Part shown: in pieces, positions 1 through 64,000 of the stretch
Numbering within the stretch: the stretch's first letter is position 1
Layout of the letters: each line of letters begins with the position of its first letter
IMG/VR virus record: IMGVR_UViG_3300044742_000232
Span: 26,475 to 90,474 of that record
DNA length: 64,000 bases
Direction: 5' to 3' (one strand)
DNA from: a virus
The notes under the pieces: model-generated
Seen by the model: the letters and a program-made list of their open reading frames with translations, nothing else
The model's database searches: none
Told to the model about the DNA's origin: nothing
Program-made: the position numbers and the translations under genes

Positions 1-799
1 CCATCGCAATATCAGCCAGCGAGCCACCGAACGTGTAGCGCCCTACGTGGCTCAGCTGCATCCATGGGCAGAGCCAGACCTTGCCCCCGAACTTGCCTAC
101 ATCGTAACAAAACTTATAATCCTCACTGAGATAACGCTTTGAAACAGGATCAATAGCAGCATCAAAATACATCATGATTTCTCGGGAGCCATCAAACTGC
201 GCAGTTCTTACATGATCAGGACGATACATCAATTCTGGATAAGCTTCTTTATATCGTTCAAGAGTCTGTCTTTTAATCATCATGAAACCAGTGCCAATTT
301 CTAAAACTTCAGCCGGTTCAGAAATAGCAATCTGTTGTTGGCCAGTATTCTTTGGATTGAAAACATAATCCCCAACATACTTTTCTAGATCGTTAGGATT
401 GGTATCAGCAAGTCCTTTATCAACAGCTTGCTTGATCTTTTCCCAGGAAATACACTTCTTTGGATATGGTCCGCCGATAACATCATAAGGTGAGTCATCA
501 GATGCCAAGGCCAGCAAAGCAATTACATCATTAGGATTGAAACCGATATCACTATCAATAAACATAAGATGGGTAAAATCACTTCTCATAAACTCATCGC
601 AAATATAAGCTCTTGCGCGAGTAATGAGACTTTCATTCATCAAAAAATATGCATTGAGCGGAATACCATAACGTGTGCAAAGAGAAGACAGGTCCATGCA
701 AGAGCGAGCAAAAAGTGCAGCACACTGACCGTCGTAACAAGGGAGGCCCAAGAAGAGTTTTCTTTTTTGAAGCTCATCACCCGATATGCGAATTTCCAA
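1..799 (-). CDS. Glycosyltransferase-like protein, C-terminus cut by window edge
   Basis: The open frame runs leftward off the window, with about 266 codons visible. After a QKRKLFLGLP stretch the protein has a GT-A-like nucleotide-sugar core: LMFIDSDIGF places a DxD motif near residues 82-84, followed by GGPYPKK. Such proteins in T4-like phages are family-2-type transferases that may modify DNA or a surface glycan; the substrate cannot be read here. No ATG precedes the conserved start. The best candidate is TTG at 799 behind AAGGA, inside the 3' end of the upstream homing endonuclease. The family call is fairly secure, the exact start is not. Confidence 0.75.
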   Translation of the reverse strand, partial: MEIRISGDELQKRKLFLGLPCYDGQCAALFARSCMDLSSLCTRYGIPLNAYFLMNESLITRARAYICDEFMRSDFTHLMFIDSDIGFNPNDVIALLALASDDSPYDVIGGPYPKKCISWEKIKQAVDKGLADTNPNDLEKYVGDYVFNPKNTGQQQIAISEPAEVLEIGTGFMMIKRQTLERYKEAYPELMYRPDHVRTAQFDGSREIMMYFDAAIDPVSKRYLSEDYKFCYDVGKFGGKVWLCPWMQLSHVGRYTFGGSLADIAM

Positions 800-1325
800 A
801 TTTAATTCCTTTTTTATTCAAATAATATTGCTTTTTAGCATCACTTATCTTTTTCCTTGTTTCTAATGATCGTTTTTTTCCAGTATTGGACAAAGCACGT
901 TTTGCAATTATATCAGGATTAGAATTTATTTGTAATGCATGTTCTTTTGTAAAATGATATTGTTTTAGTCTTGGATTTAGTTTTTGTTTATCGCGCCACG
1001 CAATACCTGTTCTATCACAAACTTTAGAATCAGTTTTATTCAACCATCTCTTACTAAAAACAACATTTAGTCTGGATAATGCTTTATGTTCCCATTGTCT
1101 AGCTTTTTCTCCTGTTTCAAATGTCCGTCTCACCTGAATTATGTCAGGTTCACCACAATACTCTATTTGTATTGCTATTTCTTTAGATGAAGTAAAATAC
1201 GTTACCCATAAATTTTTGGGATTGGCAATGCGGCGGCGTGAATACTCACAGCCATAATACCATTTATCTAATTTAGACCAACCAATCAAATATGTGTACG
1301 GTAAATACTCATCATTCATCAGCAA
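777..1325 (-). CDS. GIY-YIG homing endonuclease with NUMOD3 motif
   Basis: 182 aa. The N-terminus has the GIY-YIG pattern (YLIGW near residue 15, then KWYYGCEYS) with a downstream ExxxxRQWEHKAL helix. The C-terminus has a NUMOD3-type DNA-binding segment, SNTGKKRSLETRKKISDAKK. It is probably a free-standing selfish endonuclease. It overlaps the 3' end of the preceding gene by 14 bp, and its own 3' end overlaps the presumed start of the glycosyltransferase gene, so it sits exactly at a gene junction as expected for intergenic homing. Confidence 0.85.
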   Translation of the reverse strand: MLMNDEYLPYTYLIGWSKLDKWYYGCEYSRRRIANPKNLWVTYFTSSKEIAIQIEYCGEPDIIQVRRTFETGEKARQWEHKALSRLNVVFSKRWLNKTDSKVCDRTGIAWRDKQKLNPRLKQYHFTKEHALQINSNPDIIAKRALSNTGKKRSLETRKKISDAKKQYYLNKKGIKFGNSHIG

Positions 1326-1551
1326 TATATACTTTCACATCATCTTCCCCGATAAGGGATTTCAGTTCGTGTTCCATTATGCTAACATCTTCTTCTAACA
1401 TTGGTTTGACTGTAGCAAATTCAAGATCAGCAGTTCCAAGCAAAGAACTTACCTCTGTAGAAACAAACTCATGACGAGCCGTGACATAATCAGTGACTTT
1501 TTTGATTTCATCATTTAGTTCCTTCTTCGTGATCGCCACTATGATTATCAT
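1312..1551 (-). CDS. Hypothetical acidic protein, 79 aa
   Basis: Start ATG at 1551 has AAGGA eight bases upstream and overlaps the end of the DUF3310 gene. The protein is acidic and helical (LEEDVSIMEHELKSLIGEDD) with no recognised domain. It belongs to the leftward accessory operon. The homing endonuclease begins inside its last codons. Confidence 0.6.
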   Translation of the reverse strand: MIIIVAITKKELNDEIKKVTDYVTARHEFVSTEVSSLLGTADLEFATVKPMLEEDVSIMEHELKSLIGEDDVKVYIADE

Positions 1552-1873
1552 CTGTCGGTTCCTTTTTCACTTCATTCCGCTTCAGCTTGTCGTGATAGTA
1601 TAGCAGCATCAGACAGTAATGTATAGTCTTAAATAGGTCTTTTTTATTGAAGCCGTCCTTCTTTCCATAACGGTAAAGATACTTGATAGCCATGTTCCTA
1701 TGGATCGGCGCAGGATCATCGTCTAAAGCTTCCCATAAGTCAAAAACTTGAAGACCGTTCTTTCCAAAATAGTGCTCGGAATAGGTTGATTCAATGTATT
1801 CTCTAATCTGTTGAATCATCTTGTCTTCGTCATACTTATAAGTGATGTTATTCATTGTGAATAATTTATTCAT
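1511..1873 (-). CDS. DUF3310-family protein (nucleotide kinase-like)
   Basis: 120 aa. The centre matches the DUF3310 pattern: HYFGKNGLQVFDLWEA, then RNMAIKYLYRYGKK and DLFKTIHYCLMLL. In T7-like phages this domain forms part of the gp1.7 nucleotide kinase; elsewhere its role is unknown. The hydrophilic tail (DDNHSGDHEEG) looks disordered. It overlaps the methyltransferase gene by 8 bp, indicating translational coupling. Confidence 0.75.
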   Translation of the reverse strand: MNKLFTMNNITYKYDEDKMIQQIREYIESTYSEHYFGKNGLQVFDLWEALDDDPAPIHRNMAIKYLYRYGKKDGFNKKDLFKTIHYCLMLLYYHDKLKRNEVKKEPTDDNHSGDHEEGTK

Positions 1874-2462
1874 TTTTTAATCTCTCGTTTTTGAAACCAG
1901 GGGGTATCCATCTAATACTTGGAGGAATGTGTCGCGAAATACCTGAAACATCATCATGTCTTTTTTCCCAAATAAACCATCCATAAGAAGTAGTTCCTCC
2001 TCCTTTTACAGGATAGCCATCAGGATACATGGATAACCTTTCGGAAAAAACCAAAACTTCGCTTGGGGGATGATACTGAAAAATCTTGAAATATCGTTTT
2101 TGTCCTTCTAAAAAAGCTAAGCGCAAAAGCAAAGCTACTTTCTTGTTAGAGATATGAAGAGCATGATAGAGGATATCTTCGGCTATATTATAAGGAGGAT
2201 TTGTTACTACATTATCATATGGTTTCTGGATATCAAAAAAGTCCTTTACCTCCCCATATCCATAATCATACTTGCCAGAAGAAACTACTCTTTCAGGTCC
2301 ATATTGTCTTATAAGCTCTTCTGACATTGCCCCCTTTCCACAACAAGGCTCAAGAATAGAACCATGAAAAGTGACATGATGTAAAAGAGCTATTGTTCCC
2401 CAAGCTGGAGTTGGGTAAAAATTTGGACCAGCTTTTTCAACTAATCTACGATTTGTGACCAT
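1866..2462 (-). CDS. N6-adenine DNA methyltransferase
   Basis: 198 aa. The SAM-binding motif ILEPCCGKGAMSEEL lies near residues 36-50 and the catalytic NPPY at 88-91, the arrangement of a gamma-type adenine methyltransferase. The N-terminal FYPTPAWGTIALL is typical of phage members. Likely a solitary enzyme that marks phage DNA against restriction, because no cognate restriction gene is nearby. Overlaps both neighbours slightly. Confidence 0.85.
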   Translation of the reverse strand: MVTNRRLVEKAGPNFYPTPAWGTIALLHHVTFHGSILEPCCGKGAMSEELIRQYGPERVVSSGKYDYGYGEVKDFFDIQKPYDNVVTNPPYNIAEDILYHALHISNKKVALLLRLAFLEGQKRYFKIFQYHPPSEVLVFSERLSMYPDGYPVKGGGTTSYGWFIWEKRHDDVSGISRHIPPSIRWIPPGFKNERLKNE

Positions 2463-2875
2463 TTCAATATCGGTATATTATACTTGTTTGCTAATTTTAT
2501 TTCATTTGCAACACCTTTTGAAGTATCCCAACCTTCAACGTCCAAGATCACAACATGAGTGCAGCGTTTCAACATAACTTCATCATATTTTGCCCAAAAC
2601 GTAAACTCACCAGAAAAACCAAACTTCCGATGAAGTTCATAAGAGTAAACAATGGGAGAAAAAACGTTGTAATCATTTTTCATCATCAAGGCTGTTATCA
2701 CTTCAGCCTGAATAAACCTATGATGTTCAACGTTTTTATTATCATGAGTAAAAGGAGAAGCCAAATAAATCAAATGATCATTAGTTGGATCAATTCCACC
2801 GAGTATTACTTTTTCTCTTTTTAGATCATCTTTTTTAAAGTAAATTTTATGATGTTGGGGAGCAAATGGTGTCAT
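2441..2875 (-). CDS. DUF1937-family nucleoside deoxyribosyltransferase-like protein
   Basis: 144 aa. IYLASPFTHDNKNVEHHRFIQ and the C-terminal VILDVEGWDTSKGVANEI match the DUF1937 / nucleoside 2-deoxyribosyltransferase-like Rossmann fold, where the WD-S-GV-E segment corresponds to the region carrying the nucleophilic Glu. Probably acts on nucleosides or nucleotides; no substrate can be assigned. Its 5' end abuts the deformylase gene with a 4-bp overlap. Confidence 0.75.
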   Translation of the reverse strand: MTPFAPQHHKIYFKKDDLKREKVILGGIDPTNDHLIYLASPFTHDNKNVEHHRFIQAEVITALMMKNDYNVFSPIVYSYELHRKFGFSGEFTFWAKYDEVMLKRCTHVVILDVEGWDTSKGVANEIKLANKYNIPILKWSQIVD

Positions 2876-3366
2876 TTCTTTCTCATCAACTTTCTAGATT
2901 TTCGCTTTGCAATATCAAGTTCCAATTTTGTTACATGCGTCGTATAGATAACACCATTCAGATGATCTAGTTCATGCATATAAATTCTTGCAGTCATACC
3001 ATCAAATTCTTTTGTTATAGTTTCTCCATTTGGTTGTGTATAACGAACCTTGATTGTGCGAGGCCGATTGATGTTCAGAAACAAACCTGGAAAGGTAAGA
3101 CACCCTTCCACCATCTTGATCAACTCTGTGGTTTGATCAACGATCCGTGGATTGAAGCAACATAGAACAGGATTGCTGTGCATCACAAAGCAGCTATAGG
3201 GCAAGCCGCATTGATTAGCAGCGAGCCCCAGACCCTTGTGCTGGATCATAGTTTCAGTCAAATCTCGCGCCAGCTGGATAGGATCAGTTGGCGGATTGGA
3301 GAAATCAAACCGCTCTGCTTTTGTTGTAAGGATAGGATCGTTTGCTTCAACTAACTCATAAATCAT
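2872..3366 (-). CDS. def: Peptide deformylase
   Basis: 164 aa. All three signature motifs are intact: GLGLAANQ (45-52), EGCLTFP (87-93, metal-binding Cys89) and HELDH (131-135, metal-binding His and catalytic Glu). It removes the N-terminal formyl group from nascent proteins in the cytoplasm. Phage deformylases are short and often lack the long C-terminal helix; here the C-terminus is a short basic helix ending in RKLMRKK. Overlaps the next upstream gene by 4 bp. Confidence 0.95.
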   Translation of the reverse strand: MIYELVEANDPILTTKAERFDFSNPPTDPIQLARDLTETMIQHKGLGLAANQCGLPYSCFVMHSNPVLCCFNPRIVDQTTELIKMVEGCLTFPGLFLNINRPRTIKVRYTQPNGETITKEFDGMTARIYMHELDHLNGVIYTTHVTKLELDIAKRKSRKLMRKK

Positions 3367-3626
3367 GTGTCTTTTGGAGCCCCTTTGTATTCCTCAAATC
3401 TATCAAACAATCTAAGAATATCGCCATCCAAAAGAACATGACGGCTATGAAGAAGCTCAACGATTTGACCCACAAGATAACAAAGGTTATTTGTTTCATA
3501 ATAAGCTTGATCGCCCAATTCTTTATAATCACCATGCTCCCGAATTTGTTCACTTACAGCATCGGCAATTGTTACAGGATGTGGCTTAGATTTGTTTCTA
3601 CTAGCTCTTTTGCTTACCAATTCCAT
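3363..3626 (-). CDS. Hypothetical protein, 87 aa
   Basis: Unrecognised soluble protein with a basic N-terminus (SKRASRNKSK) followed by predicted helices. It sits in the accessory operon between the HAD phosphatase and deformylase genes and overlaps the latter by 4 bp, which supports it being translated. Confidence 0.6.
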   Translation of the reverse strand: MELVSKRASRNKSKPHPVTIADAVSEQIREHGDYKELGDQAYYETNNLCYLVGQIVELLHSRHVLLDGDILRLFDRFEEYKGAPKDT

Positions 3627-3636
3627 CTATCACCAT

Positions 3637-4095
3637 TTACATTAATCTGTAATCTGTTCCAAATTTATTCGCGAGAGCTTCAAAATTAACAAGAGTGATT
3701 CCAACATTGAAATCAATCTTCACAGCGTTATTAACAGGAAGTGCATAATCGTCTACAACGGCCCACTTATCTACTTCAGCATGACGTGTAAGCCATTCTG
3801 AGATACCATCCATACGATTGAGGATACCTAGCGGAAATTTAGTAATCAAATCATCATGAAGCATTTCTTTTGTGAAGCCATTCGTTATTGCTTGCCTCAT
3901 CATCAAATCTAATCCACCATCATTATGCGATGAATTATAGACAAGTTTCAATTTATAAAAATCAACAAGTTTTTTGATCATGGAAACAGCGACAGGATCA
4001 TATAGATAAACTCCATGACTGTTTCTAGGTATGCCATTATAATACATACGGGCCGGAATCAAAGGCCCATCAACGTCAAGAAATAATATGTTCAT
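3637..4095 (-). CDS. HAD-superfamily phosphatase-like protein
   Basis: 152 aa. N-terminal MNILFLDVDGPL is HAD motif I (DVDG), VYNSSHND is a motif-II-like segment with Ser, and AVVDDY is a motif-III/IV-like acidic pair. This resembles the HAD domain found in Swiss-Army-Knife RNA-repair proteins. Activity on a phosphorylated nucleotide or RNA end is plausible but not shown by the sequence. Confidence 0.7.
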   Translation of the reverse strand: MNILFLDVDGPLIPARMYYNGIPRNSHGVYLYDPVAVSMIKKLVDFYKLKLVYNSSHNDGGLDLMMRQAITNGFTKEMLHDDLITKFPLGILNRMDGISEWLTRHAEVDKWAVVDDYALPVNNAVKIDFNVGITLVNFEALANKFGTDYRLM

Positions 4096-4265
4096 TCTTT
4101 TTCCAGTTTTTCAATTAGAGCGCGCAATTCTTCACCTTTTTTTATATCTGCATCCGAGCCGACTTGTTTAGCGCCATGACTTATCGGCCAGAAAGATAAT
4201 TGTTTTATCGTTCTCTCCAATAATGTAATATAGTCCTTATACGCTTGCTGCAATTGCACGTTCAT
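4092..4265 (-). CDS. Hypothetical small protein, 57 aa
   Basis: The frame starts MNVQLQQAYKDYI and ends EELRALIEKLEKE. It overlaps the HAD gene by an ATGA junction and starts four bases inside the end of the 15-codon ORF upstream, so three frames are translationally chained. Mostly helical and charged; no domain recognised. Confidence 0.55.
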   Translation of the reverse strand: MNVQLQQAYKDYITLLERTIKQLSFWPISHGAKQVGSDADIKKGEELRALIEKLEKE

Positions 4266-4309
4266 CTTGTGCCTTTATCGGCTAGTCTCAGAAGTGCTTC
4301 TTCGTTCAT
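4262..4309 (-). pseudogene. 15-codon ORF, N-terminal remnant of a CAxGW-family gene
   Basis: Reads MNEEALLRLADKGTR then stop, with a good GGAGAAATGAT ribosome site. The first 12 residues match the N-termini of the two proteins at 11800-12729 (MNKEALIRLADK, and RIALLRLADK in the second). It is the first frame after a strong promoter. It is either a decayed paralogue or a translated leader peptide. Confidence 0.5.
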
Positions 4310-4333
4310 ATCATTTCTCCAGATTGAAATATT

Positions 4334-4362
4334 ACTATACTGTCATCCACCGTTTTTGTCAA
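4334..4362 (-). promoter_or_regulatory. Sigma70-like early promoter
   Basis: Leftward strand carries TTGACA (4357-4362), a 17-bp spacer and TATAGT (4334-4339). It overlaps the end of the SLOG gene and would drive the operon running to the left edge of the window. Confidence 0.75.
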
Positions 4363-4766
4363 GCATCAAAGTAATCAAAGCGCCAGATTGTTAAAGGTTT
4401 ATGTGATCTTTCTGTCAGGTCTATTGTGTGCTTCGTTCCTTTTGAGTGACTATCCCAAAAAACAATCACCCGATCAGCATATTCCACCATCTCAGCATTC
4501 CTTTTGAAACCAGCAGACTTTCCATACTTCTTCCAATCTGGTAGAAACTGCTTGACAGGAACCTTGAAAAACTCTCCATATAACTCTCCCATCCGATCAA
4601 CACCAGCAGCGCCACCTGAAATAATCTCAGTAATCGGATATCTCTTATGATAATCCTTCACACACTCAAAAAACCAAGCTATCTCTTCATCGGTGAACTT
4701 TCTTGGAGGATAGGTTAGATTATCTCCAGCAGTCACACAACGCGAACCGGCTATAAGGACTTTCAT
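4359..4766 (-). CDS. SLOG-superfamily protein (YspA/DUF2493-like)
   Basis: 135 aa. MKVLIAGSR, IISGGAAGVDRMGE and FLPDWKKYGKSAGFKRNAEMVEYADRV (in that order) are the conserved nucleotide-binding elements of the DUF2493/YspA SLOG family. SLOG proteins bind or process NAD- or ADP-ribose-related nucleotides; this one may sense or degrade a host signal nucleotide, an inference only. It overlaps gene 46 by 4 bp. Confidence 0.8.
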   Translation of the reverse strand: MKVLIAGSRCVTAGDNLTYPPRKFTDEEIAWFFECVKDYHKRYPITEIISGGAAGVDRMGELYGEFFKVPVKQFLPDWKKYGKSAGFKRNAEMVEYADRVIVFWDSHSKGTKHTIDLTERSHKPLTIWRFDYFDA

Positions 4767-6475
4767 ACTGTTACCATTTGTGAGAAGTTATGAATTTTGC
4801 GAAACTCTAGAACCTTATCAAACTTATCAAGAAACTGATCTGATTTGTGACTGATAACTAGCGTGTTTGTGTCGGGAGAAAGTAGTTTTATGATCTTAAT
4901 CAAGTCATCCATACCATCATTATCCAAAGAGCTATCAAGAATCTCGTCAAAGATTAGGATATTGGTGCGAGCGGCGTTTCTCAACCGGCTAATCTCACGC
5001 CAAGTGAACATCAAAGCTAAATCAATGCGCTTCTTTTCTCCTTCCGAAAAGGACTCATAATTAAACTCATCCCGAAATCTGGATTTGATCTTCTCATTGA
5101 AATTTTCATCCAAAGTAAACTGACAAAAGAAGTTCATCAACTCTAACGACTTATTAATGAGAGAATTCATAATAGGGATATATTGAGAAACGATTCGTGA
5201 CTTTATACCACCATCCTTGAGTAATACCAATGCCGAGTTGTAAAGTTCTCGTATCTTGATTTCTTCTTCTTTTTTAGTAAGGAAGGTCTGTCTCTCTGTT
5301 TCAAGTATGCCAATATCTTCCCCCTTTGTCTCATTCTTCGCTTTGCGCTTTTCAATCTCTTTTTCAATTTCCTTTATTTGCTGTTTATAAAGCTTCAATG
5401 CAGTTGATTTCTTTGTCAACTCATAAGTCGTTTCCATAGCCGTCTTAGTCAGTTCCCGGATACGACTCTCAGCTGTATTTACCGCATCTCTATTCTTTTG
5501 TTCTACATCCTTGACAATCTTATCTAGCGCCTCAATCTCAACCGTCTTGCTGATAATCACATCCTGACGATAAGCTTCATTGATTTCTTGTTTACATGTG
5601 GGACAGGTTGTGTTTTCTTCATAAAAGGCAATAGTATCATATAGTTTCTGGAGCTTATCGTTGGCTTGTTCACTGAGAGCAAGAATTTCATTAGCCTTCA
5701 AGGACTCTTTACGAGTCTTAGAGATTTGGGTTTCGGTTTGATCCTGCCTTACTTTTAGAAGTTCAATTTCTATGTTTTCGGCCGCGACCTTAATTTCATA
5801 ATCCTTGATTCTATTCAGACATTCATCAATCAGCACTTGATTATTCTGTTGCAATTCAAGAATGTGCTTCTTTGTCAAGTCAATTTTGGAATCACAGATA
5901 GCAATAGCTTGTTCAATATCAAGTAAGGCTGTTTTGTTTTCAGATACCTTATCTTTCAGTAGTGTAAACATTATGGAGAAGACTTGAGTATCAAGTAGGT
6001 CTTCAATCACTTCACGTCTAGCTTGAGCAGCCAGCTTCATGAAAGGCTGATAGTTCGCGGACCCAAGAATAACAATCTGTGTAAACGTTTTGAAGTTCAT
6101 CTTAAGGATTTGTTTCTCAAGAATCGCTTGGTAATCTAGAGTTCCGGTTGTCTGATCTATAAGTTCTTCATTTCTGTATATCTCAAAGACATTAGGTTTC
6201 ATGCCCCGGCGCACGAAGTATTTCTTATCATTGATTTCAAACTCAACCTCCACCACCATATTCTTTTGAGTGATGGAGTTGATGAGCAGCGGTTTGTTGG
6301 TATTGCGAAACGATCTGTTATATAAAACAAAGCATAACGCATCAATGAGCGTTGTCTTACCACAACCGTTTGGACCAACGATAAGAGAGGTTTTGTTAGC
6401 TGATAAATCTATCTCAGAGAAAGCATTCCCATATGAGAGTAGATTTTTCCAGCGCAATAATTTAAAAACGATCAT
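4763..6475 (-). CDS. 46: gp46 recombination endonuclease, Rad50-like subunit
   Basis: 570 aa (T4 gp46 560). N-terminal FKLLRWKNLLSYG and the P-loop GPNGCGKTTL (about 34-43), a long coiled coil broken by a zinc hook TCPTCK (about 286-291), then the ABC signature FSEGEKKRIDLAL and Walker B ILIFDEILDSSLD. With gp47 it resects double-strand ends for recombination-dependent replication and host DNA breakdown. In T4 genes 46 and 47 are near neighbours; here about 1.3 kb with a tRNA and four small genes separate them. Confidence 0.97.
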   Translation of the reverse strand: MIVFKLLRWKNLLSYGNAFSEIDLSANKTSLIVGPNGCGKTTLIDALCFVLYNRSFRNTNKPLLINSITQKNMVVEVEFEINDKKYFVRRGMKPNVFEIYRNEELIDQTTGTLDYQAILEKQILKMNFKTFTQIVILGSANYQPFMKLAAQARREVIEDLLDTQVFSIMFTLLKDKVSENKTALLDIEQAIAICDSKIDLTKKHILELQQNNQVLIDECLNRIKDYEIKVAAENIEIELLKVRQDQTETQISKTRKESLKANEILALSEQANDKLQKLYDTIAFYEENTTCPTCKQEINEAYRQDVIISKTVEIEALDKIVKDVEQKNRDAVNTAESRIRELTKTAMETTYELTKKSTALKLYKQQIKEIEKEIEKRKAKNETKGEDIGILETERQTFLTKKEEEIKIRELYNSALVLLKDGGIKSRIVSQYIPIMNSLINKSLELMNFFCQFTLDENFNEKIKSRFRDEFNYESFSEGEKKRIDLALMFTWREISRLRNAARTNILIFDEILDSSLDNDGMDDLIKIIKLLSPDTNTLVISHKSDQFLDKFDKVLEFRKIHNFSQMVTV

Positions 6476-6545
6476 CTGAGTTGTTTATAGCTACAAAAAA
6501 GATAACAACGAAAATTGCAATGATGAACAAAGCTACTAATGTCAT
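6462..6545 (-). CDS. 27-aa single-pass membrane peptide
   Basis: MTLVALFIIAIFVV... then a short polar tail NNSDDRF. Almost the whole peptide is one hydrophobic helix. It overlaps the start of gene 46 by 14 bp and its own ATG overlaps the stop region of the upstream gene. Two other membrane peptides of exactly 27 aa occur at 29863 and 48945. Confidence 0.5.
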   Translation of the reverse strand: MTLVALFIIAIFVVIFFVAINNSDDRF

Positions 6546-6769
6546 TTTATAACATCACTCATGACTAATTGTTTCATTACTTCCACAACAATCTTTTCGG
6601 TTAGTAGCTCTGGATCATAATCTGTTTGGTTGATAAAAACTCCAGTTTCATAACCGACATAACGATCCTCTGCATGTGAGGAATCGCGATCATATCCTAC
6701 TTCATATGTCGTATCCCGAAGAGCATTTCTAATAATATCAGCAACGATATCCCAATTCACTTCTAACAT
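6542..6769 (-). CDS. Hypothetical protein, 75 aa
   Basis: Start chosen at MLEVNWD because AAAAGG lies six bases before this ATG; a TTG six codons upstream is a weaker choice. Begins VNWDIVADIIRNAL and is acidic overall. No recognised family. It lies just downstream of the tRNA-like gene. Confidence 0.55.
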   Translation of the reverse strand: MLEVNWDIVADIIRNALRDTTYEVGYDRDSSHAEDRYVGYETGVFINQTDYDPELLTEKIVVEVMKQLVMSDVIK

Positions 6770-6796
6770 AATATACCTTTTTATCAATAATATTAT

Positions 6797-6876
6797 TGGT
6801 TGCGGGCCTCGGAGTTTGCACCGAGTTGCCTTCGGGTATGAACCGAAGTAAGATCACTAGCTACCTTCCACCCGCC
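6797..6876 (-). tRNA. tRNA-Met-like gene (anticodon CAT) with encoded CCA
   Basis: The leftward strand folds as a cloverleaf: acceptor GGCGGGT/GCCCGCA, anticodon stem TTCGG/CCGAA with loop TTCATAC (CAT), T stem CTCGG/CCGAG and 3' ACCA. The first acceptor pair is G.A, a mismatch reminiscent of initiator tRNAs, and the anticodon stem has three consecutive G-C pairs. The T loop appears to have 8 rather than 7 nt and the D stem is short, so function is not certain. It could be initiator Met, elongator Met or Ile2. Confidence 0.65.
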
Positions 6877-6883
6877 ATTCTAC

Positions 6884-7204
6884 TTAGTTTGCTTTGTCCC
6901 AAAACTCATCACATCGTTGCAGAGTCATTAGGAGTTGTTCGCGACCATTTGGATTTTCTGTATGGATAGACCATTTCACACGCGGATGAGCATTATGTTT
7001 AGCCAGATGCTCCAGATAGTTTGCCACGGCGATAGATTTGTCTTCGCCACCTAAGTCGTGATCAAAAGAAATCTCTTCTATCTGTGCTCCTATTGGATTC
7101 ACAATATGTCGGGAAAAGATCACGAAACAGTCATAACTTGTCTGCGCCCAAATCCAAGAGTCATCGGGCGGCTTGCGGTTGTCGTCAAACCAAATTTTAG
7201 GCAT
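6884..7204 (-). CDS. Cyclic-phosphate processing receiver (cPPR) domain protein
   Basis: 106 aa, essentially one receiver-like domain: FDDNRKPP (6-13), ISFDHDLGG (about 45-53) and a C-terminal WSIHTENPNG. This matches the family predicted to act on RNA cyclic-phosphate ends or in RNA repair. Together with the HAD protein at 3637 it may form part of a phage RNA-repair or anti-defence set. It overlaps the upstream gene by 8 bp. Confidence 0.75.
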   Translation of the reverse strand: MPKIWFDDNRKPPDDSWIWAQTSYDCFVIFSRHIVNPIGAQIEEISFDHDLGGEDKSIAVANYLEHLAKHNAHPRVKWSIHTENPNGREQLLMTLQRCDEFWDKAN

Positions 7205-7772
7205 CTTTCTTCTTCTCCATCGCTATTACACCATATCTCGTTTTGTAGCCAAGCATCGGTTGAAAACTATCAGGACTAATAGCAAACATATAATCAAGAG
7301 GAATATACGGACAAACCTTATAACCTTTACTTTCTATTTGATCCCATTCGTTTGCTAGTTCCGCACACACAGTATCAAACAATTGTTTTTTTGCAGCCTC
7401 AACTCCAATTGTTGCTTTCAAATCTTGGGCAAACTCTATAGGATTAGATTCTTTCAACGCCCTTGTCATTGCAAAGACAGTTTGATCTTGTATTTGAGCT
7501 TTTGGACCAGTCATAATAAAATCTGGATGAAAGAACCTCGGATAACGATTCATCATTGCAATCGTGCATTCAAACATGCTTGTATTTCTCAAGATATTGA
7601 AATCCATATTCTCTTTATATTGAGCTATCAGCGTATTGCTTATCATCGCCAACGATTTGAAGGCTTCCGCAAATGTGAGTTCTTCGGTGGCGCTGGCAAA
7701 GGCGGCTCCAGCGGGCATGGCAGCAGCACCAAGAGCCGCAGGCGTGAGAACTAAGAAGTTGCGGCGCTTCAT
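7197..7772 (-). CDS. Tat-signal protein derived from the gp23 capsid family
   Basis: 191 aa. The N-terminus KRRNFLVLTPAALGAAA followed by AGAAFASA looks like a twin-arginine signal peptide with a cleavage site near residue 28. The rest resembles this phage's own gp23 at two places: AQDLKA at 115-120 aligns with gp23 about 228-233, and CPYIPL...PDSFQP...GYKTRYG (154-181) aligns with gp23 CPYVPL...PDSFTP...GFKTRYG (396-423). Roughly 155 internal gp23 residues are missing. SD GGAGAGGAGAA precedes the ATG. This looks like a truncated capsid paralogue given an export signal; its function is unknown. Confidence 0.7.
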   Translation of the reverse strand: MKRRNFLVLTPAALGAAAMPAGAAFASATEELTFAEAFKSLAMISNTLIAQYKENMDFNILRNTSMFECTIAMMNRYPRFFHPDFIMTGPKAQIQDQTVFAMTRALKESNPIEFAQDLKATIGVEAAKKQLFDTVCAELANEWDQIESKGYKVCPYIPLDYMFAISPDSFQPMLGYKTRYGVIAMEKKKDA

Positions 7773-7787
7773 GGGGTTCTCCTCTCC

Positions 7788-8843
7788 TTACTCCATCATC
7801 ATCGCGCCATTATACAGGTCCGTCATCAGTTTATCAAGCCTGTTTTTATCAACTTGCACATTTGATTCTTCCACGAACTTTCTGATAATCGCCATCGTGT
7901 TTTCCGGCTGACCATCGAAAGTGTCAATCACCGCAGAGGACAAAACTTTATCCTCAAGGATTTTCACGTCTATCGCATACTTCTCCAGCGCATCAATAAA
8001 CATGTCAAAATGATAGGGATTAGTCTTAGCCATCACCAGCACTTTCACATAACAATCCTGGAACGTATCAAAGTCCCAATTCAACACTTGATCCAAAGAC
8101 TGCCCCTGATCGTCATAAACAATCTTGTGATATATTTCTTTTGGGTTGCGAATGAATTCCAATTGAAGAGTATCCGTGTCTAGAGTGTGGAATCCTTTGG
8201 GGGAATCGTAGTCTGCCCATGTGATCTGGTAAGGTGCTCCAAGATAAGTGATTGCACCGTTACTCTGTCTTTTATGAATGTGACCTGACGCCACAAGGCT
8301 AAATTTAGTAAAAAGAGAAATATCAAGGCCACGATCAATAACATATCCAGCATGTGATTCAAATCCTTTCAGTTCCAAGTGGCCAAAGCAAATTTTCGCG
8401 TCTGTTTTTTCAATAAGCTCTAAGGAACGTTTTTCATTATCTAAACAAATCCAAGGCAGAAACAAAATCTTCGCCCAAGTAAACTTCATCTCCGTTGGTT
8501 CTGTGATGATTGAGAACTTCAATCCCTCACGACTTTGCATCAACTCATTTATAGAGTTTACTTCCAGGGAGTTGGTATGATATGCGTCATGGTTGCCTAT
8601 AATGAAATAGACATAGTTATTGTGTAGCTTTTCTATAAAGTGTCTACGAACAAAATTTATTGTAGATATGTTTGCATACTTGCGACGATCAAACACATCC
8701 CCGAGAACAAATATATCCCGAATGCCATTTTTCTTGATATAGGGGAAAAATTGCGTCTCTAGGAATTTTTTAGTATGCTCTAGAAGAACTGGGTTGTCAT
8801 TCCTTGCCCCAAAATGTAGATCACTTATTATCGCTACGCGCAT
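7788..8843 (-). CDS. 47: gp47 recombination endonuclease, Mre11-like subunit
   Basis: 351 aa (T4 gp47 339). Metallophosphoesterase motifs are intact: SDLHFG (8-13), GDVFDRR, GNHDAY and GHIHKR. It is the nuclease partner of gp46 in end resection for recombination. The gene overlaps its upstream neighbour by 23 bp and is followed 16 bp later by the Tat-signal capsid-like gene. Confidence 0.97.
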   Translation of the reverse strand: MRVAIISDLHFGARNDNPVLLEHTKKFLETQFFPYIKKNGIRDIFVLGDVFDRRKYANISTINFVRRHFIEKLHNNYVYFIIGNHDAYHTNSLEVNSINELMQSREGLKFSIITEPTEMKFTWAKILFLPWICLDNEKRSLELIEKTDAKICFGHLELKGFESHAGYVIDRGLDISLFTKFSLVASGHIHKRQSNGAITYLGAPYQITWADYDSPKGFHTLDTDTLQLEFIRNPKEIYHKIVYDDQGQSLDQVLNWDFDTFQDCYVKVLVMAKTNPYHFDMFIDALEKYAIDVKILEDKVLSSAVIDTFDGQPENTMAIIRKFVEESNVQVDKNRLDKLMTDLYNGAMMME

Positions 8844-9267
8844 CGTTCTCCTCTACATTATATTCAAACTCTTTTGGACCATCTACTGTTTGCATCGTAA
8901 CCTTCATAGTTTTTGAAGTCTTTTCTCCATCAAAAGTCACATTCGCAGTTTCCTCTTCAACCAGCATACTCACGGGTGAAGGTTTTGTTATCGCGGTTTG
9001 GGCATCATCTTCTTCTTGACGTAACCGTTTCCAATGCTCGCGCAGCAGCCAAACAATGATCCGGCCTTCAGCATATTCAGTTACGATTTGATTGCGACAG
9101 AACTTATCAAATTCCTCAAAGCTCCCTTCAATGGAGCCATCTTCTTTCAATATGATTTCATAACCTGTATTTGGGAGTTTGACAAGCACAGGTAAGATAT
9201 AAAAGGTTTCGGGAAAAATCACCCCTTTGCGGACATTGCTATAAATCTTCTTGATCCAGCCAAACAT
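8821..9267 (-). CDS. Hypothetical protein, 148 aa
   Basis: Start set at MFGWIKKIY because GGGAGG lies just upstream of that ATG; a GTG five codons earlier is possible. The middle has a compact alpha/beta-like stretch (GYEIILKEDGSIEGSFEEFDKF) and the C-terminal third is acidic and probably flexible. Unrecognised; co-transcribed with gene 47. Confidence 0.6.
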   Translation of the reverse strand: MFGWIKKIYSNVRKGVIFPETFYILPVLVKLPNTGYEIILKEDGSIEGSFEEFDKFCRNQIVTEYAEGRIIVWLLREHWKRLRQEEDDAQTAITKPSPVSMLVEEETANVTFDGEKTSKTMKVTMQTVDGPKEFEYNVEENDARSDNK

Positions 9268-9291
9268 AAGGATGCCTCCCACGAAAAGGGT

Positions 9292-9510
9292 TTAGCGTTG
9301 TTTTGTTTTAGCCCTTTTATAGGTTTTGTCAAGATAATTTTGCCGCGACGTGCGATATTTTATTATCTCTTCCTGACAAGCAGAAACAACGGATTCCAAC
9401 ATCATTATAACGTTGTCCTTTACATGCTGTGGAGAGGTAGGACTTCTTAGTGTCTCAATCCAATTTTCAATAATAGGCGGGACAGTATACTTAGTATTAG
9501 GTGCAGCCAA
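9292..9510 (-). CDS. Hypothetical protein, about 72 aa, start uncertain
   Basis: The frame has no good ATG. TTG at 9510 (LAAPNTKYTVPP) gives minimal overlap with the upstream gene; another TTG at 9570 is possible. The C-terminus is basic (RAKTKQR) after the helix VKDNVIMMLESVVSACQEEI. No family recognised. Confidence 0.45.
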   Translation of the reverse strand: MAAPNTKYTVPPIIENWIETLRSPTSPQHVKDNVIMMLESVVSACQEEIIKYRTSRQNYLDKTYKRAKTKQR

Positions 9511-9904
9511 CTTCTTCTTTCTTTCTTTTCTTTTTGAAAACAGATATGTCAAGCTTATACTTATCAGCAATTCTTAGCATATCATTCTTCCACAAAGTTT
9601 TCCACTCTTTACAATCAGCAGGACCATCATGAGCATTTTGTAAATCTTCAAGTAAAAATCTATAACGAGGATCGGTCATACAAGCTGGTAATTTTACTTT
9701 CTCTCTTTCTGCATTTTCTACTAAATTATTAATACCACCAACAATAGTAGCAGCAAACTTTAGTTGTTTCTGATTTGTAAGAAGCCAGCCAACAGCACAG
9801 CGACGACCATCCTCAGTTACATATTGACATCCTTTATCCCAAGCCTCTTTTCCTTGCTCCAAAAGAGAGATAGCTACTTTATCAAAGATTTGCTGATGTT
9901 TCAT
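9497..9904 (-). CDS. CAxGW-family protein, copy 1 of a tandem pair
   Basis: 135 aa, starting MKHQQIFDKVA. It shares order and spacing of motifs with the adjacent upstream gene: FDKVA..LL.QG, a RRCAVGWLL block, GG..L, VKLP, an LQ.AHD block and a basic C-terminus. Both genes are exactly 408 bp and overlap by 4 bp, so this is a clear tandem duplication. The Cys-Ala-x-Gly-Trp motif recurs in neighbouring families around gene 55. Function unknown. Confidence 0.7.
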   Translation of the reverse strand: MKHQQIFDKVAISLLEQGKEAWDKGCQYVTEDGRRCAVGWLLTNQKQLKFAATIVGGINNLVENAEREKVKLPACMTDPRYRFLLEDLQNAHDGPADCKEWKTLWKNDMLRIADKYKLDISVFKKKRKKEEVGCT

Positions 9905-10308
9905 TGTGTCACTTTCTTCTTTCCTTTTAGAACTGATGAATTCAAACGATATCTTTTTGCAATTGTAATCATTTCTTCTTTCCAATTTTCTAACCAATTA
10001 GAACTATAGCTATTATCATGAGCACCTTGCAGGTATGATAAAAAGTCTTCATTTTTCTCGTCTCTAATAAAATTAGGTAGTTTGACTCTTTCATCTATCG
10101 CTGCTTGCTTGAGAGTCGAGAGGCCGCCAAAGGTCTCGCTGGCGAATTCTAGAGCCTTACCAGACAACAGCCAGCCGATAGCACAACGCTCTCCCTTAGC
10201 GTTGAGATAGTGACACACGTTGCTCGTGCCACTTACGGCGCGGCACCCTTGCTTCAAAAGAGCGCGTGCAACCTTATCAAAGGCTTTCTGTCTCATTTCT
10301 TTTGACAT
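9901..10308 (-). CDS. CAxGW-family protein, copy 2 of a tandem pair
   Basis: 135 aa, starting MSKEMRQKAFDKVARALL. Contains ERCAIGWLLSG, GGLSTLKQAA, VKLPNF and YLQGAHDN, each matching the downstream duplicate. The ATG overlaps the stop of the upstream gene. Probably a small soluble protein; function unknown. Confidence 0.7.
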   Translation of the reverse strand: MSKEMRQKAFDKVARALLKQGCRAVSGTSNVCHYLNAKGERCAIGWLLSGKALEFASETFGGLSTLKQAAIDERVKLPNFIRDEKNEDFLSYLQGAHDNSYSSNWLENWKEEMITIAKRYRLNSSVLKGKKKVTQ

Positions 10309-10670
10309 TATAATGTTCCTTTCACAAAATCCACCATACGATTGTAAATGATATCCTGATGATACCGATTTTTTACACATTCATCATCTATGTTACAACA
10401 TGAACACCATGCACCAATCATTCTAACTTTATCATTGAAAGTCCACAAATCACCTGTTTCATCAAACCCAAGAGCCTTTGCCAGCTTCTTCGTTGGCAAA
10501 GCTCTATAGCTGATTCCGCAGTCTTTTCTTGCTTGTTGCAGCACGCCTATAGCACAATACTGAATACCATGTTTACTCTTTCTTCTCAATTTACCTTTAC
10601 AACGATGCCTTGGATCAGCCCACAACTGGATTGCGCGGCTGAAGACCACATTCAAGATCGTGCTACTCAT
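10308..10670 (-). CDS. Hypothetical Cys-rich protein with CAIG motif
   Basis: 120 aa. QYCAIGVLQQARKDCG (about residues 37-52) recalls the CAxGW block of the next two genes, suggesting distant relationship. Further Cys residues (WCSCCNIDDEC) could bind metal. Overlaps both gene 55 and the downstream gene by a few bases, so it is in one translational unit with them. Confidence 0.6.
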   Translation of the reverse strand: MSSTILNVVFSRAIQLWADPRHRCKGKLRRKSKHGIQYCAIGVLQQARKDCGISYRALPTKKLAKALGFDETGDLWTFNDKVRMIGAWCSCCNIDDECVKNRYHQDIIYNRMVDFVKGTL

Positions 10671-11170
10671 CGCTTGGGCTTCCTTCTTCTACCGCAGAAC
10701 TTTTCTACACCTTTCGCCTTGACTCTAGCAGATTTCTTCTTCTTGTTCAACTGGTTTTTTTCATATTCTTCAATAAAAACTTGATTATTTTCATAAAGTT
10801 CTCGGTCTATCAAAGCTCCCCCAACATAGCTATCATTCAAGTCAAAGTAGTTTTCCATATTTTTGTAGCGAATGTATTGCTGTTTTTTCTCTTTGTCTAT
10901 CCTGCGGCGAAAGGAAAAGTAAGTGATCTGCGTGAAATATCCAAATGGGTTCTTTGACTTTTTTGGATCAAAATTGTTCAAGTAAGTAATGGAATTCTCA
11001 ATACCATCAGAAATCATCTCATCTTTCCAGTGTTGACTATAACCTTTGAACCAGGGATGATTAGCTAAGTTTCTTGCGATCAAAAGAAGACACTCGCCAA
11101 CATAGGGCGGAATCTCGGCTTTTTGGTTGAGTTTTTTCAGTCTCCTAACTTCTTTCTTATAGGAAACCAT
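10667..11170 (-). CDS. 55: gp55 sigma factor for late transcription
   Basis: 167 aa (T4 gp55 185). The segment NPFGYFTQITYFSFRRRIDKEKK is the hallmark gp55 region that recalls sigma region 2 and contacts the -10-like late promoter; SDGIENSITYLNNFD precedes it. It directs host RNA polymerase to late promoters, here probably the CTAAATA/TATAAATA sites. The start lies about 97 bp downstream of the leftward half of the palindromic promoter at 11268-11305. Confidence 0.93.
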   Translation of the reverse strand: MVSYKKEVRRLKKLNQKAEIPPYVGECLLLIARNLANHPWFKGYSQHWKDEMISDGIENSITYLNNFDPKKSKNPFGYFTQITYFSFRRRIDKEKKQQYIRYKNMENYFDLNDSYVGGALIDRELYENNQVFIEEYEKNQLNKKKKSARVKAKGVEKFCGRRRKPKR

Positions 11171-11267
11171 TGCTTTGTAAAGGTCTTGATTATTGATATA
11201 ATTGTTGACGACTTTTTTCTTCTTAGTAGTCTGTATGGTCTAAAAATCCCCTTCTGAAACTAAATAA

Positions 11268-11305
11268 GTCTTGACTATAGCAGAATTCTATAGTATAGTC
11301 AAGAC
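11268..11305. promoter_or_regulatory. Palindromic two-way sigma70-like promoter
   Basis: A perfect 12-bp inverted repeat, GTCTTGACTATA and TATAGTCAAGAC, encloses 14 bp. Rightward: TTGACT (11271-11276), 17 bp, TATAGT (11294-11299). Leftward: TTGACT (11297-11302), 17 bp, TATAGT (11274-11279). The -35 box of each promoter overlaps the -10 box of the other, so the same DNA can fire in both directions but probably not simultaneously. Left: gene 55. Right: gene-free structured DNA. Confidence 0.75.
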
Positions 11306-11790
11306 ACTTGATCCCCAAAGGACTCGGATTCTGCCTTCCTAGAATCCCCCTTTGGGGTTATCTGTTTGCGCTTTATGACTTGATGCGGTCTACAATCTCG
11401 GCATCCTACAACCTTTGGAAAGAGAGGCAATGTAGAAAAGCGGCGCACTTGTCCTCTTTTCAATTTAACTGAAGAAGTTAGTTGGAAGTTGTATTTATCT
11501 AAGGTCCACCTATCGGACCAGTCTAACGAAAAGTTTTTCTAGTTCCGTCGTTAGAAGCATCTCTGAGATTGCTTCAATTGTCTCAGAGTCTAGCTGGTAA
11601 AAAGCTGATGTAATAGGCTCAAAGGAATCCCAAGCCTTTCCCATTTGTGGTTATCAATTGAAGTAATGTCCTGGCTCCATATACTGGTAATGGACTGCTT
11701 TTCCTTTACTAGGAAAAGTATGTCTTCACCATGCCTGGATAGTAGTGGTTCTTTCTTTTACCTGGGAATCCGTCTAGACATGCACTATAA
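11306..11790 (+). ncRNA. Gene-free region with serial stem-loops; candidate structured RNA
   Basis: About 480 bp with no credible ORF on either strand. Hairpins read by eye: CCCCAAAGG/CCTTTGGGG enclosing GGATTCT/AGAATCC (11313-11357), GATGC/GCATC, GGTCC/GGACC, TCTAACGA/TCGTTAGA, TCTGAGA/TCTCAGA and CTTTTCC/GGAAAAG. A rightward transcript from the palindromic promoter would start with the first hairpin. No tRNA fold was found. RNA status and strand are inferred. Confidence 0.5.
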
Positions 11791-11799
11791 TTCATTCCT

Positions 11800-12246
11800 T
11801 TAGATTCCTGTTACTTGATTGATATCTATTCTTACAACTTCTCTAATTCTCATTGCAACTCCATTGGGTGTTTGATCATACATAGAATTTGGATAAAATA
11901 AATATCTTGAAGTATAATAATCAATATCAAAGAATTTCGCTACTGCATTGAAATCGGAAGAACATTTGTAAAATATACCAAGTCCAGGTCCACAATAAAA
12001 TCCTCTTTCCTGAAACCAAGGATCACTACCAGCCCAGCCGCAAGCACATGCAGCAGTTCCACATGGTACTTCTTTAGCCATAACATTTCCAACACCAGAA
12101 ATATACTTTGTAAAATTTGAAATACCAATAAAACTTTGAATCCAAGTAGACATATCAAATTTACAGATAGGAATTGGTCCAGCTTTTTCATATGGACCGT
12201 TACCTTGAAGTTTGTCGGCTAGTCTGATGAGAGCTTCTTTGTTCAT
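11800..12246 (-). CDS. CGTAAC/CAxGW-family protein, copy A
   Basis: 148 aa. Core block PCGTAACACGWAGSDPWFQERGF, an N-terminal MNKEALIRLADKLQGNGPY and the ending NQVTGI are shared with the gene immediately upstream, so the two are tandem paralogues. Phage proteins with CGTxACxAGW are common but uncharacterised; paired Cys could bind metal. Only 6 bp separate it from its paralogue. Confidence 0.7.
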   Translation of the reverse strand: MNKEALIRLADKLQGNGPYEKAGPIPICKFDMSTWIQSFIGISNFTKYISGVGNVMAKEVPCGTAACACGWAGSDPWFQERGFYCGPGLGIFYKCSSDFNAVAKFFDIDYYTSRYLFYPNSMYDQTPNGVAMRIREVVRIDINQVTGI

Positions 12247-12252
12247 GGCTTT

Positions 12253-12729
12253 TTAGAGTCCTGTTACTGAGTTGACTTCTTTGGCTTCTTCTTTTTCTCT
12301 TGCTTCAATGTTTTTTATAAATGTTCGTATCTCCTGTGCTTTTTCTATGGGGTCTTCAGAATAATCGCCTGAAAAAATTAAATTAGCATCGTCGTAACAA
12401 TCTAGCCCAAAGAAATGTTGACAAGCTAAAAAATCCTGTGTATTGGAGTCTTTGTGATAAACGCCATTGAAGGTTGTATAGAAACCTCTTTCCTGGAACC
12501 AAGGATCACTTCCAGCCCAGCCCGCAGCACAAGCAGCTGTTCCACAGGGTAGATTCTTTTCTACAACTTCCACGATTTTATCATTCATTCTTACATCTAT
12601 TGTTTTAGGGTCTTCAACAACCCATGATCCCATATCGAATCTTTCTGTGGGAACAGGACCAGCTTCTTTATATGGTCCTGTTCCCTCCAACTTGTCAGCC
12701 AGACGGAGTAATGCTATCCTGTTTGCCAT
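12253..12729 (-). CDS. CGTAAC/CAxGW-family protein, copy B
   Basis: 158 aa. Shares RLADKLEGTGPY, FDMGSW, PCGTAACAAGWAGSDPWFQ and the C-terminal VNSVTGL with its downstream paralogue. The section between the core and C-terminus has diverged strongly, which suggests different partners. SD GGAAGGGG precedes the ATG. Function unknown. Confidence 0.7.
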   Translation of the reverse strand: MANRIALLRLADKLEGTGPYKEAGPVPTERFDMGSWVVEDPKTIDVRMNDKIVEVVEKNLPCGTAACAAGWAGSDPWFQERGFYTTFNGVYHKDSNTQDFLACQHFFGLDCYDDANLIFSGDYSEDPIEKAQEIRTFIKNIEAREKEEAKEVNSVTGL

Positions 12730-12762
12730 TTGGAAACCCCTTCCGTCATGGCTGAGTTGTTT

Positions 12763-13176
12763 TTAGTAGACGAAATGCGAGTAGAATTGTTTGTGGATTG
12801 GTCTTGCTTCTCTTTCGCGCCATTCATTCACTGCGCGTTTCAAGGCACGTTTTTGAAAGCGTTGAAACTTTCTGCCTTGATTAGAACAGCCGCAATTGGC
12901 TTGGACCATATACATCTGTGGCATGAACGTTGTATCAAAGTAGAATGTATGCTGACTTGGTTTATGCCGCATTCTCCAAGGATATTCTCTAACAGCAACA
13001 TGCTCCCAGTCTTGCGGCTTGTTATAGAGGGACCAGATGATAGGGCGAGCATCCAACCGACCATACTTTTTGAACCACCACTTCCATTCAAAAGTCGGTA
13101 GTTTTGGTTCTGGTTTTACTGGCGTTGTTTCTGGAGCGACGAGTGTATCAACTTCCGCGAGCATGTCTTTGGCCAT
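12763..13176 (-). CDS. Hypothetical Trp/Arg-rich protein
   Basis: 137 aa; start MAKDMLAEVD chosen for AAGGAG eight bases upstream rather than the GTG three codons earlier. The middle is rich in Trp and Arg (FEWKWWFKKYGR) and has a CGC pair; the C-terminus is a basic helix. No family recognised. Confidence 0.6.
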   Translation of the reverse strand: MAKDMLAEVDTLVAPETTPVKPEPKLPTFEWKWWFKKYGRLDARPIIWSLYNKPQDWEHVAVREYPWRMRHKPSQHTFYFDTTFMPQMYMVQANCGCSNQGRKFQRFQKRALKRAVNEWREREARPIHKQFYSHFVY

Positions 13177-13235
13177 TGACTTCACTCCTTTGACTACTGG
13201 AACACTTCAACCCGTAGATGATGAAAGTCAAGTTG

Positions 13236-13664
13236 TCAAGAGGAAAGTTTGCGGTGTAGGATAGATTTGAATTCTATGGAGAAATGAAGATTTGATTTAT
13301 CTTTATGGGATGCAAACATTGGAGCTATTTGTGTCGGTGTATATCCAGCTAGACCACAGCCAATGTTTGTGATAAGAAAGTCCCAATCTGGATGGAGTTC
13401 GGAAAAGGCAAGAAAAATATTGACATAAGACTGAATTGTTTCAAGAGCTAATGGTTTGAGGGAAGCATCTTTTGTTGGGATGGCATACGAATTACCCTGA
13501 AGCCCTGCCCCTTGTCCATAGATAGCTCCATGGTTTTTATAGGCAAAAGCAGCAGCGCCTTTTCCATGTCGGCCAGCTTCATTGGACCCAAAGACGAAAA
13601 TTTTCCGCCTTTCAATAGCGAAAAAAACTAGGTCGTTTTCTTCCTGTGGTGATGGTTCTGTCAT
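13236..13664 (-). CDS. A1S_2505-family phage non-structural protein (macro-like)
   Basis: 142 aa. The sequence IFVFGSNEAGRHGKGAA, IYGQGAGLQGNSYAIPTKD and FLITNIGCGLAGYTP follows the A1S_2505 phage family, which resembles macro/Appr-1-p-like folds in its glycine-rich loops. ADP-ribose or related ligand binding is plausible but inferred. It is the third possible ADP-ribose-related protein in the window, with those at 4359 and 20402. Confidence 0.75.
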   Translation of the reverse strand: MTEPSPQEENDLVFFAIERRKIFVFGSNEAGRHGKGAAAFAYKNHGAIYGQGAGLQGNSYAIPTKDASLKPLALETIQSYVNIFLAFSELHPDWDFLITNIGCGLAGYTPTQIAPMFASHKDKSNLHFSIEFKSILHRKLSS

Positions 13665-13673
13665 CTTACTTTC

Positions 13674-13835
13674 TCAGGCGTGAGGGTTTTCTTGAATCCA
13701 TTCATAATCAGAGCATAAAGTTTCAGTGCGCCAGATTCGGAAACCAAGAAAATAGTAGTCAGTAACAGTCATGGGTTCCAAATAATTAATTTCTTCATAG
13801 ACTTGCCAGTAGTTGTAAGAGGTTTTTCTGAACAT
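13674..13835 (-). CDS. Hypothetical protein, 53 aa
   Basis: Start MFRKTSYNYWQVY chosen because GGGAGAG lies just upstream of this ATG; the longer frame would run deep into the acetyltransferase gene. Aromatic-rich (YNYW, DYYFLGF). No family recognised. Confidence 0.55.
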   Translation of the reverse strand: MFRKTSYNYWQVYEEINYLEPMTVTDYYFLGFRIWRTETLCSDYEWIQENPHA

Positions 13836-13836
13836 T

Positions 13837-14277
13837 TCACTCTCCCCACATCTTTTTAGATTTTTCTGGATCAAACTTACGCCAGAGTTTCTTAGCTTCA
13901 TCTGATGTTTCTCCCCCTGGACCTTGAGGCCAAAGCTCCAGACCCGTTGGTTTGGTGTCATCTCTTATCATAGAGTAGACAGCTGTGCCAATACCCTGTT
14001 TTTGATGTTTTTCCTCAACACTAGCGTTCATGACAGAAAGCACAGGGCGACCAAAATGAGTGTTAGAACGCACATAAAACCGGCCAATATGATTAGTTCT
14101 ATTTTTTGCACCTCTAAACACTCTGTAGTCCAGATTTCCCCGTCCTGGAGTAACTTCCACATGATATTTTCCTCCTAGAATTGGTCTTCTTTCCCACTTT
14201 TGTTCACGCGGCCAAGTCATCCATCGTTCAAAGTTTTTCCAGTGATCTTCTTCAAGCCATTCAGAGAAGCGTTTCAT
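13837..14277 (-). CDS. GNAT-like acetyltransferase with capsid-targeting-like N-terminus
   Basis: 146 aa. VEEKHQKQGIGTAVYSMI is the acetyl-CoA-binding Q-x-x-G-I-G loop of GNAT enzymes; SVMNASV is the preceding strand. The N-terminus MKRFSEWLEE resembles the short leader that targets T4 internal proteins into the prohead, so the enzyme could be packaged and injected; that is inference. Substrate unknown. Confidence 0.7.
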   Translation of the reverse strand: MKRFSEWLEEDHWKNFERWMTWPREQKWERRPILGGKYHVEVTPGRGNLDYRVFRGAKNRTNHIGRFYVRSNTHFGRPVLSVMNASVEEKHQKQGIGTAVYSMIRDDTKPTGLELWPQGPGGETSDEAKKLWRKFDPEKSKKMWGE

Positions 14278-14714
14278 TAGTGCATTTTCTCAGAGAGATT
14301 ACCTGGAATCTTATCTTGATGCTTTTTCATGGCATCCAAAAAGTCTTGGTTGTCCTGTGATAAGACTGTTTTCAGATTGGCATTGATCTTCTTCATGTTG
14401 GTGTCCTGATGAGGTTGCACGAAGACGATATTATAATGTATCGTATTGTAGTAGTAGGTGCAAAATTCGTTGGTCACAGGGCTTATAGCAAGGATGTGAT
14501 CCTTTTTCAAGAGCAAAACTTGTTCATTTTCGGCAGTGAAAGGCAGATACTTGACAAGGTTGACAGCTGGCACTCCATTGACATCTTTTTCCTCTATCAA
14601 CATCGGGTATTCAAGAATCAAAGTATCGGTATCAATGTCATCAGAATGAAAGCGGGCTGTGATTTGGTCCCCATTGATCAGACGGATATGAAGTATAGTG
14701 TTAGCGTGATCCAA
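14277..14714 (-). CDS. Hypothetical protein with Sm-like N-terminal segment
   Basis: 145 aa, TTG start behind GGAG. The N-terminal strands (ILHIRLINGDQITARFHSDD...LEYPMLIEE) resemble the Sm-like hypothetical proteins of many T4-like phages. It lies between uvsW and the acetyltransferase gene, where T4 keeps small genes of the uvsY-uvsW group. No activity can be assigned. Confidence 0.55.
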   Translation of the reverse strand: MDHANTILHIRLINGDQITARFHSDDIDTDTLILEYPMLIEEKDVNGVPAVNLVKYLPFTAENEQVLLLKKDHILAISPVTNEFCTYYYNTIHYNIVFVQPHQDTNMKKINANLKTVLSQDNQDFLDAMKKHQDKIPGNLSEKMH

Positions 14715-14732
14715 TTAGTTTCTCCATCTTTA

Positions 14733-16220
14733 TTAGAGGTTGACATTGTAGATTTGGTAGTCAAACCTTTCTTCTATATAATATTTGAGCCTTTCAGCGG
14801 CATGAAACAAGGTATAGTTCTTATGTTTCTTTGTAGAAAGATCATCAGCAATATCATAAACAACACATTCTGTTTTATCTTCGGACTTTCTCATTCCTCG
14901 GCCTAAACTTTGTAGTATTAGGATACGAGATTTGGATGGGCTCGCAAAGATGATGTTATTAATATTTATGATAGAAATGCCTTCTGAAAACGTTCCCTGA
15001 GAGGCTATAGTAATGGAGTTTTTGGAGTTGTCAACAATGGACCGTATTTCGTTTCTTTCTTCCGAATCCACTTTTCCATGAATAAAATGAACTGGTCCTT
15101 TGTGTATTGAAGAATATCTACTCATTTCTTCTAGAATATCATAAAGTAGTTGACCGTGTTTCTCTACATATCTATAGAGAATAAGAGTGTTTCCTTCTAA
15201 AGAATAAGCTAGATTGGCAATAAACATGTTTCTTTTTGAATGCGCAACCAGCCAATCTATCTCCATTGCATATTGATATTGTTTCTTTACTTTTTTCTGA
15301 GCATCAAATAGGAGCTTAGCATTCTTTTCAGGATGTTTTAGAATAATTGATTTTATTCGCAAATTGGATACGAAGCCCCGATCCATGAGCGTTTTCGTGT
15401 CTGTGGTCTTGTATAGCGGTCCTAGCAAGCCTTCAAGCGCGATCTGGGATGTTTCCGACCCATCCAGAGAGCCCGTAAAACCGAACTTATAAGCAATGGT
15501 TGTGGTTTTGCACATTAGCTCCACAAGGGACTTGGCTTTGACATGGTGAGCTTCATCGGTAATGATGGCATGAAACTTCTGGAACCAAGCGGCCGGTTGT
15601 TTGAAGACGCTTTGCCAAGTTGTAATTGTGACTTTTTCGCCACTATCTTTCTCTTGACCTGAGTATATTTTGTGAATAGGTTCTTTATATCCATAGGTAG
15701 CAAAATCCCCTTCCAGCTGATGGATAAGAGTCGTATTAGAAACTACAATAAGGGTAGGTTTATTCAGATAGCGTGTTACCAGATACATGATAAGGGACTT
15801 GCCGCTACTGGTAGGACTGATGCAAAGCGCTCGCCGTTTTCGGATGCAATGGACAAAAGCATCAATTTGGTAGTCTCTTGGGGTGAGACTTTCTGGAAGG
15901 TTGAGGGAGGTTATGAATTCTTTTGCTTCAATGAGAGAGAAGTTGGAATCAAAAAAATCTCCCTCCAAAAGAAGTTCATAACCTTGTTCTTGACAAAACT
16001 TTTTGACGTAATGTAGAAGTCCAGCATAAAGGGTGCGCTTCTTGACTGAAAATAAGTGAATATATCCCTGCCACAGCTTCTTTTTATATAGTGGATGATA
16101 CTGATAATTGGGCACTCTAAATTTGAAAGTATCATCCAATTCATGTGCTATTGCTTCACTACAATCAATCTTTATATAAACGTGATTGAAGAAATGAACT
16201 GTTACGTTTTCTGTGGACAC
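14733..16220 (-). CDS. uvsW: UvsW DNA/RNA helicase
   Basis: 495 aa (T4 UvsW 503). SF2 motifs: Q-like RDYQIDAF, Walker A SPTSSGKS, DEAH box ITDEAHHVKAKS, motif III-like GFTGSLDG, motif V TIASQGTFSEGISI and motif VI QSLGRGMRKSE. It unwinds branched DNA and R-loops, helping the switch from origin- to recombination-dependent replication. A probable homing endonuclease gene overlaps its 5' end by 19 bp and separates it from uvsY. Confidence 0.95.
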   Translation of the reverse strand: MSTENVTVHFFNHVYIKIDCSEAIAHELDDTFKFRVPNYQYHPLYKKKLWQGYIHLFSVKKRTLYAGLLHYVKKFCQEQGYELLLEGDFFDSNFSLIEAKEFITSLNLPESLTPRDYQIDAFVHCIRKRRALCISPTSSGKSLIMYLVTRYLNKPTLIVVSNTTLIHQLEGDFATYGYKEPIHKIYSGQEKDSGEKVTITTWQSVFKQPAAWFQKFHAIITDEAHHVKAKSLVELMCKTTTIAYKFGFTGSLDGSETSQIALEGLLGPLYKTTDTKTLMDRGFVSNLRIKSIILKHPEKNAKLLFDAQKKVKKQYQYAMEIDWLVAHSKRNMFIANLAYSLEGNTLILYRYVEKHGQLLYDILEEMSRYSSIHKGPVHFIHGKVDSEERNEIRSIVDNSKNSITIASQGTFSEGISIININNIIFASPSKSRILILQSLGRGMRKSEDKTECVVYDIADDLSTKKHKNYTLFHAAERLKYYIEERFDYQIYNVNL

Positions 16221-16759
16221 TTGTTATACTTTTTAGTATGATGATTTTCTCCCCTGGTGCCACATTTACTATGATCACGTTGAAAACGCCCTTCATCCCA
16301 ACATCGTTTTAGAGAGTTTCCTTGTTTTTTTCTATCAACTCTTTTAGACAGTATAGACTGTATCTGGCTGTTTGAAAAAACACAGTTTGGTGAACGACCT
16401 AGATACCATTGATCTGGAATTGTTTCATTAGGATATATGATTTTTTCTTGTTTACCGTTTGTGATCCATCGTGTATCTTTAGTAGTGGTTCCCCCATCAC
16501 CATCTTCATTTCGTAGATTGGCCCATTCATCTGATTTTATTACATTGAATTTATGCGAATATTCTAATGCTATTTTTCTAAATTCTTCCTTATTTTCTGT
16601 TTCAAATAATAACGTGGTTTTTATATTCTTTCCATGCTTTTTTATATATCGTTTCCAATATTTGCCGCTACCGTTATATTCATAATAATTTGGTCTAGAT
16701 GTTTTACATAGATACTTTAGGCCAGTATCAATATGTTCTTTTATCAAAAGTCTAAGCAC
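16202..16759 (-). CDS. Probable homing endonuclease
   Basis: 185 aa, GTG start with GGAGA upstream. YLCKT...YYEYNGSGKYWKRYIKKHGK and WANLRNEDGDGG are recurrent in free-standing phage endonucleases of the GIY-YIG-like group, and WITNG...IPDQWYLGRS is a C-terminal element common in them. It is placed precisely between uvsY and uvsW, abutting the first and overlapping the second. A canonical GIY-YIG N-terminus is not complete. Confidence 0.65.
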   Translation of the reverse strand: MLRLLIKEHIDTGLKYLCKTSRPNYYEYNGSGKYWKRYIKKHGKNIKTTLLFETENKEEFRKIALEYSHKFNVIKSDEWANLRNEDGDGGTTTKDTRWITNGKQEKIIYPNETIPDQWYLGRSPNCVFSNSQIQSILSKRVDRKKQGNSLKRCWDEGRFQRDHSKCGTRGENHHTKKYNKCPQKT

Positions 16760-17205
16760 TATTCTCCATTCTTGAATTTCTCAACATCAAATATCAATCT
16801 GAGATGAAAACTCCTATTCTTTATCATTCCTATAATTTCTTCCAGAAAGTCCATTTTATCTTTTATGCTTTCTACTTTTTCTTTTAGTTCTTGTAATTCA
16901 TCATCTGCATCTAGATAAATGTCCAATTCTTTCCTTGTAATAGCAGCACCTTTAGCTGGTCCTTTTTTGGCCCAATCATACTTCGCTTTTGTTTCTTTTG
17001 AAGCTCCCTGGTCATAGTGATTATATTTGAGAAGTTTCAGCTTGGCATAAGTTTTTTCAGCCTCGCGAAGTTCAATCTTAGCAGCAAGGAAGAGTTCATA
17101 ATATTTGTGATGTAGTGTTGCGATGTTTGCTGTCTGTGATTGAAGTTGAGTCACATATAGCTGACGATCAACACTCCAGGCGACATGTAGTTCTTTGATA
17201 TCCAT
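16759..17205 (-). CDS. uvsY: UvsY recombination mediator
   Basis: 148 aa (T4 UvsY 137). The C-terminal coiled coil VESIKDKMDFLEEIIGMIKNR followed by FDVEKFKNG matches UvsY, which loads UvsX recombinase onto single-stranded DNA covered by gp32. The N-terminal half is helical and charged as expected. It is the first gene after a strong leftward promoter at 17233-17261. Confidence 0.88.
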   Translation of the reverse strand: MDIKELHVAWSVDRQLYVTQLQSQTANIATLHHKYYELFLAAKIELREAEKTYAKLKLLKYNHYDQGASKETKAKYDWAKKGPAKGAAITRKELDIYLDADDELQELKEKVESIKDKMDFLEEIIGMIKNRSFHLRLIFDVEKFKNGE

Positions 17206-17232
17206 GTAAGAATCCTTTGGTTATAATGAGTA

Positions 17233-17261
17233 AGTATACATGAAACATATAGAAAAGTCAA
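17233..17261 (-). promoter_or_regulatory. Sigma70-like promoter for uvsY operon
   Basis: TTGACT (17256-17261), 17-bp spacer, TATACT (17233-17238) on the leftward strand. It lies about 28 bp before the uvsY start and back to back with the rightward promoter at 17268. Confidence 0.8.
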
Positions 17262-17267
17262 TGGGGC

Positions 17268-17296
17268 TTGACAAGTAACGAGGTTTTATGGGATAA
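17268..17296 (+). promoter_or_regulatory. Sigma70-like promoter for rightward early cluster
   Basis: TTGACA (17268-17273) with 17 bp to GGATAA (17291-17296). The -10 box is weak but the -35 is perfect and no other candidate serves the next gene. Confidence 0.5.
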
Positions 17297-17302
17297 CGAT
17301 GT

Positions 17303-17427
17303 TGGTCCCCTGCTTGAATCGGCGGGTGTAGCGACTCTACTCAGTGCCTTGGAGCGTTAGAGCTTCCCCGCTGCTAACGCACACTCCCCAAGGACGATAC
17401 GCAAGCTTGTTGGTTGGTGGGGGACCA
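17303..17427 (+). other. Structured 5' leader RNA
   Basis: Nested pairing: TGGTCCCC (17303-17310) with GGGGACCA (17420-17427), CCTTGG (17347-17352) with CCAAGG (17398-17403), and GCGTTAG (17354-17360) with CTAACGC (17384-17390). The closing stem ends about 28 bases before the start codon. It may stabilise the mRNA or regulate translation; no known riboswitch class is recognised. Confidence 0.55.
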
Positions 17428-17454
17428 CTTTTCATTTTTCAACCGGAGAAAACC

Positions 17455-17955
17455 ATGTCCAAGTTAGCTACTTTTGCTCTTGCACTTATTGTATCAACTC
17501 CAGTTTTTGCTCAAAATGTCATCACAATTGAGCGCAAAGAAACTTGGACAATCAAAGAATATGAGGAGGTGTCTAGAACTGCTGGCGTTGGCACCTTAGA
17601 GAAGTTGAAAACTCTCCCTCCAGGATTTCATCATTTCCTGCCGGTTGTGAATCCCGTCCAAATCTATAGTGATGGAATGATTGTTTGTCGGGAAATGAAA
17701 AATGCCATCTCCTTTGGCAAAAGATTATGGAATGGAGATGATCCAGAACAAGCTGTAAAAAAAATTGTGAAAGATAATGGGGGAGATGAAATTTGCTATA
17801 ACAGGCCGGGTCTAGTTCTTACTTCCGCAGAAATTGCTATTCGGGGAGATGATAAACCAGGGACGCCCAATAGAATATATATTACAAAATGGAAAGACCA
17901 ACATGGCAACTACCATTTTACTGGTAGCCCGTGTCATACCAAGAATTGTATGTAA
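17455..17955 (+). CDS. Exported protein with signal peptide, unknown function
   Basis: 166 aa. A Sec signal peptide is clear: MSKLATFALALIVSTPVFAQ with likely cleavage after VFA. The mature part has four Cys (VCREM, EICYN, SPCHTKNC) that could form disulphides in the periplasm. SD CCGGAGAA. The gene follows a strongly structured leader and is the first of the rightward cluster. No family recognised. Confidence 0.7.
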   Translation: MSKLATFALALIVSTPVFAQNVITIERKETWTIKEYEEVSRTAGVGTLEKLKTLPPGFHHFLPVVNPVQIYSDGMIVCREMKNAISFGKRLWNGDDPEQAVKKIVKDNGGDEICYNRPGLVLTSAEIAIRGDDKPGTPNRIYITKWKDQHGNYHFTGSPCHTKNCM

Positions 17956-17968
17956 GGAAACTGGTGTT

Positions 17969-18238
17969 ATGCGGACGATCAGAAATATCTTTGGAACAGT
18001 GACATTTCTGTTTCTTATTTTTACTGTGCTGTTTTGGTTGAATGCCTATGGTCATTATAGTTCAGGAGGCGAAGGAGGCCAAAAAGAAGGCTATGTTTCT
18101 CTCCAGCTTTCTATGATTCCTTCATCAATTGCAATGATGTTTTTGGTGCTTACAATAATATGCACTGTCATAATCAACCGTAGCAATGAAGGTGAAACGC
18201 CAAATGTCAGAACACGCCACACGCGGAGAGGTTCATAA
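17969..18238 (+). CDS. Membrane protein with two transmembrane helices
   Basis: 89 aa; start MRTIRNIFG chosen as the first ATG after the upstream stop, with AAGGA upstream. Hydrophobic helices are TVTFLFLIFTVLFWLN and the IAMMFLVLTIICTVII segment, separated by a Gly/Ser-rich loop. The C-terminus is basic. It could be a holin-like or inner-membrane modulator; no specific family seen. Confidence 0.6.
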   Translation: MRTIRNIFGTVTFLFLIFTVLFWLNAYGHYSSGGEGGQKEGYVSLQLSMIPSSIAMMFLVLTIICTVIINRSNEGETPNVRTRHTRRGS

Positions 18239-18428
18239 CAAGCATCTGATCTATAGAACATCAGATGAAACAGAAGAATTTCGTGGCACATGCATTTTCT
18301 GCGGCGCTACAGATATGTCTTATGAAGAAAGTAAAGACGAGTGCCCCAATCCTAAGCGGCTGACTTACCGTGAGGGAATTGCTTTGAGCGGCGATAGACT
18401 GCACGTTCAGCGGATGAATAACGACTGA
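18204..18428 (+). CDS. Small zinc-finger-like protein
   Basis: 74 aa from MSEHATRGEV, with AAGGTGA upstream. CIFCGATDMSYEESKDEC gives three Cys in a zinc-ribbon-like spacing. It overlaps the end of the membrane-protein gene, and its 3' end overlaps the convergent leftward gene by 77 bp. Confidence 0.55.
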   Translation: MSEHATRGEVHNKHLIYRTSDETEEFRGTCIFCGATDMSYEESKDECPNPKRLTYREGIALSGDRLHVQRMNND

Positions 18429-18651
18429 TTTCTCTCACTTGTCCGACCGTGCAACCAATGTTTTTAGCAATCCATTGGGGCGGTTTTCTATTGCTGAGAG
18501 CTAGGAGAATGCGAGCGATATCCAAGTTGGTTAGTCCCGGCAGACTATCTCTCCATTCATGTCTGCATTTCTCACAGATGAAACCTCCACTCAAAGGGAG
18601 TCCTCCAAAAGACTGGCATTGCGGACATTTTTTGGGCGGCCATTTCTTCAT
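18352..18651 (-). CDS. Zinc-ribbon plus helix-turn-helix protein
   Basis: 99 aa. N-terminal CPQC...CEKCRHEW is a zinc ribbon; then LTNLDIARILLALSNR and WIAKNIGCTVGQVREISR form a helix-turn-helix. This layout suggests a small DNA-binding regulator. It overlaps the convergent rightward gene. Confidence 0.65.
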   Translation of the reverse strand: MKKWPPKKCPQCQSFGGLPLSGGFICEKCRHEWRDSLPGLTNLDIARILLALSNRKPPQWIAKNIGCTVGQVREISRYSSAERAVYRRSKQFPHGKSAA

Positions 18652-18662
18652 GTTGTTTCTCT

Positions 18663-19064
18663 CTACGTTGGAACATTCCGCGCAGAAAAAAGTGTTCCAG
18701 TTCCATTATGAATTGTTATCATTGTTCCTGCTTTTCCTATAGAATCAGCATTCATTTTTCGAATTCTTGCTCCTCCTCCAGCTTTTATTAATATGTCACT
18801 TAGTTTTTTACGAATAGTATTGATTTGTTCCAGACGCACAAGATGCACACGACTTTCTATTTCAATAAAATCATAGCGAAGTTGCGATGGTAAAACGAAA
18901 ACAGGAGTTCGCTTGACTTTACAATACTCACAATCACAGCCACGATTGCCGCGCCGTGTATGTCGTTTCAGTTCATTGGCAAGCAGCAAAGGAATCATTC
19001 TCTCATTCGCTGCTTGCTCAATCCTTGCTTCAAGCGCTGTCAGAGGCGTCTGGTTTGTTATCAT
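18663..19064 (-). CDS. Hypothetical protein, 133 aa
   Basis: Start MITNQTPLTALEAR, preceded by AAGGGG. It contains CDCEYCKVKR (possible metal site) and a helical region with RIRKMN. It overlaps the upstream gene by 35 bp. No family recognised. Confidence 0.5.
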   Translation of the reverse strand: MITNQTPLTALEARIEQAANERMIPLLLANELKRHTRRGNRGCDCEYCKVKRTPVFVLPSQLRYDFIEIESRVHLVRLEQINTIRKKLSDILIKAGGGARIRKMNADSIGKAGTMITIHNGTGTLFSARNVPT

Positions 19065-19476
19065 CGCCGCCCCTTGAAACTTCATCCGTCGTCTTGGCGA
19101 GTTTGGCATAAGCATTGGCGATTTCCAGGGCGTTGAGCGTGGCATGGGACGCTAAGGTGAGTTCCAAATCAGTTTCCAAGCGTTTCAATCTCTCTTCCAT
19201 TTTCTTCAGAGTTTTTACCCGTGCTGCCGAGACGCCGGGTTTCTGCAACATTACTTTTCTATCATTTGGATCAAACACAGGAGGTGAGTCTGGTTTGTTT
19301 TGTTTGTCATATTCAATTGATATCTTGTCTCGGACATTCAAAGCATTATCAAGAATAGATATGCGTTTCTTGGCCAATTCATCAGCACGAATAGCTATAA
19401 CGCCAGCTTCTATTCTTTCTCCGAGCCCCGCAATAGTTTGATCAATTTTAGATTGCAGAGTTGAGATATCAGTCAT
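19030..19476 (-). CDS. Hypothetical coiled-coil protein
   Basis: 148 aa. Long amphipathic helices (LQSKIDQTIAGLGERIEAG and VKTLKKMEERLKRLETDLE) predict coiled coil; the C-terminus DDNKPDASDSA is flexible. First gene of a leftward pair. The 150 bp upstream has no gene and some inverted repeats but no clear promoter. Confidence 0.55.
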   Translation of the reverse strand: MTDISTLQSKIDQTIAGLGERIEAGVIAIRADELAKKRISILDNALNVRDKISIEYDKQNKPDSPPVFDPNDRKVMLQKPGVSAARVKTLKKMEERLKRLETDLELTLASHATLNALEIANAYAKLAKTTDEVSRGGDDNKPDASDSA

Positions 19477-19632
19477 GTTGTGTGATTCCCCTTTATTTTG
19501 AAACTGGAGGAAACAGCGGCTCCCTGGAAAGATTCACGAATGCCAAGTTTCCAAACCTACCACTAGCCCAGCGTGGCACAAGGCACTCAACCGTGTTTCC
19601 GAGAACTGGACTAAAGGAAAGAGGAGTTCCTG

Positions 19633-20184
19633 TCAAGGTGTTTTTCTAATTGATGTTCCAAAAAGCATCGTCCGGTTTTCTCCCTTTACAATGAAGAGTT
19701 TTTTACCTGTCTTTAGGTAGGCATCTATGAACGTTTTCCAAGGTCTTTTTTCTTTCCAGTTATCGTTGCGAAACTTATCCACATAAAAAACTAGGTTGCA
19801 TTCTTCATCTGTTGTTGTGCCCATAACAATACGACTTACTCTAGGCCACATTTCGTCTGGCCCAAGTCCCTGTAACCAAAGACAACTAAAGTCCCGGCAG
19901 GATTGAGGACGATTTTCATAGATCATACATTTGTTGCAACTCTGATCGGCATGGGGGCACCAAACATCTCTGCGCTTCCCGAATTCAGGAATCGCTAGAA
20001 TCTTGCAGCATAGTGAGCAGTCACCACATTCACGTCGGTTTGAATGATTTGAGTGCTTCGCCGGCGCTGTTGAAACTGTTGTTGTTTCGTTTCTTTCGCT
20101 TGCGTCGGGTTTCTTCAAGTTGCTGTTCACGTAGTTGCTCCGATTTCTGTCTTGCAAAACGGGGAGCACGGCCAGAAATACCAT
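19633..20184 (-). CDS. YkgJ-type cysteine cluster protein
   Basis: 183 aa in the longest frame. The cluster CGDCSLCCKIL (from about residue 53), WCPHADQSCNKCMIYENRPQSCR matches the YkgJ family, proposed to bind zinc or an Fe-S cluster. The conserved part begins near 20037; the N-terminal 50 residues overlap a different frame (20030-20221) and may not be translated, but no better start codon is visible. Confidence 0.75.
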   Translation of the reverse strand: MVFLAVLPVLQDRNRSNYVNSNLKKPDASERNETTTVSTAPAKHSNHSNRRECGDCSLCCKILAIPEFGKRRDVWCPHADQSCNKCMIYENRPQSCRDFSCLWLQGLGPDEMWPRVSRIVMGTTTDEECNLVFYVDKFRNDNWKEKRPWKTFIDAYLKTGKKLFIVKGENRTMLFGTSIRKTP

Positions 20185-20221
20185 GCTTATGACTTCCCAT
20201 TCCTCCTCTACCTTTTATCAT
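20030..20221 (-). CDS. Hypothetical basic protein, 63 aa
   Basis: Very basic (EETRRKRKKRNNN) with a Gly/His N-terminus. It starts right at the end of the zinc-ribbon gene and overlaps the YkgJ-like frame by 155 bp. The ATG context is good, so either this is the true gene and YkgJ starts late, or both frames are used. Confidence 0.45.
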   Translation of the reverse strand: MIKGRGGMGSHKHGISGRAPRFARQKSEQLREQQLEETRRKRKKRNNNSFNSAGEALKSFKPT

Positions 20222-20409
20222 CAGAATCCTACTGGAGCCATATCGTCTGATTTACAGCGCGGGCATTTGGCCGGTTTTGGATTGCGATAATAAGCATCAC
20301 GATCTTTTGGTAAGGGCTTTTTATGATCCTTATGACCACACGATTGACACTGCCAGTATGGTTTTGGGTTTTCTTGGGCCATAGCGTATTTACCTTTTTT
20401 TTCATACAT
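20221..20409 (-). CDS. Small zinc-ribbon protein
   Basis: 62 aa. YWQCQSCGHKDH and AKCPRCKSDD supply two CxxC pairs, a rubredoxin- or zinc-ribbon-type fold. An internal ATG at 20382 (MAQENPK) is an alternative start. Overlaps the ADP-ribosyltransferase-like gene by 8 bp. Confidence 0.65.
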   Translation of the reverse strand: MYEKKGKYAMAQENPKPYWQCQSCGHKDHKKPLPKDRDAYYRNPKPAKCPRCKSDDMAPVGF

Positions 20410-21100
20410 AACAGTTAATCACCTCTACCTTGATACCGTTTTTGTGTGAGGGTGGAAACCAATCGTATTGTCCGCGCTCCGGTAGTCCCTCTTTGAATGC
20501 CGCCCATTGTTCATCTGGGATTATTTTCTTTGGTGCATCATCTCCTAGATCGTCGCCAAAGAGCCATTTAGTTAGACCCCGATATTTTTGTCCTATGTTT
20601 TGATAGTTCAGGATGCTAATAGATGGGTCTACCGACGCCCATGAAAACTCCGTTGCGAGCTTGGTGTCAAAGTAAGCTATGCGCGTCAGAGCTTCAAGAG
20701 GAATTTTTCCGAGGTGCGCGCAGTTGCCCATGGCTTGAATAGACTTTTCATAATCACCAGCCCATTCATGAAGTTTTTCGCGAAAATAAGCTGTACGTTG
20801 TTTTATATCCCATTCTGGTTTGAATTGCCTGTTGTATTGTGTTAAGCAATCTTCATCTGGAACAAAATTGAAAGGGTTCAGTTTGAAAGTATCAATCTCA
20901 ATAACTGCACAAAGGGTTGATCCTCCATTTGTTGCATTGATTGCAAAGTATGGAGCATAAGCGTTTGTCAGATAAACGCAATCGGTGCGGCTAGGAAAAT
21001 CAACGCAATCCCATTCTGACCGTCGCTTGCCCCGAGGTTCAATTCCCCGCCGCAGAATACGTGAGGCGGCCTTTGCGCTGGTGCCGTGATAGAGCTTCAC
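20402..21100 (-). CDS. ADP-ribosyltransferase-fold protein (putative)
   Basis: 232 aa, GTG start behind GAAGG. LYHGTSAKAASRILRRGIEPRG and VYLTNAYAPYFAI are the characteristic strands carrying the H and Y of H-Y-E-type ADP-ribosyltransferases and KptA/DarT-like proteins. The rest is divergent and no certain catalytic Glu can be assigned. It is unlike T4 Alt/ModA/ModB. Could modify host proteins or nucleic acid with NAD+; function inferred from fold only. Confidence 0.6.
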   Translation of the reverse strand: MKLYHGTSAKAASRILRRGIEPRGKRRSEWDCVDFPSRTDCVYLTNAYAPYFAINATNGGSTLCAVIEIDTFKLNPFNFVPDEDCLTQYNRQFKPEWDIKQRTAYFREKLHEWAGDYEKSIQAMGNCAHLGKIPLEALTRIAYFDTKLATEFSWASVDPSISILNYQNIGQKYRGLTKWLFGDDLGDDAPKKIIPDEQWAAFKEGLPERGQYDWFPPSHKNGIKVEVINCYV

Positions 21101-21224
21101 TTTGGTTTACCTTCTCCCGGAATTTTTGCCAGCAGGGAAGATGCCAGTAACCATTTGCTACTGGTATCACTCCCTTTCCTTTACCGCAGCCTTTACAGAT
21201 TCTAGGGCGCGGTTTTGTTTTCAT
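21039..21224 (-). CDS. Small zinc-binding-like protein
   Basis: 61 aa. CKGCGKGKG and HLPCWQKF supply C-C-H-C ligands. Its 3' end overlaps the ADP-ribosyltransferase-like gene by 62 bp and its 5' end overlaps the next gene, so start-site errors are possible. Confidence 0.5.
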   Translation of the reverse strand: MKTKPRPRICKGCGKGKGVIPVANGYWHLPCWQKFREKVNQSEALSRHQRKGRLTYSAAGN

Positions 21225-21402
21225 TTTTTAGTACCTCAACTAAGGCTTCAAGAGCCCTTGTTATGTTACCTGCATCATCTGCCCTATGCAATGATGTTTT
21301 CCGATAACCAACAAGATCGCTTTGAATTTGTAAAGCGTAATTGTATAGGGTGTATCCTTCTGCTTTCTGGAGGATTCTTTTCCAATCATCTTTTGATCTC
21401 AT
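21202..21402 (-). CDS. Hypothetical protein, 66 aa
   Basis: Helical, mixed charge (DDWKRILQKAEGYTLYNYALQIQ). First gene of the leftward pocket. The 171 bp between it and the divergent rightward gene contain a GTTCTG...CAGAAC inverted repeat at 21430-21472 but no promoter of the strong class. Confidence 0.5.
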   Translation of the reverse strand: MRSKDDWKRILQKAEGYTLYNYALQIQSDLVGYRKTSLHRADDAGNITRALEALVEVLKNENKTAP

Positions 21403-21573
21403 TTGCGGCCCATCCTACAACAGCTAAGGTGTTCTGTTCATCACACATACAGACACAGTACGTTGTTCAGAACAAGTAATGTTTTCGTGATCAGAAGTAA
21501 CATAAACGTGATTTCCGGAAGTCTGTTGAACATGGTAGTCTGAAAAAGTCACAAACGAGATAGGAAGTGTGTC

Positions 21574-21870
21574 ATGACCTTGTATGTTCCGACCGTGCAT
21601 CTCAATGGCACATCCAAGGAAGCTCTTATTGAGCAACAAACAGAGATTCATAATGCGGCAATGATTCTTTTGAAGAAACTCGCTGATGCTACGCCGCACG
21701 ACAGGGATTATTACGTGCAGAAAAATCCAAAGGCTGGAGCGGAAGCAAGAAAGGCTCACAGTGAATGGATGACTATTGTGAGGGATATTATAACTCAAAG
21801 TGAAGCCCGCGCAATCGCCATTCAAGAGCAACCCGCGCAATTGCCATTCAAGAGCAAGGAGAATGAGTGA
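21574..21870 (+). CDS. Hypothetical protein, 98 aa
   Basis: Helical protein beginning MTLYVPTVHLNGTS with AGGA upstream. Near its end IAIQEQPAQLPFKSKE arises from a short DNA duplication (CGCGCAATCGCCATTCAAGAGCAA, then CGCGCAATTGCCATTCAAGAGCAA-like, 21808-21857). Leads a chain of overlapping rightward genes. Confidence 0.55.
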   Translation: MTLYVPTVHLNGTSKEALIEQQTEIHNAAMILLKKLADATPHDRDYYVQKNPKAGAEARKAHSEWMTIVRDIITQSEARAIAIQEQPAQLPFKSKENE

Positions 21871-22178
21871 TGAAATGGGTAATGCTGCATCCGAAAGCAA
21901 CGTTAGCTCACTTGGGATTTATACCGAGTTTTCTAGATGAGAATGATCCGCGTCGTGCAGTTGAGCAGTTGCATGAAAACTATCAACATGGTGGCGGTTG
22001 GATACCTTTAGATGGGTTCAAGCTCATAAGAAGTATCGTTCTAAGGTATCCAGGTGATCCGCCTCTAACACCGTTGGCGGCAACTCATCTTCGCCAAGAG
22101 CTTATTGTCGTCTATGATAATGCCGTTGTTGCGGTCTTTCAACCCGACCGTAGCTTTGTAGCAGCGATCATGGACTAA
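21867..22178 (+). CDS. Hypothetical protein, 103 aa
   Basis: Overlaps the previous gene by 4 bp (ATGA). Contains a Tyr/His/Gly-rich centre (NYQHGGGWIPLDGF) and hydrophobic strands at the end (LIVVYDNAVVAVF). No recognised family. Confidence 0.5.
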   Translation: MMKWVMLHPKATLAHLGFIPSFLDENDPRRAVEQLHENYQHGGGWIPLDGFKLIRSIVLRYPGDPPLTPLAATHLRQELIVVYDNAVVAVFQPDRSFVAAIMD

Positions 22179-22191
22179 AAGGAGAGCACAG

Positions 22192-22377
22192 ATGAAACGC
22201 CGCCAAATCCGAGTTGATGGACTGGACCCCAATGGTATCCGGCGCGTGTTTGGTTATGCCGATATGGAAGAGGATGCACGTCGCGAGGCCATGTTTGCTG
22301 CCGCCGAGTATGTAGAGCGTCGGCCGGATACAAAGCCTCTGGAGAAGTGGAATTTTGTTCCGGGAAGAGGAAGGTGA
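22192..22377 (+). CDS. Hypothetical protein, 61 aa
   Basis: SD AAGGAG upstream of the ATG. Basic N-terminus, then an acidic helix (DMEEDARREAMFAAAEY). Ends in PGRGR. Its stop overlaps the GTG start of the next gene. Confidence 0.5.
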   Translation: MKRRQIRVDGLDPNGIRRVFGYADMEEDARREAMFAAAEYVERRPDTKPLEKWNFVPGRGR

Positions 22378-22565
22378 AGAAAAACACACATGTCTTTCGA
22401 GTTTGTGCTGTCTGTGGTTTGCGCCATGGTGTTACCTATGGGTTTCGCAGCACATTAACTCGTCTTGGCATTCCAGGTGACAAGGCTGTGAAAGAATGTG
22501 TTATCAAAGCTGCCGCTGAACGTGATCCAAAGATACGCGCGAAGAAAAAGGAGGTGAAAGGATGA
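22374..22565 (+). CDS. Small zinc-ribbon-like protein
   Basis: 63 aa, GTG start giving a GTGA junction with the previous stop. HVFRVCAVCGLRHG is a CxxC knuckle; the rest is helical and basic. Likely nucleic-acid binding, inferred from composition. Confidence 0.5.
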   Translation: MKKNTHVFRVCAVCGLRHGVTYGFRSTLTRLGIPGDKAVKECVIKAAAERDPKIRAKKKEVKG

Positions 22566-23287
22566 GACAGTTTCCTCTTGAGTGGCCGGAAGGCTTTGCG
22601 CGCAAGAAACCTCATGAGCGCCGCAAGCACAAGTTCCAAACGAAGCTCTACAGGGTTGTTCCTGAGTTCAGAGACTACTTGACTTCAATTGGTTGCACTG
22701 ATCTGGAAATCAGCTGCAACATTCGCCAGCCGTTTGGTGAACTGGAGGCGGAACAGGATGACTTTGTAGCCGGACTGATCAATAACTATCTCCAGGAGCA
22801 TCTGACGGGCAAAATCTATATCCGCAACTTTGAGAAATGGATTGCGGATATCACGGAGAAACATAAAGACCGTTATTTGTCTGTTGATCCGGGAGTCGTG
22901 GTCCGTTACAAGCGCACGACAAGAAAGAATGGGCTCTTAGTGAAACGGGATATTGTTTTACCCTGTGACAAATGGCTAAGGGTTAGGGATAATCTGAAAG
23001 CCATTCTCGGAACTATCAAACACCTGGAGAAGATATCCGACTGGGGCGTGCCTGACATCCAGGAGCGCACCTATGAAGCTATCGCCGTGCCTGCCCTACC
23101 GGCGCCTCCGTCCTGCTGGGCGATCCTGGGCATCCCACGAGGCGCTACAGAGGTGGAAATCAACAATGCGTGGCGAGCCAAGGCCAAACAAGTTCACTCT
23201 GACGCTAACCCTCTGGTCGGACAGGAAGCCATGAAAGAAGTGAACGCCGCTCGGGATAAAGCGCTGGAAGAAGTTCGCGCGTTGTGA
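22562..23287 (+). CDS. J-domain protein with HSD in place of HPD
   Basis: 241 aa, strong SD AAAGGAGGTGAAAGG. The last 55 residues are a DnaJ domain: CWAILGIPRGATEVEINNAWR, a HSD tripeptide at about 212-214, then EAMKEVNAARDKAL. The canonical HPD that stimulates Hsp70 ATPase has Ser for Pro here. The N-terminal 185 residues are unrecognised and contain conserved-looking basic strands. It may recruit or divert host DnaK. Confidence 0.75.
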   Translation: MRQFPLEWPEGFARKKPHERRKHKFQTKLYRVVPEFRDYLTSIGCTDLEISCNIRQPFGELEAEQDDFVAGLINNYLQEHLTGKIYIRNFEKWIADITEKHKDRYLSVDPGVVVRYKRTTRKNGLLVKRDIVLPCDKWLRVRDNLKAILGTIKHLEKISDWGVPDIQERTYEAIAVPALPAPPSCWAILGIPRGATEVEINNAWRAKAKQVHSDANPLVGQEAMKEVNAARDKALEEVRAL

Positions 23288-23368
23288 TAGAAAGAAAGGG
23301 TGTATGCCAGGGTTGAAGCCGTTTTGGTCTGGCCGACCGACCTTGGCATACACATAAAAGGAGAAAGA

Positions 23369-23593
23369 ATGCCGCGCGTTATCAGATACAATAAAAGGTA
23401 CGCTGAAGAAATGGCAGCGTCGGCTAGTCCTGAACTGGTGCTGAAGTTTGTCATTCCAATGCCTATTTCAGCTTACCAGGAAATGGCACGACAGGCCCGC
23501 GCAAAGAACATCTCTATCGCGGAGTATGCAACGTCAATTCTTTCTAACACCATCCAAGTGAGACAAAAAAATGTCACAAAGCATTCCAAATAA
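23369..23593 (+). CDS. Small ribbon-helix-helix-like protein
   Basis: 74 aa; start MPRVIRYNKR chosen for AAGGAG upstream. The segment VLKFVIPMPISAYQEMARQARAKNISIAEYA has the strand-helix-helix pattern of Arc/MetJ-type repressors. DNA binding is likely but the target is unknown. Confidence 0.55.
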   Translation: MPRVIRYNKRYAEEMAASASPELVLKFVIPMPISAYQEMARQARAKNISIAEYATSILSNTIQVRQKNVTKHSK

Positions 23594-23786
23594 CATGCTG
23601 CCTGAAGCATGCGCTACTCATCATCCGGTAAGTGGCAAGGCAATCATGATCATTCGCGAGATGCAAGGCTACTTCGGTCTTCCTAATGTGTTTCCTGTGG
23701 CTGAGTTCAATGACAAGATGAAAGCCACGGATGAAGTCAAGAAAACAATGCTGCGCCGTTCTATGTTTGGATGGGACAAAGAATAA
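23571..23786 (+). CDS. Hypothetical protein, 71 aa
   Basis: Begins MSQSIPNNMLPEAC and overlaps the previous gene by 23 bp. Mixed helix and strand, ends FGWDKE. No family recognised. Confidence 0.5.
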   Translation: MSQSIPNNMLPEACATHHPVSGKAIMIIREMQGYFGLPNVFPVAEFNDKMKATDEVKKTMLRRSMFGWDKE

Positions 23787-23789
23787 CCA

Positions 23790-23957
23790 ATGGGACATCT
23801 CTTATATCAAATCCTAAAAGATATTGATGATTATTATAGCATCCTGGATTGGGTTTTGTCACTCGATCTTGCTACGATTTTTTTGATCATTGTTTTGGTC
23901 AATTTAGCAGGCGCACTTTTTTACGTCGGTCGAACAATACATAAGGAGTTTTTATGA
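23790..23957 (+). CDS. Small membrane protein, 55 aa
   Basis: Starts MGHLLYQILKD. One clear transmembrane helix, LATIFLIIVLVNLAGALFYV, then a short basic tail. It starts 3 bp after the previous stop, and its stop overlaps the next start (ATGA). Confidence 0.55.
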   Translation: MGHLLYQILKDIDDYYSILDWVLSLDLATIFLIIVLVNLAGALFYVGRTIHKEFL

Positions 23958-24274
23958 TCCGCATAGCAAACATGTCGGGGTCTCCCAAGTATTTTCATTG
24001 GACTTTTGTTGATGCTTCCAAGTTCAAAAGTATTGAGAAATATATCAAAGATGAAGAATGGGTTTGGGATTGTCAAAATGGCGACGAATGCACAACTTTT
24101 TGGGTGATAATAATGAATGATGATACTCCTAAGTTTTATAGATCAAAGCATAGCTGGGAATGGGAACGCTATGGACAAGAGGACTCGCATCTGGTAAACA
24201 TCTTTGACATCATGGAAGTTGGAAGGGATGATGTGGTAGGATCAGCACGAGAAAACTTGAGGTTTGTGATATGA
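23954..24274 (+). CDS. Hypothetical Trp-rich protein, 106 aa
   Basis: SD AAGGAG. Rich in Trp and acidic residues (DEEWVWDCQNGDECTTFWVI). Soluble alpha/beta pattern. Overlaps both neighbours by 4 bp. No family recognised. Confidence 0.5.
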   Translation: MIRIANMSGSPKYFHWTFVDASKFKSIEKYIKDEEWVWDCQNGDECTTFWVIIMNDDTPKFYRSKHSWEWERYGQEDSHLVNIFDIMEVGRDDVVGSARENLRFVI

Positions 24275-24558
24275 GTGAAAGACATATTGTTTATCGTGAT
24301 CGCGTCCAAGAATATTGGATGAACGACAAAGATAATAAACATGATACCGCTTTGGTGATTGTCGGGGATCATGTTGAGCCGCCTATCAGTGCTATGGATC
24401 AGGTGAAGGTTGTCACTCTGAAGGATGGTTCTGAAAGTGTCAAATGCTATCTGGTGGACGTTCTAGAGGACTTAGAGAAGAGTTCCCTGTTGCATTGGAC
24501 GTTTCAATCTAAAGACAAGGAGGAAACGGTAGTTGTTTTGACTCTGCGTCATCACTAA
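24271..24558 (+). CDS. Hypothetical protein, 95 aa
   Basis: Beta-rich pattern (ALVIVGDHVEPP, VKVVTLKDGSESVKCYLV). Acidic. Overlaps the preceding gene by ATGA. No family recognised. Confidence 0.5.
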   Translation: MSERHIVYRDRVQEYWMNDKDNKHDTALVIVGDHVEPPISAMDQVKVVTLKDGSESVKCYLVDVLEDLEKSSLLHWTFQSKDKEETVVVLTLRHH

Positions 24559-24581
24559 ACCAACAACGGGAGTTAGAAATT

Positions 24582-24722
24582 ATGGCTGATCGTGGTGTAA
24601 GGCTCGCGCGCATCTTACAAGAAACACTTAATGAATGTGTCAGCCATCCAGATAAACGTATTTCTCAGATTTGTGGGCTTCGGCTTTGGTGCTTTCTGTT
24701 TGTGCCATCTCTTTTTCTCTGA
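24582..24722 (+). CDS. Possible 46-aa ORF
   Basis: MADRGVRLARILQETLNECV, then a hydrophobic tail. It overlaps the membrane ORF at 24631 in another frame for 92 bp, so only one may be real. GGGAG lies upstream, at slightly long spacing. Confidence 0.3.
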   Translation: MADRGVRLARILQETLNECVSHPDKRISQICGLRLWCFLFVPSLFL

Positions 24723-24831
24723 CGGTTTCGCATGTTTATGGGCCACCGAAACCAATTTTGTCAGCAGAACAAATGCAATGAACCTTCTGGAGAAAACAGT
24801 AGTAAAAGATCGCATTCCTTTGGGACACTGA
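24631..24831 (+). CDS. Small membrane protein, 66 aa
   Basis: MNVSAIQINVFLRFVGFGFGAFCL and following residues form one or two hydrophobic helices rich in Phe and Gly, ending in a polar tail. Ribosome site is weak (AAGAAAC). It ends 8 bp before the next gene. Confidence 0.4.
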   Translation: MNVSAIQINVFLRFVGFGFGAFCLCHLFFSDGFACLWATETNFVSRTNAMNLLEKTVVKDRIPLGH

Positions 24832-24839
24832 AACTAACT

Positions 24840-25190
24840 ATGGCAAACAATTTACCGAAAAATTTCAAGTTCTCCAGCAAGTTGTTTCTGGAGTGGCGAC
24901 CTGGATCATTTGAAGAGTTCCCCGATGGTGTAAAAGAGGAGCTAGATGATATTGAAAAGTTTGATACCCGATGGAAAGCATTTTATCGTGTTTTTAGACA
25001 TTACCAAGAAAACGAAGATTATCTAGTTGATGTTGATGAAATTATCGTGGCAATGAAGAAGCAAGGTTATAGTGCCTATGCTACAATGATGTTTCTGAAA
25101 CGATTGCGCCGGTTGAACTTGGTGCGGTTCACGTTTGACGATGAAGCTTTGATGGGGAAGTTGGAGCGAATCAGCTGGCTTCTGAACTGA
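24840..25190 (+). CDS. Hypothetical protein, 116 aa
   Basis: Start MANNLPKNFKFSS is the first ATG after the upstream gene. The C-terminal half (YLVDVDEIIVAMKKQGYSAYATMMFLKRLRRLNLVRF) has the helical pattern of a winged-helix domain. Function unknown. Confidence 0.5.
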   Translation: MANNLPKNFKFSSKLFLEWRPGSFEEFPDGVKEELDDIEKFDTRWKAFYRVFRHYQENEDYLVDVDEIIVAMKKQGYSAYATMMFLKRLRRLNLVRFTFDDEALMGKLERISWLLN

Positions 25191-25200
25191 GGGTAGAAAA

Positions 25201-25701
25201 ATGGAAGAAACTCTTGAGAATCGCGCAAAAGAACTTGCAATTCGTGCGCATGGCAATCAGAAACGTAAATACACTGGAGAACCTTATACTGTTCATCTAA
25301 CCGAAGTTGTAGAAATTATCAAAACCATTCCTCACACAAAGGAGATGGTTGCAGCTGCTTGGTTGCATGACACTTTGGAAGATACCGATTTGACATTGAA
25401 AGAGCTTGCGGATGAATGTGGTATCATCGTAGCAGGGATGGTGAACGCGCTAACCGATTGTTCTAAATCAAATGGAAATCGTAAGAGGAGAAAAGAAATA
25501 GATCGTCAGCGCCTTTCTGTATCGTTACCGGAAGTCCAAAGTATCAAGCTTGCAGATATTATTTCCAATGCGAGTTCAATTGAAGAACATGATCCAGACT
25601 TCGCTGTTGTTTGGTTGAGAGAAAAGGCACTCATGCTGGAAGTTTTAACTAAGGGCGATAAGACACTAATGGAAAGAGCTAGAAAAGAAGTAGGAAAGTA
25701 A
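25201..25701 (+). CDS. HD-domain hydrolase, MESH1/SpoT-hydrolase-like
   Basis: 166 aa. AHGNQKRKYTGEPYTVHLTEV, then WLHDTLEDTD and IKLADIISN are the RelA/SpoT-type HD motifs (H, HD-ED, D). Short single-domain forms like MESH1 hydrolyse (p)ppGpp or NADPH. A phage copy could blunt the stringent response; the substrate is inferred. SD GAGGG-like upstream. Confidence 0.8.
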   Translation: MEETLENRAKELAIRAHGNQKRKYTGEPYTVHLTEVVEIIKTIPHTKEMVAAAWLHDTLEDTDLTLKELADECGIIVAGMVNALTDCSKSNGNRKRRKEIDRQRLSVSLPEVQSIKLADIISNASSIEEHDPDFAVVWLREKALMLEVLTKGDKTLMERARKEVGK

Positions 25702-25702
25702 G

Positions 25703-26077
25703 ATGATGCGCATCCCATCACAGAAAGAAGTAGATGAGTTTCGTCATTGGATTAAAATGCATGATGAAGGCGAAAGATTTATAAAAGAACTTATAGCACG
25801 TTATGATACATTATTTAATGATCACGTTCAAGACTTTAAAAGACTTGAAACTAAAGATATGACTCCTGATTTAGACCCGAATGAACAACATATTCGGAGT
25901 ATCCTTGCTGAAACTGTTCATACAGCTTTTAGAAAAGGGTGCGATGGCGGCGGTTCGTTTCAAGTGTGGACGGCTATTAGGAACATGGATAATGATCAAT
26001 GGGGTAATGCAATTGAGTGGATGATTTATTGTTTGGATGTATCTGGATATGAAATTAAACAGAAGAAAAAGAAGTGA
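25703..26077 (+). CDS. Hypothetical protein, 124 aa
   Basis: Begins MMRIPSQKEVDEFRHWIKMHDEGERF, two bases after the HD gene stop. Helical and acidic with a GCDGGGSFQVW turn, ends in KKKKK. Possibly works with the HD hydrolase because of tight linkage. Confidence 0.5.
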   Translation: MMRIPSQKEVDEFRHWIKMHDEGERFIKELIARYDTLFNDHVQDFKRLETKDMTPDLDPNEQHIRSILAETVHTAFRKGCDGGGSFQVWTAIRNMDNDQWGNAIEWMIYCLDVSGYEIKQKKKK

Positions 26078-26301
26078 AACGTTATTTTCTCACTATTTTG
26101 TTAGGCTTAGCAGTGGGATTGTATTTTGGGATGAACAAATACTGTCATTCTCTTGCTTACAGTAATATGTATCGCCCCTATAATCTACATCGTCCGCCGC
26201 AGGGATTGGAGTATCGGTTTGATGTGGACCTGGAAACGAGATGGCACCTGCTCCATGGGTGTCAGGCAAGAATGACAGGCGAGTATGTGAAGATTAACTA
26301 G
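26074..26301 (+). CDS. Small membrane-anchored or exported protein, 75 aa
   Basis: GTG start overlapping the preceding stop. N-terminal KRYFLTILLGLAVGLYFGMN is a signal anchor, and two Cys lie in the outer part (KYCHS, HGCQA). Convergent with the leftward tail-tube-like gene, overlapping by 4 bp. Confidence 0.5.
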   Translation: MKRYFLTILLGLAVGLYFGMNKYCHSLAYSNMYRPYNLHRPPQGLEYRFDVDLETRWHLLHGCQARMTGEYVKIN

Positions 26302-26816
26302 AAAGCGTTGATGCGGAAGTTATTATAAACGAATGTGGCTTCGGAAGTGATGAAAGAAACATCGGGTGCTGTGCTTTCAAAAACCATCTGAGAAAGTGAG
26401 ATTGGAAAGGCATCAATTAGCAAGCACTCAAACTTTGGAATCTTTGTTGAGTCTAGAATCATAATTGAAATATCTGATTTGATACCATGTCCTGAAGCTT
26501 TGGGCTGGTTTTTTATTTCTCTATATTCGCTCCAGTCTTCGGGGAATCCTAGTTGCCGTATCCAGTTGTAAATTTCAAGATAGTTCTGCAACACTTCGTC
26601 CACCTTGAATGTAACAACAAGCTGGTCAAAAATAATGTGATCGCCAGCATGAGGGATAACAACAAATGGATTTTCATAGGCAGCTGGATTTAGTGTCATC
26701 GCTGGCACATTAACTTTCTGCGCGAAGAAGTTTATAGATGGACATTTTTTGATGCTGAAAATAAAGTTCAGCGGGCTTAGAAAGTTTGGCGAAAGCGGTT
26801 GTGTATCTAAAATCAT
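26298..26816 (-). CDS. Tail-tube-family virion protein (gp19/baseplate-hub-like)
   Basis: 172 aa from ATG 26816 (a TTG two codons earlier fits the AGAGGA site better). FKVDEVLQNYLEIYNWIRQLGFPEDWSEY, then SDISIMILDSTKIPKFE and FPISLSQMVFESTAPDVSFITSEATFVY match the T4-like tail-tube fold family. It is not the main tube gene (40482). It lies alone among rightward early genes with its own CTAAATA motif upstream, so it is probably a late baseplate or tube-cap component. Confidence 0.65.
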   Translation of the reverse strand: MILDTQPLSPNFLSPLNFIFSIKKCPSINFFAQKVNVPAMTLNPAAYENPFVVIPHAGDHIIFDQLVVTFKVDEVLQNYLEIYNWIRQLGFPEDWSEYREIKNQPKASGHGIKSDISIMILDSTKIPKFECLLIDAFPISLSQMVFESTAPDVSFITSEATFVYNNFRINAF

Positions 26817-26834
26817 GAACAATGAAATCCTCTG

Positions 26835-26863
26835 TTGACAGGAAGTGCTGAATCCTGTATTAC
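26835..26863 (+). promoter_or_regulatory. Sigma70-like promoter for rightward genes at 26.9-28.4 kb
   Basis: TTGACA (26835-26840), 17 bp, TATTAC (26858-26863). It immediately abuts the leftward late motif. Confidence 0.6.
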
Positions 26864-26870
26864 TATTTAG
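26864..26870 (-). promoter_or_regulatory. Late-promoter-like CTAAATA
   Basis: Leftward CTAAATAG, 48 bp before the tail-tube-like gene. It directly touches the -10 box of the rightward early promoter. Confidence 0.55.
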
Positions 26871-26912
26871 TAAGCTGAGCCTACCAAAAACCGAGAAGGG
26901 GAAACAAAGGAA

Positions 26913-27101
26913 ATGGCAGCAGCACCAAAAACAAACCAAGTCATAACAGCATTTGAAGCCATTGAAATTGTCCAAGAACAACTGGATTACGTTATTCTGA
27001 GGCTTGCTAGTATGCGCGATGAGGCTTGTTTGAAAAGGGTTGAAAGCTCCCATCTCACGATCAAAAATCTCCTACAAGACCTGAGAGAAGCTGGAAGATG
27101 A
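26913..27101 (+). CDS. Hypothetical helical protein, 62 aa
   Basis: SD AAAGGAA. Mostly one amphipathic helical bundle (AFEAIEIVQEQLDYVILRLASM). First gene after the rightward promoter; overlaps the next by ATGA. Confidence 0.55.
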   Translation: MAAAPKTNQVITAFEAIEIVQEQLDYVILRLASMRDEACLKRVESSHLTIKNLLQDLREAGR

Positions 27102-27373
27102 ATATATTTTGGAAGAAGATTCATAAGGTGAAGATTGATTTTACTCCCCAAGAAGGAATCACTCCTCTTCTCGTGGCCAAAATTATGAAATGGTGGGTAA
27201 CTTGTAACATTTGGAATGGAGCCATGTTTGATGTTGCTTCTTATAGTCATCTTATAGAAGAGATTCCCAATGAGCAGTTCCCTCATTTGACATTTTATGA
27301 TGTGGAATATGATGAGCATAGGGTAATTTTCAGGCGACGTAACTATAAACAAACAGAATGGAAGCCAAGGTAA
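27098..27373 (+). CDS. Hypothetical protein, 91 aa
   Basis: Compact alpha/beta protein (VKIDFTPQEGITPLLVAKIMKWWV). Basic end. Overlaps its upstream neighbour by 4 bp. No family recognised. Confidence 0.5.
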   Translation: MNIFWKKIHKVKIDFTPQEGITPLLVAKIMKWWVTCNIWNGAMFDVASYSHLIEEIPNEQFPHLTFYDVEYDEHRVIFRRRNYKQTEWKPR

Positions 27374-27378
27374 AAACG

Positions 27379-27912
27379 ATGCCCTTCAATCATCCAGTTC
27401 CGTCTTTGAAGTATGTTACATTTCTCGATGCTTTTGAGGAAATGGTTACTCAGAAGCAAAAAGAAATCAATGACATGAGAGAAATGGAACAGGTCTATAG
27501 TATCTGTTCCAACGCTCTCAACTTTTCGGAAATCAGTGTTCCCGTAAAAGTTATTTGGGGTCCAGGTTGGATTCGGATGCAATCTAATCTTACCAAAGAG
27601 ACTTGCATTGATACATATAAATTTCTTCGGGAAATCATAACTACACGATTATTTGAAGCTGGACTTATTGGTTCAGATAAGATTCCTGAAGCACGTTTTG
27701 CAACTTATCTAATCTTTTTCACTTGGCGCATCGAGAGAAAAGGAAAGATGCGCCCAGTGGAAGTTGATTTGCGTCTAGAGATTCCTTATGCATATCGTGA
27801 TAAAGTAGGCGCTTCAAAATATATTGATATAACAACTCGGGAAGAAACTAATAGATATACGATTCCAAGGTTTCGCTGCACAGAACCAGGATATGAGCAT
27901 GAGTGGGAATAA
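27379..27912 (+). CDS. Hypothetical protein, 177 aa
   Basis: Start MPFNHPVPSL chosen for AAGG at good spacing; an in-frame ATG at 27358 would overlap the previous gene. Contains VIWGPGWIRMQSNL and a beta-rich VEVDLRLEIPYAY. Ends EYEHEWE-like acidic. No family recognised. Confidence 0.55.
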   Translation: MPFNHPVPSLKYVTFLDAFEEMVTQKQKEINDMREMEQVYSICSNALNFSEISVPVKVIWGPGWIRMQSNLTKETCIDTYKFLREIITTRLFEAGLIGSDKIPEARFATYLIFFTWRIERKGKMRPVEVDLRLEIPYAYRDKVGASKYIDITTREETNRYTIPRFRCTEPGYEHEWE

Positions 27913-28363
27913 CACAGCTATCTTTGAGATTACGTCTGACATAGCAGAATTTTTTTCTGTTATGACTGTGTTATTAGCAAAATTTATACATATAGAACAT
28001 TTGATTGAAGACCATCCTAATGCAAATTTATTGATTTCTGGAGAAAGAGCTTTATTACTTCATAACAAACTTACGCATGCTTGGAAACAATATAATAAAA
28101 TAATATGTCACAAAGATAAAGATGCTTATGATCTTATCCGTCATCTTCATAAAAAAGTGAAGGAGATAAATTCTGTTATTTCATTAGCTCAAGTAACTTA
28201 TAGACCAATAACAAAAAATACATCCATTATAAAAATACGACTCAAAATAAGATTTATTCATCAGCTACAAAAATTGGTAGGAGAAGTGCCTGATTTTGAG
28301 AGTATTGAAAAAGAAGTTATGGATTATATGGATTCTTTGGCACGAATGACTCGCACGCCTTAG
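27899..28363 (+). CDS. Hypothetical helical protein, 154 aa
   Basis: ATG 27899 has CAGG eight bases upstream. All-helical pattern with many Lys and Ile (HLHKKVKEINSVISL). Noticeably A+T-rich compared with neighbours, perhaps a recent acquisition. Convergent with the fibre gene, overlapping by 4 bp. Confidence 0.5.
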   Translation: MSGNNTAIFEITSDIAEFFSVMTVLLAKFIHIEHLIEDHPNANLLISGERALLLHNKLTHAWKQYNKIICHKDKDAYDLIRHLHKKVKEINSVISLAQVTYRPITKNTSIIKIRLKIRFIHQLQKLVGEVPDFESIEKEVMDYMDSLARMTRTP

Positions 28364-29859
28364 GACCAAGTAATATAAATGGCGCCATTACCTCCAGGCT
28401 GGCCGCCACCGTTGCCCTGGCCTCTTGCGCCAACAACAATGGTTACGTTTCCACTTGGACCGCTACCACCAAGATAACGGATTTTTGCATAACCTCCAGA
28501 ACCCCCAGAACCACCAGTTACTAGAATAGGCTCAAACTCAGTTCCTAAGTTTGCAAAATGTCCCCCGCCGCCGCCTCCAGGTTCAGAACCTTCCCGAGTT
28601 ATTGGACCACCAGCACCACCAGAAGCAGGTGCATTTCCTCCGACACCTAAAACGGTGCCTGTATATCCGACGATATTTACATCACCGCCTGAAGCATTTC
28701 CGCCGAGTCCATTTACACCATCTCCATCATCAGTTCCCCCGGTGCCTTTTTTTCCACCTCTTGCAAAGATAGCGTTATTGAAAGAAGAATTACCTCCATC
28801 TTGGCCATCGTTTTGCGTAGCGGCGGAATCACCACCTCCTCCACCCCCGCCCCAAAGCTCAATTTGTAAAACCTTGTAATTGGTTGGAATACGGAATGTA
28901 TAAGTCCCTGGAGTCGTATAGCGTCCATCTGCAACTTCAGGCGTTATGGCTGTTATGCTGACATTTGCAACATGGAGATAATTACTCCATCCAGCAAATA
29001 CTTTCATTGTTGTTCCATTCTCCATCCCAATCGGATAAAGCTTTGTTGTTTGAGATTGGTTAGCAATATAGAGTTTTGGATTGACAACAAATCCAGCATT
29101 AGTATCTAGAGTGATATTGGTGTTTGCAAGAATGATACCTAGATTAACTGTGAGGACAGCGGATGTTTTAGCATCTGTATAAACTTCGTTAGCATCAACA
29201 CTTAGATTGATAGTTGGAAGATAATCAACTATTGTTTGATAAGAATTAGATACAGTATTTAGAGGAATATTAGAAACATAGCCATAAGTGGGATGACCAT
29301 GCACCATAATAAGACAGTTTGATAAAGCAAGAGCGGAAAGGTTAGCAACAACTTGGAGAACAACAGATTGATTATACTGGGAAGCTTCTTCTGGATTGGT
29401 GTTGGCTTTGTCAAAAACAAACTTATCGGGTAGGCTAATCTTTCCAGGATGCGCGCTGTTGATCTGCCAAAACTGGAGTTCCCGAGTGTTGACTAAAGAC
29501 ACACTTTCGGCTGGATTGAAAGTGAAGATCAAACTTTCCGAAAGAGAAAACAGGGAGTTGGAAGCTGGAGAGCCGAAGTGTTTGCCCTGGAAATATTTTA
29601 GATTATCAAAGCTTCTGTTGAACGTATTCGCGAAAACTGTTGCCTTCAGAGTGTCTATCTGAAAGAATTGAGCCGCATCATAATCAGAAAAGAAGTCTTG
29701 AGCAAAGCCGCAATTGAAGTTATGATAAAGAGAATTTTCAACTTCTTGGGCGAGCTTGTTGAAACCGATAACATAGATTTTATTATGAGGAGTGTCTATG
29801 TAAATCCAGGGACACGTTTCTACAGCAAGATCGTTTACAATATGAAAATTATTTGCCAA
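28360..29859 (-). CDS. Fibre or adhesin protein with glycine-rich C-terminus
   Basis: 499 aa, TTG start behind AGGA. The N-terminal 310 residues are a soluble virion-like region (FNKLAQEVENSLYHNFNCG...). The last about 170 residues are a polyglycine-rich module (GGGGGGG runs, NGGGQPGGNGAIYITW end) of the kind seen in gp38-type tip adhesins, which pack as polyglycine-II sandwiches. Related tails end the fibres at 54612 and 56111. It may bind the host receptor. Confidence 0.7.
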   Translation of the reverse strand: MANNFHIVNDLAVETCPWIYIDTPHNKIYVIGFNKLAQEVENSLYHNFNCGFAQDFFSDYDAAQFFQIDTLKATVFANTFNRSFDNLKYFQGKHFGSPASNSLFSLSESLIFTFNPAESVSLVNTRELQFWQINSAHPGKISLPDKFVFDKANTNPEEASQYNQSVVLQVVANLSALALSNCLIMVHGHPTYGYVSNIPLNTVSNSYQTIVDYLPTINLSVDANEVYTDAKTSAVLTVNLGIILANTNITLDTNAGFVVNPKLYIANQSQTTKLYPIGMENGTTMKVFAGWSNYLHVANVSITAITPEVADGRYTTPGTYTFRIPTNYKVLQIELWGGGGGGGDSAATQNDGQDGGNSSFNNAIFARGGKKGTGGTDDGDGVNGLGGNASGGDVNIVGYTGTVLGVGGNAPASGGAGGPITREGSEPGGGGGGHFANLGTEFEPILVTGGSGGSGGYAKIRYLGGSGPSGNVTIVVGARGQGNGGGQPGGNGAIYITWS

Positions 29860-29862
29860 ATA

Positions 29863-29946
29863 TTATCCTGAGTTAGTGAGTATGAATACGCCTGCTATTG
29901 CTGCTAAAAGACCACATAAAAATCCAATGATAAAAATAACTTCCAT
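29863..29946 (-). CDS. 27-aa single-pass membrane peptide
   Basis: MEVIFIIGFLCGLLAAIAGV then a short tail. It ends just before the TTG start of the fibre gene, and its last codons contain that gene's ribosome site. Same length as the peptides at 6462 and 48945. Confidence 0.5.
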   Translation of the reverse strand: MEVIFIIGFLCGLLAAIAGVFILTNSG

Positions 29947-29975
29947 TGTTTTGATCCGTGTTTTTCTTGGTTTTG

Positions 29976-29982
29976 TATTTAG
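29976..29982 (-). promoter_or_regulatory. Late-promoter-like CTAAATA
   Basis: Leftward CTAAATACAAAACC, 30 bp before the membrane peptide and fibre genes. Confidence 0.6.
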
Positions 29983-29984
29983 AC

Positions 29985-30039
29985 GTGGGTTCCTCAACTA
30001 AAAATCACGAGGGAGGCGCTTTTTTAGTCCGTCACCCAC
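29985..30039. other. Long stem-loop upstream of late motif
   Basis: GTGGGT (29985-29990) pairs with ACCCAC (30034-30039) and ACTAAAAA (29997-30004) with TTTTTAGT (30021-30028). It separates the 30057 gene from the late promoter and could end or process leftward transcripts; there is no clean terminal U-run. Confidence 0.45.
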
Positions 30040-30056
30040 AAACCGGAAAGGTTGTT

Positions 30057-30572
30057 TTAGAATTCTGTTCTTGATAGAGTTTGCTGTTGCAGTGAACCCA
30101 TGGAACGATGCTTACAGCCCATCGCCACACAATGCTCCTTCATACCGGCAGCAAGACTATACTTCTTTGCAAGATGCGTGTTGCTCTTGTCAATGAAGCA
30201 TTTGCCATCCCGATTTCCAGATGTATTCGTTGAAATATTTCCGCAGTCAAAAATCTCAGGCGACAGCGGAACACCTTTGCCTTCTACTGCCTGCGGAGGA
30301 TACCAGAAGCCGGTAGTTCTGTCATAGTAGTAGGTATATGCGCCGTTGACTTTGACCTTGGCAACGATTTGAGTTTTTGCTGCCTTGGCGATTTGGTCTT
30401 CTACGATGCATTGCTTTTGATAGTTCTCGTTATTATTCAAGCCAGCAATAAGTTTAGAAAGATATTGATCGTGTTGAGTAGAGCGAACATTTGACGATTG
30501 TTGATGAATCAATAACTCCTCAACAATTTTCTGCCAATCCTTTGGGAGCATTTTCTTTGAAGTGAAGACCAT
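30057..30572 (-). CDS. Hypothetical protein, 171 aa
   Basis: SD CGGAGAA. Helical N-terminal half, then a YTYYYDRTTGFWYPP strand region and four spaced Cys toward the C-terminus. No signal peptide is obvious although its leader resembles those of exported genes at 30735 and 44182. The 160 bp upstream contain a TATAGT box but no matching -35 at normal spacing. Confidence 0.55.
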   Translation of the reverse strand: MVFTSKKMLPKDWQKIVEELLIHQQSSNVRSTQHDQYLSKLIAGLNNNENYQKQCIVEDQIAKAAKTQIVAKVKVNGAYTYYYDRTTGFWYPPQAVEGKGVPLSPEIFDCGNISTNTSGNRDGKCFIDKSNTHLAKKYSLAAGMKEHCVAMGCKHRSMGSLQQQTLSRTEF

Positions 30573-30667
30573 ATCTTTTCTCCGTTGTTGGGTGGGTAGG
30601 CTTTCTAAGATGGATGCTTTGTAACATGACTATACTGTAATGTCAATTGGAAATATTGATGGGTATT

Positions 30668-30698
30668 AAAAAAAATGGCGGCCTGATAAAAGACCGCC
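30668..30698 (-). terminator. Rho-independent terminator
   Basis: Leftward GGCGGTC/GGCCGCC stem (30677-30698) followed by ATTTTTTTT. It ends the short exported-protein transcript from 30735. Confidence 0.8.
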
Positions 30699-30734
30699 GA
30701 GTTTGGGGCAAAACTTTGGGAGTTGTTTTCTCTC

Positions 30735-30998
30735 CTACTGTCCGGTGCCTCCAACGCGCCGATCTTGGAAGTCCCAGAACAGTACCGGGTTGCCGGAACT
30801 GTAGGGATCACGGACGGTGCGGACCTTGCCAGCCTTGGTGCCAGCACGGTTGATCCACATGTCATAGAAGCCCGGCCCTGGCGCGCTGGAAGAGCCCATG
30901 GACTTCTTGTTGTCCTTGGCCGTCTGCGCCTGAACGCCGCTGGAAACTGCAACCAAAGAGGCTGTAGCAACCAGCACGGCCATCACACTGATCTTCAT
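30735..30998 (-). CDS. Small exported protein
   Basis: 87 aa. Sec signal peptide MKISVMAVLVATASLVAVSS with cleavage likely after VQA. The mature part is basic and Gly/Arg-rich (VRTVRDPYSSGNPVLFWDF). It is a monocistronic unit with its own promoter (31048-31076) and terminator. Function unknown; probably periplasmic. Confidence 0.7.
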   Translation of the reverse strand: MKISVMAVLVATASLVAVSSGVQAQTAKDNKKSMGSSSAPGPGFYDMWINRAGTKAGKVRTVRDPYSSGNPVLFWDFQDRRVGGTGQ

Positions 30999-31047
30999 AC
31001 AATTTTCTCCATTGAGTTAGGGGCTTTCAATCTCGCCCATAAAAGTC

Positions 31048-31076
31048 AATATAAAGAATCGGGGAACGAAAGTCAA
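31048..31076 (-). promoter_or_regulatory. Sigma70-like promoter
   Basis: TTGACT (31071-31076), 17 bp, TATATT (31048-31053). Drives the 30735 gene and is divergent from the promoter at 31091. Confidence 0.75.
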
Positions 31077-31090
31077 GCGTTCACAAAAAG

Positions 31091-31119
31091 TTGACTGAGA
31101 AGTCTATGTATGATAAAAT
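31091..31119 (+). promoter_or_regulatory. Sigma70-like promoter
   Basis: TTGACT (31091-31096), 17 bp, TAAAAT (31114-31119). It ends only 7 bp before the endonuclease start codon, so the transcript would have almost no leader. Confidence 0.65.
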
Positions 31120-31125
31120 GTAAAA

Positions 31126-31962
31126 ATGGATATTGTTTACAGATTCTTGAATCTCAGTAGTGGAAAGAGCTACATTGGGCGAACGAATATGGGGCTTGAG
31201 CCGCGTTTTCGTGCTCATGTTTATGCTTGGCAGCGTTGTAAAAAGAGACGCATGTGCAAGCTGTATTGGGCCTTTCGCAAGTATGGAACAGAGTGCTGGA
31301 AGCTTGAGGTGTTGGAGGAGTGCGCCAGTCTAGAGGAATCCAAGATCAGGGAAATAGAGTTGATTGCGGAATATGATGCTATCAAGAGCGGATATAACAT
31401 GCAAAAAGGTGGCGATAGTGGATTGGCGGGAATGAAGCTAAGGAAAGGGCATAAGAAGGCTATTTCATCTTCAAGGAAAATATGGTTTCAGACTGAGGAT
31501 GGAGATAGATGGAAAGAGGAGTTACGAAAAAAAACTAAAGGAAATAAGTATGGCGCTTTGCGAAAAAATACAAATCTATCTGAGGAAACCAAAAGAAAAA
31601 TTAGTGAAGGTAATCGCGGTAAGGAAAGAACAGATATACAACGTGAAGTATTTTCTGATGAAATGAAACGTAGATGGGATTCTGGTGTTTACGACAATAG
31701 ACCAGCAATGTCTGAAGAAACAAAAAGAAAAATAGCAATATGGAATGTTGGTAAGAAAAATACTGAAAGACAGAAACGGGTTGCAACAGAAGTTAATCAA
31801 AAGAAATGGGAAATAACTTTTCCTGATGGGCATACTGAAGTTGTTATAAATCTAAGAAAATGGTGTCTAGAGAATGGATTAGATCAAGGTAATTTATCGC
31901 GCACACATTCTGGTAATGGAAAATCAAAACATAAGGGGTATTGGGCAAGAAAATTGGAATAA
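31126..31962 (+). CDS. GIY-YIG homing endonuclease with NUMOD3 and C-terminal HTH
   Basis: 278 aa. DIVYRFLNLSSGKSYIGRTNM is the GIY-YIG start, with the catalytic Arg in the following RFRAHVYAWQR helix and Glu in LEESKIREIELI. Then come NUMOD3 repeats (SEETKRKISEGNRGK and SEETKRKIAIWNVGK) and a C-terminal WEITFPDGHTEVVINL...KHKGYWA module of the type found in T4 Seg enzymes. Inserted between small exported genes and gene 23, opposite in orientation to gene 23. Confidence 0.93.
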   Translation: MDIVYRFLNLSSGKSYIGRTNMGLEPRFRAHVYAWQRCKKRRMCKLYWAFRKYGTECWKLEVLEECASLEESKIREIELIAEYDAIKSGYNMQKGGDSGLAGMKLRKGHKKAISSSRKIWFQTEDGDRWKEELRKKTKGNKYGALRKNTNLSEETKRKISEGNRGKERTDIQREVFSDEMKRRWDSGVYDNRPAMSEETKRKIAIWNVGKKNTERQKRVATEVNQKKWEITFPDGHTEVVINLRKWCLENGLDQGNLSRTHSGNGKSKHKGYWARKLE

Positions 31963-31984
31963 AAAAAGGGAGCCGCTAGCTCCC
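31961..31984. terminator. Bidirectional terminator between endonuclease and gene 23
   Basis: GGGAGC/GCTCCC stem (31968-31984) with seven Ts on the leftward strand (strong) and TAATTTT on the rightward strand (weaker). It closes the major capsid transcript. Confidence 0.8.
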
Positions 31985-32015
31985 TAATTTTATAAATACA
32001 ATTACATAAGGTAGG

Positions 32016-33389
32016 TCACATAAGATGTTGAACGAGGAACTTTCTGTAATAAACGTTTGAATCTACTACGATTGTGCCACCACCAGCAGTTAGACCTTGA
32101 GCGAATGGGTTAGCAGTCATACCATAACGTGTCTTGAATCCGACCCGAGGTGTGAATGAATCTGGACGAACCGCATTCATTAGCTGTAGAGGAACGTAGG
32201 GGCAATAGAAGATACCAGCATCAAAAGCTGACTGTCCTTTATAGCCGACGTTGATATACTGGCCACCTGAAGAGTATGGATCAATGAAACACTTAATCTT
32301 TCCGTTCAGGACACCAATAAAGGTAGAACCTGTATCGTCTGGATTTAGGTTATTTTGTAGAGCAGGCGTATAATCAAGAACCTGTGCAGCTTGTAGAGCG
32401 GAAGCTACGTCCGAAGTCATAATGGCAATATTGCCTTTCCCTCTACGGGTAGACTTCGCTAGAGCGTTACATTCACGATCTAGTTGATACATTAGACCTT
32501 TCCATTTCTCAACGGACCAACGGCCATTTGAGTCGGTATCAAGATCAAAGAAACCAGCAGTTGTAGTGTCTTCCTGACAACCAACTGTAGCAGCTAGGTT
32601 GACGGTGCGAACAACTTCACGATTGATTTCCGCAAGGATTTCAGTTGAAAGAATGTTGATAAGTTCAGCGCGAGCATCCATACCATGAACTGCTTTCAAG
32701 TCTTGTGCGAGTTCTAGCGTGTATTCCGCAGCTAGCGCACGAGTTTTGGCAGTAACAGTATTTTTCTCAATGCTGAAAGCCATCTGAGCAAAATCAGAGT
32801 TAGAATCAGTTCCCAACGCTTCACCTTGCGCTGTTGACATTGCACCACCGTAGTTGTAGATGCCGGTCGCAGCGAGGTTTGAAACAGCAGTTGAGTTACC
32901 AGGGAGTGATCCAACATGCTTCAAGCCAAGGGTGTTAGCGCCAGAAAGGATTGAGCTAAACATCGTGTTGACTTCGTTATAAAAAGTCTCTGAACCAGTC
33001 TGGTTAGTATACCGAGAACGCATCGCAAAGATAAGACCAGTTGGACCTGTCATAGGCTGAACGCCAACAATGTCATAGGCAACTAGATTAGGAGCGGCAC
33101 GTCTAACCATTGAGATTAGAATTGGGTCAAAGGTGTCAATTGCACCTGTTGAAGGATCGGAGCTAGAACCAGCCATCATGTTTACAGGAATGGCGGCTTC
33201 GTCCAATCTCATGTTCTGTGGAATGTGAACACGATCCTCACTAAGAGCCTGTTGAGTATTTTCCAACATAATCGCGGTACACATTGCGCGATGGTTGTCC
33301 CGAATCTTGGGCATCTCCTTATGATTAAGGATACCATCCCATTTTTGCTTCAGTAGTTCCATTTCATTTAACATTCTCTTCTGAGACAT
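32016..33389 (-). CDS. 23: gp23 major capsid protein precursor
   Basis: 457 aa (T4 gp23 521). Conserved stretches: FDPILISMVRRAAPNLVAYDIVGVQPM, LELAQDLKAVHGMDARAEL, EINREVV and the C-terminal FYCPYVPLQ...GFKTRYGM. The N-terminal about 60 residues are the presumed propeptide removed by gp21. Own late motif upstream and terminator downstream suggest high-level late expression. A truncated paralogue with an export signal is encoded at 7197. Confidence 0.97.
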   Translation of the reverse strand: MSQKRMLNEMELLKQKWDGILNHKEMPKIRDNHRAMCTAIMLENTQQALSEDRVHIPQNMRLDEAAIPVNMMAGSSSDPSTGAIDTFDPILISMVRRAAPNLVAYDIVGVQPMTGPTGLIFAMRSRYTNQTGSETFYNEVNTMFSSILSGANTLGLKHVGSLPGNSTAVSNLAATGIYNYGGAMSTAQGEALGTDSNSDFAQMAFSIEKNTVTAKTRALAAEYTLELAQDLKAVHGMDARAELINILSTEILAEINREVVRTVNLAATVGCQEDTTTAGFFDLDTDSNGRWSVEKWKGLMYQLDRECNALAKSTRRGKGNIAIMTSDVASALQAAQVLDYTPALQNNLNPDDTGSTFIGVLNGKIKCFIDPYSSGGQYINVGYKGQSAFDAGIFYCPYVPLQLMNAVRPDSFTPRVGFKTRYGMTANPFAQGLTAGGGTIVVDSNVYYRKFLVQHLM

Positions 33390-33422
33390 TTATTATAACT
33401 CCTAATTGGTCTTTCTTAGTTT

Positions 33423-33429
33423 TATTTAG
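33423..33429 (-). promoter_or_regulatory. Late-promoter-like CTAAATA for gene 23
   Basis: Leftward CTAAATAAAACTAAG, 34 bp before the gene 23 start. Confidence 0.65.
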
Positions 33430-33449
33430 AAATTCTATTTTTTCAACAG

Positions 33450-34511
33450 TTATCGTTTGATCATATGAGACAGAGTCTTGGCATATACATCCATTACTGG
33501 GTCTAGCTTCTTCTCTTCCTCAGTATCGTTTTCAATAACGTCTTCCTGAAGAATACCAGTTGATTTGTCACCTTTTGTTGGGAAATACTTATTCTTTACA
33601 ACAAGTAGTTTCCGCTCAAAAGTTTCTGGGGTTTCAAAATCGATTCCCTCAACAAGTGTCTTGAATTTCTCTTTTTGAGTAAGAACAAGACCTTCAGTCA
33701 TTCTATTAATAAGTTCTTCTTTATCAACAGATTCTAGACGCTCGGCTAGTTCTAGGTTCTGATTGATTGCGTCATTGAGTTGAGCTTCTAGAGCTTCAAC
33801 TTTCTCGCCAAGAGCTTCAATGACATCTACTTTGTCATCAGGAAACTCAATGTTGTGGTTATGGAGAACTTCTTTTAGATCATAAACCAACTCTTCCATG
33901 ATTTCTGATTTGAGAGTTGATTCAATCGCAACTTCGTTTTCTTGAACCCAAGCTTCTGTGATATAATCAAGATACTGGTCCAATTGTTCAGTTAGCGTTG
34001 TAAGAGCTTCGTCAACTTGTGCGTCGGCCTCTTCCTGTAGCTCTTCTCTCATCTTCTCACGCTCAAGAGCAACGCGAGTGGAAAGAGCGGCTTCAAAAAT
34101 AGTTTCGGCTTTCTCTCTGAATTCATCGGAGAGTTCTGTCTCGCCGCCGAAAATTTCTGTGATAGCTTCTTTGATGCTTTCTGTCATACCAGCTGAAGCA
34201 AAAGAAGGCTTCATTGCAAGAGTTCCAGCATTATGAGCAGCAGCACTATCGGGAATATTTTGAGCTTCTTGGCCGATCATCTGAAGCATCTGATCAAGGC
34301 AGTTGATAGCCATATCCTGAGGCATAATACCAATTAGATTGACAGCCATTTTCATAGCTTCCATTTTATTGGAAGGCTTCATTGCGATGCTTGCTGCATT
34401 ATCAGAAGCTTGGTCTTCGTCAACCGTGTCTTCAACATTCTCAATTTCATCGTCATCAAGAACTTCGTCTTCTATTAAAGTTTCTTTCTTTACCATTTTC
34501 TTTCTAGCCAT
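33450..34511 (-). CDS. 22: gp22 prohead scaffold core protein
   Basis: 353 aa (T4 gp22 269). Strongly acidic and helical, with long coiled coils (EALGEKVEALEAQLNDAINQNLELAERLE) and the conserved C-terminal part MTEGLVLTQKEKFKTLVEG...FERKLLVVKNKYF. It assembles as the internal core and is degraded by gp21. The N-terminus is unusually extended with acidic residues and two similar AMKPS segments. Confidence 0.93.
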   Translation of the reverse strand: MARKKMVKKETLIEDEVLDDDEIENVEDTVDEDQASDNAASIAMKPSNKMEAMKMAVNLIGIMPQDMAINCLDQMLQMIGQEAQNIPDSAAAHNAGTLAMKPSFASAGMTESIKEAITEIFGGETELSDEFREKAETIFEAALSTRVALEREKMREELQEEADAQVDEALTTLTEQLDQYLDYITEAWVQENEVAIESTLKSEIMEELVYDLKEVLHNHNIEFPDDKVDVIEALGEKVEALEAQLNDAINQNLELAERLESVDKEELINRMTEGLVLTQKEKFKTLVEGIDFETPETFERKLLVVKNKYFPTKGDKSTGILQEDVIENDTEEEKKLDPVMDVYAKTLSHMIKR

Positions 34512-34545
34512 GTTTATTTACAACTCCTGAACGAATACTATGTGT

Positions 34546-34552
34546 TATTTAG
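34546..34552 (-). promoter_or_regulatory. Late-promoter-like CTAAATA for gene 22
   Basis: Leftward CTAAATAACACATAG, 35 bp before the gene 22 start. Confidence 0.6.
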
Positions 34553-34558
34553 CGTTTA

Positions 34559-35437
34559 TTAGACTTCACATCTGTTTATTTGAGTGATATGATGCTGGGC
34601 TTTACTCCAGTGATGCTTGGCTTGTGCTCGGGAAACTTTAGTGGGACCATTGTGTTTTTCCCATTCCAATATTCCCTGATAAGCATTTCTATGAAAATCA
34701 AGCTGTTTCTGATGATGAGCTAGATGAACTTCTTTTCTTCCCTTTGGCCCCAAGTCATCAGACCAACCTTCTTGCTGTATGCCGTTAATATAATGAGAAA
34801 ATAGTCCAAGCATCTTTTCTTCGCGCTCACGCCTTGGCATTTTCTTAACAGTTTCAGCCACTTGCTCTACATGTTTCTCCATATAAGTGCCTTTTGTAGC
34901 ATCAAAAACCCATTCTACACCTTCCATGATACCGTTTACCCAACATCCGGCGCCTGAGGGTTCAACAACACAATCAACAGTGAGAAGTTTGAAATCGTTT
35001 TGGACTTCTTGTAAACCTTTGTCATTAGGCTTTACTGAGCCAAGACCACGGGTTGACATGCCTAGTTTTCCGCCAGTTTCAATGATGTTTTTCATTAGCT
35101 TACCGGAAGCGCCTTCATCTAGGATCAAAGCCTTACCAATAACGTGATTACCATCCCATTTTAGGGAAGTAATACGATGGGAGATTTTCTCTTCATTGAT
35201 TTTTGGGCCGTTTGCAGGATGCCCAAACTCACCAAAAGCACTGCCATTGTTGACTTTATCTTTTAGAAAGCTCTCAACAATCGGCTCCATCAACGCTCTA
35301 GAATAGACTCTGTTATTGCGATTTGGAGTATCAACAGAGATATAGGGGCCAGAAACATAAAGGTGCTTCCGGCCGTCCTTTTCCTCGGTCAGATATTCCA
35401 GATCGTTAGTAACCTCAGTTATTAAGCGCAATGACAT
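34559..35437 (-). CDS. 21: gp21 prohead core protease
   Basis: 292 aa (T4 gp21 212). YISVDTPNRNNRVYSRALMEP, the catalytic-His segment FGEFGHP, then KLGMSTRGLGSV with the nucleophile Ser, and VDCVVEPSGAG define the T4-type serine protease. It cleaves capsid and core proteins at short L/I-x-E type sites. The C-terminal 80 residues (His/Lys-rich, HLAHHQKQLDFHRNA) are an extension absent from T4. Confidence 0.93.
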   Translation of the reverse strand: MSLRLITEVTNDLEYLTEEKDGRKHLYVSGPYISVDTPNRNNRVYSRALMEPIVESFLKDKVNNGSAFGEFGHPANGPKINEEKISHRITSLKWDGNHVIGKALILDEGASGKLMKNIIETGGKLGMSTRGLGSVKPNDKGLQEVQNDFKLLTVDCVVEPSGAGCWVNGIMEGVEWVFDATKGTYMEKHVEQVAETVKKMPRREREEKMLGLFSHYINGIQQEGWSDDLGPKGRKEVHLAHHQKQLDFHRNAYQGILEWEKHNGPTKVSRAQAKHHWSKAQHHITQINRCEV

Positions 35438-35439
35438 TA

Positions 35440-35694
35440 TTATTCACTATTACCCTTGACGTTGGTTTCGATATAAGAAATAGTAAGACCGGCACCCGTG
35501 CGCTGGCCTGGACCCATAATGCGATCAGCATAATCTCTGAGGCCAGAAGCAATCATTTGACAAGCAACAAGCTCAATATTAGTGTTGCCACCGGAGCCAT
35601 ATTGAATTCCTGCCACGTTAGCCATAGCTGCCCACAAAGAAGCAGAAATTGTTAGAGTATTTGCACCAGTATCGGAAGTAACGACTTTAGCCAT
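35440..35694 (-). CDS. Hypothetical virion-associated protein, 84 aa
   Basis: MAKVVTSDTGANTLTISASLWAAM followed by IELVACQMIASGLRDYADR. It ends two bases before gene 21 and has a late motif in front, so it is expressed with head genes, perhaps as a core or decoration protein. No family recognised. Confidence 0.6.
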   Translation of the reverse strand: MAKVVTSDTGANTLTISASLWAAMANVAGIQYGSGGNTNIELVACQMIASGLRDYADRIMGPGQRTGAGLTISYIETNVKGNSE

Positions 35695-35736
35695 GAATTA
35701 GAAAGTTCCTTTTTTATAGTTGTAAGTTCTGTGTTT

Positions 35737-35743
35737 TATTTAG
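35737..35743 (-). promoter_or_regulatory. Late-promoter-like CTAAATA
   Basis: Leftward CTAAATAAAACACAG, 43 bp before the 35440-35694 gene; it overlaps the end of the next upstream gene. Confidence 0.6.
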
Positions 35744-36345
35744 TCTTTATCTATATTCTTCTTGATTTTTGGAGGATTCTTGTCCTGCCATTCCCCATGA
35801 TTATAGTCTCTACTCCAGGGTTTTGGTTCTTCCAGGGAGCGAGCTTTTGTTTGATAGTAAGGAGCATAAAGCGCGCGGGCGACAGGCCCATAACCTTGAC
35901 GTTTTTGCTTCATTCCTTGAGCTGTTTTATAGGCTTGGTTTGCGCGCTGGTATTTGTGTAAGTGTTTCAGGGATTCTGGATCAGTCAGAGGATGCGCAAT
36001 ATGTATACTACGTTTTCCTTTTCTTACTTGATTAAGGTAAGCATTATAATGTTTCTCTGTTTTCTTTGCATGTTTATCAATAGCATCGTCTAATTCATCA
36101 TCATTATGTGGATTTTCAGTAAGAGATTCGTCACGTTCTAAGTCTCTTCTGTATTTGTCTAGCGCATGTTGAGCAGCACTTTTATGACCATATGCTCTTT
36201 TCAAGTGAGCTAAGGAAGCCCCAAGATCAGATGAGGTATGAAACAAACGACGATGATTTGTTTCTAGCTTTTGATGATATTCAGCTTTTTTCTTTTGCTT
36301 GGGGGAACCTGTTGGAAGTCCAAGTATTTTTCGTAAAAACTGCAT
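35740..36345 (-). CDS. Hypothetical basic head-region protein, 201 aa
   Basis: Very rich in Lys, His and Tyr (KKAEYHQKLETNHRRLFH, HLHKYQRANQAYKTAQ). The His/Lys pattern resembles the C-terminal extension of gp21. Begins MQFLRKILGLPTG, a hydrophobic-basic leader that may target it to the prohead core. A packaged DNA-binding internal protein is plausible. Confidence 0.55.
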   Translation of the reverse strand: MQFLRKILGLPTGSPKQKKKAEYHQKLETNHRRLFHTSSDLGASLAHLKRAYGHKSAAQHALDKYRRDLERDESLTENPHNDDELDDAIDKHAKKTEKHYNAYLNQVRKGKRSIHIAHPLTDPESLKHLHKYQRANQAYKTAQGMKQKRQGYGPVARALYAPYYQTKARSLEEPKPWSRDYNHGEWQDKNPPKIKKNIDKD

Positions 36346-36352
36346 ATCATTT

Positions 36353-36709
36353 TTATGTTTGAGAAGTCATAAAGGAGTGAATCTTACCAAGCTCAACAAC
36401 AACGAAAGAGTTGGTTGACATGGTAATAACTAAACTACCGGCAGTGTCTAGATTGATAGTTCCCTGATGACCGACATAATCATGATAGCCAGATTGTGTA
36501 TATCGGCCGACAACATTTGATCCGCGCAATACTGAAACCAAACCATCTGTGCCCCACCAAATACGTCTAACTGTTGCTCCCGACAGGATTTCATCACCAG
36601 TTGCAACGTTGCTAACTGAGTTGTTGCCTACGATTGTGATGCTGACATTGGAAACGGCATGGAGAGTAACAGAACTGTTCTTCCGATTTGCCATAATTCT
36701 TTCAACCAT
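36353..36709 (-). CDS. Hypothetical virion protein, 118 aa
   Basis: Beta-rich, Ser/Val/Asn-rich sequence (VTLHAVSNVSITIVGNNSV...GSLVITMSTNSFVVVELGK) typical of small phage structural or decoration proteins. An internal ATG at 36694 (MANRKNSS) is an equally good start. Lies between the papain-like protease and head genes. Confidence 0.55.
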   Translation of the reverse strand: MVERIMANRKNSSVTLHAVSNVSITIVGNNSVSNVATGDEILSGATVRRIWWGTDGLVSVLRGSNVVGRYTQSGYHDYVGHQGTINLDTAGSLVITMSTNSFVVVELGKIHSFMTSQT

Positions 36710-36712
36710 TTA

Positions 36713-37489
36713 TTAACTAACGCTCCTTATGCTCCAAAAATCTGCTGACAGATCGGGATTGGTTAAGTAGGCAAAATGCAAGTAATAATAACCTTTATCA
36801 CCAACACCATCACCCCATGAATTTCGGATGATAAAATGCTCGTCTTTTGTATAACCTACACACATCATAGCATGACCACCGAGAGGATCGGTGTGGGCTC
36901 CAGGCATCGGCACAAAGCCACCGTTCTTGTCACTCCAATAGAAATTCTCATAAATAGTAGAGCCAAAAACAAATGAATGCCCCGCCGCCAAGCAAGTTTT
37001 TAAGCTATACAGATCAGTGTTATTCAGTCTAAGATATGTGAGTGCTTTGTATTTCTTTGCATCAGTATAAGCTTGATGTGGTGGCTTGATTGCGAATTTT
37101 GAGATATCATAAGGCCAAACGGATTCACGCGCAAAACCATGAGTTGCAACAGATTTGATACCATCACGAAGTTCTGCCCCGGAATCTTCTAGAGCATCGC
37201 CTTCCATTTCTCTTTCATTGTAATAGATAAAAAGACGAGATGGTGTAAAATCAGGTAGACTCGTGTCTTTGATGCGTATAAACTCAATCATGCCAGCAAT
37301 CGCTTGCGCGGTGCATGATCCGAGTTCATCTTGGTCATAAACAGGGGGACAGTGTTTGCGCAGATCAACAGACTCAGGAAGAGCAATTCGTTTTTCTAAT
37401 TTAAGGTGGAAGTGTTCATATTTGTAGTCGCGAAAGTCAGGCTTATCGCGCCTCCATCCAAATTTGAACTTTGCTCTTGGTTTAGTCAT
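36713..37489 (-). CDS. Papain-like (C1 family) cysteine protease
   Basis: 258 aa. Oxyanion Gln53 and nucleophile Cys59 in YDQDELGSCTAQAIAG, catalytic His206 in GGHAMMCVGY, and Asn223 in IIRNSWGDG, so the triad is complete. There is no signal peptide or classical long prodomain; the N-terminal FGWRRDKPDFRDYKY resembles phage and bacterial C1A-like members. Its place among prohead genes, beside the usual gp21 protease, suggests a second head-maturation or injected protease. Confidence 0.88.
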   Translation of the reverse strand: MTKPRAKFKFGWRRDKPDFRDYKYEHFHLKLEKRIALPESVDLRKHCPPVYDQDELGSCTAQAIAGMIEFIRIKDTSLPDFTPSRLFIYYNEREMEGDALEDSGAELRDGIKSVATHGFARESVWPYDISKFAIKPPHQAYTDAKKYKALTYLRLNNTDLYSLKTCLAAGHSFVFGSTIYENFYWSDKNGGFVPMPGAHTDPLGGHAMMCVGYTKDEHFIIRNSWGDGVGDKGYYYLHFAYLTNPDLSADFWSIRSVS

Positions 37490-37490
37490 C

Positions 37491-37748
37491 TTAGTATATC
37501 TTCTTTGGGTCTTTCTTTAGTCTTCTCATTTCCCCGGCAACCACTGCGGCATGTGCTATGGGCTTTGCTATTAATCCGCTTTTCTTTATAACTTCTCCAA
37601 CGGCTGGATGAACTAAACTAGCATAATCAGACACTTTACCAGTTATTTCATCAGCCTTTCTACTTCCAACACTTCTTTCTTTTTTTGTATTATGAATAGC
37701 TTGTTTTAGTCTGTGTATCCAAGCTTCACTTAGCTTTTTTTTGACCAA
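37491..37748 (-). CDS. Hypothetical basic protein, 85 aa
   Basis: Lys/Arg-rich (MVKKKLSEAWIHRLKQAIH...RRLKKDPKKIY) with a hydrophobic middle. Ends just before the papain-like gene. The 60 bp upstream hold only an ATG-less basic stretch (NRRRRIKKLKRGKS) in another frame, which may be an unannotated tiny core peptide. Confidence 0.5.
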   Translation of the reverse strand: MVKKKLSEAWIHRLKQAIHNTKKERSVGSRKADEITGKVSDYASLVHPAVGEVIKKSGLIAKPIAHAAVVAGEMRRLKKDPKKIY

Positions 37749-37808
37749 GGGATTTACCGCGTTTGAGTTTCTTTATTCTTCTTCTCCGATTGAGAAGTAT
37801 TGATCCTC

Positions 37809-38750
37809 TTAGTCTTCCTGATCTGTCTCTAAATTTCGGTTGTTTTTTTTTACGCCAACGAGTTCAGGCGCATCGTTCTCAGGATCAAGAGCTTCCTTTA
37901 CTGTTTTTTTTTGAAAAAGAGGTTTAGGTGCAGGCTTTTGAGTTCCACGTCGTAAACCATTATTATTCAATGTAACTTTAGATGATTTGGACCCAGCTTT
38001 TGCAGGAGTATATGTGCTTCTTGCCTCTTCAACTTCTTCTTCACCTTCGGGAGCAACATCATCTTCGGGCTCACCATCTACTTCTTCATCTTCGTCTTCA
38101 AACTCATCCTCTTCATCTTCTACTGGAGGCTCGGGTGGATTATTGAATAGATTCTGAGCTAGATGTTGTTTATAATCGTCAACAAGGCCTGAGGCGCGGG
38201 TTTTGATTTCTTGATCTAGAATAGCTTGAATCCGGGATGGTTCTGCGTCAATTGCAGCTATGATAATTTCTTGGGCTGGTGTAAGTTGCTCGCCAGCTTC
38301 CTCTTCATTCTCTTCCTCTAGTTCAGCATCCATTTGCTCATACTCTTCAGTGAGAATACCAACGATTTCATCATCTGAATAACCTTCATTCTTTAGCTTC
38401 TCAATGATACCGTTGAGAGCTTCTTTCTCTAGATCATTGAACACTTCTTCAATTTCTTCATCCGAAAGACCTTCTTCTTTCATAGTTTTGACAAGATTAT
38501 CCATTTCTTCGCATTGCTGTTTTTCAAGAGCTTTTGCAGATTTCTTTGTCTTTTTGGCTTCTTTCAGTTCCATTTCGTAATCTCCTAGAGCAACATCCTG
38601 GTTAAATAATTGTTTTCCAACTTTCGCAGCGCGCTTTACTTCACCTCTAGAACGTAACTTCATCAGTTGCCGTTTCTTAGAGGCATAAAGCTTATCGTGT
38701 ATTTTCAACAATTCTAAGGGTGATAGTTTATCTATATCTACATCATCCAT
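37809..38750 (-). CDS. Prohead core-like acidic protein (gp67 position)
   Basis: 313 aa, very acidic with E/D runs in the middle and a basic C-terminus. Contains two repeated LSDEEIEEVFNDLEKE / YSDDEIVGILTEEYEQ helices. IIIAAIDAEPSRIQAILDQEIKTRASGLVDDYK followed by AQNLFN resembles the segment found in many T4-like core proteins. Its place next to gene 20 corresponds to T4 genes 67/68. Assignment by position and composition. Confidence 0.55.
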   Translation of the reverse strand: MDDVDIDKLSPLELLKIHDKLYASKKRQLMKLRSRGEVKRAAKVGKQLFNQDVALGDYEMELKEAKKTKKSAKALEKQQCEEMDNLVKTMKEEGLSDEEIEEVFNDLEKEALNGIIEKLKNEGYSDDEIVGILTEEYEQMDAELEEENEEEAGEQLTPAQEIIIAAIDAEPSRIQAILDQEIKTRASGLVDDYKQHLAQNLFNNPPEPPVEDEEDEFEDEDEEVDGEPEDDVAPEGEEEVEEARSTYTPAKAGSKSSKVTLNNNGLRRGTQKPAPKPLFQKKTVKEALDPENDAPELVGVKKNNRNLETDQED

Positions 38751-38757
38751 AGCTTGT

Positions 38758-40455
38758 TTACTTTTTACCTTTATCTTTCTTCTTATTTATGCTTTGTTTA
38801 GGTTGGGCCGCAGCTGGAGGACCATCGCCACCATCACCGCCACCGGGTTGTGGTCCGCCCATTCCTGGCGTTGCCCCTCCAGGCCCCATTCCAGGCATTC
38901 CAAGCATTCCTTGCATGGCCGCTTGTTGATAGATTGGATCATTCATTTCTTCGGCAATCTCAGCATCAATTCTTTCAATATCCTCATCAGTTTGCTTGAG
39001 AAGATTCTTTCTAACCCATGTTCTTGAAACGAACATGCCTATAAATGGAGCAATCAGACCAAGGGTTGTATACTTGTCATTTAGAATCTCACGTTCTTTG
39101 ATTTCTGCAAAGATGTTCTCTTTTGCATATTTGAACTTGATTCTATAGGCAAGTGGCTTCCATTCTTCAGGCTTGATAATTTGCTTGAGAATGAGTTGCT
39201 TTTCTAGAATCTTGAGAAAAAGCTGGTTGAAACGAAGCCGCGTTCGATCAATAAACTTAGCAAATGTAATTTCGTCGCGAGTGATTTCTGTCATATGTGT
39301 GCCAAGACCGCCCATCGCTTCAGGATCAGTTCTTGTGAAAGGAACATTCAAAGCTGCATAAAGACGCTGTTTGAAAAACTCAACTTCCTCTAAAACTCCT
39401 TGCGCATTGCCAGCGGGTAGAGTATCAATCTCTGTGCCTCTTGAGTCGCCGCGTCTTGGAAACCAGAAGTCTTCTAGCATCGTCATGTATTTTCTATCAT
39501 CACGAATAGCGCCAGATTCAGAATCATAAACGAGACGATTCTTATATCTCTGCATCATGTCACGAAGATATTGATCAGCTTTTTGTTTGGGAAGATCACC
39601 CACGTCAATATAGAAAATACGTCTTTCGGGAGCACGGGCCAAACGATAGATGATTGTTGCGTCTTCTAGAGCCCGCAGCTGATTGAGAGGTTTGATGGCT
39701 TTGTGTAGATAGCCTAGAACGAGAGTTCCGGCACTGTCTGTAATGCCACTTGTAATGTGAACAATAGCATCCTTAGCAATTTTCAAACCTGTTGCTGGAG
39801 TTGCATAAGTGTAGCTTGGCGTTGAATTTGTAATGAAACCAGATGGATTATAGATGAAGTATTCGTTCTTGGTTGTTTGAATAACTTCAGCCCCCGGAAT
39901 TTGTTTGGTGTATTTGTCACGATAGGGAACAACTTCGCGCACTTTTCTTATCTTGCGTGGATCAATATAACGAAGCTCTTGGATGCCTGCTTCTGGTTGT
40001 TTTTCATCAATGATAGCATGAAAATAAAGTCTGCCATCTATGTAGAAACGACGAAAGATATCATAGGCATGGGTATTGAATTCAAGGAGTTCTTGCGCTG
40101 CATCAAATTCAGCTTCTATTGCTTGTTTGACAGCTTGAGGGAGTCCAGGCAGATCGTCCAGAATAATTTCAACGATCTTAGTATCTTCTTCTTGAACGAT
40201 AGCTTCATTTGTGATTTGGTTGACGCAAGAGTCAACTTCGGCATGGAGGTTCATGTCACGATATTTGGTGACAAGTTGAGCTTCGTTTCTTACAGAGCCT
40301 TCTAAATCAACATATGTTCCATAAGTGCCACCAGCAGCAACGATAACTGCGCCATCGTCTTCTGATTTTGGTGTGAAGGATGGAAGAACGGCTTCGGCTG
40401 GTCTTTTTATTTCCCAGCCGAATACACGATTAACTGCTTCAGTTAAATAACCCAT
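38758..40455 (-). CDS. 20: gp20 portal vertex protein
   Basis: 565 aa (T4 gp20 524). KYRDMNLHAEVDSCVNQITNEAIV, EFDAAQELLEFNTHAYDIFRRFYIDGRLYFH, then RAPERRIFYIDVGDLPKQKADQYLR and FWFPRRG are hallmark gp20 stretches. It forms the dodecameric portal for DNA entry and neck attachment. The C-terminus has a Met/Gly/Pro-rich tail (MLGMPGMGPGG) and a Lys-rich end. Confidence 0.97.
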   Translation of the reverse strand: MGYLTEAVNRVFGWEIKRPAEAVLPSFTPKSEDDGAVIVAAGGTYGTYVDLEGSVRNEAQLVTKYRDMNLHAEVDSCVNQITNEAIVQEEDTKIVEIILDDLPGLPQAVKQAIEAEFDAAQELLEFNTHAYDIFRRFYIDGRLYFHAIIDEKQPEAGIQELRYIDPRKIRKVREVVPYRDKYTKQIPGAEVIQTTKNEYFIYNPSGFITNSTPSYTYATPATGLKIAKDAIVHITSGITDSAGTLVLGYLHKAIKPLNQLRALEDATIIYRLARAPERRIFYIDVGDLPKQKADQYLRDMMQRYKNRLVYDSESGAIRDDRKYMTMLEDFWFPRRGDSRGTEIDTLPAGNAQGVLEEVEFFKQRLYAALNVPFTRTDPEAMGGLGTHMTEITRDEITFAKFIDRTRLRFNQLFLKILEKQLILKQIIKPEEWKPLAYRIKFKYAKENIFAEIKEREILNDKYTTLGLIAPFIGMFVSRTWVRKNLLKQTDEDIERIDAEIAEEMNDPIYQQAAMQGMLGMPGMGPGGATPGMGGPQPGGGDGGDGPPAAAQPKQSINKKKDKGKK

Positions 40456-40481
40456 TTATTCTCCATAACAAAAGTAAAGTA

Positions 40482-41111
40482 TTAAGGCGCAGTAACTAGA
40501 TTGTTTAGACCTGGAATTACCTGACCTGAAATTGAAGCCTCATCACCCAACAGAGCATTATACTTGTCAGGAGAGGTTGACTGATCTATGCCTTCAAAGT
40601 AGTCAACAGAGAAAGTTACATTGAAAGTCTCAATTCTGTTGGTGTCACCCCAGTTTAGATCAATAGGATCAATAGAAATTGGGAAGATGCCAGAGAAACG
40701 ATAGGCACGAATAGGTTGACCCGCTTTAGAATACTGAGTAACTTCAGCGGTTGACTTATAACCAGTTGGAAAGATCGAAGGATCAAGTCTGTTAGAAATA
40801 AGTGTGTTCATATGGTTTGACCACTTTTCCATCACCGCGCGCACAGCAAAGTCTTCATCGTTTAGGACGCTGCACTGCCAATCCATATATTGACGTTCGC
40901 CTGAATATTTGATAACGGCACCAAAATAAGGAACAGGAGCTTGTCCAACAATCCATCCAGGCATAGAAGCTGCTTGGACGAAGAATTTGACCCGATCTTT
41001 GAAAGTCATGCCCATCGCTGCATTGGGGAACAAGTCCACTTGGAACTGTGAGGGTCTTGTTCCACCAAAAACCAGACCGTTAGAGCGGAATTCGTTGATA
41101 TTGAACGTCAA
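40482..41111 (-). CDS. 19: gp19 tail tube protein
   Basis: 209 aa (T4 gp19 163). RPSQFQVDLFPN, MPGWIVGQAPVPYFG, and the C-terminal GIFPISIDPIDLNWGDTNRIETFNVTFSVDYFE are the conserved tube-fold segments. It polymerises inside the gp18 sheath. A TATAAATA late promoter lies 35 bp upstream. Confidence 0.95.
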   Translation of the reverse strand: MTFNINEFRSNGLVFGGTRPSQFQVDLFPNAAMGMTFKDRVKFFVQAASMPGWIVGQAPVPYFGAVIKYSGERQYMDWQCSVLNDEDFAVRAVMEKWSNHMNTLISNRLDPSIFPTGYKSTAEVTQYSKAGQPIRAYRFSGIFPISIDPIDLNWGDTNRIETFNVTFSVDYFEGIDQSTSPDKYNALLGDEASISGQVIPGLNNLVTAP

Positions 41112-41145
41112 TTTAGTTTACTCCTTGAAAGAAATTCATTCTCTT

Positions 41146-41153
41146 TATTTATA
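41146..41153 (-). promoter_or_regulatory. T4-type late promoter TATAAATA for gene 19
   Basis: Leftward TATAAATAAAG, an exact match to the T4 late octamer, 35 bp before gene 19 and overlapping the gene 18 stop region. Confidence 0.75.
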
Positions 41154-41157
41154 TCGC

Positions 41158-43452
41158 TTATCTGAAGCTGCCAACAATTTCTTGGAAGCTGGCTCCAGTT
41201 CTTGTCGCCACGAAGTATAGCTTGATGAAATCAATCGCTCGCTCTGGTTTTACATAGATATCAGCGATCATGGTATGGCTATCAATAACTTCAGGTGTGT
41301 TGTTTGTTTCATCGCAAACAACAAGGAAGTCATAAACACCACGCCGACCTTGAATCTCGCGCATATAAGGCACAACCATGTTTCGGAACAATGCTCTTGT
41401 GAAAGCATCATTTAGCTCAAAGAGGAAGAACTTCGCAGCAGTTCCGATAGCTTTTTCAATTGTAATGAACAAGCGACGGACGTTCATGCGGCTGAAAGCA
41501 GATTCCTTACCAAGCAGGGTTTTGTTGCCGAGTAGAAGAGTGCCTTGTCCTTTTTCTGTGAAGACAGGGTTGACATCATTTTTATAAAGGGCATCGCGGA
41601 ATGTATGTCTTGGGCTCCAGGCCAGTTTGACAACGTTCTTGATATGCCCACGGTTGTAACCAGCAAAGGCCCACCATGGATCAGTTAGCTGATCAGTTCT
41701 GACAGCAAGCCCGGCGATATCACCATTTAGAGGTAGATAACGATAAAGATCATTATATCTGTCATACTGATATTTGTAGCCTGAATCCAAGAAGGCATAA
41801 GAGCTATTGGTTAGAGACTGACGAAACTCAATGACATTATCAACTTCGTTACCATAAGCATTGATAGTATCAAAGTAGTCGGGGCTGCAAAATAGCACGC
41901 AATCCTTACGGATTTCGCAAATATTATCAATGATGTAGTTGGCTAGACCTTCTCCGTTTAGACCACCACGCGCTTTACCCTGCATGAGGATAGAAACGTC
42001 AATGTCTTCAGGGCTGGCAAATAGATCATAAGCATTAGCTAGAACACCGAGAGAGATAGCCCCTTCATCTGAGCCATCTTGCCCGAGAGCTAGAGTGACT
42101 GAGCTAACGTCATTGTTGGTTGTAGAAGATAGGTTCAAAGCAGTGTTTGAGTAGCCGATTGATCTATCATTGACAACATAGATGTATTTTGACTTGCCAT
42201 TGATAACATTCTTATAGAAAGTGCTTTGACCGTCTAGACCTTTTGCGTCTGTAGCACGAGATAGGAACTTATAAGATTCAAGAACTGTTCCAGGCACGCC
42301 ACTAAACTCGCCGCCTTCATCAATAACGACCATATGAATTTCATCGTTGGCGGAAGTGTTACCATAAGAACGCATATACTCAGACTGTCCAGGAGGAATT
42401 TGATCAAGAACATACCACTCCCAGAAACGAGCCAGCGTATCATCTAGGACTTGGTTTGAAATTAATCGTAGGTCTTCTTCAAACTGTAGATCAAAGTGTG
42501 CAGCAGCAACAGTGCTGTTGACGTTTGAAGAATAAGTTCCAATAGATGTAATCTTTAGAGCTTGTGTGCCGATAGAGTTGTTACCAAACTGAATAAAGTC
42601 AGTAATTTGGATGTTCGCTGCAAAGTTATCCGCAGCAGTATTAACAGCAGCACGCGCAGTGTTTTGTGAAGAGCCATCATGATTGTAGACGATAACAACG
42701 TTGGCTGTGTTAGAACCAACAGTAATAGAAACTGTTGCTCCACCATTACCAACAGCTGTAAGGTCTAGTTCTTCATTGAAAGCATCAGCAGAGTCGCAAA
42801 GTGAAACGCGCAAGGAATTTCCCATGACACCAGGATAACGAGCAACGTAAAGAACATCTGAATCAAATGTTCCTGCTTTTGCAAGATAGTCATCCTCGTG
42901 CTTGATTAGATTGTATTCTAGGTTAGAAACCTGGGCTGTGTTACCGATAGCAGCAAAGACAGACGTGTTAGAAACAAGCTGGATTTGGTTGACTGCACCA
43001 GCAAGAGCATGAGAAGCTGAATCTAGGTTGAAAGCTGTGCTGTTGACGATAGATGCAACCTTTGCCCCAAGAGTAACAGCTGAACCGTTAGAAGCAACAA
43101 TGATCATTCCAGCAGCAAGAGTGCTTGTGTTGGCTGTAACTGTAACAGAGTTAGAAACGAAAGTCGCAGCAACGATAGGAGAAGAGCCTGTAGCATTAGC
43201 AGCGCGGACACAATAGAGAGTATCTGCATAGGCAAGGAAGTTTGCAGCAGTGAAATAAGTTTCTGGGTTTAGGTTGGTTGGTTTACCAAAACGCGCCCAA
43301 AGTAGTTTCTCATTATCAATTAGAACACGTCTCTCAAGTGGACCCCATCTAAATACACCAGCGAATCCGCCAACGGTTGTAGCAAGATTGGGGACTGCCC
43401 CTGTCAAATCTACCTCAATTATCTGGACGCCAGGACTTACTAGATTTCCCAT
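41158..43452 (-). CDS. 18: gp18 contractile tail sheath protein
   Basis: 764 aa (T4 gp18 659). N-terminal LVSPGVQIIEVDL and VGGFAGVFRWGP, internal GGEFSGVPGTVLESY, and C-terminal NVRRLFITIEKAIGTAAKFFLFE...VVCDETNNTPEVID are typical. Between about residues 90 and 165 lies a Val/Thr/Ser-rich beta insertion (VTVTANTSTLAAGMIIV) likely exposed on the sheath surface. Preceded by a TATAAATA late promoter in an inverted repeat. Confidence 0.97.
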   Translation of the reverse strand: MGNLVSPGVQIIEVDLTGAVPNLATTVGGFAGVFRWGPLERRVLIDNEKLLWARFGKPTNLNPETYFTAANFLAYADTLYCVRAANATGSSPIVAATFVSNSVTVTANTSTLAAGMIIVASNGSAVTLGAKVASIVNSTAFNLDSASHALAGAVNQIQLVSNTSVFAAIGNTAQVSNLEYNLIKHEDDYLAKAGTFDSDVLYVARYPGVMGNSLRVSLCDSADAFNEELDLTAVGNGGATVSITVGSNTANVVIVYNHDGSSQNTARAAVNTAADNFAANIQITDFIQFGNNSIGTQALKITSIGTYSSNVNSTVAAAHFDLQFEEDLRLISNQVLDDTLARFWEWYVLDQIPPGQSEYMRSYGNTSANDEIHMVVIDEGGEFSGVPGTVLESYKFLSRATDAKGLDGQSTFYKNVINGKSKYIYVVNDRSIGYSNTALNLSSTTNNDVSSVTLALGQDGSDEGAISLGVLANAYDLFASPEDIDVSILMQGKARGGLNGEGLANYIIDNICEIRKDCVLFCSPDYFDTINAYGNEVDNVIEFRQSLTNSSYAFLDSGYKYQYDRYNDLYRYLPLNGDIAGLAVRTDQLTDPWWAFAGYNRGHIKNVVKLAWSPRHTFRDALYKNDVNPVFTEKGQGTLLLGNKTLLGKESAFSRMNVRRLFITIEKAIGTAAKFFLFELNDAFTRALFRNMVVPYMREIQGRRGVYDFLVVCDETNNTPEVIDSHTMIADIYVKPERAIDFIKLYFVATRTGASFQEIVGSFR

Positions 43453-43467
43453 TACCTTATCTCCTAT

Positions 43468-43560
43468 GTTAGACCATAGAGGCCAAACTTATTTTAATCT
43501 TCCTGATATTTATAGTTTTATAGCTTTTAGAATAAATATCAGAAACCACTATGGTCTAAC
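43468..43560. repeat. Nested inverted repeats between gene 18 and an endonuclease remnant
   Basis: Outer arms GTTAGACCATAG (43468-43479) and CTATGGTCTAAC (43549-43560); inner arms CTGATATTTAT (43503-43513) and ATAAATATCAG (43532-43542). Both pairs are perfect. The inner left arm contains the gene 18 late promoter, and the inner right arm its mirror image (AATAAATA) facing the rightward ORF. Confidence 0.8.
43507..43514 (-). promoter_or_regulatory. T4-type late promoter TATAAATA for gene 18
   Basis: Leftward TATAAATATCAG, 55 bp before the gene 18 start, inside the inner inverted repeat. Confidence 0.7.
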
Positions 43561-43564
43561 TAAA

Positions 43565-43834
43565 ATGAAACATAAAGAAACAAGCAAGAAAAAAATGAAA
43601 ATGAATCACTCCGATGTTTCAGGAGAAAAGAATCCTATGTTTGGGAAGGTTCATACAGAAGATGCAAAGATGCGTATTGCTGCCTCAAGAAGAAACAGTA
43701 AATGGCTTTATGATCCTTTGACAGGAATGCAAAAAGCAATTGACAAAAGCTTAGTTGAAGAGTATCTTAGAAAAGGGTGGAAGCTCGGCCGCCGCAAATA
43801 CCAAAAGGAACCTGGATACCTGTTATCTTTCTGA
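43565..43834 (+). CDS. NUMOD3-only homing endonuclease remnant
   Basis: 89 aa from ATG 43565. SGEKNPMFGKVHTEDAKMRIAASRR is a NUMOD3 DNA-binding motif, and WLYDPLTGMQKAI...YLRKGWKLGRRK is the C-terminal element found in phage endonucleases. No GIY-YIG or HNH catalytic domain is present, so it is probably a truncated or non-autonomous copy. It starts 4 bp after the nested inverted repeat. Confidence 0.7.
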   Translation: MKHKETSKKKMKMNHSDVSGEKNPMFGKVHTEDAKMRIAASRRNSKWLYDPLTGMQKAIDKSLVEEYLRKGWKLGRRKYQKEPGYLLSF

Positions 43835-43842
43835 GAGGAAAA

Positions 43843-44070
43843 ATGAAACAAATGGAATATTTCAAACCAACAGCTTATCAATATTTAGATACTCGCATTT
43901 ATATTGAGGCGCGAGGGGATGACTTATGGGCTGTTGTGGAATCAGGATGTTGTTTGAATAAGAAAGGACAATGGGAGTATGAACCACTTCCATCCAACAG
44001 AACAAAAGCTTTTTTGAAACGTTGTCGCTTTACTAAGGAGAAAGCTTTTGAGTTGTGCCTAAAAAAATAG
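43843..44070 (+). CDS. Hypothetical protein, 75 aa
   Basis: SD AGAGGAAAA before MKQMEYFKPTAYQYL. Soluble alpha/beta pattern with a CC pair (VVESGCCLN). Its last ten codons are duplicated downstream as part of a 30-bp tandem repeat. Confidence 0.55.
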   Translation: MKQMEYFKPTAYQYLDTRIYIEARGDDLWAVVESGCCLNKKGQWEYEPLPSNRTKAFLKRCRFTKEKAFELCLKK

Positions 44071-44100
44071 AAAGTTTTTGAGTTGTGCATAAAAAAAATG
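44041..44100 (+). repeat. 30-bp imperfect tandem duplication
   Basis: Units 44041-44070 and 44071-44100 are the same at about 26 of 30 positions (shared core TTTTGAGTTGTGC followed by TAAAAAAA). The first holds the stop codon of the 43843 gene; the second runs into the terminator. Confidence 0.8.
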
Positions 44101-44121
44101 GCCCGATGAAGGGCCATTTTT
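44091..44121. terminator. Bidirectional Rho-independent terminator
   Basis: TGGCCC (44099-44104) and GGGCCA (44111-44116) with TTTTT after it rightward and eight Ts after it leftward. It ends both the rightward ORF pair and the leftward exported-protein operon. Confidence 0.8.
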
Positions 44122-44181
44122 AAGTCTGTCGCCTTACGGCAGTCTGAGAAGTGATAACTCTTCTTTCTTGTTATTCCTTAT

Positions 44182-44502
44182 TTAGTTCATCAGGTATGGA
44201 CAAACACGTTTCTTCCCAGATTTGTCCATATAGAGTCCTGTTCCCGGATCGTATGTTGAAAAGGCGAAAGAACACTGCCTGTCTCGTTGGTCGCGGCTTG
44301 TTCTAGCAGCGCCTTGATTGGCAGGGACTTTGAAGTATCTATCGTAAATGTATTTGCCTGCTACAGCACTTGTAATCCCAATTACAAGAGATAGTCCAAA
44401 GTCAGCTTTGACAAGGTTACTGTCTGGGTTTGTTTCGTTCAAGCTCAAAAGACTTGTAACTAGAACGAGACTTCCCAAGAACTTTGTTATCGGACGACAC
44501 AT
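44182..44502 (-). CDS. Exported protein with BA14K-like C-terminus, copy 1
   Basis: 106 aa. N-terminal KFLGSLVLVTSLLSL is a signal peptide or anchor; a second hydrophobic glycine segment (GLSLVIGITSAVAGKYIY) follows. The C-terminus CSFAFSTYDPGTGLYMDKSG...CPYLMN resembles the C-x-SYDPxTG-x-C end of BA14K-like alphaproteobacterial proteins and matches the neighbouring gene. SD CGGAGAA. Probably in the periplasm or inner membrane. Confidence 0.7.
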   Translation of the reverse strand: MCRPITKFLGSLVLVTSLLSLNETNPDSNLVKADFGLSLVIGITSAVAGKYIYDRYFKVPANQGAARTSRDQRDRQCSFAFSTYDPGTGLYMDKSGKKRVCPYLMN

Positions 44503-44529
44503 ATCAATTTCTCCGTTATTGGGGGTTAG

Positions 44530-44585
44530 TAGAGCCTCTGAAAACAGGCGGAAACTTTACCCTTTTGCCGTTTTCAGAGGCTCTA
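44530..44585. other. Perfect 16-bp-arm hairpin between the two exported genes
   Basis: TAGAGCCTCTGAAAAC (44530-44545) pairs with GTTTTCAGAGGCTCTA (44570-44585), extended by GGC/GCC inside. There is no U-run, so it is more likely an RNA stability or processing element, or a leader for the 44182 gene, than a terminator. Confidence 0.7.
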
Positions 44586-44591
44586 TCTAAA

Positions 44592-44933
44592 TCAGTTCAC
44601 CAGATAGGGACAAGCCTTGCGCGCACCATCCGCACCGACGACCATCCCAGTATTCGGGTTGAACGACTTGAACTTGGCAGCGCATTTGCCCATGTTGCCA
44701 TTCGCGCGATAACCATACTCTTTATCGCCACGATACTTCATGGGGATATAGCCATCGCCTTGCCGAGCATGGGCCATCTTGGCACCCACAACGATGCCGC
44801 CGACGACGCCAAGAGCAACAAGACCGACCACGACGGGCACTGCTACAGGATGAGCTTTTGCAGACTGCATCGGCGTGACCGCTGCCAAAGCGGCAACAGA
44901 AAAGGCTGCGATTGCGAGTTTGAGAGACTTCAT
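44592..44933 (-). CDS. Exported protein with BA14K-like C-terminus, copy 2
   Basis: 113 aa. Sec signal peptide MKSLKLAIAAFSVAALAAVT with cleavage after SAKA. A glycine-rich membrane-like segment (VVVGLVALGVVGGIVVGAK) follows. The end CAAKFKSFNPNTGMVVGADG...CPYLVN parallels the downstream gene. Higher G+C than the surrounding virion genes, suggestive of host origin. Role unknown, possibly envelope modification. Confidence 0.75.
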   Translation of the reverse strand: MKSLKLAIAAFSVAALAAVTPMQSAKAHPVAVPVVVGLVALGVVGGIVVGAKMAHARQGDGYIPMKYRGDKEYGYRANGNMGKCAAKFKSFNPNTGMVVGADGARKACPYLVN

Positions 44934-45200
44934 TTCTTCTTCTTTCCTTTGCTATGTTTCGTTTTTGGTAGACTAGATTAGGCAGTTTCTTCCGCTGACC
45001 TCCTTTCGTTGGTGCTGAAAAAAGGATCGGTGAGTGATAACCCCGCCCTATCTAATGACGGCTATGTTACCGGAAAGTAAGAAAATGTCAATTACAGAAT
45101 CGCTAGGTGCTAAAAAAATTTACTCACGGAGAAAGGTATGATTTTACTAGAACTAAAGTCCTGGCTACAATATGTATTTACAATTCAACAAAAATAATCG
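44934..45200 (-). promoter_or_regulatory. Promoter and structured leader of exported-gene operon
   Basis: Gene-free 267 bp. Leftward TTGACA at 45086-45091 with TAACAT 16 bp later (45064-45069) is the likely promoter. The leader then has a long-range pairing of TAGATAGGGC with GCCTAATCTA. A 19-codon rightward frame at 45137-45196 (MILLELKSWLQY) has a fair ribosome site but little else to support it. Confidence 0.45.
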
Positions 45201-46847
45201 TCAATCGCCTCTTGGAAACATCCAATTACCGCCACCAAAGTAATCATCTATTTGATCAGGAATTTCATCTATGCCATTGTCTATGAAACCAAAGGGAGTC
45301 AATTCGTTCATAATCTGGTCTTCACTTTTTTCTCTTAGTCTTGCAAGTGTGTTGATATCATTTATTTCTTTGAAGTAGTTTTGATTTGTGAGCCAAGAAA
45401 AAAGCACTAAACCCATCACGATATCATCATACTTTCCGGCTTCAGCTGCATAGGATTGTTTTTTACGAGAGAAAGTAGCGAGTTCTTTGTAGGTTGCATT
45501 GTCATTAATAATGAGCTTTTCCTGTTCCACTAAAAGTTTGAGCATGGAACAACCAATGGCCTTGACAACCTTTGTAGTCCGTAGTCCCTTTTCCGTTTTG
45601 TTGCCACCGAAGCCATAGGTGACACGTTTGCCGTCTCTGCCTGCGTTCTCTGAGTGTATCAAGTTCTCATACTCATAATCATAGTAGAGGGTGTCTGCGA
45701 TTTGGCCGCCAAGGTTGATGTTGTTCTCAATTAGAACATGTGCTTTGTTATAAAAAGAAGCAACACGAAAGATTGTTTCTGTATACTCTATTGGAGGTAT
45801 CATATTATCATAGAAAACTGCAACTTGTTCATAAGGCATTTCAGTTACATCTATCACAGAGAATGCACTGTAGTCTAGTCCTTTTCCTTCGGACACGTCA
45901 GCAACAAGCACATAAGTTCTATTTTTTTCTGCTCGTTTGTATTGTCTTAGCCCGTTGATATTGTAGATAGGAACAATTGACCCTGTTTTTCTTTTTAGTT
46001 CCTCCAGTTTCCAACCAGAAATAAGTGTTCCTGAAGAGCCTAACCAAGCAACACAATATTCTTGCTCAAACTTTTGCTGATCATGGTTGAGCGCAGCAAG
46101 AGTTTTTTGTCTCCATGCTTCATTGTAAAAAGGAACTTGATTCCAAATAACTTTGATAGGCACATAACCATTTGTTCCTTTTTCAGCCGCAGCGAAATAG
46201 TCATGAAAATGGTTCAAACCACAAGGAGTTGAAGCCATAATAAGTTTTGTGTTTTTACCCGAAGAAATAGTAGGATAAACGGCAGCATAGAACTCATCAA
46301 ACTTCTGAATATGCGCGGCCTCGTCAAGAAATAGGATATCCACATTGTAACCACGAATAGCATCTTTCGTAGTCGTAGCAGCAAGTGCTCTTGATCCATT
46401 TTCAAAAAGAACTGACTTCTTGTGCCATTCAACAACACCTTGTTGTAGAAACTTTGGAAGGTTCTGAAAGGCGACTTGAAGTTTGTTGAGCATTTCTATA
46501 GAAGTTTCGCCCTTGTTAGAAAGGACGGCAACCGTTTTGTGTTCATGAAAAAGAACATACCAAAGAAGATATCCGCAAGTAACAGTTGACTTTCCTGCTC
46601 TTCGGCTGGTAGCAATGATCACATACCTGTTTTCATGGATTTTTTTGATCATATCTCTTTGATAGTCAAACAATCTGAATTCAGTTAGTCCTGTATCAGA
46701 ACCAACAACTTTCATGTAGTTTTCTATGAAATAGATAGGGTCGTTTTTACACTTGATATATTCAGATACGAGATTGGGAGTCCATTCAATAGCAACTCCT
46801 GCTCGTTTTAGGGTAATGTTCCCACGATAAAAATCATGTCTTTGCAT
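45201..46847 (-). CDS. 17: gp17 terminase large subunit
   Basis: 548 aa (T4 gp17 610). ATPase: IATSRRAGKST (Walker A), DILFLDEAAHI (Walker B) and IMASTPCG coupling motif. Nuclease: VADVSEGKGLDYSA, NNINLGG and the KYDDIVMGLVL acidic end. It packages DNA through the gp20 portal. A CTAAATA motif ends only six bases before the ATG and no ribosome-binding site is visible. Confidence 0.97.
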   Translation of the reverse strand: MQRHDFYRGNITLKRAGVAIEWTPNLVSEYIKCKNDPIYFIENYMKVVGSDTGLTEFRLFDYQRDMIKKIHENRYVIIATSRRAGKSTVTCGYLLWYVLFHEHKTVAVLSNKGETSIEMLNKLQVAFQNLPKFLQQGVVEWHKKSVLFENGSRALAATTTKDAIRGYNVDILFLDEAAHIQKFDEFYAAVYPTISSGKNTKLIMASTPCGLNHFHDYFAAAEKGTNGYVPIKVIWNQVPFYNEAWRQKTLAALNHDQQKFEQEYCVAWLGSSGTLISGWKLEELKRKTGSIVPIYNINGLRQYKRAEKNRTYVLVADVSEGKGLDYSAFSVIDVTEMPYEQVAVFYDNMIPPIEYTETIFRVASFYNKAHVLIENNINLGGQIADTLYYDYEYENLIHSENAGRDGKRVTYGFGGNKTEKGLRTTKVVKAIGCSMLKLLVEQEKLIINDNATYKELATFSRKKQSYAAEAGKYDDIVMGLVLFSWLTNQNYFKEINDINTLARLREKSEDQIMNELTPFGFIDNGIDEIPDQIDDYFGGGNWMFPRGD

Positions 46848-46852
46848 TCATT

Positions 46853-46859
46853 TATTTAG
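46853..46859 (-). promoter_or_regulatory. Late-promoter-like CTAAATA abutting gene 17
   Basis: Leftward CTAAATAAATGC, in which the final ATG is the gene 17 start. Initiation at the T4-type distance would give a leaderless mRNA. Confidence 0.5.
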
Positions 46860-46869
46860 AAATCTCAAC

Positions 46870-46898
46870 TTGACAGGAAATGAGTTTTCTTCTATGTG
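46870..46898 (+). promoter_or_regulatory. Sigma70-like promoter
   Basis: TTGACA (46870-46875), 17 bp, TATGTG (46893-46898). It lies back to back with the gene 17 late motif and drives the His-rich exported protein. Confidence 0.55.
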
Positions 46899-46903
46899 TT
46901 GGC

Positions 46904-46979
46904 TTGGAGCGAGGTTTGCGTGCGTCTTCTCACCAGTCGGCGCAAAGGAAGCTTGCTTTCTGTGTTAGCCTCGCTCCAA
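46904..46979 (+). other. Structured 5' leader RNA
   Basis: TTGGAGCGAGG (46904-46914) pairs perfectly with CCTCGCTCCAA (46969-46979), enclosing further partial pairing. The closing stem ends about 32 bases before the start codon, a layout similar to the leader at 17303-17427. Confidence 0.55.
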
Positions 46980-47011
46980 CTTCTCACGCGCAGCAAAAAA
47001 AGGACATAAGA

Positions 47012-47272
47012 ATGAAAAACCTCGTCCTAGCACTCGCAACAGCTTTTTTGATTTCTGTTCCCGTTACCGCTATGGCAAAAAGTGGTCATGGGGGACACCA
47101 TGGCGGGCATCATGGGCATCATGGACATCATGGACATCACCATGGTTATTATGGAGGTTATGGTTATTGGGGTTTGGGCTATCCGCGCCTGATTCTTTGG
47201 GGTCCGGGAATCTACTATGATTGTCCAGTTGTGATAGTCAAAGGCCGCCGCTACTTCCGTTGTATCTGGTAA
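47012..47272 (+). CDS. Exported histidine/glycine-rich metal-binding-like protein
   Basis: 86 aa. Signal peptide MKNLVLALATAFLISVPV with cleavage after AMA. The next 25 residues are HG/HHG repeats (GHGGHHGGHHGHHGHHG), then YYGGYGYWGLG and a two-Cys tail. Such tracts bind Ni, Zn or Cu in envelope proteins. It is an island between genes 17 and 16 in opposite orientation to them. Confidence 0.75.
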   Translation: MKNLVLALATAFLISVPVTAMAKSGHGGHHGGHHGHHGHHGHHHGYYGGYGYWGLGYPRLILWGPGIYYDCPVVIVKGRRYFRCIW

Positions 47273-47275
47273 ACA

Positions 47276-47722
47276 ATGGATTGTTTACATCCAGGCATAG
47301 AACTGATCATAGGGGCAACCTCAGGAAATGATGTTTCTGGGGTTGCTTCTATAGTTTCGTTTATTATTATATTGGTAGCTTCTTGTGCTCTGGCAGCTTG
47401 TGGTCTTGTTAAATGTATTAATATTATTTTTCCATCTGATGCTAAGATAAAATCGAAAAGATTATTACTCAGTCATCTAGACGCAGTTCAAAGAATGCAA
47501 TTTGAGGCTTATTGTATGTTTTATGTGGTTGGAGGAAAAACAGGAATTCTGTATTTAATTAAATGTCATAGTGGTGTTTTTGGTAATATAGAAGCAAACG
47601 GAAGAATGATGTGCGTTTATGTCCCGGATGTTCCAAAATATGATTGTTTTCTAGCGCAAAAACTGATGTTAGAATGCCCTCAAACTGAAGAGCATGTTAG
47701 AAATATCGCGCACTATGGTTAG
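47276..47722 (+). CDS. Hypothetical membrane protein, 148 aa
   Basis: One strong transmembrane helix (IVSFIIILVASCALAACGLV) near the N-terminus, then a soluble Cys-containing domain. Starts 3 bp after the His-rich gene and probably shares its promoter. Convergent with gene 16, overlapping by 4 bp. Low G+C unlike its neighbour. Confidence 0.55.
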   Translation: MDCLHPGIELIIGATSGNDVSGVASIVSFIIILVASCALAACGLVKCINIIFPSDAKIKSKRLLLSHLDAVQRMQFEAYCMFYVVGGKTGILYLIKCHSGVFGNIEANGRMMCVYVPDVPKYDCFLAQKLMLECPQTEEHVRNIAHYG

Positions 47723-48105
47723 TTTTTGTGTTGATCCAGAAGCTTAGCTAAGTCGGCTGTTGTGAGGATCAGATTGTTGTTAATAGTTGGCTTGTCTTTG
47801 GCATCCGACCTTTGATCAATCTTTTGTGCTGTTTCTTTTGTCTCTATTAGGTCTTTGTTGGCTGTTACGATTGCTGCCATGAGAGTCGTGAAAACCTCAA
47901 AGGCTCGTGGGTGTCCTGAATCGCGCGCAATCTCCAAAAGTTCAGAAAGTGCAACGTTACCTTTCTCAATAGCCCCCCGAATATTTTGTTTTACATATTC
48001 AAAGTCATCATCTGGCATCGGAGTGACAACAAGTTCTGTTGACTCTTTTTTCTCATTGTCAAACAAAGCTTCCATAGCTGTGTCAGTGTTAGCTTCTTCT
48101 TCCAT
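47719..48105 (-). CDS. 16: gp16 terminase small subunit
   Basis: 128 aa from MEEEANTD (AGGA upstream); a GTG at 48120 overlapping the gene 15 stop is an alternative. DFEYVKQNIRGAIEKGNVALSELLEIARDSGHPRAFEVFTTLMAA is the conserved coiled-coil core of T4-type small terminases (T4 gp16 164 aa). It regulates gp17 at packaging initiation. Confidence 0.9.
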   Translation of the reverse strand: MEEEANTDTAMEALFDNEKKESTELVVTPMPDDDFEYVKQNIRGAIEKGNVALSELLEIARDSGHPRAFEVFTTLMAAIVTANKDLIETKETAQKIDQRSDAKDKPTINNNLILTTADLAKLLDQHKN

Positions 48106-48116
48106 TATTTTTTTCC

Positions 48117-48932
48117 TCACGTATTAGATGCAAATGGCGCTGTGTTGACAATCTTGACAACGCCCCAATCATCATCAAACCAAATCGTATGAGGATCAAC
48201 AGAAATAGTAACGTTGCTTGTGGGTTCTCCATTTGCTGTAAGTCCCGGTTGAATTGTAAGCCTATCCACAGCTGAAGCATCGTTGGCAACATAGAAATTG
48301 GTAGTAACGAATTTAATAAGAGGTCTCTCAACAACAGGGCCAAATAGATAACCCTGAAGATTGAAGTCTAGAGTCCAAATTTGTGCGCGGCGAGTAATGA
48401 AATCTCCTTCATAGTTATCTTCGGGAGAAACACTACGAAGTGCAATAGGAATATCTAGTTTCAAGTCATCCATTTCTGGAATGAGAACAACAGAAACAGT
48501 ATAGTCGGGAGTGAAGAAAGGAATAATCTGCTCAATGATTTTCAGGTTGTCTTCTGTGTTCTTCGCATAAACATAAAGACGAAAGTTGAAATCATAAGCA
48601 ACAGGAACGAATTGAGTAAAAACATGATCAGCATCGTCGCCTTTTTTCACATACTTGTTGACTTTGGGAAGCTTCCTATCTCCATTGTAGTAGGCAGAAA
48701 CATACTCAAATGACATCCTCGGCAAAGTAATAGCAGATTCCCGATCTATCGCCGGATCGGCTTTTAGTCTTGCTATTATTTTATCTTTTGGTGCAAAAGA
48801 CAAAGGCACTTTCATAGATTGAAGTTGTGTGCCATCTTCTGCTGTTCTACTGATGTTTATATTATCAAACAGCAACCCGAAGACAATGCTATATCGCTTT
48901 ATAAGTTGAAAATAAAAGTTATGTCCAAGAAT
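48117..48932 (-). CDS. 15: gp15 tail terminator / sheath stabiliser, probable AUU start
   Basis: The conserved body (LFDNINISRTAEDGTQLQSMKVPLSF, DFNFRLYVYAKN, DFNLQGYLF) matches gp15, which caps the tail and joins it to the neck. Starting at the TTG at 48875 would lose the conserved LGHNFYFQLIKRYSIVFGL stretch, which is open in frame upstream. The only start before the in-frame stop is ATT at 48930-48932, with AAGGA nine bases upstream; it gives 271 aa against 272 in T4. Confidence 0.85.
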   Translation of the reverse strand: MLGHNFYFQLIKRYSIVFGLLFDNINISRTAEDGTQLQSMKVPLSFAPKDKIIARLKADPAIDRESAITLPRMSFEYVSAYYNGDRKLPKVNKYVKKGDDADHVFTQFVPVAYDFNFRLYVYAKNTEDNLKIIEQIIPFFTPDYTVSVVLIPEMDDLKLDIPIALRSVSPEDNYEGDFITRRAQIWTLDFNLQGYLFGPVVERPLIKFVTTNFYVANDASAVDRLTIQPGLTANGEPTSNVTISVDPHTIWFDDDWGVVKIVNTAPFASNT

Positions 48933-48944
48933 AGGAGTAAGTCC

Positions 48945-49028
48945 TTAGTGTGTGTCTAGATAAGTTGTTATTACTACGGTGGCGCAAATCATACCGACAC
49001 AAATAACAACCATAAGTTCCCAGCCCAT
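48945..49028 (-). CDS. 27-aa single-pass membrane peptide
   Basis: MGWELMVVICVGMICATVVI, then TTYLDTH. It lies between genes 14 and 15, and its stop codon overlaps the ribosome-binding site of gene 15, suggesting translational coupling to the AUU start. Third membrane peptide of identical length. Confidence 0.5.
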   Translation of the reverse strand: MGWELMVVICVGMICATVVITTYLDTH

Positions 49029-49043
49029 TGTTTTTCCTTTGTT

Positions 49044-49769
49044 TTAGTGCTCAATTTCCCCGAAAGGATCAGTTTCAGAGAAATCAATAATTTCAGTTAC
49101 ATTATTCGCTAGAGTTGCATTATCATCAGGTTCAGCTGCATCTTGATATTTATATGGACTGCGGACGATGATATGACCTTTATCAGTTTTGATTGGTGCT
49201 CCTAGATCAGTAAGGATGCCATAGTCATAGATGTTGGTTGAAAACTTCGTAGTAATTTCATCAATCTCTGGAATGCCAGTATCAAAGTGTTCATTGCTAT
49301 ACTCATAAAGTTCGCAATAGATATCATAAGTTGGTAGGATACCTAATGGATAATGAATAGGTTTGTTCTGAATATACTTGATTTCAAAGGCTTTTTGGTT
49401 CAACGGATAATAGATCAAGTCACCTTCTCGGGGGCGAATATATCCAGTTGTTTTACCGATCAGATTATCAAAAGTGCGTTTGGCAACTGTGAAAGTAATT
49501 TGATCACGAATTTCAACACCAAACTTAGAGAACAAGTTTCCTTCGCCTTCAAAACCATCATAGGTCTTGACATATAAATCAATATAGAACACTTCTTGGA
49601 AAGTGGAAACATCTGTCTGACCAAATAGCTCATCTGCTGTATCTCTTATTCTAGGGAGATACATCATATCAATGCCATAAATCTTGATGCTTTCAACGAT
49701 CAGGTCTTGAAGTAGCTCTTGCTCATTACTGGCGCCTACATTATTGAAAAACGTTGATGTCGCACACAT
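49044..49769 (-). CDS. 14: gp14 neck protein
   Basis: 241 aa (T4 gp14 256). ESIKIYGIDMMYLPR, FGVEIRDQITFTVAKRTF and RPREGDLIYYPLNQKAFEIKY are characteristic. It forms the lower neck collar between portal/gp13 and the tail terminator gp15. The end is acidic (DFSETDPFGEIEH), like other members. Confidence 0.95.
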   Translation of the reverse strand: MCATSTFFNNVGASNEQELLQDLIVESIKIYGIDMMYLPRIRDTADELFGQTDVSTFQEVFYIDLYVKTYDGFEGEGNLFSKFGVEIRDQITFTVAKRTFDNLIGKTTGYIRPREGDLIYYPLNQKAFEIKYIQNKPIHYPLGILPTYDIYCELYEYSNEHFDTGIPEIDEITTKFSTNIYDYGILTDLGAPIKTDKGHIIVRSPYKYQDAAEPDDNATLANNVTEIIDFSETDPFGEIEH

Positions 49770-50762
49770 TTATAACCACCATTTTCCCTTTTTGGAATTT
49801 TCTGCACTTCTTGGAGGAATACCAAGTCTTTTACCATGTTTAGAAACAGCTCTTTCCACTACCCTTTTTTCACGGACAGGATTTAGTCTTTTTCCAATTT
49901 CTTCATGCGACAATTTAGGATCGCTGGCAACTTTGGCCAACTCTGCATAATGTTCTTCACTCCAACGGCTTTTAGGATTCGCTGGAGGATGATATTCAGG
50001 ATGATCTTTGTTTCTTTTAGCTTGTTGAAATATGTTAGCTTGACTCGTGTCAAAATGCTTACCAATTTCAACATCAGACATTCCACCTCTCCTCATTCTG
50101 AAAATTGTTGATAGACGATGAGATGCCTGTGTAGGAGTATGTAATTGTTTTGGATCAATACCAATTCTTGGACCATACTTTTTTATGGCCTGAGGGAGAG
50201 TATAAGGATCAAGATGATCCATACCCATATCTTTTGCAATTAGTTCTTTGTTTCCTTTGTGCTTTGTGAATACGTTTTTTAGTTTTCTTAGCTTATTGTT
50301 TGGCCAACTCCAACGTTTTTCTTCTGGATTTTTAGCTTGCCACACAGTAAATTTTCTATTTCTTTTAGGAGCATTAGCACCATATTTCATACCTGGATGA
50401 TTTGTAGCATCCTTGATTTGACGACCTGTTAGTCCCATTCTTTTACCTATTTCCGCATGACTAACATTTGGATCAGATAAGTGATGATTTAATTCTCTAA
50501 CTCTATCTGGAGTCCAGATTTCTTTATGGCTACGTGGGGGAATACCTAATTTTTCACCATGATTTCTAAGAAGTCTGCGCACAACCCATTCCGAAGTATT
50601 CATTTTACCGGCAATTTCTTTTACACTTTTTTGCGGATCAGCCGCGTGCTTAGCTAATACACTTAATCTATCCTTAGTTCTACCAAAGATACCATGTTGT
50701 CCACGTTTATATTGTGGGGTTTCTTCTTCTTGTTCAAAGATAAATCTTTTGAAGCGCATCAT
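49770..50762 (-). CDS. Multi-helix-turn-helix protein with prohead-targeting-like leader
   Basis: 330 aa. About five repeated helix-turn-helix units: SVKEIAGKMNTSEWVVRRLL, SHAEIGKRMGLTGRQIKDA, KELIAKDMGMDHLDPYTLPQA, SDVEIGKHFDTSQANIFQQA and SHEEIGKRLNPVREKRVVERA; the first and last end in the same GIPPRS. The N-terminus MMRFKRFIFEQEEE resembles capsid-targeting leaders of internal head proteins. It is inserted exactly between genes 13 and 14. Likely a packaged, injected DNA-binding protein; inferred. Confidence 0.65.
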   Translation of the reverse strand: MMRFKRFIFEQEEETPQYKRGQHGIFGRTKDRLSVLAKHAADPQKSVKEIAGKMNTSEWVVRRLLRNHGEKLGIPPRSHKEIWTPDRVRELNHHLSDPNVSHAEIGKRMGLTGRQIKDATNHPGMKYGANAPKRNRKFTVWQAKNPEEKRWSWPNNKLRKLKNVFTKHKGNKELIAKDMGMDHLDPYTLPQAIKKYGPRIGIDPKQLHTPTQASHRLSTIFRMRRGGMSDVEIGKHFDTSQANIFQQAKRNKDHPEYHPPANPKSRWSEEHYAELAKVASDPKLSHEEIGKRLNPVREKRVVERAVSKHGKRLGIPPRSAENSKKGKWWL

Positions 50763-50768
50763 TTTGAG

Positions 50769-51743
50769 TTACCCCACGAGTCCAGGGATTGGTAAACTCC
50801 AGGTTTTAATAAGCTCTTCTTCCAGGCGTAATTTTTCTTCAAGTGCTTCGTTATAGATTTGCTGACCATTGAAGATGATACCACCAACCATTGGAACCAT
50901 TCCATATTTCTTCAGATTGTTGCCCCATTGCTCTTTTACCAAGCAAGTCGTATATCTTTGGAGCCAACGGTCGGACCATACTTCAGAGAAGTTGTCGGGA
51001 TGGATTCTCCTATAAGCTTCAAGAATAAGGTAGGTGCCAGCTGCAACGGCATCCCAAGCCATGTCAATCTCGCAGCGGTCTTTGTACTTGTTGAAGCGGA
51101 TAGGTTGCTTGCCCACAAGAACCTCTTCTATAAGAGCGATGTTCTGGCGGACGATATAGTAATCTGGAACCCACAAGTTTGACAACTGGTAAATGTCATT
51201 CAAGGCGATCTGGTAACGGATGTTGAAGATGCTGCTGACGCTTGATTCAGCTATACCCACATCAAACAGATTGATGACGCCTGTGATTTCTGGAGGCAAG
51301 GGAACGAAGCCACCTAGTTCAGCCACCACGTTAGCAAATTGCCCTCCAGAGCTTGGAATCGTGACTGTAGGAGGTGTTCCATAGTGATCCCCATTGTCTG
51401 TAAAGTGAACAGATGTTATATAGCCATTGCCATTAGTTGTAATCGTTCCATTCGCTGCACTCCCGCCTCCATTTGAGAAAACAAGAGGATCAGAGTTGCT
51501 ATAGCCTATGCCACCATTTTCAATTGTTAGTCCATAGATTTTGTCAGGATAATTATTGGCTACGATAACATGTTTATAATAGGTCTTTTCTGTGCCTTCA
51601 AAGTGAAAGTCCCAGAAAGTAGTCAAAGCAACATCAATACAATCATCAACTTGTTCATCTGCCACGTTTATTTCAATAACTGGCTCCCCAAGTCTTCTCT
51701 TACAGAAGGCTCCAAATTCTGCTCTTGTTGTCGGTATAGCCAT
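50769..51743 (-). CDS. 13: gp13 neck protein with inserted beta domain
   Basis: 324 aa (T4 gp13 309). N-terminal TRAEFGAFCKRRLGEPVIEINV, VDDCIDVALTTFWDFHFEGTEKTYYK and C-terminal IALIEEVLVGKQPIRFNKYKDRCEID are gp13 hallmarks. Residues about 75-145 are a Gly/Asn/Ser-rich insert with repeated GYxxxxP(T/L)V strands, similar to decorations in other tailed phages. Late motif upstream at 51774. Confidence 0.93.
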   Translation of the reverse strand: MAIPTTRAEFGAFCKRRLGEPVIEINVADEQVDDCIDVALTTFWDFHFEGTEKTYYKHVIVANNYPDKIYGLTIENGGIGYSNSDPLVFSNGGGSAANGTITTNGNGYITSVHFTDNGDHYGTPPTVTIPSSGGQFANVVAELGGFVPLPPEITGVINLFDVGIAESSVSSIFNIRYQIALNDIYQLSNLWVPDYYIVRQNIALIEEVLVGKQPIRFNKYKDRCEIDMAWDAVAAGTYLILEAYRRIHPDNFSEVWSDRWLQRYTTCLVKEQWGNNLKKYGMVPMVGGIIFNGQQIYNEALEEKLRLEEELIKTWSLPIPGLVG

Positions 51744-51773
51744 GATTTATCCTATGTGAAAATGCTGATGAAT

Positions 51774-51780
51774 TATTTAG
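51774..51780 (-). promoter_or_regulatory. Late-promoter-like CTAAATA for gene 13
   Basis: Leftward CTAAATAATTCATC, 31 bp before gene 13 and directly after the U-run of a terminator. Confidence 0.65.
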
Positions 51781-51808
51781 AAAAAAGAAAAAGGGGCCGA
51801 AAAGCCCC
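51781..51808 (-). terminator. Rho-independent terminator upstream of gene 13
   Basis: Leftward GGGGC/GCCCC stem (51793-51808) with a short loop, then TTTTTCTTTTTT leading straight into CTAAATA. It insulates the lysis-like genes from the neck genes. Confidence 0.75.
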
Positions 51809-51879
51809 TTTCTCCAACTTCCTTGTCCCTAAGGGATGTGCGTCAAACGCAGTGATCGTATCTCAAGGCTCGCTTTTTT

Positions 51880-52215
51880 TTACTTCTTGCCTGCTGAAGC
51901 TAGCATTATCTTATGGCTTCTTGAGGCTTCATTCAATGTGAGCTTCTTATCAGCCACTTTCTGAACTGTTTTTGGATCAGGTGCTACAGCGTCGTGAGCA
52001 ACTTGGCCATTCATTTTCAGAAGGGACATGACAATTGCAACAAGTTCGGTAACGTTAGTGGCAGCTTGACCCGTTCCGAAAATTGGAGCAATCAGCTTAG
52101 ACCACCATGTATTCTCCATCACCGTTGGTCGTGGAAGGCCAAGCCAACCAACAACTAGACCGATGACGACTTGAACCCATGGCATCGCAAGATAAGCAAT
52201 TAGTGTTTCTAGCAT
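51880..52215 (-). CDS. Small membrane protein, holin-like
   Basis: 111 aa. Two hydrophobic segments near the N-terminus (METL-type LIAYLAMPWVQVVIGLVVGWLG and LVAIVMSLLK) and a basic C-terminal tail. Size and topology allow a holin, but there is no family-specific motif. Own late motif, and next to an XhlA-like gene. Confidence 0.45.
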   Translation of the reverse strand: MLETLIAYLAMPWVQVVIGLVVGWLGLPRPTVMENTWWSKLIAPIFGTGQAATNVTELVAIVMSLLKMNGQVAHDAVAPDPKTVQKVADKKLTLNEASRSHKIMLASAGKK

Positions 52216-52252
52216 GTTTTATGAACTCCTATAGGTTGTATGATCATATCAG

Positions 52253-52259
52253 TATTTAG
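52253..52259 (-). promoter_or_regulatory. Late-promoter-like CTAAATA
   Basis: Leftward CTAAATACTGATATG, 38 bp before the 51880-52215 gene. Confidence 0.6.
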
Positions 52260-52270
52260 GCTTTTATATT

Positions 52271-52423
52271 TCAGACTAGAAGCGCAAATCCACTCAAGAA
52301 CATAACACCTAATATCATGCCCACAAATAACCATTTGAAAAATATAGGTTTTTGGGAATGATAGTAAGTATCTAGGAAACATCCCCTATATAAAACAAAT
52401 TTTGTTGGTTCAGTTTTCATCAT
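52271..52423 (-). CDS. Small membrane protein, 50 aa
   Basis: MMKTEPTKFVLYRGCF, then a C-terminal helix WLFVGMILGVMFLSGFALLV. Its start overlaps the stop of the XhlA-like gene (ATGA), so it is probably translated with it. Could be a lysis accessory or spanin-type peptide, though no lipobox is seen. Confidence 0.5.
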   Translation of the reverse strand: MMKTEPTKFVLYRGCFLDTYYHSQKPIFFKWLFVGMILGVMFLSGFALLV

Positions 52424-52665
52424 GGGATTAGTCCGCTTTTGAATACCAGTATAATCAAGCTCCCGATGAATGCAGTAAGAATGAGTCCTATAGCAGCATA
52501 AACCGCCCTTTGTATTGGAGCAAATTCTTTCTTTGTTACGTATTTTTCGTCTAGACGCTCTTGAATATCATTAAGTTCCCTTTGAACAGAGACGATTCGC
52601 TCTTCAAGGCGAACAAGAAGTTCTCGGGTAGCGGCTTCTCTGTCTCTAGCGTTTTTATCAGTCAT
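52420..52665 (-). CDS. XhlA-like coiled-coil membrane protein
   Basis: 81 aa. Acidic coiled coil (LLVRLEERIVSVQRELNDIQERLDE), then YVTKKEFAPIQRAVYAAIGLILTAFIGSLIILV, the pattern of XhlA/holin-associated proteins. Probably inserted in the inner membrane with a role at lysis. Confidence 0.65.
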   Translation of the reverse strand: MTDKNARDREAATRELLVRLEERIVSVQRELNDIQERLDEKYVTKKEFAPIQRAVYAAIGLILTAFIGSLIILVFKSGLIP

Positions 52666-53218
52666 TTTCCTTTGGCCTCAATACTCTCTTCTTAGTTCCA
52701 AGATGATGATTTGGATTCACACAACGACTATCATCACATATTCGGAATAATTTAGGAGGAGGTTCTTTACCTTTTACTTTTCTATAAACGTCTCTTACTG
52801 CATGTTTATTACTATTGTTACGATAAACAGCTTTGACATTATTATTAACATTCAATCTTCCCTTCCAAAACCAATGACCATTATCTCTAAATTCTTTCTT
52901 TACGTTTTTCATAATGTCATCATCAGATTCTTTGATATTCTTCTTAGCATAACGATTACTACGAATAGTTACTGCTGGTTCAGAAGGTTTCATATAATGC
53001 TTCCAAAGATAACGCTTGATATGAGGAAAGGTATCGTTTGCAATTTTTGAAGCTGCTATGAGATGGACAGGATGGACAGGTGTAAAACTATCATGCCCCA
53101 TTATACCATAAAGTGCAGCATTTACGCCAGCAAATCCAGCCGTAGCCGCAGTATAACCCGCGATTTTCTTTTTTCGCGGGGACATTGAGTTTATGATATC
53201 TCGTAAGTTTCTGCCCAA
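52658..53218 (-). CDS. Protein with basic N-terminus and HNH-like zinc motif
   Basis: 186 aa, TTG start. A hydrophobic segment near residues 20-40 (GYTAATAGFAGVNAALYG), then a basic region, and near the C-terminus CDDSRCVNPNHHLGT, the CxxxxCVNPxHL signature of phage HNH endonucleases. The upstream FWKGRLNVNNNVKAVYRN also fits an HNH fold. It may be an HNH homing enzyme fused to a head- or membrane-targeted N-terminus. Confidence 0.6.
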   Translation of the reverse strand: MGRNLRDIINSMSPRKKKIAGYTAATAGFAGVNAALYGIMGHDSFTPVHPVHLIAASKIANDTFPHIKRYLWKHYMKPSEPAVTIRSNRYAKKNIKESDDDIMKNVKKEFRDNGHWFWKGRLNVNNNVKAVYRNNSNKHAVRDVYRKVKGKEPPPKLFRICDDSRCVNPNHHLGTKKRVLRPKEND

Positions 53219-53225
53219 GGATTAA

Positions 53226-53837
53226 TTACCAACTTCCGCCGCCGCCACCGCCGCCGAAGTCACCACCGCCACCTTTGAAAGCACCTTTGGCATTGATCTT
53301 TGCTGATTTGAAGTCGCCTTTCCAGCTACCTTTATATTTCCAGAATTTCCAGTCTTTATCGAACTTACCACCTTTTTCATGGGCAGGATTAATAGGATCA
53401 CGTTTGACAGGCACTCCAGACCCAACGTGTTGATTGGTCGGATTTCTCATAACAGCACCGCGTCTTGTATCTTCAGCTTCAAACCCTTTATCTCTGGCCA
53501 TTTTTGACTTGGCAACCATTTGATAGCCGGTAGCGTGTTTCTTTGTGGTGCCTGTCATGATAACTTCATTAGGCTTGACTTTGGTGAGGAATGATCTAAA
53601 CGACTTCTTGACATGATTCAAAATTGCTCTTGAATCCTCTGTAGAGAAGTTTTTTTGTTTGAACACACTACCATTCACATGAACTGTCGGCCGATAAGAG
53701 CCACCTTTTCCCCGACGATAGCGAACATGAACCTTATGTCCATTGATTTCTTTATAATCTACATAACCCTTGTCTTTACGGAATCGTCCAGGGAGAGGTT
53801 CAAGTTTTTCATTGAGATATTGAATAAAAGAAATCAT
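53226..53837 (-). CDS. Basic Gly-rich protein with prohead-targeting-like leader
   Basis: 203 aa. N-terminus MISFIQYLNEKLEP resembles a capsid-targeting leader with an LNE cleavage-like site. The body is very basic with short beta strands (VHVRYRRGKGGSYRPTVHV) and the tail is GGGGDFGGGGGGGSW. Preceded by a late motif. An internal, injected DNA-binding protein is plausible. Confidence 0.55.
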   Translation of the reverse strand: MISFIQYLNEKLEPLPGRFRKDKGYVDYKEINGHKVHVRYRRGKGGSYRPTVHVNGSVFKQKNFSTEDSRAILNHVKKSFRSFLTKVKPNEVIMTGTTKKHATGYQMVAKSKMARDKGFEAEDTRRGAVMRNPTNQHVGSGVPVKRDPINPAHEKGGKFDKDWKFWKYKGSWKGDFKSAKINAKGAFKGGGGDFGGGGGGGSW

Positions 53838-53869
53838 AGGTCTGCCTTTTGTTAGAAATTGTTTACTTT

Positions 53870-53876
53870 TATTTAG
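53870..53876 (-). promoter_or_regulatory. Late-promoter-like CTAAATA
   Basis: Leftward CTAAATAAAAG, 33 bp before the 53226-53837 gene; it contains the stop codon of the preceding small gene. Confidence 0.6.
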
Positions 53877-54028
53877 GGAATATCAAGTTCTAATTCCACT
53901 TCAATCATACGACGTTGTAAGTCTTGAATAACGAGTATAAGAGACTTTATGATTGGATCAACATCTAAGGTTTCAATATCTAAGTCTTTGAAATTATTAG
54001 GGTTTATTATTTGGATATTTGTGGACAT
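53873..54028 (-). CDS. Hypothetical protein, 51 aa
   Basis: Starts MSTNIQIINPNNFKDLDIE and continues as an acidic helix (VIQDLQRRMIEVELELDIP). Similar short acidic helical proteins accompany T4-like fibre genes. Overlaps the end of the cupin gene by 32 bp. Confidence 0.5.
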   Translation of the reverse strand: MSTNIQIINPNNFKDLDIETLDVDPIIKSLILVIQDLQRRMIEVELELDIP

Positions 54029-54302
54029 TTATCAACCTACTATTGTCTTCTAGAGCCTTGAACTCATGCCACTGACCAATTTCCCAGTCTAGAATCTGGC
54101 CGGTGACTGCTACCACCTTCCATTCTGTGTTAGGCGGACCATAAACTTCAAATGATCCGCGCCCAATAATAGTAATATGCACATCTTCGCGCTCGTGTTT
54201 GTGAAGCGGAAGAATATCATCTCGTCTGGCAAAGTCATAGACCACGCCAGTCAAGTCACCAAAAGCAATTAGCTGTAAATTAGGTAAGGACACCAGGACC
54301 AC
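53997..54302 (-). CDS. Cupin-domain protein
   Basis: 101 aa, GTG start. LPLHKHEREDVHITIIGRGSFEVYG is cupin motif 1 (HxH...E...G) and WEIGQWHEFKALEDN gives motif 2 with His. A single metal-binding barrel. Its place among fibre genes suggests a virion or fibre-modifying role; the reaction is unknown. Confidence 0.75.
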   Translation of the reverse strand: MVLVSLPNLQLIAFGDLTGVVYDFARRDDILPLHKHEREDVHITIIGRGSFEVYGPPNTEWKVVAVTGQILDWEIGQWHEFKALEDNSRLINVHKYPNNKP

Positions 54303-54600
54303 CCGTGTTTGAGTATTCTACCTTGGCTTGGAGAGGAGAAACTACAGGAGGTTCCGGTTTTTTTACAATTCCTTTGTCTTCATGATAGTAATAATGATCA
54401 GCTTTCACATGATCTTCACATTCAATCCATTTCAATGTTGGACACACTTCAAACATACCTTCACTGACTTGAGCGACACGAAATCCAAGCTCTTTACCTT
54501 CATGATCATGCGCTTTCTCATCAAAGGATATGAGGGCATACTTTTTGCTATCAGATGTTAACTTTTTGCTAACAGATGTTTTCAATTTCTTCTTCGCCAT
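54280..54600 (-). CDS. Hypothetical protein, 106 aa
   Basis: Basic start (MAKKKLKTSVSKKL), then a compact domain with FRVAQVSEGMFEVCPTLKWIEC, reminiscent of short proteins encoded beside fibres in other phages, and a Pro-rich end (KKPEPPVVSPLQ). Overlaps the cupin gene by 23 bp. Confidence 0.55.
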   Translation of the reverse strand: MAKKKLKTSVSKKLTSDSKKYALISFDEKAHDHEGKELGFRVAQVSEGMFEVCPTLKWIECEDHVKADHYYYHEDKGIVKKPEPPVVSPLQAKVEYSNTGGPGVLT

Positions 54601-54611
54601 GATTTATCTCC

Positions 54612-56072
54612 TTATGCTATGTATTCAATTATACAGACGCCATCGCCGCCAACACCTCCAGCTGCACCAACACTTGTATTTCTACTATCTCCACCACTTG
54701 CACCACCACCATAATTTTTACCAGGATTACCAACTGCGGTGCTGCTTGGAGCCGCTTCTGCGGGTTCACCACCTTCACCAAGGAATAGTGCGCTTTTACC
54801 CCCTTTAGTTCCTGATGATTTTTCACCAGTTAAATTAGCATTACCAGATGAACCTACTCCACCAGCCCCACGTGTTCCCGAGCCGCCAACACCATCACCA
54901 CCAGCACCACCACCTGTTGCTGAACAATGTGCGCCAAAAGAAGTAGTGGTTCCAGCAGCAGAAGCAGCCCCACCTTTACCAATAGTGATAGCAATTGTTC
55001 CACCTGGGGTTAAGCCAGTGATGTTTTTAATAGCTCCTCCTCCACCACCACCTGGGCCACCAATACCTTCTTGCGCCGGTGTGCAACAACCAGGAGAACT
55101 TTGTGTTCCTGAACCACCGCCGCCACCGCCACCGATAATAGTAACTTTGAGCGCAGTAACACCAGTAGGAATTGTCCATGTGGTGTTTGCTGTAATGACT
55201 TCAGTGTTAGTTTGTTTGTTACCACTAGAAATAGAAGTGCCATTCAAAGCAAATGACGTGCTGTTGACTGTCGCGTTGATTGTGGAGTTGCCAATGGACA
55301 AAAGCGAAGTAGTCAAGAGAACATTTGGTCCCATAACCAGCTGTGTAGGCTGAAGGTTCGCCCCTGATGTTGCGTTTGCTACTCTGACAATTATAGAGTT
55401 AGCTAGTAAGTTCGCTGTGCTGTTCCCAACAGAAAGTTTAGTTGTATCAAGGAAGATGTTAGCTCCAGCAAGGAAAGCTGTGGTGTTGATACTAGCCGAA
55501 CCAATAGTTATCAGTCCAGGCTCAACATTTGAAATTGCTGTGGAGTTAGCAACTTTAACTAGAATAGAATTAGCTAGTAAGTTAGCTGTGCTGTTTCCAA
55601 TTGATAGAAGTGAAACAGATAAGAAAACATTCGCCCCAAGAGAAAGTTGCGATGGAGATAAATTACTTGTCGCTGTTGAGTTTGCCAGCTGAACGAGAAT
55701 AGAGTTAGCTAGGAGATTGGCTGTGCTGTTTCCAACTGCAATAGTTGATGTGTTAGTAAATACGTTAGCACCAATTCCAACACCAATCGTATTGACTGTG
55801 CTGACACCAATAACAAGTTTTACAGGATCAAGGTTTGCTGAGCTTGTTGAGTTTGCAAGTTTGAGTAGAGCGCCTGATAAATTCACATTGACAGTAGAGT
55901 TACCAGCAAAGAGCGCAGATGTGTTTATGAAAGCGTTGGCAGTGCTGTTACCAATTTGTATCATATTATTGGTAACAACAATGTTAGCGCCAAATGCAGC
56001 TTGGCTAGTATTTACTTGTAATTGATTTTGGACATTAAGTCCATTCCTTGCAAAGAAAGCAGTATTAGCCAT
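54612..56072 (-). CDS. Repetitive tail fibre with glycine-rich tip
   Basis: 486 aa. About six repeats of the type GNSTANLLANSIL...ANST...LxPxQLxIG make a beta-helical or trimeric shaft. The C-terminal 200 residues begin with TWTIPTGVTALKVTIIGGGGGGG and continue in GGAGG runs with a conserved Cys pair (PGCCTP). It is a shorter version of the next gene. Likely a receptor-binding fibre. Confidence 0.75.
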   Translation of the reverse strand: MANTAFFARNGLNVQNQLQVNTSQAAFGANIVVTNNMIQIGNSTANAFINTSALFAGNSTVNVNLSGALLKLANSTSSANLDPVKLVIGVSTVNTIGVGIGANVFTNTSTIAVGNSTANLLANSILVQLANSTATSNLSPSQLSLGANVFLSVSLLSIGNSTANLLANSILVKVANSTAISNVEPGLITIGSASINTTAFLAGANIFLDTTKLSVGNSTANLLANSIIVRVANATSGANLQPTQLVMGPNVLLTTSLLSIGNSTINATVNSTSFALNGTSISSGNKQTNTEVITANTTWTIPTGVTALKVTIIGGGGGGGSGTQSSPGCCTPAQEGIGGPGGGGGGAIKNITGLTPGGTIAITIGKGGAASAAGTTTSFGAHCSATGGGAGGDGVGGSGTRGAGGVGSSGNANLTGEKSSGTKGGKSALFLGEGGEPAEAAPSSTAVGNPGKNYGGGASGGDSRNTSVGAAGGVGGDGVCIIEYIA

Positions 56073-56107
56073 AGATTCCCTATCCTCTTATGGTGTTATA
56101 AAAGAAG

Positions 56108-56114
56108 TATTTAG
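56108..56114 (-). promoter_or_regulatory. Late-promoter-like CTAAATA
   Basis: Leftward CTAAATACTTC, 36 bp before the 54612-56072 fibre gene and overlapping the stop of the longer fibre gene. Confidence 0.6.
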
Positions 56115-59104
56115 TAATATTCTTCTACAATAACGATGCCGATCTTGCCAGCACCACCATTGTTTGTTCCTGCGAGGCCAGATCGTGTGCCTCCACCACC
56201 GCCACCACCATAACCTTGTCCCGCAGCACCAACAGAGTTTGCAGTTGCAGCAGCAGTGGCTCCTCCCCCAAATATCGTTGATGCTCCAGCACCACCACCA
56301 GAACCGCCACCATAACCTGTTCCACCAGTGGCGTTTACATCTCCAGAAGAACCAACACCACCAGCACCACCAGCACCCGTTGCGCCCGAACCACCAGCAC
56401 CAGCTGATCCGCCTGTAGCTGAAACAACTGCTCCAAAAGAAACGGTGCCTCCAGCTGCGCCAGTTCCAGCGGCGGGCGGAACAGTAACAGCTACAGAGCT
56501 TGTTCCAGTTACATCAGAGAATTTTATTCCAGCGCCACCAGCGCCCCCACCGCCACCTTGGCCAGGAACTACTGCGCAACATTGAGTTACAGCAACTCCA
56601 GCACCACCGCCACCGCCTCCACCGACAACTGTAACCTTGACTTTCTTGCAGCCTGTTGGTCTTGTCCAAGTGCCATTAGCGACAAAGACCTGAACAGTTG
56701 GAACGATGGCAACTTGTAAACCATTGACAAACAAACTTGAGGAGTTTATAGAAACGTTGACTGTAGAGTTACCAATTGATAAGCGTGTAGTATCAAGAAA
56801 GACGTTTGCACCAGTTAGAAATGCCGTAGCGTTAACTGTTGCAGAACCAATAACAAGCTGTGTAGGCTGAAGGTTTGCAGTTCCCGTTGCGTTGGCGACT
56901 TGAACTATAATAGAATTGGCTAGTAAGTTTGCTGTGCTGTTTCCAACAGATATTTTGACAGTATCAATAAGAACATTGGCACCCATTTTAATGAGTGTGG
57001 TATTAGCAATAAACCCACCAATTGTCAGAGTATTAGCTATGGTCGCATTGTTTGTAGCTTTATCAAAAGTGAAACCAGCTGTGCCAAGGAATGCGCCTGA
57101 ATCATTAAACTGGACTTGTGTATTAGCGCCTCCGGGAGAACCACCAGCCCCTCCAGTAATAGCAACACCATTCAAAGCAAATGCGGTGCTGTTGACCGTG
57201 GCATTTACAGTAGAGTTGCCTACAAAAAGACGTGTGGTATCAAGAAAGACGTTGGCACCAGCAATATGAGCAGTTGTATTTACTGTTGCAGAACCAATAA
57301 CAAGCTGTGTAGGCTGAAGGTTTGCAGTTGCCGTAGCGTTCGCAACTGAAATCAGAATTGAGTTGGCTAAGAGGTTGGCGGTTGAGTTGCCAACAGATAA
57401 AGTTGTGGTATTCAAAAATACATTCGCTCCAGCAGTAAGACCGGCTGGATTGATGTAAGACACCATAGTTGAGTTGGAATAGGTGAGGTTAGCAGAGATA
57501 ACAACAGCATTTACTGTGCTGTTTCCAACACCTAATCCTGTTGCTGACAAAATAATGTTAGCACCCATATAGAATGCTGTGGTATTGACAACTGCGCCAC
57601 CAATGACCAACTGATTAGGCTGGAGGTTTGCTGTAGCTGTAGAGTTAGCTAGAGAAACGAGAATAGAGTTAGCTAAGAGATTTGCTGTGGAGTTTCCAAC
57701 GGATAGCTTAGTAGTATCAAGAAAAACGTTTGCACCTGAAAGAAAAGCAGAAGCATTTACAGTAGCAACACCAATTACAAGTTGGGTTGGTTGTAGGTTT
57801 GCAATACCCGTAGCGTTCGCAACTGAGACAAGTATGCTATTTGCCAGTAGATTGGCAGTGCTATTGCCAATTGATAAGACTGTAGTGCTAAGAAAAACAT
57901 TTGCTCCAACTGTTGCTTGACTAGAATTAACTGTAACTGTTCCTGAAAAAACTGCGGCTATAGAATTTACAACAGTGTTGACTGTAGAGTTACCGACAAA
58001 AAGTTTAACAGTATCAATAATGACATTTGCACCTTCAGCAAAAGCAGTAGTGTTGACAACGCTGGTGCCTATTGTTAGCAATCCAGGTTGAAGGTTAGCT
58101 ATGCCTGTGGAATTAGCAATCGTTGCAAGAATAGAATTGACACTTAGATTGGCTGTGGAATTGCCAACAAAAATGTGTGTTGCATCTATGAGAACGTTCG
58201 CACCAGCTGCATAGGAAGTGGAATTAATAACCATAGCGCCAGTTCCGCCAACGCTAACGGATGTGACATTGACAATAGAAACGCCAATGGTTAAAGATGT
58301 TGGTTTTAGATTTGCTGTGCCATCAGCATTTGCGAATTGCAAAAGAATACTGTTAGCAAAGAGATTAGCTGTACTATTTCCAACTTTTATAGAAACAGTG
58401 TCTATGAGAACATTTGCCCCAGCTGCGATAACAGTAGAGTTGACAACACTGGTGCCTATCGTCAACAATCCAGGCTGAAGGTTTGCTATACCTGTAGAGT
58501 TAGCAACTTTGACAAGGATACTGTTAGCAAAGAGGTTGGCTGTGGAATTGCCTGAAGCAAAGATAACACTGGTGAGAGTGTTTCCAACAGTTACATTGTT
58601 TGTGCTCTTATCAAAAGTGAAACCAGCTGAGCCATTGAAATATTTGCTATCATTGAATTGGACCCAAGTGTTTGAGCCTCCAGCATAATCAATCGTAACC
58701 CATTGACCAGCTGCATAGCCTTCAAAAGATTCTAGGTCTGTGTTATATCGGAAGTATCCATTACCAGCTGGAGAAGGACGATTGGCGTTGTTGCCGGAAG
58801 GGATATCAGCAGCATAACCAACATTCCAAACGAAGTTAGTATTAGCAAAGTCTTGAGTAATGAATGTCGCTTGAGCATAAGCATTACTGACAAATGCAGA
58901 AACGTCAAAGTCAACATCCATAATCGCATATACAGCTGTATCATTGGCTGTATACATCTGGCGATCTGGAACATTGAGAGCCAGATCGCCAGGACGTAAA
59001 TCTTCTAGAGTCGGAACTTCCCCTGCCACGCCACTGACAAGGATTTGCCTATACTTGAACCGGCCTTTTATTAATTCTTTTGTGTAGGTTGAAGTATTGG
59101 CCAA
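56111..59104 (-). CDS. Long repetitive tail fibre with glycine-rich tip
   Basis: 997 aa. The N-terminal 160 residues (ELIKGRFKYRQILVSG, RPGDLALNVPDRQMY, RYNTDLESFEGYAAGQWV) look like a fibre-attachment domain. Then about eleven roughly 57-residue repeats built on VGNSTANLLANSILVxVAN and NLQPTQLVIG. The end is a GGGGGGGAG adhesin module with a CC pair. Largest fibre in the window; probably trimeric. Confidence 0.8.
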   Translation of the reverse strand: MANTSTYTKELIKGRFKYRQILVSGVAGEVPTLEDLRPGDLALNVPDRQMYTANDTAVYAIMDVDFDVSAFVSNAYAQATFITQDFANTNFVWNVGYAADIPSGNNANRPSPAGNGYFRYNTDLESFEGYAAGQWVTIDYAGGSNTWVQFNDSKYFNGSAGFTFDKSTNNVTVGNTLTSVIFASGNSTANLFANSILVKVANSTGIANLQPGLLTIGTSVVNSTVIAAGANVLIDTVSIKVGNSTANLFANSILLQFANADGTANLKPTSLTIGVSIVNVTSVSVGGTGAMVINSTSYAAGANVLIDATHIFVGNSTANLSVNSILATIANSTGIANLQPGLLTIGTSVVNTTAFAEGANVIIDTVKLFVGNSTVNTVVNSIAAVFSGTVTVNSSQATVGANVFLSTTVLSIGNSTANLLANSILVSVANATGIANLQPTQLVIGVATVNASAFLSGANVFLDTTKLSVGNSTANLLANSILVSLANSTATANLQPNQLVIGGAVVNTTAFYMGANIILSATGLGVGNSTVNAVVISANLTYSNSTMVSYINPAGLTAGANVFLNTTTLSVGNSTANLLANSILISVANATATANLQPTQLVIGSATVNTTAHIAGANVFLDTTRLFVGNSTVNATVNSTAFALNGVAITGGAGGSPGGANTQVQFNDSGAFLGTAGFTFDKATNNATIANTLTIGGFIANTTLIKMGANVLIDTVKISVGNSTANLLANSIIVQVANATGTANLQPTQLVIGSATVNATAFLTGANVFLDTTRLSIGNSTVNVSINSSSLFVNGLQVAIVPTVQVFVANGTWTRPTGCKKVKVTVVGGGGGGGAGVAVTQCCAVVPGQGGGGGAGGAGIKFSDVTGTSSVAVTVPPAAGTGAAGGTVSFGAVVSATGGSAGAGGSGATGAGGAGGVGSSGDVNATGGTGYGGGSGGGAGASTIFGGGATAAATANSVGAAGQGYGGGGGGGTRSGLAGTNNGGAGKIGIVIVEEYY

Positions 59105-59112
59105 GTCTCAAT

Positions 59113-59391
59113 TCATTCCGTTTTTTTCAGATCAATCCAGCGGTCAGCCGTTTCGTCTTTCACTTCAATTACTTTAGGAAGATCAACAACCTTATTATTG
59201 ATTGTTTTAAGCTCCTTTAGTTGTACTTCATATTCTTCTTTTAGTTTCACAACTTCCTCACGCAGTTTATGAAGTTCTCTATCTAGATACTCAACTTGTG
59301 CGCTCTGATAAATCTTAGTTTTGTTAAGCTCCGCGATTTCAGCTTGAGCCTTATCAATATAGAATTGAATGAAGTCTGGTGTTATATCCAT
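59113..59391 (-). CDS. Coiled-coil protein, 92 aa
   Basis: Nearly all heptad repeat (VEYLDRELHKLREEVVKLKEEYEVQLKELK), framed by an N-terminal FIQFYIDKAQAEIAEL. Probably a fibre chaperone or oligomerisation protein because of its place between fibre genes. Confidence 0.6.
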   Translation of the reverse strand: MDITPDFIQFYIDKAQAEIAELNKTKIYQSAQVEYLDRELHKLREEVVKLKEEYEVQLKELKTINNKVVDLPKVIEVKDETADRWIDLKKTE

Positions 59392-59417
59392 AGTTTTACT
59401 TTCCTTTCAAAAATGTT

Positions 59418-59741
59418 TCAATATGTTGCAGAGGGACTGATTGTGCAGATACCCTCAACTACGCGCGTAACAGCATTGCCGCTACTCACAATTTCACAGT
59501 CATAAACATAGCGACCTGGAGTCAATAAATCGGTTTCTTCATTTGTCATAGACATTGAGACTTGATCATCCGATATGCTACAAGTAAATGATGCTGAGTT
59601 TGAAGAAGCCCAGTGTTTACGCAGTTTGGCCCTAGCTGAATAGCCAGTTAGGTCTATAGATTCTCCTTCCTCGTTTTGCACCGCAATTAAGAAGTTTACA
59701 TCCGTGCCTTGATCAATAAAAATATTCTTTTGTCTTGCCAT
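59418..59741 (-). CDS. BppU-like N-terminal beta-sandwich protein
   Basis: 107 aa. FIDQGTDVNFLIAVQNEEGESIDLTGYSARAKLRKH is the pattern of phage baseplate upper-protein N-terminal domains; RYVYDCEIVSSGNAVTRVVEG completes the beta sandwich. Probably attaches fibre components to the baseplate. Confidence 0.65.
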   Translation of the reverse strand: MARQKNIFIDQGTDVNFLIAVQNEEGESIDLTGYSARAKLRKHWASSNSASFTCSISDDQVSMSMTNEETDLLTPGRYVYDCEIVSSGNAVTRVVEGICTISPSATY

Positions 59742-59748
59742 CTGTTTT

Positions 59749-61416
59749 TTATGCTGCTATTTTTGTAATGATTATACGGGCACTAGACCCAACAAGCAAA
59801 GGTGTAACAGTGCCTTTACTTCCTGCTATTGCTCGGGCTTTTGAAGTACGTTCGCCTATCATCTCTGTTGGACCAGTTTGTTGACTACCACCAATTACTA
59901 CTTTTTCTGTTCTGGTATTATTTAGGCTCATATCAAAATGATGTTTAGCAGATGCAAGCTGCCTTGTTCCAGAAGAATATACTCTATCGTTAGCTTCAGT
60001 TTTGGAGAAGTCCCCAAAAATAGGTATGACAATGACATCATTTTCTTCAGTTTGTGATACATTTCCTTGGATAGGAACTTCTCCCATACAATCAATTGTA
60101 TCATCATCTTCAGTGTTAGAGACTAACCCTTGAACAGAAACTTCACCAGATGAAATGATAGTATCATCACCTTCAAGGCCAGACAGATTACCATTTATAG
60201 CTAAAGCACCGGCTGAAATAAAGGTATCATCATTTTCAATTTTAGATAGATCACTATTTACAGCTAAGGCGCCAGTTGAAATAACACTATCATCAGCTTC
60301 AGTTTTTGATAGAATGCCTTGTGGGCCGCTGATAACACCAACGGATGTAATTGTATCATTTTCTTCAGTTTTAGAAAAAATACTCTGAACTGAAGTTTGT
60401 GTAGTAGAGGAAATCGTATCATTTTCTTCAGTTTTAGAAGATATTCCTTGAACAACGGTTTGACCAGCAGAAAGAATAGTATCATTGGCTTCAGAAATAG
60501 TAGCATCACCAACACTTTCTTGTGCAGAGGTGCCTGTTGCTGATAATGTATCTCCAGTTTCAGTTTTAGATAGATTAGCCTGAAGTGATATAACACCAGC
60601 AGATGAAAGAGAATCATTTTGTTCTGTACCAGCAAAATCACTTTGAAGTGAGATCGCACCAGCAGAAGAAAGTGAATCGTCTGCTTCGTTCTTTGAAACA
60701 GTACCATTAACAGGAATTGTGCCGGCAGATGTGCTTGTATCATTAGCTTCAGTTTTGGAAAGCTCCCCATTAACAGGAATTGTTCCACCTGAAGAAATTG
60801 TGTCACTGGCCTCGGTTTTAGAAAGATTGCCTTGAATATCAGCAACACCAGCTGATGTAATTGAATCATTCGCTTCAGTTTTAGAAGCATCGCCTTGAAC
60901 AGCAGAAATGCTTGTAGAAGAAAGAGAATCATTGGTTTCAGTTTTAGAAAAGTCGCCAATGATGGTAAGTGTGGCAGCAGAAGAAAGAGTATCGCCTGCT
61001 TCTGTAATAGAGGCAGAACCAGTTATACCACCTTGAACCCCAGCGGAAGAAAGAATATCGCCTGCTTCAGTAATAGAAGCTACACCAATGTTTTCTCCAT
61101 TAATACCAGCAGAAGAAAGAGTATCGCTGGCTTCAGTTTTGGAAAGAGTGCCTTGAATATCAAGTATGGCTGTTGATGTAACTGTGTCATCAGCTTCAGT
61201 TTTAGAAAGTGTGCCTTGGATATCAAAAGCACCAGCAGAAGAAAGAGTATCATCAGCTTCAGTAATAGTGCTGTCAATAAGAAGATCAATTACACCATCA
61301 GCAAGAACAGTATCATCCTGTTCTGTGTTTATAATGTCAGCTGCAATTTCACTAACGCGAAGAGTTACATCGTTAGGATTGGCATGACCTTGATAAAGAA
61401 AAATTCCTTGGGGCAT
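59749..61416 (-). CDS. Tandem-repeat virion protein (about 22 TExxDT repeats)
   Basis: 555 aa. About 22 copies of an 18-21 residue unit, consensus LSKTEADDTISSAGxxxIQG, fill residues 30-480; the C-terminal 75 residues are unique (KHHFDMSLNNTRTEKVVI...RTSKARAIAG). The regular acidic pair suggests a calcium-bound beta-solenoid, by analogy only. Similar repeats occur in other phage fibres. The number of units probably varies by slippage. Confidence 0.7.
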   Translation of the reverse strand: MPQGIFLYQGHANPNDVTLRVSEIAADIINTEQDDTVLADGVIDLLIDSTITEADDTLSSAGAFDIQGTLSKTEADDTVTSTAILDIQGTLSKTEASDTLSSAGINGENIGVASITEAGDILSSAGVQGGITGSASITEAGDTLSSAATLTIIGDFSKTETNDSLSSTSISAVQGDASKTEANDSITSAGVADIQGNLSKTEASDTISSGGTIPVNGELSKTEANDTSTSAGTIPVNGTVSKNEADDSLSSAGAISLQSDFAGTEQNDSLSSAGVISLQANLSKTETGDTLSATGTSAQESVGDATISEANDTILSAGQTVVQGISSKTEENDTISSTTQTSVQSIFSKTEENDTITSVGVISGPQGILSKTEADDSVISTGALAVNSDLSKIENDDTFISAGALAINGNLSGLEGDDTIISSGEVSVQGLVSNTEDDDTIDCMGEVPIQGNVSQTEENDVIVIPIFGDFSKTEANDRVYSSGTRQLASAKHHFDMSLNNTRTEKVVIGGSQQTGPTEMIGERTSKARAIAGSKGTVTPLLVGSSARIIITKIAA

Positions 61417-61433
61417 TTTAAAAAGTTACCCCT

Positions 61434-61772
61434 TTAGTTTGGCGACCCAACTAGAGTATTGACTGTTGTTCCAAAAACATCAGGGGCACCAGCTTTATAT
61501 GCCACAACAAAAAACGTTAAGAGATTTCCATATATATCTACAGCCTCGCCGCCAGTAACGTCAAAAGTATAATTGCCATTTGCGTCAGAAACCGTTGCGC
61601 CTCTTAACAATCCTGACACAGTTTCATAAATCTCAACGCTGCAATCACCCAAAGCTGCCCCGGCTGAATCGCGCGTTACACCACTAACAGTATAACGTGT
61701 CGGTTTGAAATATGTGGTAACGTCAAAGACCACTCTCATGGCCCCCACAAATGGCATTGGTGTTGTGACCAT
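61434..61772 (-). CDS. Carboxypeptidase-regulatory/Ig-like virion protein
   Basis: 112 aa. YTVSGVTRDSAGAALGDCSVEIYE followed by SDANGNYTFDVTGG is the CarboxypepD-regulatory-like Ig fold, frequent as a decoration on phage tails and fibres. Probably exposed and carbohydrate binding; inferred. Confidence 0.65.
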   Translation of the reverse strand: MVTTPMPFVGAMRVVFDVTTYFKPTRYTVSGVTRDSAGAALGDCSVEIYETVSGLLRGATVSDANGNYTFDVTGGEAVDIYGNLLTFFVVAYKAGAPDVFGTTVNTLVGSPN

Positions 61773-61775
61773 GTT

Positions 61776-62315
61776 TTAATTCAATGACTGAATAAAGGCA
61801 TATTGAGGTGTTACAGTGCCAGCAACAGAAAGTGTCCAACCGATGCAAATGCCGGTCGGGATAGAAACGTCAACAGTAGCAGAAGTGCCTCCAAAAGAAA
61901 CAGCAACCGCAGCACCAGCAGCACCGGGAGTGCCTGTGGTGAAACGTCCAGTGCCAATCACAGTTGAGTTGACGCCGGGAGCGCCTACAGTTCTACAAAC
62001 GCAAACGAAATCCAGCATCCAAGGGTGTGCAGTTGTTGCGCCTGGAGTTGTTACAGCGACAACGTTTGGACCCATAGTGATACCAGCAGCGACAGTCAAA
62101 CCAAAACGAGGTGTGATAATAAGTGTGCCGGTAGCAGCAAAAGACATAATACCGCCAGCAGTAACACGCCAGATTTTTCCAGGCCGAGCTTCGTTAGCGC
62201 CAATTGGTGTAAAGTTGCTAACGTTCCAAAGAATAGTTTCTGAAGTGGCTGTAACGGCTGTGAGGTTCGCAATAGGCGGCTCTGCCATTACATCGGCAAA
62301 ATATTGTCTACTCAT
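61776..62315 (-). CDS. Virion structural protein, 179 aa
   Basis: Beta-rich, low-charge sequence (ETILWNVSNFTPI, AATGTLIITPRFGLTVAAG, TSATVDVSIPTG). Similar proteins accompany fibre genes in many tailed phages. No catalytic motif. Starts 2 bp before the end of its neighbour's coding region. Confidence 0.6.
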   Translation of the reverse strand: MSRQYFADVMAEPPIANLTAVTATSETILWNVSNFTPIGANEARPGKIWRVTAGGIMSFAATGTLIITPRFGLTVAAGITMGPNVVAVTTPGATTAHPWMLDFVCVCRTVGAPGVNSTVIGTGRFTTGTPGAAGAAVAVSFGGTSATVDVSIPTGICIGWTLSVAGTVTPQYAFIQSLN

Positions 62316-62316
62316 A

Positions 62317-62724
62317 TTAGGCGTTTCCTGCGCTTAGAGAAAATGTATTGATTGTGATTGACTGACCAGAGTTAACAGCAACGTTGTCAAGGGTCATATC
62401 TCCCCCGCCACCTGTATTTGTGACAGTACCTTGAATATGGGCAGTAGTTCCATCAAGCGCATAAATTCTAAAATGTGCGATAGTTCCACTCGCATCAGCT
62501 GAAGTATCTTGCCAAGTGCCAGATTTAGCTTTACTACCAGAAGCAGCAGCGGCCATCCAATCTACAGGTAAGCTAAGTGTTGCGATAACAGTACCAGAAT
62601 CAGCAGTTGCAACGTCAGCTGGAGCGGCACCCGTTCTCAGTTTTAAAACAGCTGAAATGCCTATTGTTGATTCTACTGCATCTAGTTTAGCATTACGAAC
62701 TGCGACTGAATATTGTAGTGCCAT
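62317..62724 (-). CDS. Virion structural protein, 135 aa
   Basis: MALQYSVAVRNAKLDAVESTIG, then LKLRTGAAPADVATADSGTVIATLSLP, is a widespread phage structural protein pattern, found beside tail or head-decoration genes. All-beta, no Cys. Late motif 33 bp upstream. Confidence 0.7.
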   Translation of the reverse strand: MALQYSVAVRNAKLDAVESTIGISAVLKLRTGAAPADVATADSGTVIATLSLPVDWMAAAASGSKAKSGTWQDTSADASGTIAHFRIYALDGTTAHIQGTVTNTGGGGDMTLDNVAVNSGQSITINTFSLSAGNA

Positions 62725-62756
62725 TTATTATCCCTTTAAAAAGTTCTTCTTTCTAG

Positions 62757-62763
62757 TATTTAG
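62757..62763 (-). promoter_or_regulatory. Late-promoter-like CTAAATA
   Basis: Leftward CTAAATACTAGAAAG before the 62317 gene, located at the very end of the preceding fibre gene. Confidence 0.6.
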
Positions 62764-62766
62764 TTT

Positions 62767-63780
62767 TTAAGCAGACACAGCAATAGCATGACGAAACCCT
62801 TTGACAGTCGTGTTATTGGTGGCGCCGGTATAGCCTAAAAGGACATGTGTAGCATTTACTGTAGCTGTAAATGCTGCAATATCTGTGTTGGTGTAGATCG
62901 TAGCATATTCAGTCATGTAGGCTTGACCTCCATTATGAATGACAAGGATTTCGGTTGTTTGATAGGCATTTGCTGTGTTATCTTTGATAGATAATTGATA
63001 TTTTGCAGAACGATAATCGGCTATGAAAAAGCTATCAATAACGACTTCTGTAAGCACAGCCGAGTTAGCATAAATCTGAGAAATGCGCCCTTGTCCAAAG
63101 TTTAGAATGTTCAGGGTAAGAGTATTAGCAAGGGTAGCATTGTTTGTGGTTTTGTCAAAAGTAAAGCCATTTGTACCATTGAAGTCGCCTGAATCGTTGA
63201 ACTGAACGTTTGTGTTTGCACCCTCAGGCGTGCCAGAACCAGAACCACCTGTTGCAGAAATGGTGATATCAACTGTGTTATTTGCAACATTATCTTCTAC
63301 AATAACTGTAGCTGTTCCGCCTTGAAGGAAATTGATTCTTGGTCTGTCCCCAATATTTACTTCATTATTAGCGACAACGATATGTGAATCAAGATTTGTA
63401 TAGCTCTTTCCATTTACACGAATACCCAGTGTATTGGCCAGAAAGCCAACGGTTGAGTTTCCAACGGTGAGATTGCTAGCAGTAATCTGTGTTGAATTAG
63501 CAACAGTATTGACAGTTGAGTTTCCAACAGATAAAGTGCTACAATAAATTGCAAGAGTGCCATTGGCTTGGACATTACCGCCCCGAATTACATTAGCAGC
63601 AAAGGTATTGGCAGCAAAGATACCATTGACAAAGCCATTACCTGTAGAGACTGAACCGTTTGCAGTTAGATCAACAGTTACAGCATATTGGTTAGCTAAG
63701 TCAATAAGAAGATTAATCTTATCAAAGACACTTTGGAAATTCTCAATTGCTGTATTAACGGGAACGATAGTAACTGTCAT
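62767..63780 (-). CDS. Fibre-like virion protein with GNST repeats
   Basis: 337 aa. N-terminal helix IENFQSVFDKINLLIDLANQ, then two GNSTVN repeats as in the long fibres, a SNTNVQFNDSGDFNGTNGFTFDKTTNNATLANTL segment matching the 56111 fibre, and a unique C-terminal domain (NTDIAAFTATVNATHVLLGY). No glycine-rich tip. Likely a shorter fibre or connector. Confidence 0.65.
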   Translation of the reverse strand: MTVTIVPVNTAIENFQSVFDKINLLIDLANQYAVTVDLTANGSVSTGNGFVNGIFAANTFAANVIRGGNVQANGTLAIYCSTLSVGNSTVNTVANSTQITASNLTVGNSTVGFLANTLGIRVNGKSYTNLDSHIVVANNEVNIGDRPRINFLQGGTATVIVEDNVANNTVDITISATGGSGSGTPEGANTNVQFNDSGDFNGTNGFTFDKTTNNATLANTLTLNILNFGQGRISQIYANSAVLTEVVIDSFFIADYRSAKYQLSIKDNTANAYQTTEILVIHNGGQAYMTEYATIYTNTDIAAFTATVNATHVLLGYTGATNNTTVKGFRHAIAVSA

Positions 63781-63785
63781 TTAAT

Positions 63786-64000
63786 TTATGTAATCCAGTT
63801 CTTTCCTATTGGCCCGAGATAAGTGTCTTTATATTCCAGTTGTATTATTCTCTTTTCCAATTCCTCTAGTTTCTTTTCAAAACGTCGTCTTTGAAGAATG
63901 GCTTCTTTTTGTAGTTTATATCGCTCTAGATCATGCTCATTTTTATTTATGAGAGCTTTTGTTGAATCATCTATCTCCCAGCCATCTTTTTCAGTCTTCA
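63786..64000 (-). CDS. Coiled-coil protein, N-terminus beyond window
   Basis: At least 71 residues ending in GPIGKNWIT. A charged coiled coil (ERYKLQKEAILQRRRFEKKLEELEKRIIQLE) dominates. Same setting as the coiled-coil protein at 59113, so perhaps a fibre-assembly partner. Confidence 0.5.
   Translation of the reverse strand, partial: KTEKDGWEIDDSTKALINKNEHDLERYKLQKEAILQRRRFEKKLEELEKRIIQLEYKDTYLGPIGKNWIT

Follow-up and report, generated by a model that had tools for sequence, protein, structure and literature searches.

A hybrid phage gene with two blocks of gp23 ancestry and a possible twin-arginine leader between genes 47 and 46

Related capsid proteins and exported proteins

The major head protein gp23 of T4-like phages (PF07068, phrog_138) and the T4 vertex protein gp24, which is also a gp23 paralogue, are the described capsid proteins to which the product of the ORF at 7197-7772 can be compared. 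This ORF was identified on one assembled metagenomic contig from an uncultured T4-like phage, in a stretch of 64,000 nucleotides (the window) that is part of a virus record of 90,474 bases (Table 1). It has in common with gp23 the spine helix, the motif CPY.PL...F.P..G.KTRYG and two conserved blocks that occur in matching order. However, it differs in being 191 rather than 457 amino acids in length, in missing three regions and in having diverged well beyond every gp23 used for comparison, while also lying at another locus and possessing a leader-like N-terminus. The difference to gp24 is that the latter is a full-length HK97-fold subunit, whereas the present protein is nearer to gp23 and is missing most of the fold.

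The leader can be compared to those of the Escherichia coli proteins CueO, SufI and TorA, with which it has in common an RRxFL-type motif, a moderately hydrophobic stretch and an A-x-A sequence before the possible cleavage site, although these score 18-25 bits with the twin-arginine (Tat) model TIGR01409 against 10-14 bits here, and the leader in this case is joined to a phage-derived body. The Sp-type exclusion proteins of T4 are small accessory phage proteins that act in the periplasm following export, and no sequence relation between these and the ORF product was seen. The T4 antiholin RI is a periplasmic protein with a cleavable signal peptide and serves as a small exported lysis regulator (PMC8385771); its leader differs in being of the Sec type, and it likewise showed no sequence relation to the ORF product, the role of which is a predicted one. 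A periplasmic role can be considered reasonable given that T4 possesses small exported lysis regulators such as RI. No description of a Tat-exported capsid fragment of a phage was found among the open-licence papers searched.

Table 1. Features of the hybrid ORF and of associated genes in the window.
Feature	Position	Strand	Remarks
Gene 46, SbcC-like	4763..6475	-	Walker A GPNGCGKTT, ABC signature SEGEKKR, gene order, relatives
Small ORF	6542-6787		Also between genes 47 and 46
cREC_REC domain protein	6884..7204	-	Downstream neighbour; directly after gene 47 in relatives
gp23-derived hybrid with Tat-like leader	7197..7772	-	191-aa ORF
C-terminal tail MEKKKDA and stop	7197..7220	-	Overlaps ribosome-binding site and start codon of next gene
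gp23 block 2, residues 154-184	7221..7313	-	CPYIPL...PDSFQP...KTRYG; corresponds to gp23 396-426
gp23 block 1, residues 94-145	7338..7493	-	Strand and spine helix; corresponds to gp23 207-257
Residues 29-93	7494..7688	-	No significant relative
Tat-like leader MKRRNFLVLTPAALGAAAMPAGAAFA	7695..7772	-	Possible cleavage AFA/SA; sub-threshold for TIGR01409
Shine-Dalgarno GGAGAGGAG	7779..7787	-	Abuts stop codon of gene 47; from sequence
Gene 47, SbcD-like	7788..8843	-	Upstream neighbour of the hybrid ORF
Full-length gp23, major capsid protein of this phage	32016..33389	-	457 aa

Genomic context and distribution

The hybrid ORF begins with an ATG codon that has a strong Shine-Dalgarno sequence six bases upstream, and it overlaps the ORF of the next gene by eight bases. 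The sequence-only reading had correctly placed it between genes 46 and 47, an interval which also holds the cREC_REC gene and the small ORF at 6542-6787. The cREC_REC (cyclic-phosphate processing receiver) gene is retained between genes 47 and 46 in relatives L008 and L009. A promoter-like site at 7837-7809 was dismissed, being located inside the coding sequence of gene 47, present in a relative too and no commoner than in shuffled sequences.

Comparison to the two closest relatives (87% identity for gp47, 89% for gp46) revealed that both are without the hybrid ORF, with the next gene starting 12 bases past the stop codon of gene 47. The ORF was also absent from more distant relatives as far as their records extend; insertion in this lineage is the simplest reading. 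Its flanks were found to be colinear with those of relatives on both sides, and with one record mis-assembly is possible. Searches by pattern and by protein in IMG/VR, INPHARED and GTDB located no homologue of the fusion, in keeping with the earlier view that a union of capsid fragment and leader is unusual; the lone GTDB match to the fusion pattern was inside an unrelated ABC transporter gene. Comparison to the anti-phage defence families of PADLOC-DB gave none at E<=1.

Elsewhere in the window, tandem paralogous proteins of approximately 150 amino acids with the motif EALxRLADKLxGxGPYxxxGPIP are encoded at 11800-12246 and 12253-12729 (both on the minus strand); these had no Pfam match, and the family is expanded in relatives also (L009 132-2032). 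Weak likeness to the sigma-70 family was seen for ORFs 10667-11170 and 49770-50762 (minus strand), with NCBIfam sigma70-ECF scores of 15.9 and 21.4 bits, both under the cut-off.

Capsid blocks and their divergence

The hybrid ORF is a real and unusual gene with gp23 ancestry in two blocks. Using BLASTP, residues 154-184 were found to be 61% identical to this phage's own gp23 (E=3e-12) and residues 94-145 to be 38% identical (7e-7). Furthermore, the ORF product gave significant matches to the Pfam Gp23 family (1.5e-13, 51.4 bits against a cut-off of 24.4), the PHROG for the major head protein (9.4e-12) and T4-type gp23 in the PDB (phmmer, 6e-7), while with a profile built from 80 gp23s block 1 scored 82 and block 2 scored 127, shuffled sequences reaching a maximum of 53 in each case. 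The two blocks, proposed from the sequence to match gp23 in the same order, are therefore real. The number of residues missing between them had been put at approximately 155, but is in fact 138 (gp23 258-395), with eight residues in their place. Also absent are approximately 206 residues from the N-terminus of gp23 and approximately 31 from its C-terminus. Single-piece phage matches that seemed to span this deletion turned out to be full-length gp23 genes that were aligned differently.

Of a full-length HK97-type chain (N-arm, E-loop, spine helix, A and P domains), just gp23 207-257 and 396-426 were matched, and the ORF is located between genes 47 and 46 instead of in the head gene cluster with the real gp23. 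An identity as a degenerate vertex protein, which had been suggested, is not borne out: the best matches in Pfam, PHROG and the PDB were to gp23, gp24 of an Aeromonas phage was matched weakly at 30 bits, and the protein is neither nearer to gp24 than to gp23 nor full-length. These features instead support a diverged, partial gp23 paralogue in an accessory position.

Structure prediction by AlphaFold with a gp23 alignment gave a mean pLDDT of 44.9 and a pTM of 0.30, in which the sole confident stretch was a helix at residues 111-147 (the gp23 spine helix; pLDDT 70-77), and all confidence values were lower when no alignment was supplied. The modelling proposed as a check on capsid structure thus gave half an answer, recovering the spine helix but leaving the remainder at low confidence. 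As this helix alone was modelled with any confidence and most of the capsid chain is gone, the notion of a retained capsid fold is unsupported.

In sequence, both blocks fall beyond the variation seen among gp23s. The 80 gp23s share 73% or more identity with one another, whereas that of block 1 to any of them did not exceed 43%; block 2 reached no more than 61% identity to gp23s, for which the median is 90%. Of the positions that are near-invariant in gp23, block 1 retains 18 of 37 and block 2 retains 14 of 23. Among the 39 residues identical to this phage's gp23, 13 have identical codons (15.7 being expected by chance), indicating that synonymous sites are saturated, and the identities at the three codon positions are 0.51, 0.72 and 0.33. 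When neutral decay was simulated to a matching extra amount, a frame free of stop codons was left in approximately 1.5% of simulations. Given this divergence beyond the gp23 range, the saturated synonymous sites and the intact frame, the ORF has probably been maintained as a protein from which the constraint of the capsid has gone. FastTree grouped it with the gp23 of its own phage (support of 0.80), whereas IQ-TREE with a smaller set placed it elsewhere (bootstrap of 36), the branch being long; the trees thus disagree regarding descent from this phage's own gp23.

The N-terminal leader

The N-terminus of the protein (MKRRNFLVLTPAALGAAAMPAGAAFA, MKRRNFLVL...AFA) possesses the layout of a twin-arginine leader, with the motif, an uncharged hydrophobic stretch and an A-x-A site. 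Among 1,772 possible starts of ORFs of 50 amino acids or more in the 90-kb record, that of the hybrid ORF was the sole one in which RRx[FLIVM][LIVMF] precedes a run of 14 uncharged residues. Within NCBIfam, the N-terminus matched the Tat signal model best, although the TIGR01409 score of 10.1-14.3 bits is below the curated cut-off of 16.7; the leaders of E. coli TorA, CueO and SufI, typed from general knowledge as yardsticks, scored 18.2-24.8 bits, and six other proteins of the window gave no score. The Tat-type signal first noticed by inspection therefore holds with respect to its motif, its A-x-A site and its uniqueness in the record but falls short on the model score, and the identification of the N-terminus as a Tat leader is suggestive.

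The leader also stands apart in its DNA, with a GC content of 0.63 compared to 0.38 in the remainder of the ORF; for the first 32 codons the value is 0.625, which was reached by 0.5% of windows in other genes. Alanine codons or a foreign source could account for this. For residues 1-93 no relative was found among phages, with one match at E=9 among plasmids. Residues 44-108 were considered as a C-terminal piece of gp46, but the match was weak (uncorrected p of 0.006-0.02, post hoc) and not significant given the number of comparisons.

It had also been proposed that the N-terminus mimics a signal through capsid descent. The apparent leader would in that case be a degenerate form of the conserved N-terminal part of gp23 (MVRRAAPNLVAYDI..), and the ORF a colinear, shortened capsid protein without an export signal. 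Global alignment with MAFFT does set MKRR-NF against the VRR-NL residues that are invariant in gp23 (gp23 MVRRAAPNL), and the residue at the place of the Met is Met in the gp23 of this phage but Leu in relatives. However, local shuffles of residues 1-34 and 1-93 against gp23 gave p values of approximately 0.2 or more, and global shuffles ranged from 0.03 to 0.94 depending on the segment and gap cost, so that the MAFFT placement is without support in either; the GC-rich leader DNA on an ORF that is otherwise not GC-rich also argues against it. This reading is regarded as highly improbable.

Sec-like leaders were identified on at least three other ORFs of the window, at 30735-30998 and 44592-44933 on the minus strand and at 17455-17955 on the plus strand, making the export of phage proteins plausible in this phage. 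The former two have a GC content of 0.57-0.61 beyond the leader and are thus GC-rich throughout, compared to approximately 0.41 for the phage.

Origin and possible role of the hybrid gene

The best explanation, which we rate at close to an even chance if a little below it, is that of an accessory gene specific to this lineage and built out of capsid fragments, with a new Tat-like N-terminus and a constraint of its own, the product of which is probably exported and acts outside the capsid. A fragment of a gp23 gene would have had its strand and spine helix joined to the last conserved strands by an internal deletion and would have gained a new N-terminus bearing a Tat-like leader, this hybrid then evolving under its own constraint between genes 47 and 46. 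A homing endonuclease gene is situated at 31126-31962 on the plus strand (phrog_314, 5e-27, with matches to GIY-YIG and HNH PHROGs also), approximately 50 bases past the 3' end of gp23, and a second GIY-YIG-like ORF was noted by eye at 777-1325 on the minus strand; elements of this kind could have aided the movement of gp23 pieces. From the sequence features we infer export, processing and the place and kind of action of the protein: it would be translated with the 47-46 operon and be carried over the inner membrane by its leader, after which the mature, partly helical protein of approximately 165 amino acids would work in the periplasm and not in the capsid, its task being, for instance, the timing of lysis or the exclusion of superinfecting phages. 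The more specific proposal, in which the spine helix of gp23 and its terminal strands form a periplasmic effector, exported by the Tat system of the host and acting on lysis timing or against competing phages, is a doubtful one.

Alternatively, the ORF may be transitional or non-functional, consisting of debris from gp23 recombination that happened to join an open frame resembling a signal, and having little or no function. Its orphan status in the three databases, its absence from the nearest relatives, its low-confidence fold and the 93 N-terminal residues without relatives are all consistent with this, but a frame of 191 codons that stays intact after large divergence (rare in the neutral simulations), a strong Shine-Dalgarno sequence and the close packing of the ORF between gene 47 and the start codon that follows are not. 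The conservation of gp23 residues despite saturated synonymous sites also speaks against debris, though part of it may predate fragmentation, and overall we hold this to be unlikely while deserving serious consideration. A further possibility is a capsid-derived modulator that stays in the cytoplasm with its leader unused, where the spine helix and terminal strands would attach to subunits of the capsid or scaffold, or to a capsid-sensing host factor, in a dominant-negative or decoy manner. The pieces kept belong to the best-conserved stretches of gp23, many near-invariant residues persist and the Tat score is sub-threshold, as would suit such a protein; it is nevertheless rather improbable, as the N-terminus is the sole Tat-like one in the genome, half of the near-invariant positions of block 1 have changed (a poor fit to a preserved capsid interface) and the gp23 region near residues 94-130, which we take to be the likely equivalent of Gol, was not detectably present in shuffle tests.

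The reading as an exported accessory protein is thus favoured by the colinear gp23 blocks, the absence of the gene from the nearest relatives, the saturated synonymous sites, the intact frame and the unique Tat-like start, and is weakened by the Tat score below the cut-off, the lack of a fusion homologue, a model confident for one helix and the origin of the record in a single metagenomic contig. With no fusion homologue in the databases searched, selection on the whole fusion is without direct support. Should the protein be produced and exported, it would represent a new non-structural phage gene derived from the phage's own kind of capsid gene and sent via the twin-arginine route, and would illustrate one way in which lineage-specific accessory genes arise in phage operons.
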